From assembly GCA_018127085.1 (NCBI GenBank), contig CM030721.1, positions 62,001 through 126,000 on the forward strand: a stretch of DNA of 64,000 nt, read 5' to 3'. The position numbers and the translations under genes are program-made. How positions within the stretch are numbered: position 1 is the stretch's first letter; every line of letters starts with the position of its first letter. Below the pieces are notes generated by a model. That model had not been told where the DNA came from. It did no database searches and saw only the letters and a list, made by a program, of their open reading frames with translations. The stretch is from Pneumocystis sp. 'macacae' (taxonomy: Eukaryota; Ascomycota; Pneumocystomycetes; Pneumocystales; Pneumocystaceae). Below, one piece after another: positions 1-64,000 of the stretch.

Positions 1-832
1 TATAGTTTTTAAAGCAATAAAACTTGACATATCTATACGTTGACGAAGAGATCTAAGATACTTCGTTTCTTGTTTATTAAATTCGAGACGAAGATTTTGG
101 CGATCTTGGTCTGATAATTCTGCATTTTCTAGTTGTATTTCAAGATTTTTCTGCCTCTCATCTCGTGGATTAGGCTTCTTAAGAATATTATGGAAGTAGG
201 TCTCAAGAAAGATTTTTGTAGCTGCAGACTTTTCGATAGTACTTAAAGATGGTTGACGAAAAAGTACATCTTTTATATAAAATGATTTCTTGTTGTGTCG
301 ATAAACTATTGTGCTTTCAGATGGTATAATAAATGTTTCGAAAGTTGCATCAATAAGAGGTGTTTGGTCAGCTTTTAGAGGAGGAAGTAACTCATTCACT
401 GCCATTGAGTTAGAATTGATTGACGTGGTAACACTTGTATTTGTTTTAGATTCTATATGAATTAGAAAAGAATAAATGTTATAAAAATTCTACTATAAAG
501 ATATTCATACGTATTATATGGTGATTCCTGATAAAGAGCAATGGCTTCTTTTTTGTTGTTTGCATGAGCAAGATGTCTAAGAAAAATAAACCGACCTAGA
601 AATAATTTTTCTAAAGCTTTACCGGAAATCTATTGGCAAAGAAATGCATATTGTTTTGTCTGAATCTGCACTCCATTAGTATTAAACCGCATATAATCGC
701 TGTATTAGGATCACAACTTTGCTTAGGTGTAAAAAGAGATAATAATTCTAGGAAAAAAGGACTAAACAATCTATCTTTCTTCACACGATATCCATTAGAA
801 TCAATTTCTTTCTTTCTACTTGAATTCATCAC
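1..832 (-). CDS. NDR/LATS-related AGC protein kinase, N-terminal part (cut by window edge)
   Basis: The minus strand below about position 480 reads as one exon of roughly 140 residues and runs off the left edge. It resembles the N-terminal regulatory region (MOB-binding helices) that precedes the kinase domain of NDR/LATS kinases: a TIEKSAATKIFLETYFHNIL segment, a charged helical stretch (RDERQKNLE, KQETKYLRSLRQR), then the approach to the kinase domain (SSFIALKTI). The catalytic domain lies outside the window, so no active-site residue can be checked. Upstream exons are likely at about 490-610 (frame containing GKALEKLFLGRF and ANNKKEAIALY) and 611-832 (MNSSRKKEID), but I could not join them in a consistent phase. 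An internal start at 405 is an alternative. The family call is moderate; which NDR subtype (Orb6, Sid2 or the Ppk35 group) is uncertain. Confidence 0.5.
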
Positions 833-1257
833 TGTATTTTGTTGTTTCTGTGAAATGTTTTTTCTTAAATTCTACAAAAAATATTTCAATTATGTATTTA
901 TAAACTTGATAAACTATTATATTATCATATTAAACCACTGCAGAGTATATATGCGCAACCAAATACCTTTAATAATTGCCACAATGTGTTTTTATTATCA
1001 GTAATATTGGATCGTTTTTGGTGTAAAGATAAATCTCCGGAGAATTATAAATACCTTTAAATTAAGAATTGCATAATAAGCTTTATATAAGAGAGTATAT
1101 ATGCATTTTAGCAGAGAAATAAATTCAAGAAATTATGATTAGTAATTTTTTCTTGAAGAATAATAAGATTTTTACAAGAAATATTCTTTTTAATTGGGTC
1201 GAGCTTTGGTTTGAGAAATAATTAACGTAGATAACGTTACGTTAAAAATCTTCAGAT
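833..1257. other. Divergent intergenic region
   Basis: AT-rich spacer between the leftward kinase gene and the rightward gene starting at 1258, so it should hold both promoters. I see no conserved coding, RNA gene or repeat. The open frame that runs across 633-1004 on the plus strand is low complexity in its second half and has no recognisable domain. Confidence 0.5.
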
Positions 1258-1799
1258 ATGATATTTTGGAGAATGAAATGGATACAAAATAAGAGTCAAA
1301 GCATAATAAATATTCTCCGTTTCTCAAAATCACCAAAATGTTTATTTATTTATAGAAATGTACGGTTATATACAGACGCTAAAGCACCATATGTTTTAAA
1401 AGATACTGGTCAGCCACCTGTAGGTAAGATAGATAGTATATAGAATATGTCTAAAAGGATATAGTTAGTTCCTTTCGTGGAGGGTTTCTTGGTTTTTTTA
1501 TTGGGACAAGTTTTGCTACTGCTGCTGGATATTACTTTTTAGTAAATGAGTATCAGCATGCGTCAAACACTCTCCTTTTATCTATAGAAGAGTTACAGCG
1601 TACAACAGATTCTGTTATTGAATCTGTAAAACAGATAGAAGAAATGGAGAAAAACATAAAGAGATTACAAAACAATGCTGTAACAAAAAACGATATTCAG
1701 AATGTTCGTACAGACACGAAAAAAATGTTTGAAAGTTTGAATTTAGCTCATTTAGAGGTAAACGAGCGACTTTCTGAACTAGGTAGAAACAAACATTAA
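1258..1799 (+). CDS. Mitochondrial single-pass membrane protein with C-terminal coiled coil (unrecognised)
   Basis: Two exons, 1258-1423 and 1465-1799, with a 41-nt intron (gtaagat...atatag) give 166 residues. The first 45 or so residues are basic, rich in Ser/Asn/Arg and free of acidic residues until about residue 40, which fits a mitochondrial targeting sequence. Then comes a Gly-rich membrane segment (GGFLGFFIGTSFATAAGYYF, about residues 61-80), followed by a long amphipathic region (EELQRTTDSVIESVKQIEEM...) that looks like a coiled coil. The layout matches small fungal inner-membrane proteins of unknown function. It ends 122 bp from the convergent SSR4 stop. I do not recognise a named family. 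The start could also be the second Met at residue 6. Confidence 0.65.
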
Positions 1800-1921
1800 A
1801 TTTTTTAGTAATATTATGGCTAATGATAAATATAGAAATAGATGTAGCGAAATTGTCGCGCTATGCACGTACTGTTATGTAATTTTTAATTTTGTAGCAA
1901 TATGTTTAAAAAGACTAAATT

Positions 1922-3414
1922 TTATACTTTAAACATTTCTTGGGTTTCCGGCCTTTTATCTGTTTTTTTAATGTATATTTTTTTTACTAATATTCTCTGC
2001 ACACTTTTCTTTTTTAAGTTTTCTTCAACAGTTTTCGCTATAGATGTAATTTCTTCGATATTTTTAGCATTATTTAGTTCATTAATTGCGTCATTAAGCC
2101 AAATAGTTTCTTCAGAAAATTTTATCTTTTCAATTCGTTTTTTATGTAAATCTTTCATAATCTGTATTTCAGTACTAGATAATTTTTCCTTTAAAGCCTC
2201 AATTGTAAAATCTGCAGATTTAGGGAATAATGGAGAAGATAGAATGTCATCTCGAAGAATTAAAAAACTAGTTCCATTTAAGGTCAGCTTACCTATTTTG
2301 AAAGTATTACTAAATATCTCTTCTATCCAGTTATGGTGTCTCATATATCGTGCTATAGATATATCACGAGGTGTTAAGAAATCTAATTCGTCACCTTGGG
2401 GTTCTTCTGTTTCAGACATTCCTTTTGATTGAGTTGATGAAGAATTTTCTGTATTCGATGATCCATGATCTACAGCAGTTGATGAATTTATTTTTTGTTT
2501 TTTTCTTGAATCATATGGTACGTTTGATTGTATTGTATATGTAGAATTAGAATGCAATTCTCCTGACTGAGCAGAATACTGATTTTTTTGGTAAGCCTGG
2601 TTTCCTTTAGAAGAAGGCGAGTTATTATAATACATCATAGGTCTTGTAAGAACGTTAGACGAAGAATTGTAAGAACGAGATGTCTGTATAGTATTTTCGT
2701 ATAACATGAATGGTTTATTCTGAATATATGGAAGAGGATAACTCCGCGGAGGTTGTGGTGTAGCAGTTTGACTATTTGCAAGTAATCGATCTAAGAATTG
2801 TAAATTTATGTTCAAGTTATAAAATATAAAAATTACCATTTTCATTAGACCTTAGATAATAAATTAGCCACAATTGATCATTTCCACCCTTAATAAGTCT
2901 AAACCGTCGCCTAATTCGCGATGTATGGGACTCCGTTGCAGGATGAAATCCATATTTGTGTTCAAAAATTTCTATTGTCTAAATAGTTAAGTTAAAATAA
3001 AAAAATAAAAAAAATACATTTCCACCAATATCAACACGATAGCAGTTTTCCGAACCCATATATTGAAGCCCATCTGGGGGAGGATTCATATTTGATTCTG
3101 GAGGAAGCCATACTAAAAAAATCTGACCATCAACTGGTTTATCAATAAAATTCCAGACAAAAGGGACCTATTTATTATAAACTTATGCAAAAATAGACAA
3201 AAATTACTTGTTGTGCGACTCCAGATGCTTTAATAAGCATTTCTGTGATAGATTCAATAGATAAATGTGGATTTACAGGATAACTTTCAATATATTTAAT
3301 CAATACTGAAATTATATATAATCATTACCTTAATGTTGATTTGCACCATACTTGAGACATCCACTCTGCATTTGGAACGCTATTCAGCAAAAATTGCTGA
3401 GCTATCTCAATCAT
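1922..3414 (-). CDS. SSR4: SWI/SNF and RSC complex subunit Ssr4
   Basis: Five exons can be joined in phase: 3329-3414, 3208-3283, 3018-3167, 2837-2978 and 1922-2790, giving 440 residues with introns of about 40-50 nt. The N-terminal half (AEWMSQVW, QQVPFVWNFIDKPVDGQIFLVWLPP, then GFHPATESHTSRIRRRFRL and NDQLWLIYY) matches the fungal Ssr4/DUF1750 domain. The middle is a low-complexity Ser/Asn/Gln/Tyr linker. The C-terminal block DELDFLTPRDISIARYMRHH followed by NWIEEIF is the second conserved Ssr4 element. In fission yeast Ssr4 is a subunit of both chromatin remodellers; it acts in the nucleus and has no catalytic motif. It starts 215 bp head-to-head from the KAR9-like gene. Function here is by resemblance. 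Confidence 0.82.
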
Positions 3415-3629
3415 AATAGGCTTTTTTTTTGAGATTTTCTAAAATTTACCGCTTCAAGATCGATATTTCCATAGACGGTAGAGATAAAAAATTATGAAAA
3501 GAAATAACAAATTTGTTAAAAAAGCTTCACTTATCTTAATTTTTTTGTGAAAGCATTGTTTAATTTTTATATTTATTTTAGTATTTTTTGGATTGAAGTG
3601 CTTGTTAAATTATGAAAAATATTTAAAAA

Positions 3630-5829
3630 ATGAATATTTTTCCTGATATATTTCAAAAAATAGATAATATAGGGATACAGGGTGAAGACAATATACCATA
3701 TTCTAACTTTGGAAATCTTTTGGATGTAGATTCTATTGTTTTTTTAGAAAATAACTCTTTTGAACAGCAGTTATTACATCTTATATCATTACTATCTATT
3801 CCTCGATCAAAATTATTAAAAAAAGATATTTCTGAGCAATCTTTAAAAGAATGTTTTAATACTCTTGTTGAAGTATCTATATATTTTTTATATTGGATTG
3901 AAACTGCAGTTTTTATATTTAGATTTCTAGATTCTGATGATGATATTGAATGGATTTATCATGCAAAAGATTTATTTGATGAAATGGAAAAGGGGATTGG
4001 AAATGCATCTCTTGTTTTTAGTAATTTCATGGAAAAAGCTTCTGGTTTTATCTTTCAAGATTTTCCTGACTCTGATTTTATAAATTCAAGGTATCAAAAA
4101 ATATCCAAAGGTTGGATATTTATTAAAAAATTTCTTGGGTTTTTAAAATATCAAATAGAGATTTCAAAAGAATGGGTAGATTGTATTGAAATATTAAATC
4201 AAATAAACCAGGAACTCAAGAAATGTGACATACTTGTTTTTGAAATTAAAGAACGAAGTCTCGATATTCCTTCTATTTCTCATCAATTTATAGAATTCAC
4301 ATCTTTAGAATCATTTGTCAAAGACGTTTTTGATGGCGAAAGGATAGGAACTCTGGAAGAAATAAATTCAACAGATATTTTGAATAAATGGAATAGGAAT
4401 TGTCAAAATTTCATTTTTCAGGTTCATGAGAAAATAAAATCACTTGAAACATCTCTTATTTTTTTTAAACTCCGGATTGAATATTTTAAAGAAAAAGCAT
4501 TAGAGTTATTTCCTAATGCTATCCATGATATAGAACAAAGAAGACATAATTTAGAAATTAAATGTAAAAAACTGCAGGATGATTTTTCTTCTGTAAAAAA
4601 GAAGTTTCAAGAGGACAAATGGATGCTTGTTTTCTCTCATGTTAATAGACAAGTAAGATTTATGGCATATTTATTTATATGTTAATTTATGAATTTTTAT
4701 AGGTAACAGATCTTATGGACTCATTAGAATCAGAAATACGGAAATTTAACATTTCCTCATCTATAATTAAAAAAGCAGTTGAACCATATAAGACATATAA
4801 AGTAAAAAGAGATAGTTATAGTATGTATTTTCAAAAAAAATATCAAGTTCCGTTAAATATTGACAAATTTTAGCTATAATACGGATTATTACTCTTATAG
4901 AATGGGGAATATGGAATAAATTAACAAATAATAATCAGATTATTGAAGGTTATAATAATTTATATCAAAGATGGAAAAATCTAAATAAAGATATTATAAA
5001 AATTGATAATATAGTTTCGGAAAATACTACATTCTCTAAAACCTCGGAAAATGATAGAAATTCTATTATTAATGATTCGGAATCAGTAGCATCGAAGTCT
5101 GCTAAATTATGTACAACTCCAAAAACTCCTCCGTTTCCGATAAAATATTATTCTTTGATTCCAGTATCTAAAAATAAACCTCGACCCCTGTTATATGATA
5201 TGTTGAAAGTTAAATCCAAAATTCAGTCTACACCCAGAAGTTTACAATATCCTAATTATATTTATGATACATGTTCTACGAATCATACTGATAATATTAA
5301 TTTATCTAAAAGATCTAACATACCCTCATTTATAGAAGATACACCTATACAACTTTCCAAGCTTAAAATATTTCCTGCTATAATGGAAAAAACTGGAATG
5401 AGCAATAAAATTGCATCTCAATTAAATTTAAAATTAACACCTACAAAAAATGTTTCTAACCTAAAACTGACACTTACAAAAAATGCTTCTAACTTAAGAC
5501 TGACACCTACAAAAAATAATTCTAACTCAAAATTAACGCCTACAAAAAATAGTTCTGATTTAAAAATGAAAATACATATTCCAGAATCAAGCATTTCTCG
5601 TGCTTCTGCTTCTTTACAACATATGGTTTCTACCGAACAAATACCATGTCAAAATTCTAATATAAAGTTAAAGAAATATAAAGAAAATATTTCTTCATTT
5701 TCTAATATACCACGCCCATTATTTCAAAAGATACCATCTTTTTCTATCTTAGGAAATCAAAAACCTTCTATAAAAATGGTATCACCACAGAAGAATATTT
5801 TTGCTCAGGGTATTAGTTCATATAATTAA
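3630..5829 (+). CDS. KAR9: Kar9-like spindle-positioning / microtubule plus-end adaptor
   Basis: Three exons, 3630-4652, 4703-4820 and 4874-5829 (introns of 50 and 53 nt), give 698 residues. The N-terminal 400 residues are helical and include the Kar9-type block EDKWMLVFSHVNRQV, which continues across the first intron as VTDLMDSLE. The C-terminal 300 residues are disordered, basic and Ser/Thr/Pro-rich. They contain two SxIP motifs (SNIP at 5314-5325 and 5701-5712), the signature used to bind EB1-family proteins such as Bim1/Mal3, and four tandem 11-residue repeats built on LTPTKN. In yeasts Kar9 links EB1 on microtubule tips to myosin V/actin to align the spindle. The Kar9 family call rests on the helical domain plus SxIP motifs; sequence identity to known members is low. 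Confidence 0.65.
5425..5556 (+). repeat. Four tandem 33-bp repeats inside the KAR9-like gene
   Basis: Four in-frame 33-nt units at 5425, 5458, 5491 and 5524 encode NLKLTPTKNVS-like repeats of 11 residues. Three of the four keep a T-P-T-K core, which fits the minimal CDK site [S/T]-P-x-[K/R]; the second unit has L in place of P. The units sit between the two SxIP motifs. Confidence 0.9.
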
Positions 5830-6028
5830 AAAGGATATATATTTGATGTTATTTATGATTTTAAAGTTTTTAATATTTTAAGATATTTTGATTATTATTC
5901 TATAGGGAAATATATTTTAAATTTATGTTTTGGTTTGTAGTTCTTTTTGGATATTTTGTGATGCAAATAATATTTTAAAACATTATTTAAATATTTTAGT
6001 TTATATTTATGCACATATTCATAATCAG

Positions 6029-8866
6029 TCATTGCTTTTTGAGTTTATATTGGCCAGATATAAATTCCAACTGCTCTTCTTTTACCATTAATGCCAAAAA
6101 TTCGCGTAATTCGTCTATAGAACGATTATAAATATTTGGAGGAGGCACAAACATTTGTAATGTTGAATGAATCCTTTCTAGAGTCAGTGAACCCAAATTA
6201 GTAAGCATACCATTTATAAACGACCTATAAATCAGAAACTCTCTTTATAAAAAAGAACAATTACCAATATATTATCATTTCTTCAGATGCATGATCTTCT
6301 GTGGTTTGAACATTTGAAATTAATTCTTCCAATGCTGAAAGAGCTAATATAATTAGTAACTATAATTAAATAATAAAATTTTAAACTTTTACTAGATGTT
6401 TCTAATTCAGCGTATTCTAAAACTTTAAAAGTATCTTTTGTAACTTCTTTGAGTATCCCATGTTTTACCCAAAAAAGTACATTTCTTTTACAATCTGTAT
6501 AATCTTGTCCTATAGCTTCCATCAAATCTTTCATAGTTTGTTCATCTAAAAATCATAAATAAATATATAAATACAATAATCTTATTAACTTTTTTCCTGA
6601 AAAACCAGAATAATAGAAGCTTGTGCAGGTCTAACGTTCATGTTTAAAGTCCTGTCTTCCAATATTATTTCAATTTGAACATGACCTAAATTGGGTATCC
6701 AGTGTAATTTTCTTGAAGCTTTTAATTTTTCAAAGTCTTTAGCATAGCTATTCATATAACTATTTTTTAAAAAATTAGATTTCAAAGCATTGTTTATATA
6801 TTACCTTTGAATTTCTTTCGAAAGAAGTAGAGTTTCACCTTTAAAGTTTGGCCAGAAAAGTCGAGAAAGTATGCTTGCATGTATTGGTGTCTTTAAATGT
6901 TAAATTTATATAAAATGAATAATTATTAGTGATAAAACCGTATTATTAAGTTCTTTATGTAAGTTTGTGTCAATTCTTTTAGATTCTGCAATGTCATGAA
7001 GCATTACATCACACATCTGTAAACTATTTTCACTAAATCGTAATTTTAATAACTCTAAATTCCGTAACTTAAGAATATTAAAAAATGTTTAATTTCAAAA
7101 CAATACTTTGCCTCTTTGTCAGTTTCATAATTCATTGCAGTAAGAAGTCTATCTGCTAAAAGATTTTGAAGTTCTCTTATAAAAATATCTTTATTTTCAT
7201 AAATACTGACAAGACTTTTAATGATGTCATTATTGTTCATTTTCCGAAAGTCTGAATAATAAGTAGTAGAATAATACAATTTTATATTTTATTACCTGGT
7301 GCAGCATCAATAGGATCAGGTGTCCAATTAAGATTATCAAAGTCGTCATCATCGTCATCTGCTTGAAGAGATGATGGATCTGCTTGACCAAGTTCTTCAC
7401 TTAATTCACTTGTTTCATCACCAACAAGCCCTATCATAATACATTTAATGGTATCATTTCGACTTCTAGAAAACATTAATTAAAAAAATATTTTTTTTAA
7501 ATATATCACTTTAAATGTTTTCTAATAGGTTTTGCTACTTTGTCTAAAAGTACACCGGGGGGGTCTAGAATAAGGAAACATTTAATAGTCGATATATATT
7601 GAGAAATTATATCTTGTGTATCCGCTCCTGGATGCAAAAGTCTCGTTTTGCATCTAAAATAGATTAAAAATGCATTAAATGTTTTTTTCTTACGATTCTT
7701 GAAATGAGTTAACTAGGTAATCTCTAAGAGGAGAAAACTTCATAGATTGCTAAAAAAAATTACAATTTTTTTAAAAAATAATTTTTTCAATACTCTTAAA
7801 TCCCCTAGTGCAAGAGAAGAATATGGATAATCTACTATAATATCGAATAATTCATCAATTCTAGATAATTAATACTTGAAAATATATAAGTTTTCTATAT
7901 CACCTTAACATTGCTAGAAAATGACAAGCAAGAGTCTCAAGCTGCAAATTCAAATCTTCTTTTTTTATGTTAATTTTCAACACAAGGAATATAAGTTTTC
8001 CTAATTTATTAATAGTCCATTGGATAATTTCTTCTTGAACACTTCTATCCCATTTTTTAGAGTATTTTTCTCTTATATATTTATTTAATCTTTGAGATAT
8101 ACTTTCCGCAAATGCTCTTTCTAAATGCTTTTGCAATCCAACTAATTCCATATTTTTACATGTGGAAAGAAAACAAGTAACTTGAGGACTTGACTCATTT
8201 TCTTCCCAAAATGCCATGTTTTCTAATAACCATCCTAAAAAAATTGGGTAAACTTTATCTTCTGAAATATAATTGTTAATTAATGCGTGAAATGTTTGTT
8301 TAAATGATTCAGATGTACTGTTTTCATTAGAGAAAAGCTATATACATGAATATTTACTCGAAATGACTCATTATTAATGGTTGTTCGTAAATATGGTATG
8401 CTTCTGCAAGTTTTTCAATGAATTCTGTCAAATTGGATTGTGTGATCTATATACTATAAATATATTTAGAGCTGCATAAAAGGATAATGACATTATATCT
8501 CTGTAAAATAGGCAAAAATTTTTCAGTAAAATGAACTCTTATCGCATCTTATTACGTATCAGCTTCAAATATAGATCATAAGAATGAATATACGTTCATA
8601 ATTTTCCCGTAATCGTTCTTTTAATCCGTGATTACAAAGAATGTTAATTGCTGTTTTAATATTGGGTGAAATTTCTAATAAAACATATGATTCTTTATAA
8701 AAACAAATTTTTAGAAAGTACCTTTATGATTAGATTCAGGAGAAAAAAAATGACTAGCTAATTTCCATGCTGTTGCAACATTTTGAGTGCATTGACTAGG
8801 AGGACCAATGTCTAAATTTTCACCAAAAACATAGTTAAAAATTGCTTTTCGAGATGTTTCATTCAT
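6029..8866 (-). CDS. APC2: Anaphase-promoting complex subunit 2 (cullin-like)
   Basis: About a dozen minus-strand exons separated by short introns read as APC2. The start is placed at MNETSRKAIFNYVF (8866). Landmarks in order are MELVGLQKHLERAF, the segment RNDTIKCIMIGLVGD followed by an acidic linker (ADDDDDDFDN), WTPDPIDAAPG (7282-7340), NDIIKSLVSIYENKDIF then LLADRLL (7055-7240), a cullin-homology region (LHWIPNLGHVQIEI; 6585-6785) and the winged-helix C-terminus (MKDLMEAIGQD, LEFISGQYKLKKQ; stop 6029-6031). APC2 with the RING subunit APC11 forms the catalytic core of the APC/C ubiquitin ligase that drives mitotic exit. Exon joins in 8220-8700 were not all resolved. It starts 162 bp from the divergent SDH7 gene. 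Confidence 0.85.
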
Positions 8867-9028
8867 AGCTAAAAATAATATAAAAACATTCTTAATTTTC
8901 TTTAAATATATCAAAATTCATTTTAAATTTAGAAGTTATTTTATCACAAGTCGATATTGAAGTTTCTTAGCGATCAATGATTAAAAAATAAAATTACGAA
9001 AAATACGTGTAAATGGTACCATTTTTGC

Positions 9029-9478
9029 ATGGAAAATACCTTTAAAATTTCATATGGGCCTATGTCTGTCTTTATATCACTTTATCGGTGTATTCTTCGG
9101 GCACATAGAAAATATCTTCCACCTGATGCTCGTTTTCTTGGAAATAAATATGCTCAACAGGAATTTCGTTTGCATAAGAATACCAAAAACCCTCTCCATT
9201 TGATTGGATTTATAGATTCTTGGAAGGCCTATTTAAAAGGTGTTAAAAATTATGCTTGGAAAGACTATAAAATTGAACCTGTTAAAGGTAAACGATTTGG
9301 TTTTTTATTTTTAGGCTCTGAATGATATTTCAGTTGATAAAATGTCTGACGAACAACTTTATCAGGTATTTCAATGAAACTATGTTGAAATAGGCTAATC
9401 ATTCAGCTTTACGAACTAATGCAGGCCATTAAAGACAGAAAAATAGAAAGAAACAAAGTTTTGAATAATGATAGATAA
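9029..9478 (+). CDS. SDH7: Succinate dehydrogenase assembly factor 3 (Acn9/Sdh7, LYR protein)
   Basis: Three exons, 9029-9287, 9334-9365 and 9407-9478, give 120 residues. The LYR motif (SLYRCILRAH, residues 16-25) is followed by the Acn9 signature LPPDARFLGNKYAQQEFRLH, then NPLHLIGFIDSWKAYL, and a C-terminal EQLYQLYELMQAIKD helix. Family members are small mitochondrial matrix proteins that help mature the iron-sulphur subunit Sdh2 of complex II. The first intron has two possible acceptors; the 46-nt choice ending ttcag keeps the frame, while the nearer ttttag would hit a stop. Length is typical of the family. The gene converges with RPA2, 80 bp between stops. Confidence 0.85.
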
Positions 9479-9558
9479 AAATAATGTAAATATCATGTTA
9501 TATGTATAATATGGTCCCCCAATTAGTTACAATATAGCTTTTATACAATAAATTAATG

Positions 9559-12500
9559 TTATGATTCATTTACATTTAGCTTTAATTTAATATTCATGGA
9601 AGCAAGTTCAGTTGCAAGGTACTTAAATACATATGGTAATGCAATAACAGCAATATTGTCGCCACCTTTAAATTTTCTACCAATACTGTCTTGCCATATG
9701 TCGCCATCGTTTTCAAATCCAGTAGCTTCAGATGCACAGAGATGACATCTTACATTTGAATTAAATGTATTTCCTGTACTTATTGTAGTTATGGACGGTA
9801 TAAGAGAAAGAATAGACCCACAGGTCCTGCATATCCAAGATTGTGTATAATCACTGCAATTCATTAAACGATCTTGTAAAATATATGCTGTTCCATGTGC
9901 TATTATACTATCACGTTCCATTTCTCCAAAACGGATACCTGTATATATTCAAAAACAAGCTTTTGGATAAGAAAGAACGCTTACCTCCTGCTCGTTTTCG
10001 TCCTTTAACAGGCTGATGCGTAAGACTGTGGACTGGACCCGTTGTTCGCACTTGAAATTTATCTGATACCATATGTCTGAGTCGTTGATAATAAACTACT
10101 CCAACAAATATTTCAACCTCCATGATATCTCCCGTGATTCCAGAATAAAACGTCTCATTACCATTATATGCATAACCAGCTTTTATTAATTGCTTTCCAA
10201 AATAATCAGCTGCTGTATTTTTCTCATTAAAAGTAAATGGAGTAGAATCTTCTACTAGTCCATGTAATGCACCTGCTTTACCTGCCATACTTTCTATAAA
10301 CATTCCTGGAATTTTCAATATATAGATTATATTTATTTACAATCCTACCTATAGTCATACGAGTAGGAAATCTAAAATAAAGTCAAATTTGGATTTTAGA
10401 AGATATATATGAATATACGCATGAGGATTAATAATAATGTCAGGCTGAATTCCACTTTCACTAAATGGCATGTCCGCAGCTGGCCATTTTTGAGAACAGA
10501 CACCCTTTTGTCCATGTCTGGAGGAAAATTTGTCGCCAATAGTAATAGGACGAGCTACCCGAAGTTTTATATGAATGCACTGACATTCCATATCACCTGA
10601 ATCATTCCCTGATTTAATTAGTTATTATTATTTCAAATATACAAGAAAAAGGACCAAGTAATCTAACTTCTTCTACAAAAACATCTTCTGTCCCATGGTA
10701 TTCTTGGATTATTGTTTTTCCTGTTGTTTCATTAAAATAAGCAGCCAAAGGGTCACCATCTTCTAGTTTCACGCCAATCATTGGCAGTCCATCTGCATCT
10801 AATTTTTCCAACCATTTTGGATGAAGTTTATCGTTTCCAAACCCAAAATGGTATATAATCTGTTCCCCTTTTTGTCTTTTTTGTGCTAGATCTACTTTCT
10901 CACTTTTGTAGATTGTAGCATAAGCAAATCCCCTTTCATATGATGATTTATTGACAACCAGGGCATCTTCCATATCATAGCCTGTATATGAAATCACTGC
11001 CACAACAGCGTTTGTTCCATTAGGAAAGTTATCAAGTCCATAAAGATCATATGTTTTTGAACGAACAATAGGTGTTTGTCCTGTCTGTAACATATAAAGT
11101 TTGTTATCAGTTCTATATCTCAATGATGATCCAGGTGTTCCCATGGTTTGCTTTAAAGATTAGACTATTTTACATCAATAATAATATCCATACCTTTGCC
11201 ATTTGACATTGGTACATATTTCTTGGAGATTGATTAAAATCGGAAAATGGTGTTAAAGATGCAAGAATTGAAAACATATTAGATGTATCTATTTCTGAAT
11301 GTGAATATTGTGCATCTGTTTCTTGAGAAAAGTGAGAATCGATACTTATATTTAAGTATACTTGTTCAAACGATCCAATAATATCTTCTTTATTCAATGG
11401 AAGATATTTAACAGGACGAGTCATTCGAGCTCTTGATGAAAAAATATATAATCCATGGTATTGACCTCCTTCAGATTTTGGAACTAACCCTATTTCAAGT
11501 TCTAATGGAATATTATGAGAATTTTCGACTTTCCAATGACGAAGTAATCGAGCAATGTGGGATGCCATTTCATGTGTACAATAACCAATAATTTTCCCAT
11601 TAAGCTGTACACTCGAATATTCTCTACTCAACATATTCGATGTTGGATCTACCCCGAGCCTTACAAGCAAATATGGTATGGAATCTACATTAATATTTGA
11701 TGTAATGATTCTACATTTGCTTGTTAAGTGATTTAACAAGCCACATGGTGCGCCATCTGGCGTATGAACAGGGCAAATGAATCCTTACATAGTCAATTTA
11801 AATCAAATAAATAATAAAAATATACCCCATGCCTCTGGAAGAAGTTTGCGAACTGTTACAGTTTTAACGTCTGCAAAAAATGCACCTCTATGCACTGTTC
11901 TAAAATGACTCAAATAACGATAAAAGTTGAGTTTCTCCGAAATTATAGTAAACCCCGTTGCTTGCTGCAGATCCAACCCAGTAGAACTAACTAAATTGCC
12001 CGTACTTAGAAAATATTGTAGTTTTGAGCCAATATCATTAGGAACTCTTTGAAATAATTTAGAAATATATTTCTTATCGAAAAAGTTTACCGAATTATTC
12101 GGTTTCCGAAGATCCTGCATAACAGTGTTTCTCAAAGAAAGCAAGTAATCTTCTATTTTTTCTTTTATAATCATACCGTACAAAAACCCACCAAGAAGTA
12201 TCTCCTGATTTTGAGCAGAATCCGGGTTATCCGGGCAACATTCTCCTGAGACCAGGCTATAAAGCTTCCGTATCATAAATCTAAAAAGTTAAACACGCAA
12301 AATACATAGAAATATACATTAACATGCGGAATTTATCATAGTTATCGTGCAAATGAACCAGAACAACCTTTCTCAGCAACTCCTCGCCAACCTTCTCGTG
12401 TGTAAGATCCTCATCTACGTTTAATACTACCCGAAACTTCTCTCCCAAGTATTGCAAGGTCTGCTTCTGGTTGTAAAGCTCATAGCTTTTATACGTCCTA

Positions 12501-13514
12501 AGCAGAATCTCAACCTGGTCTACCAAAATCGTGTCTCCTCTGTCCTTTCCAACAACCGAGTCAAATATTTCCTTATCATTCGTATTTATAAGTGCTTTCA
12601 GAATCATGACTACGGGAACCAAGTACTCGTTTTTTCTCCATGAAAACCGGAAAATACAGTTCCCATCGCTGAGATAGTGCACCGTGTTTGTATGTGACGT
12701 CTCGTCCGGCCTTACACTGCGGATCTGCGTTCCAAACTTCGTATAGTTTTTGCCTCGGTTTGAAAACGACGACCGCTCCAGCCCCATCACATAATTCCTC
12801 CTCGGAATAATAAGCATCCGTATCACCTTCTCGTTCCCATTCACAATAAAGTATCCCCCGAGCTCCTCCGCCTCTTCTCTACACTTAACCAGGTCTGCCG
12901 GTGACAGCTTCTCCATATGACACCGATTAGACTAGACCATCAACACCCAGCCCTCCAATCTCCCTCACCCACCCTGACCATAATAGGTATCTGCCCAAAC
13001 TCCTTTATATCCGTCGTCTCCTCCCCCCCATTCACACTCCACGCCACCTTCAGAAGAAGCCGTGCCTTGTACGTGCAGAAACGCTCCCGGCACTGCATCG
13101 CTAAGCTGCTTGTCCCCACTCACTCTCCCCATACCTCCGAAGGCAGTATCTTCCTGTTGACACTTGTCCGTTCCCGCATCGGCAGAGTCGGCTTTGCAAT
13201 CTGGACCTCCTCAACACGGACTACATCCACCAAACCCGTCAGTGCTTCCCCTGCAAATCACCGCCCATACACGACAACTTGTTCCCCAGTCTGCCATTTT
13301 TCCTGTCAAAAACCGACTTCTTCCCAATGTCCTGCACCGCAAGATTCAGCAGCTGCTCGTCCGTCAGCGCATTGAAAGACTTGATGTGTGGCTCGGTAGT
13401 CGCCACAAGCTCCGGATACGCGTTTTTCTTCGCACTTGGGCTCCGGAACTCCGCCTCCTTCTCCACCGTGTTGAAGCGCCTAATGCCCATCGGCGGCGCG
13501 GCCTGCGACTGCAC
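9559..13514 (-). CDS. RPA2: RNA polymerase I second-largest subunit (A135)
   Basis: At least nine exons encode the Pol I-specific beta-type subunit. 5' exons: 13271-13514, 13135-13220, 12973-13092, then one from 12931. Landmarks: [19 protein letters not shown] across a splice, [56 protein letters not shown] (fork region), [16 protein letters not shown] (hybrid-binding and catalytic-core region), [19 protein letters not shown] and a C-terminal zinc ribbon (CRTCG...CHLC at 9720-9840). With the largest subunit it forms the rRNA-transcribing active centre in the nucleolus. The gene crosses a steep base-composition gradient: the 3' exons are AT-rich like the rest of the window, the first four exons are GC-rich, and the donor of the third intron is GTGGGT. 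The protein is intact across the gradient. Confidence 0.95.
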
Positions 13515-13561
13515 AACACCCTTCGCTGCTCATTCTAAGCTATCTACGCTCCATTGCGCTA

Positions 13562-13668
13562 CCCTAACCCTAACCCTGCCCATGCACCCTAACCCTAACC
13601 CATCCCCATGTATCCTAACCCTATGAATCCTAAACCCTACCCCAACCCTATGCTAAACCCTAACTCTG
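13562..13668 (+). repeat. Degenerate telomere-like CCCTAA repeats, upstream of RPA2
   Basis: Eight CTAA cores, mostly in the form CCCTAAC, occur within about 107 nt, starting as three near-perfect units and decaying to the right (CCTAAACCC, CTAACTCTG). The array fills the 288-bp gap between the RPA2 start (13514) and the PIL1 stop (13802), so it sits in the RPA2 promoter position. AAACCCTAA-type teloboxes are known binding sites for telobox/Tbf1-like factors at ribosome-biogenesis promoters; whether that applies here is inference. Confidence 0.85.
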
Positions 13669-13801
13669 CCACCGCCCGCCCTGCTCATGCAACCCCAACC
13701 CTGCCCTCCTGCCTCACGTGTCCATGCTGCTCACCCTCTGCAACATGCGCGCCCGCCAAAGCCCCCACCAGGCCCCGCCAAAGCACTCGCTGGAGCACCC
13801 G

Positions 13802-14686
13802 CTAAAGGCCCTGCTTCTCCAGCTCCCGCCCCACCACTGCAACCGCCGACTCCCCCCGCCCCCCCTCCAGCTGCCCCGGCCGCCACGCCTGCAGCGCCTC
13901 CTCCGCCTCCAGCAGGAGCTCCCTCGCCTCCTTCTCCCCCTCATACCCCACCCGTGTGTCCCCAGGCATCACTGGGCTGTCGTCCAGCAGCTCCAGCAGC
14001 CTCCGTCCATAGTGCGACAGCAGACACTGCTTCTCCCCCCGCTCCTGGACCGCCTGGAAGTACATGTTGTATGCCTCCTTCAGCTTCTGCCGCGACACAT
14101 GTGTCAGCTGCGCCTCGGCCACCAGGTTCTCTGCCTCCAGCCGCACCAGCCGCTGCTCCTGCTCCCGCACCCTCCCCGACTCCCCCTCCCGGTGCCTCAG
14201 CACTGCAATCTGGTCCGCCAGCTTCTGCTTTGCATCCCGCAGCGGCTGGACCGAGTTCTCGATGTTCCGGATCGTCTTCAGCACCCGCCGCGAGTCGTCG
14301 ATCTGGCTCGCATGGTTCTCCTCAATGTCTCCGATCTCCGACAGAATCACGGCAACCTTGTCGCTCAGGTCCCCAATCGCCTCGTCTCCCGTCTCCTCTC
14401 CTGTCGCCATTGGCAACGCCCCCTCCTACTCCCCAACCCACCCCACTGCGACAGCTGCTGCGCAACCGCCTGTTGCTCGCGCCCCGCTGCCTCATATGCC
14501 GCAACGAGCCCGTTCTCCGTCTTGATTAGCTTCGGCAGGCTTGTGTGTGTCGCGTTTCCCCGCAGACTCAGAAATGCAAAGCCTGTGTCTGTAAGCAGCG
14601 CCACTGGCATGCGACCCACGGTGTCCGCCTGTGCGGGACGAGCGCGAGGCCGGCCGGCTGTGGCGCAGCGAGTGCGAGCGGTTCAT
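13802..14686 (-). CDS. PIL1: Eisosome core component Pil1/Lsp1 (BAR-domain)
   Basis: Exons 14620-14686, 14442-14588 and 13802-14400 give 270 residues. The start MNRSHSLRHSRPA resembles the basic Pil1 N-terminus; an in-frame Met at 14701 is an alternative. The BAR-domain landmarks are all present: SLPKLIKTE, AQQLSQWGEETGDEAIGDLS across the second splice, IRNIENSVQPLRDAKQKLAD, RLEAENLVAEAQLTHVSRQK, LKEAYNMYFQA and RRLLELLDDSPVMPGDTR. Pil1 proteins assemble into the furrow-forming lattice under the plasma membrane. The gene lies at the GC peak; both introns begin GTGGGT (the first only 31 nt, the second 40 nt). The C-terminus is shorter than in typical Pil1 proteins and, after the BAR region, is compositionally biased (Gly, Glu, Arg), so the last 25 residues may be drifting. 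Confidence 0.88.
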
Positions 14687-14743
14687 TGCTCGGCGCCCCA
14701 AGTGCTGTCCTTGATAAGGGGTTGACTGTGCGCGCTCTCGACT

Positions 14744-14816
14744 GCACGTGTGATGTAGTGGTTATCATGTTCGCCTCACACGCGAGAGGTCCCCGGTTCG
14801 AGCCCGGGTACGTGCA
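14744..14816 (+). tRNA. tRNA-Val (anticodon CAC), no intron
   Basis: The 73-nt sequence folds cleanly: acceptor stem GCACGTG/TACGTGC, D arm ATG-CAT, anticodon stem TTCGC/GCGAG around loop CTCACAC (anticodon CAC), and T arm CCCGG/CCGGG with TTCGAGC loop. The internal promoter A box (TGATGTAGTGG) and B box (GGTTCGAGCCC) are intact. The D-stem pair is A-T where many valine tRNAs have G-C, with both sides changed. No TTTT run, the normal Pol III stop signal, follows on the plus strand until about 15622. Confidence 0.95.
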
Positions 14817-14926
14817 GCGCGCCCGCTGCCTTATTGTGTGTCCGAGCACGGTCTGCACAGCCGTCTGCGCGGAGATGCTGCGCTGATTGGGTGGCAGTGT
14901 GCAGTGCCTGCCAGCATTGGGCTGCA

Positions 14927-14980
14927 TGCAGGGCTAGGTAGGGCTAGGGCTGGGGCTCCAGTGGAGGGCAGGGTTAGGGC
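14927..14980 (+). repeat. Degenerate telomere-like TTAGGG repeats, right side of island
   Basis: GGGCTAGG, GTAGGGC, GCTAGGGC and GGTTAGGGC occur within about 54 nt between the tRNA-Val and the SHR3 stop. They read as TTAGGG-type units on the plus strand, opposite to the CCCTAA array at 13562-13668. The array is short and imperfect, so it is less certain than the left one. Confidence 0.6.
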
Positions 14981-14996
14981 GGGAAGAGGGTGGGGG

Positions 14997-15631
14997 CTAT
15001 GTCTTGGCATTGGTGTCGGGGGAGCGCCTGCTGTGATGCCTCTTGGGGCGCCGGAGGGGAGAGGAGTGGAGGACGGTCTGCTCGGCACAGAACTGGCTGC
15101 TCTGGAGGACGAGGATGCCGATGAGGATGAGGGCGAGGACGACCTGGGAGGCGGCCAGCACCTGGAGGGCATCGGGGTTGGTGAGGGGTGTGTAGCTGTG
15201 GAGGAAGAGAGTCTGGAGGCCTGGGGGGATGAGTGTGGGAGATGAGGGGGGAGGGGAGGGATACCGTGTACAAGATAGACGATGTAGACGAGGATGCCGG
15301 CGACATAAAGGACGAGGCTTCCGCTGTCGAAGAGGAGGTTGCTCTGGTTGCCGCCATAGAGCTTGATGGCGTGTGCAAGGAAGCCGAGGCAGATTGCAGC
15401 ATGGAGGACGAGTCTGTGTATGGGTGGAGCAGTGTAGAGCAGCTGGTAGTATGTTTCGGCATTGAGGAGCGCCTGGTCAGTGACGGGATTGACCCAAAGG
15501 GTAAAATGGTCAACAATCCACTAGTGGGGGTGAGTGAGTGTTTATTGGCAAGAACATACATTGTTGAAGAGGATTCCAAGAAAAAAGGAGCTGCTGCAGA
15601 CAATGAGGTAGCTAGCGAGCGTTTTTTTCAT
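14997..15631 (-). CDS. SHR3: ER chaperone for amino-acid permeases, Shr3/Psh3 family
   Basis: Three exons, 15560-15631, 15265-15520 and 14997-15220 (introns of 39 and 44 nt), give 183 residues. The first membrane segment SYLIVCSSSFFLGILFNN is followed by WIVDHFTLWVNPVTDQALL, then three further hydrophobic stretches (LVLHAAICLGFLAHAIKLY, LVLYVAGILVYIVYLVH, LAASQVVLALILIGILVLQ) and a basic, Arg-rich tail. Four membrane segments and this N-terminal pattern match the Shr3 packaging chaperone, which holds amino-acid permeases in the ER membrane until they fold and exit. The gene is on the right slope of the GC island. Its coding strand is C-rich while that of PIL1, transcribed the same way, is G-rich. 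Confidence 0.8.
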
Positions 15632-15903
15632 TTTCTTGGTGTTCTTATGGAAACCGAGGCTGTCGAAGGCATTTGGTGTGGCGAGGATGAACGAGAGGAC
15701 GAGTGTTGTTTTCTGAGGAGGCGCTGAGCAGCATGTCTTGGACAGCAGGACAGCTGTTAATAGCCAGTGGGGGCTATGTATCGTTTGCCTGGTCCGGCAT
15801 TGCTGTGTTTTTGTTTGAATCTACAATAAGATGCCCAGCCTATAGATCAAGTAGGACAACGCAACGGCTACCTGTTGAAAATCTTTGCGAGTTCTATCAT
15901 GGA

Positions 15904-17177
15904 TTAGTATATGGGAAGGGAAGGTCTGGATGGACTTTTGCGAAGCGGATCCCCAGGCTTGAGTTCTGGAAGAACCACTTTCCACTCGATATACGCATTG
16001 CCCTTCTTTGAACTGGACGCAGAGCGCGATGTATCCCATATAGGCATACCCTTTCCTGAAAAAACATCAACACGACCTAAAATATGGTAAGTTTTTGAAG
16101 ATTCCGGGGAAATGGGGCTAATATAGACCCGACTGCACCGTATCACCTGGGCGTTTTGTTACATTGAAATAATCTTGATTGAATAGCTTGATTTTCCGCG
16201 TCCATTCGCCTAGTAATGCATCTAAAAGAGAAATAGTTTCGGTTCGATAAAGATCGTTGTTTTTTCTTCTCCAGCCGCTTTTTGAGTAAGGTTTTTCGAC
16301 AATAGTGATATAAAGATCCCCTGCTTCCCAATCTGGACTTTCATTTGCCTCGTTTTGGAAAACAATTTGATAGCCATACGGTGCACCTGGTGGAATATTT
16401 AATGTATATGTTTCAGTATCTTGCATAACTTTGTTTCCATTGCAAACAGTGCATGGATAGGAAACAATATGTCCTTTTCCAGAGCATTCATCACAGCTGC
16501 TTTATTAGTGAATGTGTTTATCAAGACGATGACATACATAATTTGATATGTTTGGTATAGCCCTGGTATTACCATTTGACGTACAATATGGATACCATGT
16601 CCGTCGCACTTGGGACATAGAGTAGAGCTATGCTTATGCTTAGGATCTTTTCCTGATCCCTGGCAATGACGACATATGATTTGTTTGTTGATATTAATAG
16701 TAATCGTGGACCCATAATATAACTCTTCCAGTCCAACTTCTATAACTTTTTCCATATTAGGGCCACGTTTTGCCCCTTGAAAATGCTTTTCAAATATTTT
16801 TGAAAAAACATCAAATGGATCATAATATTCGCCGCCTTTATTTTCTTCGTGCTTTTTTAGGCCTTCCTCTCCATGCATATCATATATTTTACGTTTTTCA
16901 GGGTTGCTTAGTACTTCATATGCATAGGCAATATCACGAAACATCTTTTCATCTCCACCATTCTTGTCTGGATGCCATTTTTTCGAAAGACGCAAATAGG
17001 CTTTTTTTAATTCTTTGTTGTCTGCATTACGGTCTACATCAAGGATCTAAATATGTATTATTTTTAACTTTTAGGAATATATTTTTGTTTAACCTTATAA
17101 TAGTCTGTTTCTGCTAAAATAAAAGAAAAAAGGAAGACAGAATAAACTAAGTATATAAATAGATGTATTTTTATCAT
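15904..17177 (-). CDS. SCJ1: ER-lumenal DnaJ co-chaperone (Scj1/ERdj3 type)
   Basis: The first exon encodes a signal peptide ([19 protein letters not shown]) and TDYYK; a 47-nt intron leads to the J domain with the HPDK motif and ending before [10 protein letters not shown]. Then come four zinc-binding CxxCxGxG-type repeats ([32 protein letters not shown]), the last two after an intron near 16,510, and the substrate-binding C-terminal domain ([43 protein letters not shown]). The family stimulates BiP/Kar2 ATPase in ER protein folding. The 3' end is uncertain: the frame reaches a stop at 15904-15906, but a further intron and short last exon are possible. The intron near 16,130 needs an unusual GTCTAT donor. 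Confidence 0.85.
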
Positions 17178-17469
17178 TTTTATGTATTTAAAAATTAAAA
17201 AAAATGCACTTTCTTAGAAAAATTTACTAAATGCTAGAATTAACGTTATATAGAAGTTTCCGTAGAGAATGTCGATTCATGAGATGAAGGAAAAAATATG
17301 TTTAGATAATTGAAGGTAAGTAGATTAATATTTGTTGAAAATAATTTAGTATTAATTTTTTTTAGGTCCAAAAGACTTATTTTTGTTTTGTTTTTTCTTT
17401 TTAAATAAATTGTTTGAAAGAATTAAATTGCAGTGTTGTACAAGAAATATATAAAAAGTTGTTGTAAAG

Positions 17470-20400
17470 ATGAGTTTATCTGCACCACCTTTACCAAATA
17501 TTACAGAAGGCATGGTTCCTTTGAAAGAAATTGTATGTTTTTTAATGAATGATCCTTGTGTTGTTTTTTAATACTAGTATAGATTGAGCGTCTTGTTTAT
17601 TATGCTTTTTCAGAGCTTCAGAATATATTAGAGATGTAAGATATTATTTAATATCGTTTATTCTTATAAATGATTACATTGAAGACTTCCTTCTATGAAT
17701 AATGTTATGAAAAAACGAACAATACTTGAATATTTATTATCAACAAAAAGACAAATGATTAAGTTATACGTTCTTGTTAAATGGGCCCATAGTTCTGAAG
17801 AAGTGAGAAGATGCATTGTATTTATATTTTAGAAAAGTATTGTTTTTAATTTTGATAGGATATAGTTGCATTTTTACAAGGTCAAAAAAATTGTTTTTTA
17901 AACCTTATTCATGCATTGAAAAAAGTTGCTGATCAATTGTCATATGCTCGGTATTTCTTTTTTTGTTTATGTCTATATTCATTATGTTTTAGTGTAAGGA
18001 GTCCGGATATTTCTACTGCTATAGAAGTTTTTTCAACTGGAACTTTCCCTCGGCTTGAGTTTTCGGAAACATCTGTAAGAAGTTATAGTTTATCATATTG
18101 ATTTTTTATTCATTTCAGACTGCATTTATGCTTCCTGATAGTTTAAAATCTAGTGAAGTTTTGCAAACTTTTAATACGCTTAATATATTGATTTCGTTGA
18201 GGCTATCTTTGTATCAAGTAATACCGTATCCTATGGTATTTTATGTTGTAGAAAATGGGAGGGCTAAATTTGTAGTTAAAAATGAATTTGTGATTTTTTT
18301 GAGTTTTGTTGGTGAAAATATTTCTAAGATAGATGATTTTGTATGGTTTTTAGTTGATTTTGAATGGAATTTTGACGGTGCGCCTATTATAAGTGATGAT
18401 ATAAAAGATGAGATTGAAAAATTTGCTAATGAAATTTTGAAATCATCTCTCATTCAAAAAAAAGAACCTTTGGTAGAATTATATAATTTTCTTCGTAAGT
18501 TTTATATTAATTTTATTTTTTTTAATACTTTAAGATAAATTTACTCTGTTTTATAAATTTGAAGCTATTGTTACTGAAGCAAAAGAAATGTCTTTTAAAG
18601 GATGGAAAGATAAACTTAATGTTAGTTTTGATAATTTTAAAAGAATTTTGACACTGAAATATTGGCCAGTATTGTAGAAGATGTTATCTTTTATATTTAT
18701 TTTTAATTAGTTTTAGGACCTCTTCAGAAAAAAATATTAAAAGTTGGCCTAATTGTATCGGAATATTTGTTGGTGAGCCTAAAAAGAAAAATATTGCTAG
18801 TTATATGTTTCCATATAGTCGAATATCATTTGATTATGATTGTTCGGTAATATCCTATTCTTGGAAGATTGGCGATGATTTTCAATGCTGTGATAATCTT
18901 AATATAGTGATTTAAAGTTTTGTAAGGGATGTTTTTTAACTTCTTTAGGATGAATCAAATATATCTGCTAAAGACATAATATCAAAAATTATTAATTTTC
19001 ATTCAATGATATTATTGAAAAAGGTGTATTCAACATTATTAGAGTCTGATAGTTTTTCAAGTAGTTCGGTGTTTATTTTTACTAGTAATGAAAATAATGA
19101 AAATCCCATTTTAAAAATTCTGTGTTCGAGAGGAAAAAGTATATTAATTTTTGTTAAATCTATGTGTGGAAAGTTCAGACTTGTGGAATACGATTCTTTT
19201 TTATGTTCATCTTTAATTATAAAAAATTACGAGAAACTTATTAATATTCCGAATCAGAATATACTAGAACTGCTTATTCGATTAAAATGCAAAATATTGT
19301 ATGATGATATTGAGTCAAAGGCTAAATTTTTAGGTTGGGAGGTTGTTAAGTTCCCTTCTGGATCTTTTAAACAAAAAGATTTTAAAGATAATTTTGGGTT
19401 AGAAAATAAATATACAATCTTTTTGACAAATTCTATATTAGGCTGGAATCAACCATCTTCTAAAAGTATTTTTTTTGTTGTATGTTTATTATCTGGACAT
19501 AATATCAATTGGTGGCTTTTGGAGGCAGCTATTTCGAAATATGACACTTTTTTAGGGTGGAATATTTTATGGTCTGAAAAAATACAAATTCATGATGGGA
19601 AGAAATGGAAATTTAGTGAATTAGATTTTCCAATGATTTTTGATCTTTCTCCAACTTACATTTTGCTTGAAAGTATCTGTAAATATTCTATAATAAGAGT
19701 GGCAATTCTTCAATTTTCTCGAGATCTTGATATGCGAGGTATTCATTATGGATATTTGCATGATTTTTCTATTTCTCAGTTATGGATAATACCATTTTTT
19801 CATTTTTATACTGCAGATATTTCTCCTTTAGCCAAAGTTTGGACTTGTAAAAACATGTTTGCTCAGTTTTCGTTTTATGGAAACTCTTTTAATGAACTGA
19901 AAATTGTTTTTTATGGGAAATTGACTAATCTTAAATTTTTAATAGTTTTGATGCAGCAATATAAAAAAGATGATATTGAACTTAAGGTCAAATCTAGTTA
20001 TTTTTTAATAAAAGTTATTTATAGAATGGGTAAAAATATATCTTTAGTTATTGATTTGTTTCTTGAATTATGGTTAAAAATTGAAACGATTATTCGATTT
20101 GTTTTTAAATCAAATGAATTTACTCATTTCTTAGTATTAGAAAGTTTCAACATAGATGCTATTAAGTTTTCTTATTATAAAAAAAATCATTTTTGGTTGG
20201 AAATTGGATATGATAGTACTCAGAAGGTTAAATTTCCTTCCATAAAGTATTTTCTTGAAATTGGTGCTGTTGATGGTTATATAAATCCTCATGCTAGGAT
20301 TAAAACTCACCTTTGTCAAATATTAGAAGATTCTCGTGGAAATATTCGTTTATTTTCTGAAATTGTTTATAAAACTCTTCCTTTTTTGGAAGCTATTGAG

Positions 20401-20892
20401 CAATTAGAGTCAATGTCACCTGAGAAATCTGAATTTCATGTATTATTTCAGTCTTCGTTACAATTTAGTATTGTATATGTAAAAAAACGGCATGCATTGG
20501 GTGTTATATTAAGGTCCACTCCTTCTCATTTATTAGATAATGATACGATTATACTTAATGAAGGAACACTTGTATATTATATTTTTGATTTGGCGTTAAA
20601 GTATCAAATAGATTTTTTAGAGGCGTCTAAAATAAAAGGACAAAATTCTGAGAATGGTGTTGTTAACTCGGAAAATATTGTGAGTGCTAGGGCTAAGAAA
20701 TTAAATTATTTAAAATCTACGTATAATGTGATTGAGGCATGTCAATTTATATGGAGTAAAGGAATTGATGTTGGAGAAGAATACAGAAAAGCTGTTTTTC
20801 CTGTAGAGAACGGCTTATTGTGCACTTCAGATGCAATAAATTGTGTTATTAGTAAAATACACAGTATGATTTTGGGATATGAAAATACATAG
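17470..20892 (+). CDS. MED14: Mediator complex subunit 14 (Rgr1)
   Basis: About ten exons, with short introns crowded in the first 1.5 kb and one large last exon (from about 18,950 to 20,892). The start MSLSAPPLPNITEGMVPL matches the fungal Med14 opening, followed by IERLVYYAFSELQNIL, a region with LLSTKRQMIKLYVLVKWAHS (the conserved Med14 domain) and FLNLIHALKKVADQLSYAR. The C-terminal exon is divergent, with no catalytic motif. Med14 is the backbone that ties head, middle and tail of Mediator together. The gene starts 292 bp head-to-head from the DnaJ gene and is fully AT-rich, which marks the end of the GC island. Confidence 0.88.
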
Positions 20893-21381
20893 CATGATTT
20901 TGGGATATGAATTTAGAATAAAATAAGGATATATTTTTGGTGTTAATATCTTGTAAATATTTATATATGTAAATAAAAGGTTGGAAGTAGGAATGGTTTG
21001 AGGATATTAGAGTAAAATGTTTTATAATTTATGATAATTATTTTTTATTATTTTTATAGATGGTTTAAAAAATGTTTCGTTTTTTTAAATCGTTCTTATA
21101 TGCTTATATAAACATATGTTTGTGTAATAATATTAGTATATATTTTATTTCTTTTGTTCCTGTTCGCAGATTTTATCTCGATAGTTAAAAGTTCTACAAC
21201 TTAAAAATCAAAGAAACTTTAATTTGATAAAAATATATAAAAAAATACAAATAATTTTAAACTTTGTAGAAGACATAAAAGGAACAAGTTTTCTTTTTTT
21301 GCATTAGTATTAGATTTTTTTTTAGAAAAAAAGTATTAACGAAATTATTATTTATCAACGAAATTTTATAGAACTATTAAC
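20893..21381. other. Intergenic region, MED14 to MTM1
   Basis: AT-rich spacer that should contain the MED14 polyadenylation region and MTM1 promoter. A short duplicate of the last MED14 bases (catgattttgggatatga) occurs twice at about 20,864-20,910, straddling the stop codon. No other gene or RNA seen. Confidence 0.5.
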
Positions 21382-22447
21382 ATGGAACAAATGTCTGACA
21401 TTACGGAAATTCAGAAAGTTTTTTCTGCATGTATTGGTGCTTTGGTTACATCCGTTGTTGTTACGCCATTCGATTTGATTAAAACAAGGTTACAAAGTCA
21501 AACAGTTGATGCAAATATAATGAAATCATGCTGCCGAGATGTTCTTTATTCATCTACACATTCCCAAAATATTGGGTCTTTCTCCTGTGCACTACATCCT
21601 GATGTTGTCTTACATCACTTCTGTGTGGACCGTTCCGCTGATGTTTCAAAATACCAATTTAATGGAATGTTAGGAACAATGATTAGAATTTCTCGGAATG
21701 AGGGATTTACTGCGTTATGGAGAGGGTTGTCTCCTACTTTGTGAGATTTACATTTATTGTATGGTAATTCATTTAATATTTTTTAGAGTTATGGCTCTTC
21801 CATCTACTGTTATTTATTTTGTTGGTTATGATCATCTTCGTCAGTATTTTTCTTCGCCTGTGGCTCCATTGTTTTGTGGCGCATTTGCCAGAACCATGTC
21901 TGCAACTGTTATTTCACCTTTGGAGCTTTTTAAAGTTCGTCTTCAATCTGCAGTACATCATCCGTGTTCTACTTCAATATTTTTTACTGTGGTTAGCGGT
22001 ATTCAAGATATGGTAAAAACGCAAGGTCTTAAGAGTTTATGGAAGGGTCTGAGTCCTACTTTATGGAGAGATGTTCCATTTAGTGGATTCTATTGGATGG
22101 GTTATGAAAGAGTTAAAAAATTTTTAAAAAATTATGCAGAGCCTTTTAAAGGTTTAGATCCAGGAACATCTGAATTCTTTAGGAGTTTTATTTCTGGAGG
22201 AATAAGTGGTTCTATTGCTTCATTAATTACTCATCCTTTTGATTCTGCCAAAACACGTCGTCAAATTCGGCACAACAGTCTTGGAACTATTTCTGTTAAA
22301 AAAGAAAGTACTTGGAAAGTTATGAATGATATTTTTAACGAGTCTGGTCTGAGAGGTTTGTTTCGGGGTGCTGTTCCGCGAATGCTTAAAGTGAGCCCTG
22401 CATGTTCAATAATGATTTCTAGCTATGAACTTGGTAGCTTCCATTAA
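21382..22447 (+). CDS. MTM1: Mitochondrial carrier Mtm1 (SLC25A39/40 type, glutathione import)
   Basis: Two exons, 21382-21740 and 21787-22447, give 339 residues. Three mitochondrial-carrier repeats are visible with PxD/ExxK signatures: TPFDLIKTRLQS, SPLELFKVRLQS and HPFDSAKTRRQI. The second repeat begins VMALPSTVIYFVGYDHLR, typical of the Mtm1/SLC25A39-40 branch. Human SLC25A39 imports glutathione into mitochondria; yeast Mtm1 was first linked to manganese/iron handling of Sod2. The matrix loop after the first repeat carries four cysteines (CC, then C and C; about residues 54-79). The protein sits in the inner membrane. Length is normal for the family. Confidence 0.9.
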
Positions 22448-23024
22448 ATTTTCAATGAAATGTATTAATTGGTACTAGGTAAAATGTTTTTCAGTCGTTC
22501 TTTGAATATTTAGTCATTGTGTATATTTTTTCTTGGCTATAATTTTTACTTTGTCAATTAAATCTGTATTTTTTGTCAGTTATTGGTCTTTGTCTTGTAT
22601 ATTTTTTTTCGGAAATTTAATTGACAAAAATATACTAGAATATTAGATTATTTTGCGGCATGTATTATTATATCATAATAATTGGGAGGAATTAGTTGAT
22701 ATTTGAAGATTACTTGATTATACTTGTTTTGGACATTGCTTCTACTAATGTGCTCACAATTAACAGATTTTTATATAGGTATTTTTATTTTATTTTTATT
22801 CTTAAAAAAAGATATAAGAAATATTATTTGGTATTGCTACCTATTTTTAATTTCCACCTTACTAGCATTTTGTTATTGCCTTTATTTTTGCTATTCAAAT
22901 ACACCTTAATTAATATACATCATTTTTGTTAATTACTAATCTAATATTTATTTTGTTTTTTATCTTTTATCTATATTATCTTATTTGCATTATTTTAAAT
23001 ATTCTAAAAAGATGAAAATAGTAT
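22448..23024. other. Intergenic region between MTM1 and tRNA-Ser
   Basis: Very AT-rich. Overlapping open frames at 22696-22932 encode only Phe/Leu/Ile/Tyr-rich peptides typical of AT-rich noncoding DNA, with no family resemblance. The reverse complement of 22996-23024 carries TTTT just 3' of the tRNA-Ser, serving as its terminator. Confidence 0.5.
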
Positions 23025-23119
23025 CGACAACTGCAGGATTCGAACCTGCGTAGGCAAAGCCTATTGGCTAACTAAATCGAGATAGCAGGCCAACCGAGTA
23101 ACCACTGTCGCAAGTTGTC
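23025..23119 (-). tRNA. tRNA-Ser (anticodon GCU) with a 13-nt intron
   Basis: On the minus strand the acceptor stem is GACAACT/AGTTGTC with discriminator G at 23025. The anticodon stem TTGGC/GCCAA encloses loop CTGCTA plus an inserted TCTCGATTTAGTT and A, so the intron lies after position 37, the usual place. The long variable arm TAGGC-TTT-GCCTA identifies a type II (serine) tRNA, and the T arm is GCAGG/CCTGC with TTCGAAT loop. TTTT follows within 10 nt. Confidence 0.93.
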
Positions 23120-23329
23120 AATCTGCGAAACGTCTCAGGAAAATTATATTTATATGGTTTTTTTATTAATGAGAAGATATATTTATATGTATATTTATGT
23201 AATTTCTACAGATGAAAAAGTGCATTTTTAATATTCATCTACACACAATAATCTAATAAGTCGCTGTTTGGAAGAAATAATGTTTTATTGGTTTTTAAGA
23301 GATGATAGAATATAAACATGTTTATACAA

Positions 23330-23793
23330 TTATTTTTCTTTATATACATGCGGAGGTTGGTGGTTGTTAGATGAGGCAGAAGGCTCGTATGGCGGTACAG
23401 GCTGCTCTTGTGGCCAATGGTGATTTTCTGTTCCCGGCGGTATATAGGACGACATTGGCTGCATAGGATATCCGTATGGTTGTGGAGGAGGATATGTGGA
23501 TCCTGGTACAGTCCACCCTGTATATCTAATAGGTCTTGTTCCTTCGGAAACCCTACACCAGTTTGTACAACTTCTAGGACTCAGTTTATCTTCATATAGT
23601 GTTCTCCAATTTACCAGATACATGTAAATATTATAATGCCCATAAGCAACATACTCAGTACTACCCATCGTCCCCACTGATTCCAGCGACTATAACAATC
23701 ATATCTTTCCTGTAACGTTGACTTATAGTCACAATAATGCCGTTTCCAAAGTACTTGTGTAGCATTTAGTGTTAGGTCTATGGATCTAATCAT
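23330..23793 (-). CDS. Small single-pass membrane protein, Pin2-like (low confidence)
   Basis: The start MIRSIDLTLNATQ is followed by a short region with cysteines (RHYCDYKSTLQERYDCY), one membrane segment (WVVLSMLLMGIIIFTCI) and, after a short intron, a cytosolic-type tail beginning CTNWCRVSEG and rich in Pro, Tyr and Gln (STYPPPQPYGYPMQPM, PPGTENHH). The donor is GTAAAT; acceptors giving a 35- or 44-nt intron both keep the frame. Architecture (short N-terminus, one membrane span with Cys right after it, Pro/Tyr-rich tail) resembles fungal Pin2-type proteins of the Golgi/plasma membrane, but I have no diagnostic motif. It lies divergently to the similar-looking gene at 24947. Confidence 0.5.
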
Positions 23794-24946
23794 AATGATT
23801 TTTAAAAAAAAATGCAAAAAAATAAATTTTTGGAAAAAATAACGATTTTTTCTGAAATAGCTATATTAAGATGACTTAACAATCCAGAATTTTTATTTTA
23901 TTTTTTATTTTATTTTTTAAGTAATGCTGGATATCTGTTTTTGCTACAAACGCGTTAATTTAATAAAATAAATACGTGTATTTGTGGGGAAATTTTTAGG
24001 ATACTATATTTGGAAACAGTTTAGAGCAGAAGAAATCTTTAAATGAGATATATTGAAGGCAAATGGTATAGCTAAATATTAAAAGAATATGGTTTTATTA
24101 AGATAGTTATTGGGTATTTTTTTGATTAAGCGAATTTTGACGATATTTTAGATATATTTTTAATGATAGTTATAATGATAGCTTGAATAAAAATAATATT
24201 TATATTTGAACTGCAATTACATTTTGAGATTTAATGATGTTTTAATGACAGTTTGTGTATTTATATTGTTATTTTTAGCTTCAGGGAAGCTATTTATTAG
24301 TGCGTGTTTCAGGTGACACTATAAAGGTGTCTTATATATGTTTGCAAAAAATGTTAGAAATATAGGAGAGTAAAGTAGCGTATGTAAATTTAGTATATTC
24401 ATTGTGTTTTGTGTTGAATATTTAGACATTGCCTGACAAAAGTTATTTAGTATGGTATCCGCATCTAATTAGATTTTGGATTTAAGTTTGTAGAAAGGTA
24501 CATGTTTTACATATTTTTATTTAGCGAAGTTTTACTCTTAGTCTTATATTTTCTGGATCATAAATTGTTGTAAATTTGGCATTTTATGTTTTTATATTGG
24601 TATTATTTTTGATCATTCTTCTTAAGTTTTTTGGTTTTTGTTGTTTTTATTTCTTAGTCGAGGATTTTTATATTAAAACATGAACTTTTGAAATAATTTT
24701 ATGAAAGATATACTTTGTATATTTTTAATTTTCATGTTAGTATGTGATTAGGGTAAGGTTAGGTTAAGGTATCGGAGGATTTCGGATGTTATGTTCGGTA
24801 TTGTATAGTTAAATTAGAAATTTAATTGAAGAATTGTATAGGAAGTTAAAGAGGAATAGGTTATTGAAAAGTTATTTTTTTACATTTTCTATATATTTGG
24901 TGTGTATTTTGAGGTTAGTTTTAAAGACGGTTTTTGGTGATTCAAG
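23794..24946. other. Long divergent intergenic region with one telomere-like patch
   Basis: 1.15 kb with no supportable gene on either strand. A patch at 24747-24771 reads TTAGGGTAAGG then TTAGGTTAAGG, four TTAGGG-like units about 180 bp upstream of the next start codon. The rest is AT-rich; the length is unusual in this compact window and may hold large promoters or a noncoding RNA. Confidence 0.55.
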
Positions 24947-25886
24947 ATGAGCAATTCTACTAATACAAATATATTTGAAACAGCATATCATGCAAGTGTA
25001 GATATTATAGAACAGATTAAAATTGCATATTCTACGCCAAAAAATTGCGTTAGTAGTTATTGGTGCCTGATTCCGATGATTTTGCTTATTTTGATTGGGA
25101 TTGTTATGTGTAAGTTAAGTGAACAAATGGTAATAAGTTGATATTTGCCTAGTACTATCTATTTATTATTACTTTGTGACTATTGTGCGTACGTGTTGTT
25201 GTTGTTTTTTATGTAAGCCTTCGACTCGGTTTGCGAGAGCAGAACCAACTGTTGTTGTGCAGCCGGCTGTTATTCCATCTTACCCTGTATATTCTTACAA
25301 AGATTATGGACATAGAAATTATGGATATGATGATCATTATTTTAAAAATTATGGTTCTAAGGATTTTTCTGCATGGAGACCGCATAAAGCAGAGATTCGT
25401 CATAGAACAGATGCTTGTTATGATTCTCCTTCAAAGTCTATGCTGAATCCTGTGTTTCCTCAAAAATCTCCATCTGAGAAGAAGTTGCTTGAGTTTGATA
25501 AGCAGACATCTCGGGTATTGCCTGCTGATATTTCTTATGATGAGATGTCATGTCATTTTTCTTCAGATTTGCCTTTGGAATTAAGTAGTATATATGATAA
25601 GGAGAATTCAAGAGATTTTTGGGAGAATTATGAAGTGGAGTCTCCTTCTAAAGATTCCGATAAACAAATTTCTCATAGAAAGCATCTTTCGGAATTTTCT
25701 GTTAATTCTATTTTTGGTTGTTATACAGATCTTAGTCGACAAAGTTCAAACATTAGTGTGAAAAGAATAAAGTCTGGTCAATATATGGATAATACTACAT
25801 CTCGTACTGGTGTTTTAAATGGAGTAGAGAATATATGTTATTCTCCGGATATTTATAATAAAACTAGAGGTTATTCAAAATTTTAA
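24947..25886 (+). CDS. Single-pass membrane protein with Cys cluster, Pin2-like (low confidence)
   Basis: Exons 24947-25109 and 25153-25886 (43-nt intron) give 298 residues. A 45-residue N-terminus with two cysteines (NCVSSYWC) precedes one membrane span (LIPMILLILIGIVMLLSIYY), then a run of cysteines directly behind it (TIVRTCCCCFLC), a likely palmitoylation site. The 230-residue tail is polar, rich in Tyr, Ser and Asp/Lys, with repeated Y-K/G-D motifs (YSKYDYGHRNYGYDD-like). This layout fits the fungal Pin2-type family; the identity is tentative. The start has a good local context and no earlier in-frame Met. Confidence 0.6.
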
Positions 25887-26480
25887 TTGTTATATATTGT
25901 TTTTAAAAATATCGTATGAGATTAATTCGATATTATAATAAATGGCTGTTTATAAGGACAGGGTAGTAAATGTTTGTTTTTATTGTATCTTGATTTTTTA
26001 TGCGGAGTTGATTTGAATGAATTAATATAGGTTATTTCAGGAGGGTACTGACTATATCTCAAATATAATTATATTAGGATATTGTATTTTTTATAAAAGT
26101 GCAATATTTATGGGCTATATGTTTTTAGAATGATATTTATTTTATTTATTTCGATTTCTGCTTTTTTATCTTAAGTATTTCATATAGTAAACTGTTTTTT
26201 TAATTCTGTAAAAGTTTTTATATTCTGTATTTTATAATGTTTAAAATAATAAAAATATTGAAATCTAAACATATAATTTTATGAAAATCTTATTGTTTAT
26301 TTTGAAAGCAAATATATTTTATAATACTGTTATTTATGTTAAATATACTGAATTATAAAAAATATATTTTTAGATAATTTTGTTAATTAAAAGATTTAAT
26401 AAAATTGAATATTTTTAGAAATATTTTTTAGAATTTTTATAATTATGAAACATATTGTTGTTATTGTATTTTTTTATGTT
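25887..26480. other. Intergenic region
   Basis: AT-rich spacer between convergent genes. No gene, RNA or repeat recognised; short poly-T and poly-A tracts only. Confidence 0.5.
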
Positions 26481-27107
26481 CTATTTTGATTCATGTTTAT
26501 CTGGAATTTGTTTTACAGAGTTAATTATTTGAAAAATTTTTGATCCTTGCTGGTCTTCATGTATATAAAACCATCTCTTTTTATCTTCAATAGACTCTAT
26601 ATTGGCAAAAAGTCTTCCGTTTTTATTTTCTTTTAGTTTTTTTGAGTTTCCTGTCCATATGATTTTTTTTCCTAAAAGATTTAATGTTTCTATTTGAAAC
26701 TTGTCATTTGAATATTGTGCTTTTGTAACATAAGGTGATAAAACAAAGTGTATTAGAGCAGTAGAAAGTGATGTTGTGCTGAGTGCTACAATATAATAAG
26801 TATATTTTTTAAATGTTTAGAGAATACCAATAGTTATCATAATAATTTTGGCTGGAAAATCTATATTTGCCTCAGTAAATAGAATAATTGGTGAAACAAG
26901 ATATGTTAAACAAAGAGATCCTACTGAAAAAATTTTTATGGATTTTAATGAAGAAACAAGATGTCCGGAATATGTTATTGTATATGACTTAGTTGCAGAT
27001 AAATTAGAAGAGATAGGATGGTTTTGATATAAATGACGTTTGTTTGGAGCTTTTTGAAAAACTTTAGTAACAGTGTTTAGTATATAAAGATTAAATATTT
27101 TTAACAT
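26481..27107 (-). CDS. TMEM70/TMEM186-like mitochondrial inner-membrane protein
   Basis: Exons 26828-27107 and 26481-26785 (42-nt intron) give 194 residues. The N-terminus is basic and Ser/Asn-rich, consistent with mitochondrial targeting. The core has YTITYSGHLVSSLKSIKIFS followed by two hydrophobic stretches (VGSLCLTYLVSPIILF and IIMITIGALSTTSLSTALIHFVL), then VTKAQY and a polar tail containing KKRWFYIHE. A G-x-L/K-x-F start, a tight membrane hairpin and a C-terminal beta-rich domain are the layout of TMEM70/TMEM186/TMEM223-type proteins, which assist respiratory-complex assembly. Which member it corresponds to cannot be told from the sequence alone. Confidence 0.6.
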
Positions 27108-27584
27108 TAAAAAATATTTTTTAATATTGAAAATTAATAAATATAAGGCTTAACAAAAAAAGTTTTGATGTAAAAATGAATGGCTAATGCAAAGTCTACA
27201 GATATTCTGAAAGAGAATATTGATTACTGTATTAATATCTTGAATTGCGAAAGTTGGTTTTTTTAATGTAAAATGTTTGCTTCTAAAAAAATATCTAGTT
27301 TTTAAATGAGAAATATACTTTAAATTTGTATACCATATTTACATAGTGAAGTTTGAATGATATAATTTGTTTTTTTAATTCGTTTATGCTTTTTTTTGAA
27401 ATATTTTTTAAAGATTTTTATAAAGTAATCTGTAAAAGATTAAATTATCTAAAATATTTTTATGTTATTAAGAACGATATTTCTTAATGTACAAAAAGTT
27501 TTTTTTTTTTATTGAAAATATTTTTTATTTTTTTTTGAATTTGTGAATGTATGGAGATTTGTAAATTATTAACAAATAGTAATT
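27108..27584. other. Divergent intergenic region
   Basis: Promoter-bearing spacer between the leftward mitochondrial protein gene and rightward CENP-K gene. Very AT-rich with a 10-nt T run near 27,500; nothing else seen. Confidence 0.5.
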
Positions 27585-28803
27585 ATGTATGAAGGATTTC
27601 AAAGATTTGCAAAAAAATGTAGGAAATATGCTTTAATTTCTATGGATTATGATGGGCCAGAACTGTCTTTTATGGATGATTCTTATGAATCTAAGTTGGA
27701 TGGAATTATTAATGATTTAAATCTGAAAATTCTTTGGCAAACAGATTTTCTTCAGAAGGTAATCTTTTTTGAAAAAAGGTGTAAAATAATGAAATAAGAT
27801 TAAAGATTCTAATGGAATTAAGTTTGAAGCATTCACAGACATAAAAACGTCTAATATTAATCAGGTTTGTATGAATAGAAATGTTTTAAATGTTTTTATT
27901 AATCATCTATTATTTAGCATGAAAAAGCCCAGAGAGAAATGCTTTCGCAAATAAAACATCGTATAGATGTGTATGAAGAGTATTCTCGCACTATGGATTT
28001 TACAATTGATGATACTCTTCTTACTAATTTACTTGCGCGACGTAAAATCCAAAAAAATACGATAGAAGCGGAATTGGCGTTGGAAATGTTGAAAAAGAAA
28101 CTCAAGAATACGTTTTTCTTGATTGAAAGGTGCAATTTTGTATTTTTTTTTCTTTAATAGTGACATATTTAAGAGAAAAAAAAATATTAGAAGACAGTAG
28201 AATAATTGGATCTTTGTTAGATAAAAAATTAAAGGTTTTAGAAAAAAAAAATCAGAGGAATTCTCAAGAAATATTAAAGTGGGTTTTTTTCTATAGTATT
28301 TTCTATTTTTTAATGAAGAATAAGCGAGTGTTATATGGGTGTGAAGGAAGTTGAACGATCGGTTAATAAGTTTATGCGTGAACTTGTTAGGTTTATTGAT
28401 GAAGAGTTGGGTGATGTATTGCTTGCAGAACAATCAGGCACATTTATTGGATATGCAGATCTTGCTGGGAAAAAACATATTACACCATTAGCAAAACCGG
28501 GTCAAACAACACTGGATAAGCATATTTTTGCGGAGCAGAAAGATAGAATTTCTCTTTGCAACAGTACAAAAGAGCTGCTTGAAGTATAAATGGAGATTTT
28601 GTTTTTCTAAAATGGTAACATGTTCTTAGAACTTAATGAATCGATCGGTTTTGTCTGGCGAAGACCCATATTTAGTAGTAGAAGATTCAGTGGTAGGAAG
28701 AGTTTTGTTACGTTCAGGATTAGTTATGTTGCATAGCAAAGATGCAACAAAAATGCGATTGGTTGAGTTTCATAAAGAGATTAATGAACCTTCTTTTATT
28801 TGA
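27585..28803 (+). CDS. sim4: Inner-kinetochore protein CENP-K / Sim4-like
   Basis: About six exons joined in phase. The N-terminal half is helical/coiled coil (REMLSQIKHRIDVYEEYSR, LARRKIQKNTIEAELALEML, GSLLDKKLKVLEKKNQRN). The C-terminal part holds KEVERSVNKFMRELVRFI, a variable loop, and the family signature PYLVVEDSVVGRVLLRSGLV then HSKDATKMRLVEFHKEI, which corresponds to the CENP-K motif of a leucine-rich helix followed by HP-x-D-x-x-x-x-RL-x-x-F. CENP-K is a CCAN subunit partnered with CENP-H/I (Fta3/Mis6 in fission yeast) at centromeres. The last exon starts after the 46-nt intron at about 28,589-28,634. It converges with PUP1, 52 bp between stops. Confidence 0.75.
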
Positions 28804-28855
28804 TGCATTTTTTATTTAATGTATTGATAAAAAAAATTTTATTAAAATTTATATA

Positions 28856-29902
28856 TTATTTATCAATTTCCATTTCATCAATAATATCTGAAATAATAAT
28901 ATATTTTTCAACATCTTTTTTAATAACAGCAGTAGTTCCTTTTTTAAATTTATAAGATTGCTCTTTAGGTCCTCGTTCGTTTGGTTTAAGATAGTTACGA
29001 TAAAATTGTGTCTAATAAGTTAATATATAAATTTTGGAAATAAAAAATAACCTTCTCTTTTTCTATAGTAGCTACATCTACATTGCTTCCTGAGCCTAAA
29101 TCGTTAAAAATACCTGCTAAAATAGCATCTTTACAAAGGTCCATTGCTTCTTGTTTGTCCATATCGGCTTTATATCTTGTTTCAAGAACAGACATTGCTG
29201 CAAGACTACCACTCCCCATTGTAACAAATGGGAGCTTATCTGTACTCCCTGAAATCCATAAATATGTATCTAAATTAAAGAAATAATATTCACCATGAGC
29301 GGAAACAGTGAATAGATGGCATCCTGTAGGATCAATGCCAGCAATGATCAAGTAAGCACCTATATAGCCTTGATATTTGAACAAATGCTGTTTTAACATT
29401 GTTAACGCTGTAATAACACGTGGCTGTCTTCCTGTATATAATGCATGGAGTTCAATTTTTGAGGAAATTAAAGAAGTGATAAATTCAATGTCTCCTGCCG
29501 TTCCTGCACCTGCTGCCCATATTTTTTGAGAAATTTTATGTAATTTCTAAGTTAAAATCTGTAAGTGTTGAAATTATAAAAATAAATAGAAAACTTTGCA
29601 ATTTTTATCCATTATCTGAAAAGTAAATATTTGTAAATAAATTATATAAAAAAAAGAAAAAACTCACTATAGGACCCATTGTTGCTCGTGTATCCGCTGC
29701 AATACATACTTACAATATATTAATATTGAAAAATAATTTCTACATAAAATATACCTCCATTCTTGTATAAAACACCAACAATTGTTGTTCCTGTAGAAAT
29801 AGTAGATGGTGGAACAACACCTTCGGATAAAAGGTAATTATTTCGCTGGTAGTTGCTAAAATCAAACCCTTTCTTTGGGATATTAATTTTAGATCCAATC
29901 AT
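28856..29902 (-). CDS. PUP1: 20S proteasome subunit beta 2 (trypsin-like activity)
   Basis: About six exons. A short propeptide ([20 protein letters not shown]...) ends at STG, giving mature Thr1 in [11 protein letters not shown]. Asp17 (AADTRAT) and Lys33 (DKNCKK across a splice) are in place, so the catalytic triad is complete. Later landmarks are [80 protein letters not shown] and the long C-terminal extension ([11 protein letters not shown]...) that wraps the neighbouring beta 3 subunit. This subunit cuts after basic residues. The start chosen aligns with fission yeast Pup1. Confidence 0.95.
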
Positions 29903-31310
29903 TTCATGTGTTTTAGGTAATTATAAAGTACTCACGGAGGTTTGACGCCGTTAGAAAAATCCTAAGTGAATTATGATTAATGATAAAATGTAAAAGCATT
30001 AGATCTTTTGAGTAAAAACGTGTTTAAAAAATGTATTGTTTTTGATTTAATAAAAGATGTTATAGAAAAAAAATTCTAGTATACTATAAAGTATAGTTGA
30101 CTTGAAGATTTAAATAAAGTAAATTTTTGTATTTAAAAACATGATTGTTATATAATATATAAAGTATTTTTGGATTATATTTTTATATTAATTATATTAA
30201 TTATAGTTTATTTTTTATAATTGATAATCTTAAGAAAATAAATAAAATGGTTATTTCTGTTTTTACAGAATATTTTTTATTTTTAGAGATTTTTATATTA
30301 TAGTGTTTTATAATAAATTATTGTTATAAATTATGGTTAGTTATTTTTATGGTTTAAAAGAAATTATTTTTAATATTTTTATATGTTTTTTGAAAAATAT
30401 TTACGATTAAAATCATTAAAATTATTGTTAAATGAAGTTTAGTATAAAAATATTTTCAAATATTTAAGTGTTTTTGAAATAGATTTTTTTGAGTATTTAT
30501 TAAAAGTATGATTTTTTACATTTGAGATTTTGAAATAATGTCATATTTTTAAGTTTCTAAAAAATGTACGATTTTATTTTCTTTATAATTATTTGTAAAA
30601 CAAATAAAAATATATATTTATAAATTATAAAGTTTATTTAAATATCTATTTTTTAAATTTTTTACTTTAATACATTTAATATAAATATTTTATATAAAAT
30701 GAATTAGTATAGAATCAATAATATTATTTTTTCATATAATGATAGATATAATGTTTGTTTTAAAAAAAAATAAAAATATGACATATTTTAATTGTAAATT
30801 ATTTTTTGAAATATTTTATAAATATTGTTTAGAATAAATATAAATTATTTTTTAATAAAAGTAAAAAAAAAAAATATCTTTGATAGTTATTTAAATATCT
30901 AAAAATATATATTAAAGTTCATGTTTTAAGATTTAGAATTTTTTTAAATCTGAATTATAAATGTTTTTAAATTTTATTTTTAAAAGTTAAATAATTTTAA
31001 AAAAATTATAATAAGTTATTTTTTATTTTTATAAATTAATATTTTGACAAATCTAACGTATTTTATTGTTTTAAAGTACTTGTTTAAATAAAAATCTAGA
31101 TTTTTGAAATTTTTGATTATTAAACGAAAATATAATATTTAAAATAAAGATAAATATGTAATAAAATTTATTGATTATTTTTTGTTCATTTTTTTATAAA
31201 AATATTTTTTTAATTTGATCGTTAAATTGTTAATTAAAAATACTGATAAAGGGAAAATATAATTAAAAAAGTGGTTTTATAAATATATACTAATAAAAAA
31301 GAGTTTGAAA
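29903..31310. other. 1.4-kb extremely AT-rich gene-free region
   Basis: Between the divergent PUP1 and VPS71 genes. A sample line (30901) has 7 G+C in 60 nt, about 12%, well below other spacers. There is no sustained open frame, tRNA or tandem repeat; it is a mixture of A and T runs with scattered single G/C. Near 29,930-29,960 a short piece on the minus strand (GATTTTTCTAACGGCGTC) ends at a good GTGAGT donor and could be an untranslated or alternative PUP1 first exon. Confidence 0.6.
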
Positions 31311-31883
31311 ATGCCTTTTGTTTCACCTGTTGAGAACTTTACTTTAAATCATAAAAAACGGCCTGTAGATAGAATTAAATGTATTTTTTGGTCATTTTAA
31401 AATAATCTAATACATAAAGTTATGACGATGGATTCTAACACGCAAATGAGACATATTAATCGCCATCTTGCTGAACTAGAGAGAGATAATTATAATGACG
31501 TGAAAATTGAACTTGCAAAAAATGAAGGTATTATTATATATTTATATATATTTAATGTTTTTTTAAATTAAGAATTTCGTTCCAAAAAAAATAATGCAAG
31601 TGTAAGAAGAATTCTGCTATCAAGAAAAACGTTTGCAATGCATTTGGATGAAGCGGTATGATATAAATGTTTCGTATTATTGTTTATTTAATATAAATAA
31701 AAGGGCACAAATACTGGTTACCATTTAGCAGCTGTTGGACCTTCAAATAAACCACCTATTCGTTTGTGTATTATATGTGGATATTGGGGAAATTATGCAT
31801 GTAACAAGTGTAGTGAACGATATTGTTCCAAATCTTGTGAAGTTATACATTTAGAAACTAGATGCATGAAAACATATGTTTAG
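31311..31883 (+). CDS. VPS71: SWR1 complex subunit Vps71/Swc6 (HIT zinc finger)
   Basis: Four exons encode MPFVSPVENFTLNHKKRPVD, MTMDSNTQMRHINRHLAELE, EFRSKKNNASVRRILLSRKT and a C-terminal exon GTNTGYHLAAVGPSNKPPIR. That exon ends in a HIT-type zinc finger: CIICGYWGNYACNKC followed by SERYCSKSC and HLETRC. Three introns of about 40-50 nt separate them. Vps71/Swc6 (human ZNHIT1) joins Arp6 in the SWR1 complex that loads histone H2A.Z. The protein is about 143 residues, shorter than the budding yeast protein but like other ascomycete members. The stop is 69 bp from the convergent DHR2 stop. Confidence 0.88.
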
Positions 31884-31951
31884 TTATTTAAGAAAATATA
31901 TCATGTTTTGCATTGTTTTTTCGAATTTTAAGTTGGAAGAAGCAAATATAT

Positions 31952-34652
31952 TTAAGAATTATTATTTTGGACCATTTGGTGAATTGTTCGTAGCCAGTCA
32001 CTTTTAATCATAGATACAGCATGAACATATGGTTTGTTTGTAAAAATCTGGTATTTTAGATTCGATTATAAAATAATATATCATACCAAATCATTATACA
32101 AAATAGCTTCGACCTTTTTATTAAATAAAACTGATGAAGGATGGATATGGACAATCTTAAATTGTAAGAGACAATACTACAATATTGTAATATATATACC
32201 GTGTTTCCTATGGTTGTATAATAGTTTCCATCTGCTTGTAATAACGCAGTATTCATAATAAATCCAGTAAGAAAACATTGAAGAATAAGTTCTGCATCTA
32301 TTTTATCTGAAAATTCAACTTGCATGTTTGCATTTTTACAATGTTTTGTTAATTGCTTTCTAATTTCCTGGATATATATGAGTATGAAATTATATTTTAA
32401 AAATATTACTACCATGATAGTTGTTATTGCTCTAAAATTTATAAAATTTTGATGACACCATGTTTTTGCTATTGATTCATTTTTTCTTATTTCTATAAAC
32501 TGTCTCAATATATTAAGGTATGTTATATGATCTCCATCTCTACTGAAAAACTTCATTTTTGCTTCATTTGCTTCTTTTTTTTTGTTTTGAGGAGATGTGA
32601 AAAGATTTTCTGTTGAAATACATGCAATAATATCAATAACGCATGATAAACAATTATAGTCATTTGCTGCAGCAATTAAAACTCGTGCAAGTTGAGGACT
32701 TAATGGAATTAATGACATATCATAACCAATTTTTGTGATTTTTCCGTTTCTATCAAGAGCAGAAAGTGAATACAAATGTTCCAACGAGCGTAATACTGGA
32801 AAAATAAATATAAATTTATGCATGAAACGTATACAAACATGAATTATGTGAAGGAGGATCTATAAATTTAAAATTTATAAGATCATCTTCGCCTCTAGCT
32901 TTTAAAGTTAACACAGCAAATGAAAGATTTATTCTCTTTATTTCTGGAACAGATGTGTTTTTTAATTTTTTAAATTCTAATTCTGTATACAATCTATAGC
33001 ATTTTCCAGGTCCCTTTGGGAATATTAAAATTTTTTTATTATCGAATTTTTCTACCTCTCTTCCTGCTCTTCCTGCTCTTTGACGTGCAGACGATTTACT
33101 TACTGGTTCAATATGTAAAGTTTCAATACCTAATATTTTAATTAATATAATCAAATACTATATTTAATACTAACCAAGACGACTATTGTACTGTTTTACT
33201 TTTACTAGACCTGTATCTATCACATATTTAATACCTTTTACCGTAACTGATGTTTCTGCTATATTTGTGGCTAATATAATTTTCCTAGTATTAGGAGGTG
33301 TTTTAATAAATGCTTTCTGTTGTATATTTTGAGGTAAAGCAGCAAACAATGTACATATGAGCATCTTAAAAAAATATGATTCTATAGTATTCCAGAAAAT
33401 TAAACATACCTTTGGAGCGTTTTCTTGTAATTGGTTTGCATAGTGGGAAATAGATGTTTCTAATGATTCAATTTCATCTTGGCCTACTATATAGTAAGAA
33501 ACAGTAATATTATATTAAAAAAATATATTTTTACCTGTAAGAAATGCTAGGATATCGCCTTTGGGTTCATTTATATGAATTTGAAATATTGTTCGTAAAA
33601 CAGCGTCAACATAATCATTTTCAGGTTGTAATGTATGATGAATATCAACAGGATATTGTCTGCCTTTTATAAAACAAATTTTTGCATTGTCAAAGAAAGT
33701 AGAAAATCGTTCTGCTTCTAATGTTGCACTCATAATAATTACATTAAGCATTGGACGCATTTTTATTATTTTTTTTAAGAATCCCATAAGAATATCGGTT
33801 ATAAGAGTTCTTTCATGTGCCTCATCAAGAATAATAGTCGAATAAGAAGATAAAAGGGGGTCTCCGATTAATTCACGCAACAACATCCCATCAGTCATAT
33901 ATTTGATTCGTGTATGAGAAGAAGAACAATCATCAAATCTAATAGAATATCCTACCTTTGAGCCCAGATTTGTTCCCATTTCTTCAGAAACTCTTTTTGC
34001 TAAATTCACTGCAGCAATTCTTCGTGGTTGTGTTATAGCAATGCAGTTATTTTTTATATAATTACATCTTAAAAGGAATTGTGGGAGCTCTTAAATATTA
34101 AAAAGAATAAAAAATAAATTTAATTTCTTACGCGTTGATTTTCCTGATCCTGGTTCTCCTAACAGAATTATTACTCTTGAATTTTTTATTTCTTCTATTA
34201 ATTTTAATCGAGCTATAATAGAAAATGAAATTATATAATTGTTTGAATAAATACATACCAGACCATATAGGAAGTTTTATTCTATCTTTAAGAAGCTCTA
34301 TGCGTCTTCTATCTAGTTCCTTTTTTGATTTTTTCTCTCTAATTTGATATTTTATTTTATTCATTTTTTCATTTTCTTGTGTTTGTGGAGACAATTTTGA
34401 TTCTATTTTGAGATTTTTTTGTTTTTTTTTTTCTTTGGTTCTATTTTTTATTATTTTACCAAATTTTTCTTCATAATTAATTTGTCTAATTCGTTTTTTT
34501 TGCTGATTACCATATGGTTGCTGTTTTTTGCTATTTATAATGTTTTCTTTGATATAAAAACTATCTTTTTTGTCTTCTCCATTTTCAAGATTTGTTTTTT
34601 TTCCGAATTTTAAATGTATTTTTTGATTTTTGCTTTTTTTATCTTCCTGCAT
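31952..34652 (-). CDS. DHR2: DEAH-box RNA helicase, ribosome biogenesis (Dhr2-like)
   Basis: About nine exons. A lysine-rich N-terminal tail ([19 protein letters not shown]...) precedes the helicase core: GEPGSGKST (Walker A), [16 protein letters not shown] (Ia), [21 protein letters not shown] (Ib), DEAHERT (II), [14 protein letters not shown] (III), FLTG (IV region), [20 protein letters not shown] (V) and QRAGRAGR (VI). Winged-helix/ratchet and OB-type regions follow ([38 protein letters not shown] near the end). This combination resembles Dhr2, which acts in 18S rRNA processing. It starts about 300 bp head-to-head from RQH1, so the two may share a bidirectional promoter. Confidence 0.85.
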
Positions 34653-34954
34653 GCTATTCTTTAAATATCAGACGTAAAAGATGCTATTAGTTGCTGTGGT
34701 AACATAAAATATAGATTTGTTGATTGTCAACTGTCTTTTTGGGTAAAATTTAATTTTATATTGGCAAATAATACTTATAAATAATAAGTTATTTTTCATA
34801 ATTTTTTTTAAAAAAGTTTTTATATATTTTTAGATTTTTTATTAATATAAATCTTTATCGGTAGAATACTTTTTGGGTATTAAGTATAAATTGATACGTG
34901 TTGATTTTTTATAAACCGTAATAAATGAAGTATTTTTCTATATATTTTTTATGA
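34653..34954. promoter_or_regulatory. Shared divergent promoter region, DHR2 / RQH1
   Basis: 302 bp between the two divergent start codons. AT-rich; contains TATAAAT-like stretches near 34,780 (cttataaataata) and 34,905 but no element I can assign. Regulatory role is inferred from position only. Confidence 0.5.
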
Positions 34955-37900
34955 ATGGATCTTGTCAAGAGGAAAAATAATTTGAACGTCCATCTTGATT
35001 GGTTTTATAAAGAAAAGCCTCATATTCCTATTCGTTTTGTTAGAAAAGATTTAATATGTGAAGAGAAGTAGGTTTTAGTTCTGCACTGTTGATATGTTTG
35101 TGAGTTATATATTAAGGCTATATAAAGATATGAAAGATAATATGGCTTTATCTTTGACCTATCCTTATCAATGCTCTATTTTAGGATCTCAATTGTTGAA
35201 TCAATATGATATGGAAAAAATAGATTTAGAATATGGAAAGAGAATATCTCCTTGTTTGGAAAAAGATTACAAATTACCTTCTAGTTCTAAAAATCAGAGA
35301 AAAAATATAGATACATTAAATGTAAATAATGTAAATTCCGAGAACCTTCAATCAGTTGTTTTAATTGATTTAACGTGTTCTGATGATGAAAATAAAAAAA
35401 ATAATGAGTATGTAAAACGGAAATCTGAATTTCAAGACATTCATAATCAAAAAAAACGTAAAAGTTTTAGTAATTCTGTAAGTATAATAAAAAAATAATA
35501 AAGTTATAATTGGGAAAGGATAATCTATATTTTGAAATTTCTGATAATGTCTATGGGCCTAATAAGAACGATACGTGGATCCAATCTGTTGATTGTGAAA
35601 AGACAAATATTGAATCCAATAGACTTTTAAAAGAAAATACCGATTTTATATTGAACTGTAATTTTTCTATTGAAAATTTAAAAATGGTTTTGATTTAATA
35701 AAATTAGCATCCTCTAAAGATTGTTTATTCACATCATTAGCTTCTAATGACTTGGTTTGATTGATGTTTGATTTTTTTTAAACTGAAAGTTTAATGTTTT
35801 ACTTAGTTACATCTTTTGAATATTTATGAAGAATTAAATGCTTTTCACAAATATGAAAAAAGGATTTTAGAAGAACTTCTTGAAATTTCTTCTGATTTTT
35901 CTACAACCTTGAATAGAAATATGCTATTGAAACAAAGGTTTAAATACATAATATATTTGATTATTTTACCTTAATCTTTTAGAAAAGAAATACAATTAGA
36001 AATATTGAAATTAGAGGGGATGATTAAGCAGAAGATTCAAGGACCTTTTACTAATAGCGTAAAAGATTTCGCGAATTAAAATATTAATATTAATGATTTT
36101 AGAATATTGATAAAACATTAGATGAAGGATTATCTGGTAAATTCGATAATCATATTTCTTTGGCTAATTCAAAAGAAAATAATTCTTTACATTCGTTTGA
36201 GAAATTAGTAAATAATGTTCCGATAGGTTCTACCTTTGAATCTCAAGAATATGATTTGTTTTCTGAGAAGGAAAATGTTAATGAATTTAAACGTTTTTTT
36301 GTAGATTCTTACCAAAATAACCAAAATTTAAAGAAAAAAATAGATAATAATTTCGAAGATTCTATATTTACAGATGCTATTTGTGATACGGATGCAGATG
36401 AATTTGATGAGTTATATGGATTTGAATGTGATGGTCCTTTTCAGAATTATATTGATATGGATACTAAAACTAATGATGTGTTAAATTCAAATAAAGAGTC
36501 TCAGGAAAAAATCTTTTCTAATATGATGACTGGTCTTCAATCTAAATATTTTGTTTCTTCTGATGAATCTGATAATATATCTGATAAAAAATCTTATGTT
36601 ATTCAACACTGTGAGGTATTGTTAGATTGTGTTTCTAAATTTAAAGAAAACTGAATTACTCTTTCAGAATATGCCTTTAATCTCTAAATCTAAAATGGAT
36701 TATCCATGGTTAAATGATGTTTTTATAATTTTAAAAAATGTTTTCGGTTTAAAGGAGTTTCGAAATAATCAATTAGAGGCAATTAATACAACATTAAGTG
36801 GCAAAGATTTGTTTTTGCTTATGCCTACTGGAGGAGGAAAATCACTTTGTTATCAGCTTCCCTCGTTAATTGATTCAGGGAAGACTAGAGGTTTGACTTT
36901 AGTGGTTTCTCCTCTTATATCTCTTATGCAGGATCAAGTGGAGCATCTTCTTAATATTAATATTAACTCTGCATCGATAAATGGAGAAACACCTTCTTCT
37001 AAAAGAAAAGAAATAGTAAAAATGCTTTATTCTAACGATATATATATAAAATTGCTTTATGTTACTCCTGAATTTTTAGCAAAAAATAATTCTTTCAATC
37101 AGGCTTTAGATTATATTTATTCAAAAAATAAATTTGCGAGAGTTGTTGTAGATGAAGCACATTGTATTAGTCAGTGGGGACATGATTTTCGTCCAGATTA
37201 TAAACAGCTTGGACAAATTAAGCAAAAGTATCAAACTGTTCCATTTATTGCTTTAACTGCAACAGCAAATGAGATAGTTAAAAAAGATGTTATTCATAAT
37301 TTAAATATTAATAATTGTACAATTTTGTCTCAAAGTTTTAATAGACCAAATATATATTATAATGTAGTGGTTCGAAATATTTCAGTATATTCAGATGTTC
37401 GAGATATAATAACATCTAAATATTCAGGAAAATCTGGGATAATTTACTGTTTTTCTAGGAAAAATTGCGAAGATACTGCACGTAAACTTCGCGATAAATA
37501 TCATATGAAGATTCATCATTATCATGCAGGAATGACTAATAAAGAAAGATCACAAGTACAGAAAGATTGGAAGAAAGGGAAGTATCATATTATAGTTGCA
37601 ACTATAGCTTTTGGAATGGGAATTGATAAATCTGATGTTCGTTTTGTAATTCATTTATTTCTTCCAAAATCTTTAGAAGGTTATTATCAAGAAACTGGTA
37701 GGGCTGGAAGAGATGGAAATATTGCTGAATGTTGGCTGTTTTATAACTATAAGGATAAAACAAAAATAGAGAGAATGATTGATAAAGGAGATGCTAGTTG
37801 GAGTCAAAAAAATCGTCAAAAGTCTTCTTTACACCTTGTACTGCAGTTTTGTGAAAATAGGGTTGATTGTAGACGGAAACAATTATTGGCATATTTTAAT

Positions 37901-38549
37901 GAGAAGTTTTCTGAGAAAGAGTGTAATCAAACATGTGATAATTGTAGAGAAAGTACGATTGTTGTAAAAAAGGATATGTTCGATATGGGGAAAGAAGTTG
38001 TAAAAATTGTTCTTGCTGTTCAAGAAAATAAATTCACTATATTACAATGCATAGATATTTTTCGAGGAATAAGAAATACTAAAGTTATTAATTTTGGTTA
38101 TGAAACATTACCTTCGTTTGGACAAGGATCTTCATTGTCAAGATTGGATGCTGAAAGACTTTTTCATGTCCTTATCTCTGATGATATTATAAAAGAAGTG
38201 AGCGATGTTACTAAAATGGGATTTATTGTAACATATGTTCAAGTAAGATTCTGACTTATTTTCATTTTTAATTATATTTTAGATTGGTAGAAATGGAATG
38301 TCATTTTTGAATGGAAATAGAAATCTTTTTATGTCGTTTAAACCTTCTAGTTCAGATTTATTTTGTCAAGGATCTTCATTAAACGAAAAAACAATTAAAT
38401 TACCATCAAGTATATCTTGTATTCGGAAACTAAAGATGAATAAAAAGCAGGTAGATAATCTGTATATCTAAATTGTTAATTATAATTTAATTTAGTTTGA
38501 ATCGGGATGTTCTAAAATTCTATCTGTTTCTAATGTAGAAAAAAATTGA
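34955..38549 (+). CDS. RQH1: RecQ-family DNA helicase (Rqh1/Sgs1/BLM), without a visible HRDC domain
   Basis: The N-terminus [16 protein letters not shown] matches the Rqh1 start that binds topoisomerase III. A long disordered acidic region follows ([26 protein letters not shown]) over several exons. The large exon up to 38,254 holds the helicase: [31 protein letters not shown] (Walker A), [31 protein letters not shown] (DEAH), [49 protein letters not shown]. The RecQ-C zinc-binding part ([24 protein letters not shown]) and winged helix follow. After it only about 80 residues remain ([21 protein letters not shown], then [11 protein letters not shown]), with no HRDC domain. It resolves recombination intermediates with Top3/Rmi1 in relatives. 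Confidence 0.92.
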
Positions 38550-39301
38550 TTTTAATATTTTGATGTGATACCAAATAAATATTCTGAGCTTATTGTAGAT
38601 AAATTGTTTTAAATTTTGAATTTATGCAAGCTTAACTATTTTAGATTTTACTAAGAAATGTCTTATTTATATAACAACTTATGTTTTATATTACTTTTTG
38701 AAACTATATGATAGTCTTATGTTGTTAATAAAGGAATTTTTATAGGGTTTATTTTTTAAAAAAGAGTTGAGCATTACTATTCTAATTTCAAGAAGCAACA
38801 TGTATTTTGTGTTTGGGTCATTGCTCATTGGTTTTTTAAAAATTCAGATGCATTAGCTTGAATGTAGAGTAATAATGAGGCATTTAATATTAGACTTAAG
38901 ATGTGATTTTTCTATTGATATTATAGATAAATAGAGAAAAGTATGTTTTTTATGGTAATTGTATTTTATATTATTTTATTGTGGTTAGGAATATAGAATA
39001 TATATATATATTAATTTTCTGCATAATATATGTATTTTTGCAGAAACATTTATACATTTTGCTCATATTTTATATTAAATAATGATAAATGTGAAAAGGG
39101 TATATTGTGGAGTTCATTATAGTGAATTAGGATATGTTAAGAATAATATGGATATTAAAATTATTATGGATCTATGTTTATAAAATTTAAATTGATATAT
39201 TTTATGTATAAATTTCATGTTTGAAAATACTCGTGTTTTCGAACAATCGTTTTTTAAACCCTATATTCACAAAATAATGACTTTTTAAAAGAAAGTTATA
39301 A
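38550..39301. other. Intergenic region, RQH1 to GUP1
   Basis: 750 bp, AT-rich, with a short (ta)n tract at about 38,998-39,010. No gene or RNA recognised. Confidence 0.5.
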
Positions 39302-41433
39302 ATGTGGAAATATATTTTGTCGTTGTTTTCTTTGAGTACTCTTGATGGAGCTTACAATTTTTCAGAAGGCATTAAGCCTTATATTGATTATAGGAAAGAC
39401 ATTTTGTCTATAGAAGAATCAAAGAAATTGAATTCAAGATGGAAATCTTGTGAATTTTATGTGTACTATTGTATTATTTTTTTTGCTGCTGTCTTTTCTT
39501 TAAAGACAACATATAATATTTCAAATTGTAAGTATTTAAAGCTATATTTAGGATAGTTTGATAAAAAATAGCATCTCATCATAATTATAGTCGATTTTCT
39601 AAATATTTGCAGCAAGGTTGGATTGGTAGACGTAAAATGGTAATTTTATTGTCTTTTTTTTTAAATTTATAATGTTGAATGCTGAATTGATTAGGATAAT
39701 ACAGATATACAATATGCTACATTTCGAAATAATATTCCTAGTTTGGTTTTTACTTCAATTATTCATTTATCTTTAGGTGTTTTTTTCGACTATTTTGTTA
39801 AATATTTTAAAGTTTTAAAAGACGATGTTCAAAGACGTACTTTATATAATAATGTTTTTTCATTTATTTTTCTTATTATTTTACATGGCACAAGTATTAT
39901 TAAAATTTACACTATAGCATGTTTTAGTTACAGTATTTCTTATGTTTTTTTAAGTAGTAGACTGAATCCTATATTGACATGGCTTTTTAATATTATTATC
40001 CTTTTTTTGAATGATATATATAAAGGATATTCGTTTACTTCTATTTATTATAAATTGTCTTTTCTTGTAAAAAATTGGAAAAATTGTGTTTAAACTCTTA
40101 TAAGATTATAGGATCGTTATAATGGCTTGGTACCTCGATGGCAAATACACTTTAATTTTACTATTCTCAGATTAATATCTTACAATTTAGATTTTTATTG
40201 GTCACAAAACGTTGAATTTTTCCAAGTAATTAATTTTTTTGATTATAGTTTTTTGATTTTTATTGCTAAATTGAAAAATAGCTTTCTGATTCTGAGTTAA
40301 CGGAAAAGAACCGTATTAATATGCCATGTCAAGATTCTGATTATTGCTTTCGGAATTTTCTTGCATACGCATTCTATGTACCTTTATATTTTTCTGGACC
40401 AATTCTATCTTTTAATAATTTTATTTCTCAGGTTTTATTATTTTTATTATTTAAAACGAATTGAGAAATTAATGTTGATTTAGCTAAGATATCCATCAAA
40501 AAGTATTTCTAATTCATGGATAAGCAAATATTTTTTAAGGTTGTTACTTTGTTTTTTTTTAATGGAAATAATGCTTCATCTTTTTTATGTTGTTGCTATA
40601 TCTAAAACAAAAGCTTGGGAAGGAGATTCACCATTTCAAATAAGTATGATTGGATTTTTTAATTTACAAATAATTTGGCTTAAAGTTTGTTTTTTTTTTT
40701 TTTTACTTCTAATTACTTTTAGTTATTGATTATTTGGAGATTTTTTCGTTTTTGGGCTCTTTGTGATAAAATTGATTCGCCTGAAAATATGATTAGGTGT
40801 ATAAATAACAATTATTCGTTTCTGGGTTTTTGGAGAGCTTGGCATAGAAGTTTTAATCGTTGGATAATAAGGTAGTATCATTTTTTTGGATAATTCTGTT
40901 TATATTTACAGATATATATATCTTCCTTTAGGTGGTTCGAAGTTGTTAATAATAAATGTTTTTGTTATTTTTACTTTTGTAGCATTTTGGCATGATATTT
41001 CTTTAAAATTATTTGCTTGGGGTTGGTTAATTACATTATTTATTCTTCCTGAGATTATATGTGGCTATATTTTTCAATCAAAAAATGTATTTTTATTTTT
41101 TTTCTTATTTCTTATATATTAATTATATTTTCAGTGGGATGATTGGTCGTTTTATCGGCATTTATGTGCTATAGGTGCTGTAATTAATATTATTATGATG
41201 ATGATTGTTAATCTTGTTGGATTTTGTGTTGGTATTCAAGGTACAAAAGAAATGATTAGTCGTATTTTTATTAGTTATAAAAGTTAGTAAGTTTAGATTT
41301 TATAATCTAAGATTAAAGGTTTATAGATTTTTTTTTTGTTTTGTCTGCTTTTTGTACACTTTTTGCTGCTGTTCAAATTATGTTTGAAATAAGAAATCAT
41401 GAAAAAAGGAATGGTATTTATCTTCGTTGTTGA
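39302..41433 (+). CDS. GUP1: MBOAT O-acyltransferase Gup1 (GPI-anchor lipid remodelling)
   Basis: About nine exons encode a polytopic protein beginning [18 protein letters not shown]. Conserved blocks: [56 protein letters not shown] (MBOAT core) and [17 protein letters not shown], which contains the invariant MBOAT histidine; the last exon ends [15 protein letters not shown], the usual Gup1 terminus. In yeast Gup1 adds a C26 acyl chain to the GPI anchor in the ER and affects wall and membrane domains. The number of membrane segments (about ten hydrophobic stretches) fits. The next gene begins only 70 bp downstream in the same direction. Confidence 0.9.
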
Positions 41434-41502
41434 TTTTATGTATATTATTTGTATTTTATAGAATTGCAATGTTTTATTTATATTTTATTTATTTCTTGTT
41501 AA

Positions 41503-44500
41503 ATGACGATTTTTATTTTTATGGTATTTTTGAGATTTCCTGTATGTCAAAAAAATTGTTTAAATACCAGGGGCTATTTGCGTGCTCCTTCCCATCCTCT
41601 TAATGGACCTTATGATCCTGTTTCTTTATTTGTTTTGGTGAAAAAATAGTTAATATGAATAGAGTCTGATAGAGAAAGATTGGTATAAATGGTGGCAAGA
41701 AAATCTTTTTTTTTCGTCAAAAAATACAACAGATAAGTTTTTTAAAGACAATCGCGTAATCTCTATACTTCCTCCGCCAAACATTACTGGTACTTTGCAT
41801 CTTGGTCATGCTTTAACCATTAGTATTCAAGTAATAAAAAGAATTATAGTGTTTTATTTAAACATATAGGATGCGCTAATTCGTTGGGAAAGAATGAGAG
41901 GGAAATATGTTGTGTGGATTCCTGGGATGGATCATGCAGGTATTGCAACTCAAAGTGTTGTAGAACGCTTTCTTTTTGAAACACAGAAGGTACGCTTTTG
42001 AATAACGTAAAAAATTTGACATAAAGTAGCTAAAAAGGAAAGATATGACTAGAGATGCATTTATAAATGAAATATGGAAATGGAAATATTTACATGCAAG
42101 TCGTGTTTCTCATCAAATTGTATTAAATATTGTATTTTTTGATAAGATAATTAAATTCATAAAGGCTTCTATGGGTGCTTCTCTTGATTGGTCTAAAGAA
42201 TTTTTTACTTTGGATGCACCTTTGTCTAAAGTAGTGATGAATTGTTTCATTCAATTGTTTAATGAGGGCTTGATCTATAGAGATATAAAAATGGTTAATT
42301 GGTCATGTACATTAGAAACAGCTATATCGGACATTGAAATAGAGCATAAGATTATTTCTAAACCTACAGAAATAGTAATTAAAGGAGAACCGTAAACTTT
42401 ATTTTCTATTGAATTTTATTAATATAAGGTAGTGTTGAATTTGGTGTATTGCATCAAGTAGCGTATCGATTAGTTAATCCATTTGATATTGATGAGATTA
42501 TTGTTTCAACATCAAGAGTAGAAACAATCCCGGGAGATAAAGCCATCTCGGTTAATCCAAATGATATCCGATTTTCGGTTAATATTAATTTTTTTTTCTA
42601 TCATATTATAACTTATAAAGGATCTACATGGTAAATATTGTTATAATCCATTAAATTGTGATATAATTATCCCTATAATACCTGATGAGATGGTTGATCC
42701 TAACTTTGGAACTGGTGCTGTTAAAATAACACCTGCTCATGATCCTAATGATTATAAATTTTCTATTCGTCATAAGATACCAATTCTAAGTATTTTTGAC
42801 CCAGATGGGAAAATGAATGCATCATGTCTGCTTCCTGAATTACAGGTTTCATTTATTTTTTATTAAAACTAATTTTAATTTACTTTAGAATGTCGATCGT
42901 CTTAAATGTAAGAAGTATATACTATCGAAATTAAAAGATAAAGGGCTATACCGTGGATTTCAGAATTATAAAACATCAATACCTTTATGTTCTCGCTCTG
43001 GCGATCTTATTGAGTATTTCTTGAAATCACAATGGTTTGTTTTGTATTTATTTTTTTTTCTTAAATTGATTAAAGGTATCTTAAAACTAAACCTTTAGCT
43101 TTGAATGTATATAATAATTACAAAGCTGGAAAAATGAAGATTATTCCATTGCATTACAGTAATGAATGGATAAAATGGTTGGAAAACGTTGAAGATTGGT
43201 GTATTTCAAGACAATTATCTTGGGGCCACCAAATACCTGCATGGTATGTAGGTTCTAATGATGGATATTGGGTGGCTGCTAGATCTAAGAAAGATGCTTT
43301 GGAAATTTCAGGCGGGAAAGAAGTTAAACAAGTAAAATTGCATTATATTTTTAATTTGGTTAATGCTATTAATAGGATCAGGATGTTTTAGATACCTGGT
43401 TTTCATCTGCGTTACTTCCTTTATCTGTATTTCACTGGAATGGTAAAAATATTCCCGTTGGTAAAGTTATATATAATTTTGGGAATTTGATTTTGAATAG
43501 TTTAAAGAATATCCATTAAATTTTATTGAAACTGGATCTGATATTCTTTTTTTTTGGATTTTAAGAATGGCTTTACTTTGCACACATTTTACTGGTAAAT
43601 TACCTTTTAATGAAATTATTTTTCATCCATTGGTATTCTAACGTGTTGTATATATATTATAATTTTGTAATTTAATAGATTAGGGATTCTCAAGGAAGAA
43701 AAATGTCTAAATCTCTTAGAAATGTTATAGATCCTTTAAGTATTATAGAAGGTACTTTATTAGAAACTTTAGATTATAGTGCTATGGATAAAAATTTTTT
43801 AAAAAAAAATAAACATGGGATAAAATCAGTTGAATTTGGGTTATCTTATAGAAAGGCAATGGGAGCTGATTCACTTCGGTTTGCATTGATAGATTACACA
43901 AAACATGTAAACATGATTTTTAGATAAATAATTTTAAAATTTTTTAGACTCACCAAATTAATGTGGATATTGCAAAGGTGTTTTCTGCAAAATATCTATG
44001 TTCAAAGCTTTGGAATGCTACTAAATTTTTTTTGTATCAAATGAAATGTTATGATCTAAAAACTATAGATATGAATTTAAGATCGGTACATATCATTGAT
44101 AAATATATAATATCTAGACTTAAAAAAATTATTGATGTTTGCAATATGGGGTTTAAATCAAGAAGACTTTTTGAAGTCACAGAGTGTTTGAGAAAATTCA
44201 TCGTTTATGATTTATGTGGTGTTTATTTAGAATTTATTAAACAAGAATTAAAACAAAGTGATGAGGTAATATATTATATTTTTTTCTTTTTTATTAATAT
44301 AAAAAGCGAGTAATATATGCTTTGAATACACTTTATTTTGTGTTATATACTGTAGTTAAATTGTTGCACCCTATATCACCTTTTATTACTGAAGTTAGTT
44401 GCATTTTTTATTATATTTGATAATATTTATTTCTAGGAATTATATCAACATTTATTAAAATATGTATCATGTTCGGATATAAGTATAATGATATCAAATT

Positions 44501-45060
44501 ATCCTGATAAAGATACTTTTTTTTATTCGGATGATGATTCTTTAAAAAGGGTAGAGAATATCATGATATTGATTCATGAGTTTAGATCTATGATTTCAAG
44601 TGTCAAACATATGAATTATTCGGTATTTGAAGGTTTTGTTGAAATTAATTATAAAAATAATATATTTAAGAATGATGTTGAACACTTTAGAAATATTATT
44701 CGAGATATGATTGGGGTTAGTGATCTAAGATTAAATGTAGCTATTTTTTAATAATTTTTATTAAAATAATATTTTTAGGATTCAAATCATGATTTAACAG
44801 ATATGTATTCTAGGGTTGTAAATTCTGAATTAGTTCTTTATTTATATGCCAAAGATTTATCTTTGAATAATTCTAAGCAAATATCTAGAATTAAATGGCT
44901 TCAAAAACAGGAAGAAGCTATTTCTAAAATGATAAAGTCTGAGGAATATATTCAAAATTCCCCCATGTATATTCAAGAAAAAAACGTAAGAAAACTAGAA
45001 GATATTCAGAATGAACTGAAACTTCTTATTCGTAATTTTCAAAAAGAAAATAGAAATTAA
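41503..45060 (+). CDS. Valyl-tRNA synthetase, probably mitochondrial form
   Basis: About fifteen exons. The N-terminus ([20 protein letters not shown]) is hydrophobic/basic with almost no acidic residues, consistent with an import signal. Class I motifs are intact: the HIGH-type [29 protein letters not shown], the editing domain ([33 protein letters not shown]), [32 protein letters not shown] and [13 protein letters not shown]. The C-terminal anticodon-binding region ends in a coiled coil ([19 protein letters not shown]). It charges tRNA-Val. Divergence from the usual cytosolic enzyme and the signal-like N-terminus suggest the second, organellar copy known in fission yeast (vrs2); confirming requires the rest of the genome. 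The first intron (25 or 31 nt) is uncertain. Confidence 0.88.
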
Positions 45061-45114
45061 TGTGTATTTTTAAATTCATAGACTTATCTAATTTAAAACA
45101 ATGTATATATGAAT

Positions 45115-46925
45115 TTAAAACGTGGTTCCGTTTTTAATAAATAATCTATATTCTTCTTTTTTTATCCATTTTAATACTGAATTGACATTTTTGATTAAAT
45201 GTTGTTTAGTTATTTCTGGTTTAGCCACCGTAAAAAATTCAAAAGTTGATGTTATCTTAGAACGATATTAGAGATTTTTAAAAAAAGCATAAAATTAATT
45301 ACCCAAGCAATTGCTATATAATTTTTATTAGAAATAAATTGAAGTTTACTATATGATTTTTTCTGAGTCAAAGAATGAAGTATATGATAAACTTTCATGA
45401 TTCTGAGTTAGAAATGTATTAGATTTATAATAAATAATAACAATAGCTTACTTTTGTTTTTGAAGAATATTTTCAGATGTTTTCCATTGTGGCATAGTAA
45501 ATTGTATATCATCTCTTGATTTATAAATAAAATGATAGAGATAAGGTGCATTGGTGTCAGCTGTGCTTGTTAATAATATAAATGTAGATTAACCCTTACA
45601 TGTTGTATAAGATGTTTCTGTTGCAAATTTTATTGTGTTCAAAATATCGTGGACATTGAAATCCTGTTAATATTAGATAAATGTTTTTTAATATGCTTAT
45701 ATACATTAACAATTTTTTGTTTCATTTGTTTCATTTCAAAAAAAGTATTTTTATCTGTTGAAATCAATATAATTGCAGTTGATTCTGATATAAAAGTGAC
45801 ATAACAATATGTAAATCCTTTGGGATCAAATTTAGGGAAACATAGTGGTATCCAGTGTTCAGTTCCATCTTTAAATGATGTAGTATTAAACACCATAGAA
45901 AATAGTAAAAATAATTCTATTTCTTGTTAATAAATTTTATTGAAATTTTAATTATTTTCCTAAAGAATTAATAGAATGGTTTTTTTGTCGTATTATACTA
46001 ATTATGCATAAGTTTGATACAATTATTCCATATAATAATTTCTATATATTTTCACAAGATATTTTAAACTAGTAATTTATTTATACTTCTGCTCTTGCTT
46101 TAATTAGAATAGAGTCTATCTTTATCCTAATAGATTTTCTGAGTCTTAAACATTGTAACCCATTCAATAAAATAGATGGTTCTCCTTCAATGATTACATC
46201 AGAAAGTGCATCGAGGAATATTTTCGTATCTAATAACAATAAGAATTAAACTAAATAAATTATCTCATACTCCCAAGAAGTCTTTTTAGGTCAAAATTCT
46301 CTTTATGGGCAAAAATATTTAATAATTTATCTAGTGTAAGTATTGTTGTTATTTGAGTATATAGTATGTTAAGTTGTGCTTTGATCTTGAAAATTTTAGC
46401 ATATTTTTTCAGTTATTTCCTAAAAAACCTGTGTTTCTGATTCGCGTAATTTCGAAATACCTACTAAATATAAAGGACCTTCTAAAAGTATAACTACTAT
46501 TAAATCTTTTGATGCGAAACTTCTAGAGAAATATTTTTAGAACAAGTAGAAGTTTTAATATTTCTGTACTTAAGATTATCTTCCTTGCTGTGAAAAAAAC
46601 TTATAATTATTTGTATAATCCCCATGTATTCAGATATAATCATTTCATCTCCATATCTACTATAGACTAGTTTTCCAGCTCTAGAAAGTATAAAAAAGTG
46701 CTTTTTTTTAGATTTCAATGTCTCTATTTTATCTATTATTATTAGTATTTTTTAGAAAAAAATCAAAAAACTACCTTCATTTTTAGAATCTTTATTATAT
46801 GACTTTGACTTTGAATTATGAGAAACATTTGATTCTTCTTTAAGGAACGCTTTATCTGTAAATGATTGTGTTTTTATAATTTTTTCTTTTTGATTCTTCA
46901 ATGCTCTTTCTTTGAATTTGTTCAT
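45115..46925 (-). CDS. MON1: Mon1, subunit of the Ypt7/Rab7 exchange factor
   Basis: About seven exons. The N-terminal exon is basic and Ser/Asn-rich (MNKFKERALKNQKEKI...). The first longin domain starts KKHFFILSRAGKLVYSRYGDE then MIISEYMGIIQIIISFF, the Mon1 signature. Later exons hold FKDGTEHWIPLCFPKFDP and GFTYCYVTFISESTAIILIS (second longin domain), and the C-terminus STFEFFTVAKPEITKQ then VLKWIKKEEYRLFI. Mon1 pairs with Ccz1 on late endosomes and autophagosomes to activate Ypt7 before vacuole fusion. It ends 54 bp from the convergent valyl-tRNA synthetase stop. Some internal exons (45,240-45,640 and 46,080-46,500) are short and their borders are approximate. Confidence 0.85.
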
Positions 46926-47415
46926 AAATATAAAAGTTTAGTAATAAGTTAAAAATTGAAAAATCAGTTATAATAAATTGTATATTGATTAATATATACA
47001 CTGAAAATATAACTTTATTCAAATTTTTTATTTTTGATGCTTTTTATATGTATAATGCCTATTTAATTCTGGTTTTTGTAGAAATATTTTTTAAATACTG
47101 TTTAAATTTGTAGTGTTTATATTTAAAAACTTATAATTGTTTGATAATTTTATTTTAAATTTCTTTTTAGTATTTTTTTCTTTCATTGATATGCATTTTC
47201 ATGAAATGTTTATAATAGGTTTTTTATCTTTTTTGGGATAATTGAAGGTTTCTATGTTATTGATGTTTTATAAGACTTTGATTATATTGATTTTTTGAAA
47301 GAAAATAAATGATTTTAAAAGTATGAAATAATTAAAGCTTTTGATGTATTTAATGAAAATGAAGGTCTTGGAAATATTAAGTATCTTTTTTTTGTAGGTT
47401 TAAAAGTTTTAAAGT
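46926..47415. other. Divergent intergenic region, MON1 / DOP1
   Basis: 490 bp between head-to-head trafficking genes; AT-rich. No gene, RNA or repeat recognised. Confidence 0.5.
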
Positions 47416-50400
47416 ATGGAAAAAAATATTAGAGAAGACCTGCAAAAAGAAGGATTGTCTACATTTTCTCCTAAAACAATGAAAACATCTCTTTGTGTTA
47501 AAGGCATATTATTTTTTTTTTTATAGAAAATATCTAATATTTTTTAAAAAAAAGATTCAGAAAATTTTCAAAAATTTAAAAAATATTCTGGAGGACTGGA
47601 CAAAATTCTTCAATCATTTGATAATCTTCATGAATGGGCAGATTATATATCATTCCTTTCAAAGCTTCTAAAGGTTTTTGAGATTTAGTTAACGATCTAA
47701 AAGCGGATTAAGAATTTATTTAGACTCTACATTCATATCCTACATTTGCTACTGTTCCTTATCAGGATCTTGTTGCATGCAGGCTGGCACAATGTTTGAA
47801 TCCGAATCTCCCTTCTGGTGTACATCAAAAAACGCTTGAAGTTTATTCTTATATTTTTTCTTTAATTGGGGTACGCAAGCATATTTTTCTATAAAATTAA
47901 TGGGATTTAAGAAAAATGGTCTTTCTGAATCTCTTTTCCTCTGGAATAGCGGTTTAGCGTCTGTTTTGATGTTTGCATCTACGAAGATTAAGGTATAGTT
48001 TTTTTGCAGATAGTGTTTAATAAAAATAATTAGCCTTATTTTCTTGGTCTTATTGAAACGTTTTACTTGCCATTAGGTCCTAGTCTTCGTCCTTGTACAA
48101 AATCATTAATTATGTCGTTGCTTCCTGGTCTTGAAGAAGATTCTGGGGAATATTTTAATGAAACTTTTAATGTTTTGGATTCTATACGGCAAAAATTAGC
48201 AGATGAGGCTTTTTTTTGGCAATGTTTATGGCTTTGTATAATCACATCTTCTCAGCAGAGACAAGGAGCTCTAAAATATTTGTTTAAATGTTTTCCTGTT
48301 TTAAAAGATAAGTCTAATGGTAAAAATTTATATTTGTTATTAGATTATATTGGGTTTAATTTTTTTTAGATATTTTTCCAATAATACATCCTGATCCTGG
48401 TCTTTTTATAAGAGCATTTAGTTCTGGGCTTAGTGATCAGCAATCATTAATTCGCCGTGGATTTCTTGAGCTTTTAGTTCAAAATGTTCCTTTATCGTCG
48501 GTTATTTTTCAGGAGTATTTAGGCTTATTTTTTTTTTTTTTTTAAATAGTATATTAGGAATATTCTTCCTGTAGACTCTGAACTTCTAGTAATGAATGCA
48601 ATTAAAGTTGTCTTGGGTAAAGAAATATCTCTTGATCGGCGAGTTTGGCTATGGCTTATGGGCTCTGATTTTGAACAAAATCCTGTTGATGATTCTTATT
48701 TTAAGAACTATAGCATGAAACATGTTGTAAATTGTATAAAGAATTGTTTGGATATAAATAAGAATGATCCTTTAAAACTCAAAGAAATACTTAAAATTCT
48801 ATTGTCTTTAATGGAGAGATCTATAATAGGAAGTATTATTGTTTCTGAAATTTTTTTTCCTGTTTTAAGAACTATATACATGTTTAGCAGATTTAGTGAT
48901 TATGATTTATATAATGATGTTTTATTTTTCGCTAGAGCATTCTTTGACACTATAGATTCAAGGTTAATATGGAGTAAAATATTGTCTTTGGTTGATAAAC
49001 CAGACATTTTTGATTCTTTTGATTGCGATTTTGCACTGTATATTATCTCGAATTTTAGTGTTCATAAGGAAGATATAATTCTTTTTCATATTCCTATGGT
49101 TTTGTATCTTAACATTTTAAATATTTCGAACAAGTCAAAGAATTTAGCAACTAAAAAGACTTTACTATTGGTAATACATAAATTGGTATCCTTTGTTCCA
49201 AATAATGAGTTATCCAATGTTTTGTTTGGTGAATATAGTTATGAGGATCGACTATTTTTGAAAGATAATATTGAAAAATATTATCAAAATCTTTTGACTG
49301 ATAAAAATAATATAGACTTGTCTAAGGAAATGGCTATGGACTTTATTTTTTCTTTATTCATTGAAAATATAGTGCTTTATCTTGATGATAGTTTTTGTTT
49401 ATTTGAAATGCTTTGGCTTACGTATGAATTTATTCCAAAAGCCTTACGATGTTCAGAAATTCAGAAAAAAATGATATTGGATGCTATAGTATCTGTTCTT
49501 AATTCTAATGATCTTATTTTTGATCATATTTACTATATAGTTAAAATTATTATAGAATTATTAAAAAGAACATGGATTAATATTGAGGATATTAATAATA
49601 ATGATGTGCTGGTTCCTTTAGTTTTTTATGTATGTTTTGAAAAAATGGAGTGCGTAGAGCTTATTTGTTTTAGATATGGGATTATTTTTCTCTTGAAAAT
49701 TCAAAATATCATATTGACGCATCGCGATTGTTATGGACATTACATAAAGCACTTAACGGGTCTTTTATTGAAACAATTATTGTTTATGCAATGAATATTC
49801 GTGAAAGTTCATATATTGCTTGTCTTAAGTTTACTATATTATGGAAATATAGTGGTAAGTTTTCCCTATATTATAATAAAATTAAGTTCTTAAAGTCGAT
49901 GAATCTCTTTTTGCTCATGTACTTGCTAGGCCGTCTTTAATAATGGCTGGTTTTCTTCACTCTAATGATATTCATACAAAATTTTTGGTGAAAGCTTGGA
50001 TTGAAACTTTGAATACTTCTTTTATTAGGTTTGTTTTTTTTTCTTTTGTTAATATTAAGAAAATAAGATTATTGGATATTGTGATTATAAAACTGTTATC
50101 TTTAGAACTTACTTATTCTTCTAAAAATGAAGTTGCTCAAGAATTAAATATTTCTCTATTGCAATTCAAAGAAACTGATGATATATCGATGTTTATTTAT
50201 TATATATCTATATGTTTAGAAATTATTGAATCTGGAGGAATTGATCTTTTAGACTATGCTTTTACTGAACTTTTAAATGTAGATATTAATAAAAACAATT
50301 TGTTATCTAAACGTGAGTTAATATAGCGGTTTTAATGTTTTGTAATGATAAATAATTTAGATTGTTTAATATCTTCTGATATGAGTTATATTAGTATATT

Positions 50401-53400
50401 AGCGAAAATTGCTATCAGGTTAAATAGATATTTGTTTTTAGTTAGTAAACTTATAAAATTAGAGTTCTCCATATGTTTCCTGAATCGGATTCTCATAATT
50501 TAGGATCAACGATTATTAATCTTCATTTTTTAGCAAGTAAACTTCTTTTTTATATTGTTTCTAAATGTGAATTATTTGACTATGAACTTATTGAAGTGCT
50601 TTTGAAAAGGCTTATAGTAAAAGGTTTTATTTGTGAAAATATTTTTGACAAATACATTTTGGATATTTTATATATTATTTTAAAGCGCAATATTACTCAA
50701 TATGAAACAAATTTTAAGGATTTTTTTTTCAACGGTATTCATTCTTTGTCTATAAGTGAAAGTTTTGGCGATAATTCTGAAAAAAAAGTATTCCGTAATG
50801 TTTTATTTATGTTAGTTAAGCTTTTTACTATTCGATTATTAACAACACAAATTTCTTCGAATATTGAAATTTTAATAGATTTCTATAAACGCTGTTTAGG
50901 ATTATTTACCAATGAAATGTTTCAGATATTTATACCATTTATAGAAACCCTGTGTAGTCAAGTTAATTCTATTCTTGTTAGTTTAGAAACTGATTTTTCG
51001 AATTTAAAAATAGAAAGTATACCTTCTTATGAAATTATTTTGCATTGCTTTGAAGGTTTGAAGTATACAATTATTTGGGCACTTGAAAATCATGATGATA
51101 AATTAAAGAATTCTTCTCAGAAGACTTCTGAGAATGTAGGGTTTTTTGGGAACGTTATGTCTGGTGTGTTTTCTTTAGAAGCTCCAAGTACTGTTAATCT
51201 TTCTGTAGATGTAATTCTTCTTTTTTTTGTCTATTAATGACATTTATAGAATCGGAATTCTATAATATTATGTTTTCGAGATATTGTAAAACTAGCCTTT
51301 TATGTTTGGTCTTGGTTGGAATCTAATACGATTGTTGCTAGTATAAGGAAACTAGAAACGTATAAGTTTATAAATATGAGACTTAAAACAGCAAGTAGAC
51401 AGCTAATTTATGCACTTTATGATATAAAACCTATGGAAACATTAGAAAGTTTGGTAAATTCAATAAATAAAACAGATATGAAGGTAAAAATGTGCCTGTA
51501 TATATTAGTTAGATTTATTTTTCTAGATTGAAGAGCGTGTTTTTCATTTTTTATCTAAATTTGATGATTCTAGAAAACAAGAGATAATTCCTCTTTTAAT
51601 TAATAGCATTAATTTTAGAACAAATTCAACGTCTATTTCTCAAAAACATAAATCAAATATAATAATTTCTGTGTACGTTAAATCCCTATTTTAATATTAT
51701 TTCTGATTTTTATAGAACTCTAAATTCAATTATTAGTTTTCTTATAAGTTTTGTTGAATTTTCTGAAATAAATCTTTTAAAACAGAATTGGCCTGCATGT
51801 TTAGTTTTTTTGCGAGATGTAGTTAATAGTCCTCAACAATATCAAATAATTGATACTTATATACTTCATTTTGCTACATCATTGATTAAAAAATTAAGTG
51901 AAATAAATTTTAATAAGGAAAAACGTGACAAAAAGGAAATGATTGTAATATTTTTGCTATTAATTATTTGTTTACTTAATTGTTTTAGGATATTTATTTA
52001 CGAATCTTAAGTATTTTTACTTCGAAGTCACTTAGGTTCTGTGATTCTAGCCTATTATTTAGTAAAGATACTAACTGTCAGTTGTCTACTAGTAATCGTG
52101 ATGAAATATTAGATTTATTTTTTGAGCTAAAATATTTTTAGATAATGAAGAAAAAACGAAAATTTTTGACAGTATTGATAAATCGAATAAGAACAATGAA
52201 TTATCTCTATCTTCTGCTTTTTCGAATTATGAACTAAATTCTGTTTTACTTAAATATGTAATTCCTTGTCTTTCTAAAATAATAACAGACAATGAAAAAA
52301 TTGTTCATGCATGCAGCATTATTATGACAAATGTGATCGGATCAGAGTATCGAAATTCTCAATTGTATAGTTTTTTATCTTGATATTATGATAATTGATT
52401 AGAATAGATCTCGAAAGTATTCAGAAGATAATCTTATTTTATTGGCTAAGCTTGCTGAACTTTCAGGGTCTTCTAAGTTTTGGAAAAAAGAAGTTATAGA
52501 TGTTTTCAACGATAGTTCTTTTTTTACAATGTCGTTTAGCGAAGCTGTATTATGGATGCCTATTATTAAACAGTTATATAATAATGATAAAGATAGGTCA
52601 CTTGAAATATTTACCAAATTTTCTTTTTATTCATCGTCTAGTATTTTTGTATTTAGAGAATCTGAAGTTGTTTCTCGAAAATATCAATTAAAGCGTCTTA
52701 TTTTTATTATAATTTCATCAGATAAAGATAAATATGCTGACAAAATTAAAGATATAGAAAATGTTATTCTTGAATATATTAAGGGACCATTAAGGAAAAT
52801 GCTTCGAAAAGAAATATTTTTGTTAATTAGAGCATTAATTGTATACATGTCATCGATACATTTAACTTCTCTTTGGGCAATAATTTTATCAGAACTTCAG
52901 TATTCTTTCATAGATCTCTTAGAGAAGGATCTTCCTTGGAATCAAGAACTTCTTGATTCATTGCATGATGCTTGTAAGCTTTTGGATGTGATTTTGGTTA
53001 TTGAACCAGAGGAATTTCTAGTGTATGGTTTTTATTTTAATTTTGTGTTTTTAAAGCTTTTTATAGGCATAAATGGGTTTTTATTACGGATACTATTGAT
53101 TCAGTTTATTCTTCTGATAAATCAAAATCTGTTGCATTGATAGATAAACTTTTTCACAAGATTTTTACATTTCTTCATAGATCATTACGTACTAGTGAAT
53201 CGCCGCAGGTAATCTATTTATATATATATAATCAATATAATTGCTGTAGCCCTCTCAAGCGTTTATAAATATCGATGCTTCTAATAAAAGGTCACCTATG
53301 CTTATTTCTAAAACGATTGAAAATATTTCCGATATTAAACCATTTTTGAGTCGTATTAGTGAAATTAACTATGAAAATGCATATGATTTCTGTTCTCCAG

Positions 53401-53444
53401 ATATAAAAGCATGTGAAATGGGGTTGTTAAGGGATCTTTTTTAA
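47416..53444 (+). CDS. DOP1: Dopey family protein Dop1
   Basis: The largest gene here, with many short introns. The N-terminal Dopey domain is clear: KYSGGLDKILQSFDNLHEWA, DYISFLSKLLK, YPTFATVPYQDLVACRLAQC, LNPNLPSGVHQKTLEVYSYI, LFLWNSGLASVLMFAS, LPLGPSLRPCTKSLIMSLLP, DSGEYFNETFNVLDSI and AFFWQCLWLCI. The rest is alpha-helical repeat with lower similarity; the final part (SRFRSKYQ-like, EDLPWNQELLDSLHDACKLLD) is the leucine-rich C-terminal region. Dop1 with Mon2 and the flippase Neo1 acts in endosome-Golgi membrane traffic and cell polarity. The stop (53,442-53,444) follows MGLLRDLF. Exact exon borders in 50,330-52,450 are approximate. Confidence 0.85.
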
Positions 53445-53539
53445 AAATATTTTTTTATATGGTGGTTGTTATAGTAACTAAGATCTTTTAAATGTTACGT
53501 ATGTTGATCTAGATTTTTCATAAAAATAATATTTTATTT

Positions 53540-55367
53540 ATGATATTTCTGCTAGGGTATCATAATAACTTGGAATTGGAAAAGCATGTAAGACCTACAT
53601 CAAAGAAGGAAATTTTAGGGTGGTATAGTTGTGGATTTTCAAATGAAGTGTTTTCTGTAGTTTCAATGGGTACGTTTGTTCCATTGTTATTAGAACAACT
53701 TGTTCGGGATTCAGGTGTTTTGTTATCTAATAAAACAATTTCGTGTTCGCCTCATGATTTGTCATTTACTGTTTTTTCATCTCAAAGTGATAAAGATTTG
53801 AATTTATGTGTTATTTATATTTCTGGAATAGGCTGGATAGACAGCTATAGCTTTTCGTTATATGTGTATTCTATAGCATCTCTTCTCCAATGCATCTTTA
53901 TTATTAGTATTAGTGGTTTGGCCGATTGTGGAAAGAATCGTAAAATTTTACTTCTTATTTTTTCAATTATTGGGAGCTTTTCTGCTATTTCTTTTATTTT
54001 TATAAATAAGCAGTATTTTTTTGCATCATTTTTATTTATTTTGTGCAGTGTAGTGTTTTTTTGAAATAGTTTTGTTTTATTAATAGTATATAGATATGTT
54101 ATGGTGCATCTACTGTACTTCTTAACTCTTTTTTACCTGGATTATCTAGAAATCATCCTTTAGTCCTAAGGGAATGTAGTAGATTGAATTCTCAAGAAAG
54201 TTTGTTACGTGGAACTGCTTTTTTTAGAGATAGTATTTCTGAAGATTATGATGATTCTTCTTTCCTTGATTATATAAAAATATGCGATTCTCGTGTGTCT
54301 GCTTTGATGATGGATTTGTCTTCAAATATTTCATCTTTTGGTATTGCTATAAGTTATTGTGGTGCTGTTATTTTTCAAATTATGTCCATTTTCATAATAC
54401 AAACAATTGGTTCTGGAATACTCTCTTCTCAAATTATTATTAGTGCATCAGGTTCTATGCATTCTTAACTGTTTATTTATTTATATATTTTAGGATTATG
54501 GTGGATGGTTTTTTCTATTCCTGTTGCAATATGGCTTAGATCACGTGATTTATCATCATTACCTCAAGATGTATTAGGAAGGTTTTCATTTATAGGATAT
54601 ATTTTGTATTCGTGGAAATCTTTAATAGATACATTTTTAGATGTGCGGAAATACAAGGGTATAGTTATTTTTTTGACTGCGTGGTTTTTTATATCTAATG
54701 GTTTTTGTTTTTTTTTTTTATTTTTATTTCTTATTAGCATTAGCATATTCCTCAATTGTTTCTACAACTATTCTTTTTGCAAAGTCTACTCTTTATATTC
54801 CTCTTATAGGTCTTGTTGTTATATCTCTATTGTCTACTTTATTTGGTATTTTAGGCGCGTTTTCTTGGCCTTATATTAGTCGAAGTTTCAAGTTTTCTCC
54901 TTCTCATACTCTTGTTCTTATTCTTTCTTTGTCACTTTTTATACCTGTTTATGGGATTATTGGGCTTTTCCCTATTTCTATAGGGTTAAAGCATCCTATA
55001 GAAATATATATATTAGCTATATTTTTTGGGTTTCTTTATGGAGGATTGCAAGGGTTTGATGCTAGATGCGTTATTTTACAGTAGAGTTCTTATTGATATA
55101 GATACTCTCGATCTTATTTTGGTCAATTGTGCCCTGAAAATTATGAAGCTAGATTTTATGCATTATATGCGATTACAGAAAAAATTAGCTCATTTTTAGG
55201 TCCTGGTATTATTGGTTGTATTGTTGGTAATTTTCCCAATAAAAGTAGGGAATGTTTTAAATACTATAGATATAATGCATAATATGCGTTATGCTTTTTT
55301 TTTTTTGTTTATAGCTATGGCTATATCTATACTAATCTTGATACAATTAAGAATGGTTAGCAAGTGA
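53540..55367 (+). CDS. ATG22: Vacuolar amino-acid effluxer Atg22
   Basis: About six exons encode a polytopic major-facilitator-like protein. The opening [20 protein letters not shown] then [10 protein letters not shown] is the Atg22 signature. A large lumenal loop (SCSPHDLSF...) precedes [20 protein letters not shown]. Later segments are [39 protein letters not shown] membrane stretches, [20 protein letters not shown] and [20 protein letters not shown]. Atg22 exports amino acids such as leucine from the vacuole after autophagy. Start taken at 53,540; the first residues before EILGW are not conserved, so an upstream exon is possible. Confidence 0.9.
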
Positions 55368-55781
55368 ATTTATTTCCCTGTGTGGAATAATATCGTTGTT
55401 ATACATTTGTTTACCTATATAAAGAGTACTATATAATTTGGATTCTTAATAGTTTGCGCACATTGGATTGCTTTATATTCTCTTGTATCTCATTTGAACA
55501 GGATGGTTGCTTTTAGGGATAAAATGATATAAACTATATTTATCAGCTCATTTATTCAACGTATTTAGTACTTTTTTTAGACTATTGTATATATATATTG
55601 AGTTTTATTGCCTCGACTATTTGTATTTGCTATAATATTTATCTTGAAACTTGTATATATATATATATGTATACATGGGTTTATATTTTGAAATATATGT
55701 TATTAATATATTTTTTTTATATTTGCTTTATATTATATTTTCTATAATTAGAATTACGTTAGACCGATGATAAAATAAATA
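55368..55781. other. Intergenic region, ATG22 to TAF1
   Basis: 414 bp, AT-rich, with (ta)n tracts near 55,655-55,670. TAF1 promoter by position; nothing else recognised. Confidence 0.5.
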
Positions 55782-58700
55782 ATGCGTGAGTGGGAAACAG
55801 AATTTGAAGAAGAATTAGAGGGGCTAAAATCAAGTGGACCCGATGTTGGGTGGATGGATGATGTAGATTTATTGGATAATGAACTTCCAGATGAAATTCC
55901 AGGAGATTCGATAGTTTTAGATGAAAAATGTCCTTTAGATTCTCCAGATGATGGTGATGAATTAGCATCAATTTTGAGAGAAGGTTTTGTAAAACCTTCT
56001 AGTGGTGCAGATGGGGTGCAGGCACCAGTGCAACTTCTTGGTTTTGGATGGTCTATGCCAATGATGAATCAAAGATGGGGAGAAGAGAAAATGTCTCGAG
56101 AATCTATTTTAAGAGAGTGTTTTCCAGGGTTTCGAGAGAACGAGGTGCTTAAATTTTGTGAACTATTCGTTACAAAGAAGGCTTATTTGATTCCTGTGAA
56201 ACATCGTGTGGGACGCAGTAAGTAGTGTTTCTAGCGGTGATGAACCGCGGGTGAGTGATAGAATTATTGGTTAACTTAAAGATTAGCATGTTTTCCGAAA
56301 TGGGTTGGATTGGATGTAGAGCAAGACGATGCACAGGCGTTTAGCATGTTTGGACGGTTAATACATCCCAGATGGGATGATGAGGTAGTCTATACGATAC
56401 CTTTTTCAGAAAAAGTGAATGAACAAACGAACGTTGATAAAGAGGCACCGGATGTTCTTGTATTTTGCTGTGAAACATAGCATAGGAGTGACTAATGCGT
56501 TTCAGTATGCATCTGAGTCTAATGAAATAAATCATGATTTGCATTTAATATGTTTCGATTGGTACAGGAGGGTTTTTTCCGATGAGTTTTCTCCATCTAA
56601 GAATGTAGCATTTGTTCGACCTAATTCAAAAATTAAATTTATGGGCGAAGGTTTTTTTTCTCAGTTTTATATTGATGATCGGATATTTTCTGGAAATATT
56701 GAATTGACACCATCTGTGCAACTTAATTTTAATGATCCTTTTCTTCTTCTTGATATTCAGAAAGTTGATTTAAATGATTCTAAGTATCTTGCAAATGAAC
56801 GTTCTTTATTATATAATGATTTATCACGAAAATATAATATATCAAATGATGAAGTTTATGATCAGTTACGTCAAAATCAACAGGCTCGTGTTCGTCAAAC
56901 TTTAGGTCATTTGTCAATTGAACATGGATTGGTTGCTGATCGATTGCAAAGTCCTTATTATAAAACAAGACTTTCAAAAACAGAATGTCGTCTCTTTCAT
57001 AGACCTGTGATTGCATTTAAAATCAATTATGAAATTAAATTTGAGAGAATTGGATCACGAAAGAAAAAAGATCGAATAAAAGATCCTAAGATATTACTAA
57101 GTACAACTAAAGGTGTCACTCTTAGTGATAATTCGACTTATGTATTGATGGAATATTCTGAAGAATATCCTTCTGTTATTTCTAATCCAGGTATGGGATC
57201 TAGGGTTGTTGTATTTTATCGCAAAAAATCAGATGATGATTGTACAAGACCAAAAATGACAATTGGTGAAACACACATTTTAGAGCCTCAGGATCGTTCG
57301 CCTTTTTGGAATTTCGGGACAGTAGATCCTGGAGAAACTGTACTTACTTTGTATAATAAAATGATACGAGCTCCTATTTTTGCGCATGAACCTGAAAATA
57401 CTGATTTTTTGGTTTTACGGTATGATTGTTTACATTTTGATTATTGGTGGTTAATTGTATTAGAAATACATCTTCACAAGGGTCAAAATATTATCTTCGT
57501 AGTATAAAGTATCTTTATGTTATTGGTCAGACATTACCTGTAATTGATGTTCCTGGTCCTCATTCTAGAAAAATTACTATGGTTAGTAAGAATAGGCTTA
57601 AAATGATCTGTTTTCGTCTTTTGCGTCGTGAGGAAAGTGGTAAAATTCTTATTAAACAAATGGCACATCATTTTCCTGATCAAAATGAAATGCAACTTAG
57701 ACAACGTCTTAAGGTTTGATTTTGCTTTTTATATTTATTTAGTATCTTAATTTTATCAAGGAGTTTATGGATTTTCAAAGGAAAGGTGATGATCAAGGAT
57801 ATTGGAGGCTAAAATCTTCTGAGGTTCTTCCCCCTGAAGTTGTTATTCGTAGTATGGTTTCACCTGAGACTGTATGTCTTATCGAAAGTATGCAAGTTGG
57901 TCTTCAAAATCTCGAGGATGCTGGTTATGGTCGAGCTGTAGAAGATGAAAATATGGATGAGACATGTCTCAGTATTGATCAACAATTAGTTCCTTGGATT
58001 TTAACACGAAATTTTATTAACGCTACTCAAGGGAAAGCTATGTTAAAATTACATGGCGAAGGCGATCCAACAGGTTGTGGCCAAGGATTTAGTTTTATAA
58101 GAACATCAATGAAAGGAGGGTTTAAATCATTAGATGAAACAATAGATGATAAAGCTGATGGAGATAAATCAAAAACAAATCATGGATATAATATAGCTAA
58201 ACAATCAAAGGCTTATGAGGATGAGATCGCAAGAATATGGAGGTCTCAACGTATTGGTCTGAGTATGATAGGAAATGCATCTATGGCTGACTTGGAATTC
58301 GAGGATTCTCAAAAAGATTTTACTAATGATAATAAAATGGATGCTGGATGGGACCTATCAACTCCGCAATCTACAGATCTAATTGAAAATGATGATTATT
58401 TTTCTATGAATTCTCAAATAGGTACTAATCAAACTAATAAAGTTTTAAGAATTCAGAGACTTATACGAAATTCATTTGGACAATTAGAAAGAAAAGTTGA
58501 AGTAGTTCATAATATTAATGTTATACGAGCATATATAAGACATAGACAACTAATTGATGACCAAACTACAATGATGGAAAAAATAGGGCCTACAGATGAT
58601 GAAGATGCTAATAGAAGGCGTAAGAAATTATTAGAAGAGCAGTTGGCACGATTAAGACATAATCGTGAAAGGAGGCAGGCTCGGAAAGCTGCTAAAGCTG

Positions 58701-58971
58701 CTCAAAAAGCTGAAACATCTGCTTTGTATGAAATTTCTTTACCAAATACTAAGAAGAATGCTACCGGTGCTAGTAGACGGTGTGGGAATTGTGGTATGTT
58801 TTTTTAATTTTTATATATCATATTGATCATTTTTAGGACAAGTTGGTCATATGAAGGTATTTTTATTGTATTTTTGAAATATAATGTTTAAAAATTTAGA
58901 CATGGAGAGGATGCCCTATGTATGGGAATGCTTTATTTAACACAGCTAGTTTTTCTGATGATGAACAATAA
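55782..58971 (+). CDS. TAF1: TFIID subunit 1 (TAF1)
   Basis: Six or so exons. The acidic N-terminus (EWETEFEEELEGLKSSGPDV, VDLLDNELPDEIPGD) corresponds to the TBP-binding TAND-like region, followed by LLGFGW. The core domain has DIQKVDLNDSKYLANERSLL (start of the domain), RQTLGHLSIEHGLVADRLQS, RPKMTIGETHILEPQDRSPF, FWNFGTVDPGETVLTLYNKM, KYLYVIGQTLPVIDVPGPHS and KKLLEEQLARLRHNRERRQA. A C-terminal zinc knuckle (CGNCGQVGHMKTWRGC) is split by an intron. TAF1 is the TFIID scaffold that contacts promoters. No bromodomains are present, as is usual in fungi. Intron joins at 56,467-56,512 (branch gactaat, acceptor tttcag) explain an apparent frameshift. Confidence 0.93.
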
Positions 58972-59242
58972 TTTAGTTATTTCATTAATAATGTGAAATT
59001 TTTATGTTGTATATTAAATATTTGTTTTTATGTATATCTATTCTGGCGTATATGTACTTCATTATGTTTAATATTTGTAGCTATTTTCAATATTAAGAGT
59101 ACTATTATATTTATTTTTAATTTATTTTATTTATTCTTGATAAAAGATTGTGATAATATTTTTTTAAAAAGATTAAATTGTGGTGGGTATGTTTAGTTAT
59201 CTAGAGATATGATAAAATAATATGTGATTTGTTTTTAGTTTT

Positions 59243-60369
59243 ATGATGTGGTCAAGTTTGAAACAACAATTAAGTGCAGCATTACGTAGTTATAACGATC
59301 AAGAAAATAGAACTCATGGTAGAAAAAGATTGTTTAACTTCTTAAGGCTAATACTGTTTAGGATTTCATGTTCTCTGGGTAGAAGATGGTTCTGTTGCTG
59401 AAAAAGCCGGCATTGAAAGTTATTATGATTTTATATGTGAGGTTGATGGAATTGAATTAAATGAAGATATAGAATGGCTTCGTACTTATTTCACTTGTAC
59501 TTCACGTCTCCTTCAAATAGCAGTATGGTCACTTAAGGATCAGGATATACGATATGTTTCTTTAATGTCTTGTAAACGTTTTGGTTTGTCACTACGTTGG
59601 TGTGCTATAAATACTATTCAAAAGGTTGTTTGGCATGTTTTAAGTATTGCGAATGGTTCCCCTGCTGAAATTGCTGGGTTGCAGGCATATGATGATTATA
59701 TTGTTGGAACACCAGACTATCGTCTTCATAGAGAAAGTGAACTTGAATTACTTATTGAAAAGGTATATTAAAAATATTATTAAATATATAAAACTTTTTC
59801 TTTAACATTATTTTTAATATATTCTTTAGTTTATGAACACGTCACTTGAGTTTTATGTATATAATTGTCGTTACCAAACAACGCGCCTTGTTACCCTCAT
59901 ACCAAACAGGAAATGGGGAGGTTCTGGGGCTCTTGGTTGTGGTTTGGGATATGGATATCTTCACCAGCTTCCCCGTATATCTCGAGAACGTTCACGGTAT
60001 ATTCCTGTAGAGAATGATGTGTATTCTTGTCCAGATAAATGTAATGAACGAGGAATTCCGTTAACTGAAACAGAGAAAATGCTTGGAGAAATGACATTTA
60101 TTTCAACTTCGACACCACAGAGTAAGACGAAAGTACGACGTCAACGTCGAAGTAGTAGAATTTGCGATGAAGCTGTTCTTACACTTATGAAGGAAGGTGA
60201 AGCTAAGAGTGAACAAATTGCTCGAAACGAGCATAATTTATATAATGATCAAATGTTATCGCAAATAGAACAAAGTTTTAAGGTAGCGCATTTGGAGCAA
60301 TTTGGGATTCCTAATTCTGGTGAGGAAGATACAATTTCTCCTGTTTTACAAGGTTCTATTGTTGAATAA
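59243..60369 (+). CDS. GRH1: Golgi reassembly-stacking protein homologue (GRASP, Grh1)
   Basis: Three exons; the first encodes an amphipathic N-terminus (MMWSSLKQQLSAALRSY) then, across a 43-nt intron, GFHVLWVEDGSVAEKAGIES. Two PDZ-like GRASP repeats follow: first with YDFICEVDGIELNEDIEWL and LLQIAVWSLKDQD, second with SLRWCAINTIQKVVWHVLSI, NGSPAEIAGLQAYDDYIVG and VTLIPNRKWGGSGALGCGLG then YGYLHQLPR. Grh1 acts in ER exit-site/Golgi organisation and unconventional secretion. The C-terminal tail (STSTPQSKTKVRRQRRSSR and KEGEAKSEQ) is charged and unlike other GRASP tails; its function is unknown. The N-terminal helix resembles the membrane-binding helix of yeast Grh1. Confidence 0.88.
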
Positions 60370-60880
60370 ATGTTTAGTGATTTTAAATTATGATGTTTTT
60401 AAAACATATGGCGTATATATAATGCAGAGATATAGATAAGATGGAAATAGGAAGTATTTTGCATAGTTCATAATGTTTGTTTTATATTTAAGTGTATATT
60501 TATTGTATATATTTTGATGTTATTTTTTGAACAATATTCGAAGTTCTATATTTTGACTTTTAGTATATTAGAAGTTGACTCTAGGAATTTCAAGAAAAAA
60601 TATATATAATATATTGTTGAAGTAGTTTAGCACATCTATTTTAATATAATTAAATATTTATCTATATTGAGATGTAATTTGTCGAATTATTTTCTTAACG
60701 ACTAAAATCTATTATTATTTATATTCTTGTTTCAAGCTGTATATATTTTGGTCGAAGACTTACATATTTAGTGCACCTTTGTGTATAAGTTATTGTTTTA
60801 CTGCATATATTGAGTTTCTGTGTATTTTGTTTGATTATTAAATCATTAATCTGCAGTAATATCACATTATTTTCTGTGAA
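60370..60880. other. Intergenic region, GRH1 to OCT1
   Basis: 511 bp, AT-rich, presumably GRH1 3' region and OCT1 promoter. Nothing recognised beyond a short (ta)n stretch near 60,600. Confidence 0.5.
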
Positions 60881-63226
60881 ATGTATTTGTTTCTTAGAAG
60901 GGTGACAGCACGTTTTAAAAGTAGTTGTTTTTTAGAAAGATGTTTCAATAAGCAATTAATAGCCCCATTTACTGTATTTTCAATATCTACATCTGAGCTT
61001 CAGGCTGTATTTGATACTGTCGATTTGGCACGATCAATTGAACGGTCTAGTTCCATACAATATAAGGCAGGATTGTTTAGGAATACAGGTGTTTTGGAAC
61101 CAAATGATCTTATTTCTTTGTCGCAAAATACATTGATAAGTGTAAAGAGATTATCAGATAATATTGCTTTACGTCAAGTTGAGAATGTTGAAGATGCTCG
61201 ACGAATTATCAAAGATTTAGATAGATTGAGTGATAGATTGTGTGGAGTTATTGATCTTTCAGAGTTGTTGAGGACAGTTCATCCAGATAAACGATTTGTA
61301 AGTGCTGCAGAGGAAGCATATCATTATATGTATGATTTCATGAATACCCTGAATACGCATACAGGGCTTTATAGGGTGGGTTTTTAGTGTTAGGAAAAAA
61401 GGGTTAATGTAAGGGAAGGTATTGAAGCGGATTTTTGAAAAAGATTGGATTATTAAAGAATTGACAGAAGAAGAAAGAGTTGTTGCAAAAGGATTTTACC
61501 ATGATTTTGAAAAATCGGGGATAAATTTATCAAGTGAAAAGCGGAAACAATTTGTTAATATTTCTAGTAAAATTGCTCGATTGGGGCGTCAGTTTTTTAA
61601 TCAGTGTGGTCTGAAGCATGATTATATCGATATTCCTTCTTATTTATTGTCTGATATTTCATCAGAAGTCCTATCTACACTTCAAAGGGGAGATGGATCG
61701 AATCTTAAGTTTCCTACATCTGGATGGATATATCAGATGGGTATGACGTTGATTTCTGATGAAAATATAAGGAAACGCTTGTATATTGCAGGCCAAGAAT
61801 CAAAGGAATCTAGGATTTTAAATTTAGAAAATCTTCTTAGAGCAAGGGCTGAGTTAGCTCAGCTAATTGGTATGGAGAGTTATGCTGAATTAACATTGCT
61901 TGATAAAATGACTAAAAATCAGATGTCTGTGTTTGAATTTTTAAAATGTCTTGTACAAAATAATATGCCTATTGCAAAAAAGGAATTAGAATTTCTCTTG
62001 ATGTCTAAAAGGAAACATCTTTCTAATTATAATATATCTGTTTTTAATGCTTGGGATAAAGACTTTTATATGAATTTAGAAAAGCATCGATCTAGTTTAT
62101 TTGAAAAAGATTCGATTATGTCGTATTTATCAATTGGTGTTGTCATTCAAGGTCTTTCAACTTTATTTACAAAACTTTATGGTGTACGATTTATACATTC
62201 TGAGGTTTGTCCAGGAGAGATATGGCATCCGAGTGTTAGGAAACTTGATGTATTTTCTGATGAAGATCACATAGGTGTTATTTATTGTGATTTATTTTCA
62301 AGAGCTGGAAAACATAGTGGTGCCGCACATTATACAGTGCGTTGTTCTCGTAGAATAGATGATGATGTTTTAATACAAGGAGAATCAACTCATAAGTACT
62401 ATAATAATCCAGTTCTTAGGACTTCTGGGAAATTATATCAGCTTCCGATTATTGTTTTGGTTTGTGATTTTGGGCAAGTTTCTGAGAAAGGTCCGGTATT
62501 ATTGTCTTTTTTTGAATTAGAGACTCTGTTTCATGAAATGGGTCATGCGCTTCATTGTATGTGTTTTAATTTTTAAACGAAGTTTTAATTTCTTTAGCTA
62601 TGTTAGGACGTACTGATTTTCATAATGTTTCTGGAACACGTTGTGCAACTGATTTTGTTGAATTGCCGTCTGTACTTATGGAACATTTTGCTTCTGATAT
62701 CTCTATAACACCTACTTTTGCTCGACATGTACTAAATAATTCATCTTTATCGCCTCAATATTTTAGTGATTATGTTAAAAATCATTCAATGATGCAAGCA
62801 GTCGAAACTCATTTTCAGATTATAATGGCGCTTTTAGATCAACAATATCATACATCTGCTCCTTTAGATGAAGGGTTTAATTCTTCGAAAGTATTACATT
62901 TTTTACAAGATAAATGGGGTTTATTTCCATCTGTTCCTGGTACATCTTGGCAAACTCAATTTACACATTTATTTGGATACGGTGCTACCTATTATTCATA
63001 TCTTTTTGATCGTGTTATTGCTGCAAAGGTTTGGAAAGAGATATTTGCTAAAAATCCCACATCTCGTGCCGCAGGAGAAAAATATTATAAAGAAGTTTTG
63101 CGATGGGGTGGAAGCCGAAATCCGTGGCATTGTCTTGCTTCTTTATTAAATGATGAAACTTTGGCAAATGGAGGGTCAGAAGCAATGAGAACAGTAGGTT
63201 GTTGGGGTATTGGACAAATGAAATGA
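60881..63226 (+). CDS. OCT1: Mitochondrial intermediate peptidase (octapeptidyl aminopeptidase)
   Basis: Exons 60881-61375, 61419-62556 and 62598-63226 give 753 residues, the family's usual size. The N-terminus (MYLFLRRVTARFKSSCFLER) is an import signal. M3-family landmarks: IYCDLFSRAGKHSGAAHYTV, the zinc site FHEMGHALHS with HExGH (62,520-62,555; the second intron follows directly), SGTRCATDFVELPSVLMEHF and LFGYGATYYSYLFDRVIAAK. Oct1 removes an octapeptide from a subset of matrix precursors after the main processing protease. The second intron splits the codon after ALH, giving the conserved ALHSM. It converges with TGS1, 40 bp between stops. Confidence 0.95.
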
Positions 63227-63266
63227 TTGAAATATAAAGTTTATTATTCTATAATTTATGTCTTAA

Positions 63267-64000
63267 TTATTTAACTAAAGGTCCGAAATAACAACATATT
63301 GCCTTTATTTTTCCTGATGTTTTCAAATAGTGTGTTTCTACTTTGTGTGGATAATTAATTAATTTTGTTATCTAGAAATATTAAAAAACATGTTTTATAT
63401 ATGTTAGTTTACCGAAGCTAAAGATGAGGTACGTGGTAAATACATGACAATTTTGTTACTATTATTTACCATGTAGTTTGCTGTGCGAAATAGTAAAGAG
63501 CTGGTTTTTATTAGTGCGATTTATAGGACTAAGAAGTATACGCTGGATAAGGCTGCATGGTTTCTATATCAAATACTTGTGTATTTCGATAATTTGGACC
63601 ACCTATAGTATTTATATTGATTTTATTAATGATTTATATATATTACCCCATGGTGGACTTAAAAAAATAACATCACCCTTATGATATTATTTAATGATTG
63701 TATAGTTTAAAAATATGCCTTTATTTTTTTTGATATTTCAAAAAAGTCTGCAAGAATCCATAAAATTTTGTGCTCTACATTATATATTCGTGCATTATGT
63801 CTTGCGCATGTGAGTTTTACTGGATCACAATCAATTGCAATAACTAAATACGTTTAGAGATGAGTAAATTGAAAAAGTAAAAATACCTGCTATTTTTTCA
63901 ATTAATGCAAATTGTATAGCATTTCCTCCAGCACCACAAAAACCGTCAATTAAAACAAAATTATCTTTATGTAGTTTTGACAAATGTGTTGCAATCTGAC
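63267..64000 (-). CDS. TGS1: Trimethylguanosine synthase, C-terminal part (cut by window edge)
   Basis: The minus strand from the right edge reads HKDNFVLIDGFCGAGGNAIQ (SAM-binding motif I), then, across introns, AIDCDPVKLTCARHNA (motif post I), GDVIFLSPPWGG (the catalytic SPPWG motif), GPNYRNTQVFDIETM, NKIVMYLPRTSSLA and HYLKTSGKIKAICCYFG before the stop at 63267-63269. Tgs1 converts the m7G cap of snRNAs and snoRNAs to trimethylguanosine. The N-terminal half lies beyond 64000. Introns are about 40-60 nt. Confidence 0.92.

Follow-up and report, generated by a model that had tools for sequence, protein, structure and literature searches.

The genome of Pneumocystis sp. 'macacae' carries about 56 GC-rich islands that resemble scars left where DNA has long been broken and repaired. 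One of them lies in the window, the 64,000-nucleotide stretch of contig CM030721.1 (positions 62,001 to 126,000 of the forward strand) analyzed here. The original prediction, made from the letters of this stretch, described this one island; in our pattern-search catalogue it is one of many and no lone oddity. Two features are new relative to that prediction: a GC skew that is mirrored about the island center, and telomere-like words on both sides of it.

The GC island in the window

Measured in 200-bp steps, GC content in the window rises from 0.29 (12001) through 0.40 (12201-12600) and 0.48-0.59 (12601-13600) to 0.72 (13801), remains at 0.60-0.67 as far as 15200, and then falls through 0.59-0.45 to 0.43 (16001), 0.36 (16801), and 0.20 (17001). 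Both edges are gradual and show no steps, so the predicted stepless rise and fall within an AT-rich chromosome (0.29-0.40 to 0.72 to 0.36) is confirmed. Smoothed GC exceeds 0.5 over a core at 12778..15497, with shoulders to ~12400 and 16400. Beyond 12-17 kb, 500-bp GC in the window is 0.10-0.37, with the single exception of 0.42 at 56001-56500.

The island crosses four protein-coding genes, all on the minus strand and all matched in Pfam, in agreement with the predicted identities of RPA2 (by its Rpb2 domains), SHR3, and the DnaJ gene. RPA2, encoding the second subunit of RNA polymerase I (9559..13490; exons 13490-13271, 13220-13135, 13092-12973, and 12931-12318, then AT-rich exons), has GC3 values of 0.75, 0.66, 0.70, 0.56, and 0.29 in exons 1 to 5, and the foreseen passage from GC-rich 5′ to AT-rich 3′ exons thus holds. 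The PIL1/LSP1 eisosome gene (13802..14610; exon 1 14610-14442, intron 14441-14401, exon 2 14400-13802) sits at the top of the island with a GC3 of 0.83. A tRNA-Val (CAC) gene follows on the plus strand (14743..14818), 125 bp from the island center; neither PIL1 nor this tRNA gene figured in the original prediction. The SHR3 chaperone gene (15004..15630, boundaries approximate) reads towards the center, and a DnaJ-family gene (16118..17046, boundaries approximate) lies on the falling flank.

RPA2 shares 89% and PIL1 86% identity with its ortholog in the sister species P. jirovecii, and many of the changes in both genes postdate the split from that species. We polarized amino-acid changes in these two genes of one island, the ancestral residue being set by P. 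jirovecii together with the commonest outgroup residue, the latter seen at least twice. On the island side (PIL1 and RPA2 1-346), there are 37 AT-to-GC and 8 GC-to-AT changes in the lineage's own branch, compared with 3 and 12 in the same regions of P. jirovecii (P = 2e-5), in which three RPA2 changes (103-105) resemble a mis-annotated intron. Twelve of the 34 PIL1 changes sit at or beyond position 228, close to a C-terminal gap; restricting PIL1 to its safely aligned core gives 31:6 in the own lineage and 1:11 in the sister. The changes in RPA2 also differ in location, with 30 own against 13 sister changes on the island side and 17 against 28 on the AT-rich side (P = 0.003). The AT-rich part of RPA2 leans from AT to GC as well in the own lineage (8:5), and on that lineage alone the AT-to-GC difference between island and outside is not significant (P = 0.14, or 0.13 with the PIL1 core only). 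At the protein level we thus find the AT-to-GC excess that was predicted, and the contrast of 37:8 with 3:12 supports the view that GC-biased conversion probably shaped the window's island. This much of the predicted hotspot with GC-biased gene conversion stands; conversion bias alone, however, predicts neither strand skew nor telomere-like words.

Islands, mirrored skew, and telomere-like words across the genome

The pattern search found at least 55 further clusters on 16 chromosomes, or 2-5 per chromosome when the window's island is counted; all 16 large contigs carry clusters of the same kind, and all 24 clusters inspected are islands. The catalogue is incomplete, the window's island having no pattern match and being added by hand; counts on later contigs are lower bounds, and some clusters rest on one match. 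Places closer than about 25 kb to a contig end, matches on C17-C19, and stretches of nothing but G or C were removed by eye. The spacing of clusters is more even than chance (CV 0.52 vs. 0.82 expected, none of 5000 placements being as even; C12 was taken to be about 470 kb long). In a metaprofile to which up to 23 of the 24 loci contribute in each bin, GC has a plateau of about 0.65 and drops below 0.5 at 1.75-2.25 kb from the center.

A 7-mer scan of island centers for a common DNA motif yielded composition-like words only. Among 76 sequence matches between islands, the best 25 consist largely of a GCATACA-type array and histone genes. The CENP-A gene is also among the island genes. Three of 25 inspected islands have a tRNA gene at or close to the center (the window's, L019, and L056, the last chosen for inspection because its tRNA was already seen). 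Of 40 listed tRNAs, five lie no more than 3 kb from a catalogued island, with 1.6 expected, and one more that came to light on inspection of its island makes six of 41; tRNAs therefore explain few islands, and we rejected them as a general cause.

Across the window's island, GC skew climbs from about -0.5 to +0.46. The left arm (12778..14618) is C-rich on the top strand, with a 200-bp skew of -0.17 to -0.55 across 12401-14600, and the right arm (14618..15497) is G-rich, rising from +0.08 to +0.46. The sign flips at the island center (14600..14660), at the 5′ end of PIL1; the zero crossing falls at ~14.62-14.65 kb and the cumulative G-C minimum at 14618. The same arrangement, C-rich left and G-rich right, is present in all 11 complete islands, including the window's, with L056 as a twelfth. 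The first eight islands were chosen partly since pattern matches already hinted at this arrangement, and the next 12 were chosen without regard to skew: all seven complete ones among the latter agree. Of the others, L032 and L037 comprise mostly right parts, L017 a left part only, and L034 has two skew reversals.

Coding sequences follow the island rather than the gene. We preselected 30 ORFs by GC3-GC2 and searched them against Pfam; 20 matched (CDC20 under Pfam's cut-off) and 16 were counted, after leaving out two of L032, one of L037 (center outside the locus), and a SWIRM/amine-oxidase ORF of L034 that spans a reversal. In 16 out of 16, representing 14 genes, the sign of third-position skew matches the island side. 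PIL1 exon 2, the 5′ part of RPA2, and the SHR3 region are not single-frame and were not counted. Gene direction as the cause of skew is rejected, since all five inward-reading ORFs show the sign of their side and not that of the gene; the other 11 read outward. The A/T composition is not skewed: the AT-skew difference is -0.002 (95% interval -0.050 to 0.047). When we modeled the 12 single asymmetric changes, only C-to-G yielded a GC skew of 0.38 with AT skew near 0, a fit that requires transitions and transversions to be equally frequent (transition rates 2-4 times higher give an AT skew of 0.10-0.19).

Telomere-like words occur in two spacers of the window's island: a degenerate array of top-strand CCCTAA between PIL1 and RPA2 (13561..13690), and one GGGTTAGGG with several CTAGGG-like words on the top strand between the tRNA and SHR3 (14930..14982). 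Across 85.8 kb of island, we count 75 copies of the telomere-like 9-mer where 3.0 are expected; none of the 251 other words built from those letters exceeds 22. CCCTAACCC is found 50 times left and five times right of the center, three of the five in L037, and GGGTTAGGG 0 times left and 20 times right. The words thus mostly have their G-strand outward, an orientation partly forced by the skew, and lie 0.35-2.6 kb from the center. No 9-mers are present in 141 kb outside islands, an absence that carries little information because only 0.13 is expected. Single telomere 6-mers are enriched 2.4-fold inside (105 vs. 44 expected) and unenriched outside (19 vs. 38). Genome-wide there are 58 12-mer matches, 21 of them away from any catalogued island. 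Telomere-like units therefore stand at non-terminal places above chance, as telomere insertion during break repair would have them.

How the islands may have formed

We think it reasonably probable that the islands are fixed recombination-initiation sites with GC-biased repair and an error-prone, telomerase-accessible extension away from the break. Each would be a long-lived, fixed start site of homologous recombination, likeliest with a meiotic double-strand-break hotspot at its center. Repair of heteroduplex biased to GC would raise GC over roughly 2 kb on either side, a distance similar to that of a typical conversion tract. Repair synthesis would proceed outward from the break by D-loop extension, and lesions on the exposed or newly made strand may be fixed as C-to-G changes. 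Such fixation on the outward strand would make that strand G-rich, so that the top strand becomes C-rich on the left and G-rich on the right with no A/T skew. Telomerase may occasionally extend outward 3′ ends before re-annealing, leaving telomere units with the G-strand outward. The involvement of double-strand breaks, of meiosis, of D-loop extension, and of telomerase is inferred, as is the choice of C-to-G for the asymmetric change. A SPO11-type domain is present, and three other Pneumocystis species reportedly possess and transcribe genes for mating and meiosis (PMC4764891).

A bolder reading, which we offer tentatively and which may well go too far, treats the islands as a fossil recombination map readable from one haploid sequence. 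The centers would mark break sites, the sign of the skew outward repair synthesis and its C-to-G errors, and the telomere words telomerase acting on extended 3′ ends before re-annealing, the ~56 evenly spaced sites being permanent hotspots. If true, the islands would preserve, strand by strand, a footprint of the polarity of meiotic repair that evolutionary time has fixed.

The main rival, unlikely in our judgment but with several points in its favor, is that each island is a replication origin. Leading strands would exit the center both ways and leave a G-rich outward strand, in line with the sign of the skew; ~56 evenly placed origins, as the observed spacing would have it, would be in keeping with slow growth and a genome of 8 Mb; and telomerase could heal forks that break close to an origin, with telomere words pointing outward. 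In the window, moreover, skew is about +0.2 over the 46 kb right of the island. However, an origin should polarize its replicon, and replicon-wide opposite skew is absent over ~19-27 kb stretches, seven left and seven right of seven isolated catalogued islands (means -0.05 and -0.03; far-flank noncoding skew -0.038 and -0.023). Firing by itself raises GC to 0.65 no more than it yields an AT-to-GC excess, and the missing A/T skew also counts against origins.

Open chromatin with divergent transcription, in which R-loops turn the non-template strand G-rich as in CpG-island promoters, is improbable. The window's center at the PIL1 5′ end, the tRNA genes at or near three centers, and G-quadruplex motifs almost confined to outward strands (101 and 83 vs. 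0 and 2) agree with it, but inward-transcribed genes share the skew of their side (the five ORFs and the SHR3 region), the center of L021 sits between converging genes, and CpG is not enriched in islands (observed/expected 0.81).

We give very little credence to captured old chromosome ends or subtelomeres, brought in by fusion or insertion and leaving telomere words and skew behind. Among the contig ends, the left ones of C2 and C8 do combine high GC with C-richness (0.55-0.67, skew -0.24 to -0.69), and the right one of C2 is rich in G; at the left of C3 this pattern is not clear (GC 0.31-0.55, skew -0.38 to +0.15). A fusion nevertheless predicts TTAGGG then CCCTAA, head to head, and islands have CCCTAA then TTAGGG; they also contain ordinary genes, and the best 25 of the 76 shared-sequence matches include no island-to-end link. 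Selection on the composition or expression of island genes has, if anything, still less to commend it. Some island genes look housekeeping (a ribosomal S4-type protein, H3, RPA2), but GC3, introns (GC 0.24 to 0.56-0.66), and spacers climb in parallel in the window's island, all site classes regardless of function; the slope disregards gene borders; PIL1 is altered at residues common to the other Pneumocystis, its C-terminus shorter than theirs; and the affected genes have unrelated roles. Contamination, horizontal transfer, or misassembly is hardly credible given the smooth edges, Pneumocystis orthologs 86-89% identical, and like clusters on all 16 large contigs, and the original prediction was right to argue against transfer and contamination.

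If the islands are recombination sites with biased repair, they could reveal where recombination occurs in a fungus for which we know of no reliable continuous culture. They touch on hotspot persistence, the upper strength of conversion bias, and strand-specific mutation from repair synthesis, and the genome supplies dozens of replicates, each sharply centered, together with RPA2 as a control within one gene and a sister species for comparison. They also carry a warning: conversion bias may pass for adaptation in substitution tests on PIL1, RPA2, H3, and the CENP-A gene.

Comparison with known systems

Pneumocystis regional centromeres number one per chromosome and in P. murina and P. carinii have GC on average 3.9% lower than the rest, according to the portion of the report cited (PMC10327204). 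The islands resemble them in being kilobase-sized, gene-bearing, and without a common motif; unlike them, they are GC-rich and occur 2-5 times per chromosome, and on both grounds we rejected a centromeric identity. Interstitial telomeric sequences are described, in the part cited, as inserted during double-strand-break repair (PMC7215372). The islands share with these short, internally placed telomere-like units but differ in that the units, candidate insertions here, are island-clustered and mostly of one outward orientation.

Replication origins with GC skew have a sign change at the center and a G-rich outward strand; the islands share both, and even spacing, but add a strong local rise in GC and lack replicon-wide skew. 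Budding yeast meiotic hotspots lie in promoters and are stable over time. The islands are likewise punctate, kilobase-scale, gene-compatible, long-lived sites, but some are centered at a 5′ end or tRNA and another between converging genes, and to our knowledge no islands of 65-75% GC occur at the yeast hotspots. The mouse gene Fxy/Mid1, crossed by the pseudoautosomal boundary, has GC-poor and GC-rich parts on the two sides of that recombination border. Like RPA2 it is one gene split in GC, but it is a single site, and we know of no mirrored skew there.

The parallel in gerbils is GC-biased gene conversion at the Psammomys Pdx1 region and other clusters, as set out in the parts of the two reports cited (PMC7403616, PMC7574485). 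Common to both are extreme local GC across ordinary genes, an AT-to-GC excess, and quicker and partly damaging protein change. In place of one large region and megabase-scale clusters, however, the fungal genome has ~56 evenly spaced sites of roughly 3-5 kb, which bear a mirrored G/C skew and telomere words.

Composition and direction of change at the window's island

In 200-bp steps, GC content across the window's island (core 12778..15497) climbs smoothly from 0.29–0.40 near 12.0–12.4 kb to a value of 0.72 at 13.8 kb; on the descending side it is down to 0.36 by 16.8 kb and to 0.20 by 17.0 kb, bearing out the stepless rise and fall of the original prediction. The genes across it are RPA2, PIL1, tRNA-Val, SHR3, and a DnaJ gene; RPA2, SHR3, and the DnaJ gene had been correctly named beforehand, while PIL1 had gone unnamed. 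The 5′ exons of RPA2, predicted to be GC-rich beside AT-rich 3′ exons, indeed have a third-position GC (GC3) of 0.75, 0.66, 0.70, and 0.56 (exons 1–4) against 0.29 in exon 5. The GC3 of PIL1 is 0.83, GC in RPA2 introns 1–3 and the PIL1 intron is 0.56–0.66 (RPA2 intron 4, 0.24), and spacers have 0.60–0.69. Since third positions, introns, and spacers are all raised, the island is shaped by a process blind to coding function. Elsewhere in the window, we note a strongly AT-rich trough (30001–31500; GC 0.10–0.19 in 500-bp steps) and a tandem repeat (5428–5565; 33-bp unit, 4.2 copies) inside an ORF whose Pfam match to KAR9 narrowly misses the cut-off.

Spliced PIL1 is 86%, 85%, and 82% identical to that of P. 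jirovecii, P. wakefieldiae, and P. canis, respectively, and spliced RPA2 89% to P. jirovecii, 88% to P. oryctolagi, and 85% to P. carinii and P. canis; the published divergence between P. macacae and P. jirovecii is ∼16% (PMC7940399). Own-lineage changes were counted where P. jirovecii carries the residue most frequent among the other Pneumocystis (at least two occurrences), and amino acid changes were classed as AT-to-GC or GC-to-AT by the smallest codon change. The own lineage has 34 changes in PIL1 (19 AT-to-GC, 3 GC-to-AT), 30 in RPA2 1–346 (18 and 5), and 17 in RPA2 from 347 onward (8 and 5); the P. jirovecii lineage has seven (2 and 4), 13 (1 and 8), and 28 (8 and 13). The predicted AT-to-GC excess is thus present at the protein level on the island side (PIL1 and RPA2 1–346 pooled): 37:8 in the own lineage vs. 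3:12 in P. jirovecii (P = 2e-5), or 31:6 vs. 1:11 without the poorly aligned PIL1 ends. Within RPA2, change is also faster on the island side in the own than in the sister lineage (P = 0.003); in the own lineage alone, the AT-to-GC lean does not differ significantly between island and outside (P = 0.14). The PIL1 C-terminus lacks at least 20 residues present in the other Pneumocystis. Annotated P. jirovecii Pil1 (P0122) has a glycine-rich N-terminal extension that reads like a translation of GC-rich sequence lying upstream of PIL1, a hint that this locus may be GC-rich there too.

Islands across the genome

The assembly has 8,274,841 bases in 19 contigs (a published P. macacae assembly, 16 scaffolds and 8.2 Mb; PMC7940399). 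Islands were sought genome-wide as G/C runs, and the matches were clustered. The island in an AT-rich chromosome proved real but not a lone feature, the matches listed holding at least 55 further such places, two to five per large contig. All 24 of these that were read are islands: 23, read together, exceed a GC of 0.5 over 2.6–4.8 kb within the stretches read and peak at 0.70–0.79, and the 24th (L056) was read separately. Among the matches listed, 40 inter-cluster gaps have a mean of 120 kb and a CV of 0.52, vs. 0.82 under random placement; none of 5000 random placements is as even, and cluster counts have a variance/mean of 0.19.

Inside islands lie a histone H3 gene (L016:846–1125) and the CENP-A gene cnp1 (L023:1449–1808); a hand-joined query for the latter ranks cnp1 first among PDB sequences. 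Among the best 25 of 76 shared-sequence matches, degenerate arrays in which purines and pyrimidines alternate (GCATACA, GCATATAC) are common to several islands (L030, L034, L035, L024, L028, L037, C1:156k, and C2:196k), mostly off-centre. In loci L052–L055, the left ends of contigs C2 and C8 combine high GC with a strong excess of C, C2 with degenerate CCCTAA/CCCATA; the right end of C2 has a skew of +0.52 to +0.75 although its GC is 0.28–0.33, and neither GC richness nor C richness is clear at the left end of C3. The matches listed include nine runs of at least 15 G (or C), at C2:14234, C5:13245, C6:520751, C10:17583, C10:306591, C12:166683, C12:445201, C13:16012, and C14:19666; six are no farther than 20 kb from the end of a contig.

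Mirrored GC skew and its possible causes

Each island was divided halfway along its GC-rich part, a position set independently of skew. The 11 complete islands, of which the window's is one, all have a C-rich left and a G-rich right side, and L056 is a twelfth. Over 24 loci, skew is negative on the left in 22 and positive on the right in 23, the three exceptions (L032, L037, and C2:497k) being loci that hold essentially one side. Mean top-strand composition 0.5–0.75 kb from the centre is A 0.17, C 0.46, G 0.21, T 0.17 on the left and A 0.17, C 0.21, G 0.45, T 0.16 on the right; A/T skew shows no difference between sides. In the double island L034, the C-to-G skew reverses twice, ∼1.2 kb apart.

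Were island centres replication origins, the skew should persist along replicons. In 6-kb stretches ∼19–27 kb to either side of seven isolated catalogued islands (six read), however, mean skew is −0.05 on the left and −0.03 on the right (noncoding, −0.038 and −0.023), contrary to that expectation; weak eukaryotic skews could escape this comparison, and the window's right flank (18–64 kb) has a skew of +0.2, its left flank about 0. The right-flank skew (∼+0.2 over 46 kb, 18000–64000) is seen in noncoding sequence and plus-strand ORFs alike, is weaker (+0.07) in minus-strand ORFs, and is absent from the window's left part (1–11 kb). Three islands have a tRNA at the skew zero or close to it (at 125 bp in the window's island and 37 bp in L019, with overlap in L056), one reversal in L034 lies between diverging genes, and the centre of L021 lies between converging genes. 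Gene transcription is rejected as the cause, since third-position skew matches the side in all 16 Pfam-matched ORFs counted (14 genes), including five transcribed inward (DEAD helicase and UCH, L021; RSC4, L027; separase, L033; Smr, L026).

In a stationary model with AT-biased mutation, GC bias, and one asymmetric change, a skew of 0.38 with zero A/T skew arises only when the outward strand changes C-to-G and transitions are as fast as transversions; an asymmetric C-to-T or C-to-A brings an A/T skew of size 0.32–0.34. Since C-to-G with transitions two to four times faster gives an A/T skew of 0.10–0.19, the model suggests C-to-G without proving it. Near breaks, C-to-G changes are seen in human oocytes and with Rev1/Pol zeta synthesis.

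Telomere-like words and known systems

Across 85,805 bp of island, the 9-mer CCCTAACCC, counted together with its complement, is found 75 times where local composition predicts 3.0, and 20 of 24 loci have at least one copy. Of the 251 other words built from these letters, none exceeds 22, and the top two (22 and 16) are pieces of the telomere phase. In 141 kb outside islands the 9-mer count is zero, with 0.13 expected; the bare 6-mer occurs 105 times inside (44 expected) and 19 outside (38 expected). Genome-wide, ACCCTAACCCTB has 58 matches and its reversed control five; 37 of the 58 fall in the 5.4% of the genome that is no farther than 4 kb from a catalogued island, and 21 elsewhere. Clusters of the 12-mer outside the catalogue, at C1:55908–56737 and C15:226181–226299, are perhaps weaker islands.

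In 22 loci with each arm at least 400 bp, CCCTAACCC occurs 50 times on the left and five on the right, and GGGTTAGGG none and 20 times: the G-strand is directed away from the centre. The 9-mers lie 352–2608 bp from the centre; none is within 300 bp, with 0.27 expected, and the central gap alone is not significant. Word density is stronger evidence than orientation, which the skew partly forces. Raw break ends healed at the centre would yield the reverse word order, whereas invading strands extended outward would give the order observed. We hold with moderate confidence that the islands are best explained by recombination with GC-biased repair.

In titles and abstract openings of the open-licence Pneumocystis papers listed, we found no description of such islands. 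A preprint on centromeres has, according to a legend, a GC plot of P. macacae chromosome 14, so the islands may be visible in print; its text has neither "GC-rich" nor "skew." In mammals, telomere units are inserted at break repair (PMC7215372). The nearest described case is runaway GC evolution in gerbils (PMC7403616); the new part here is the strand-specific footprint.
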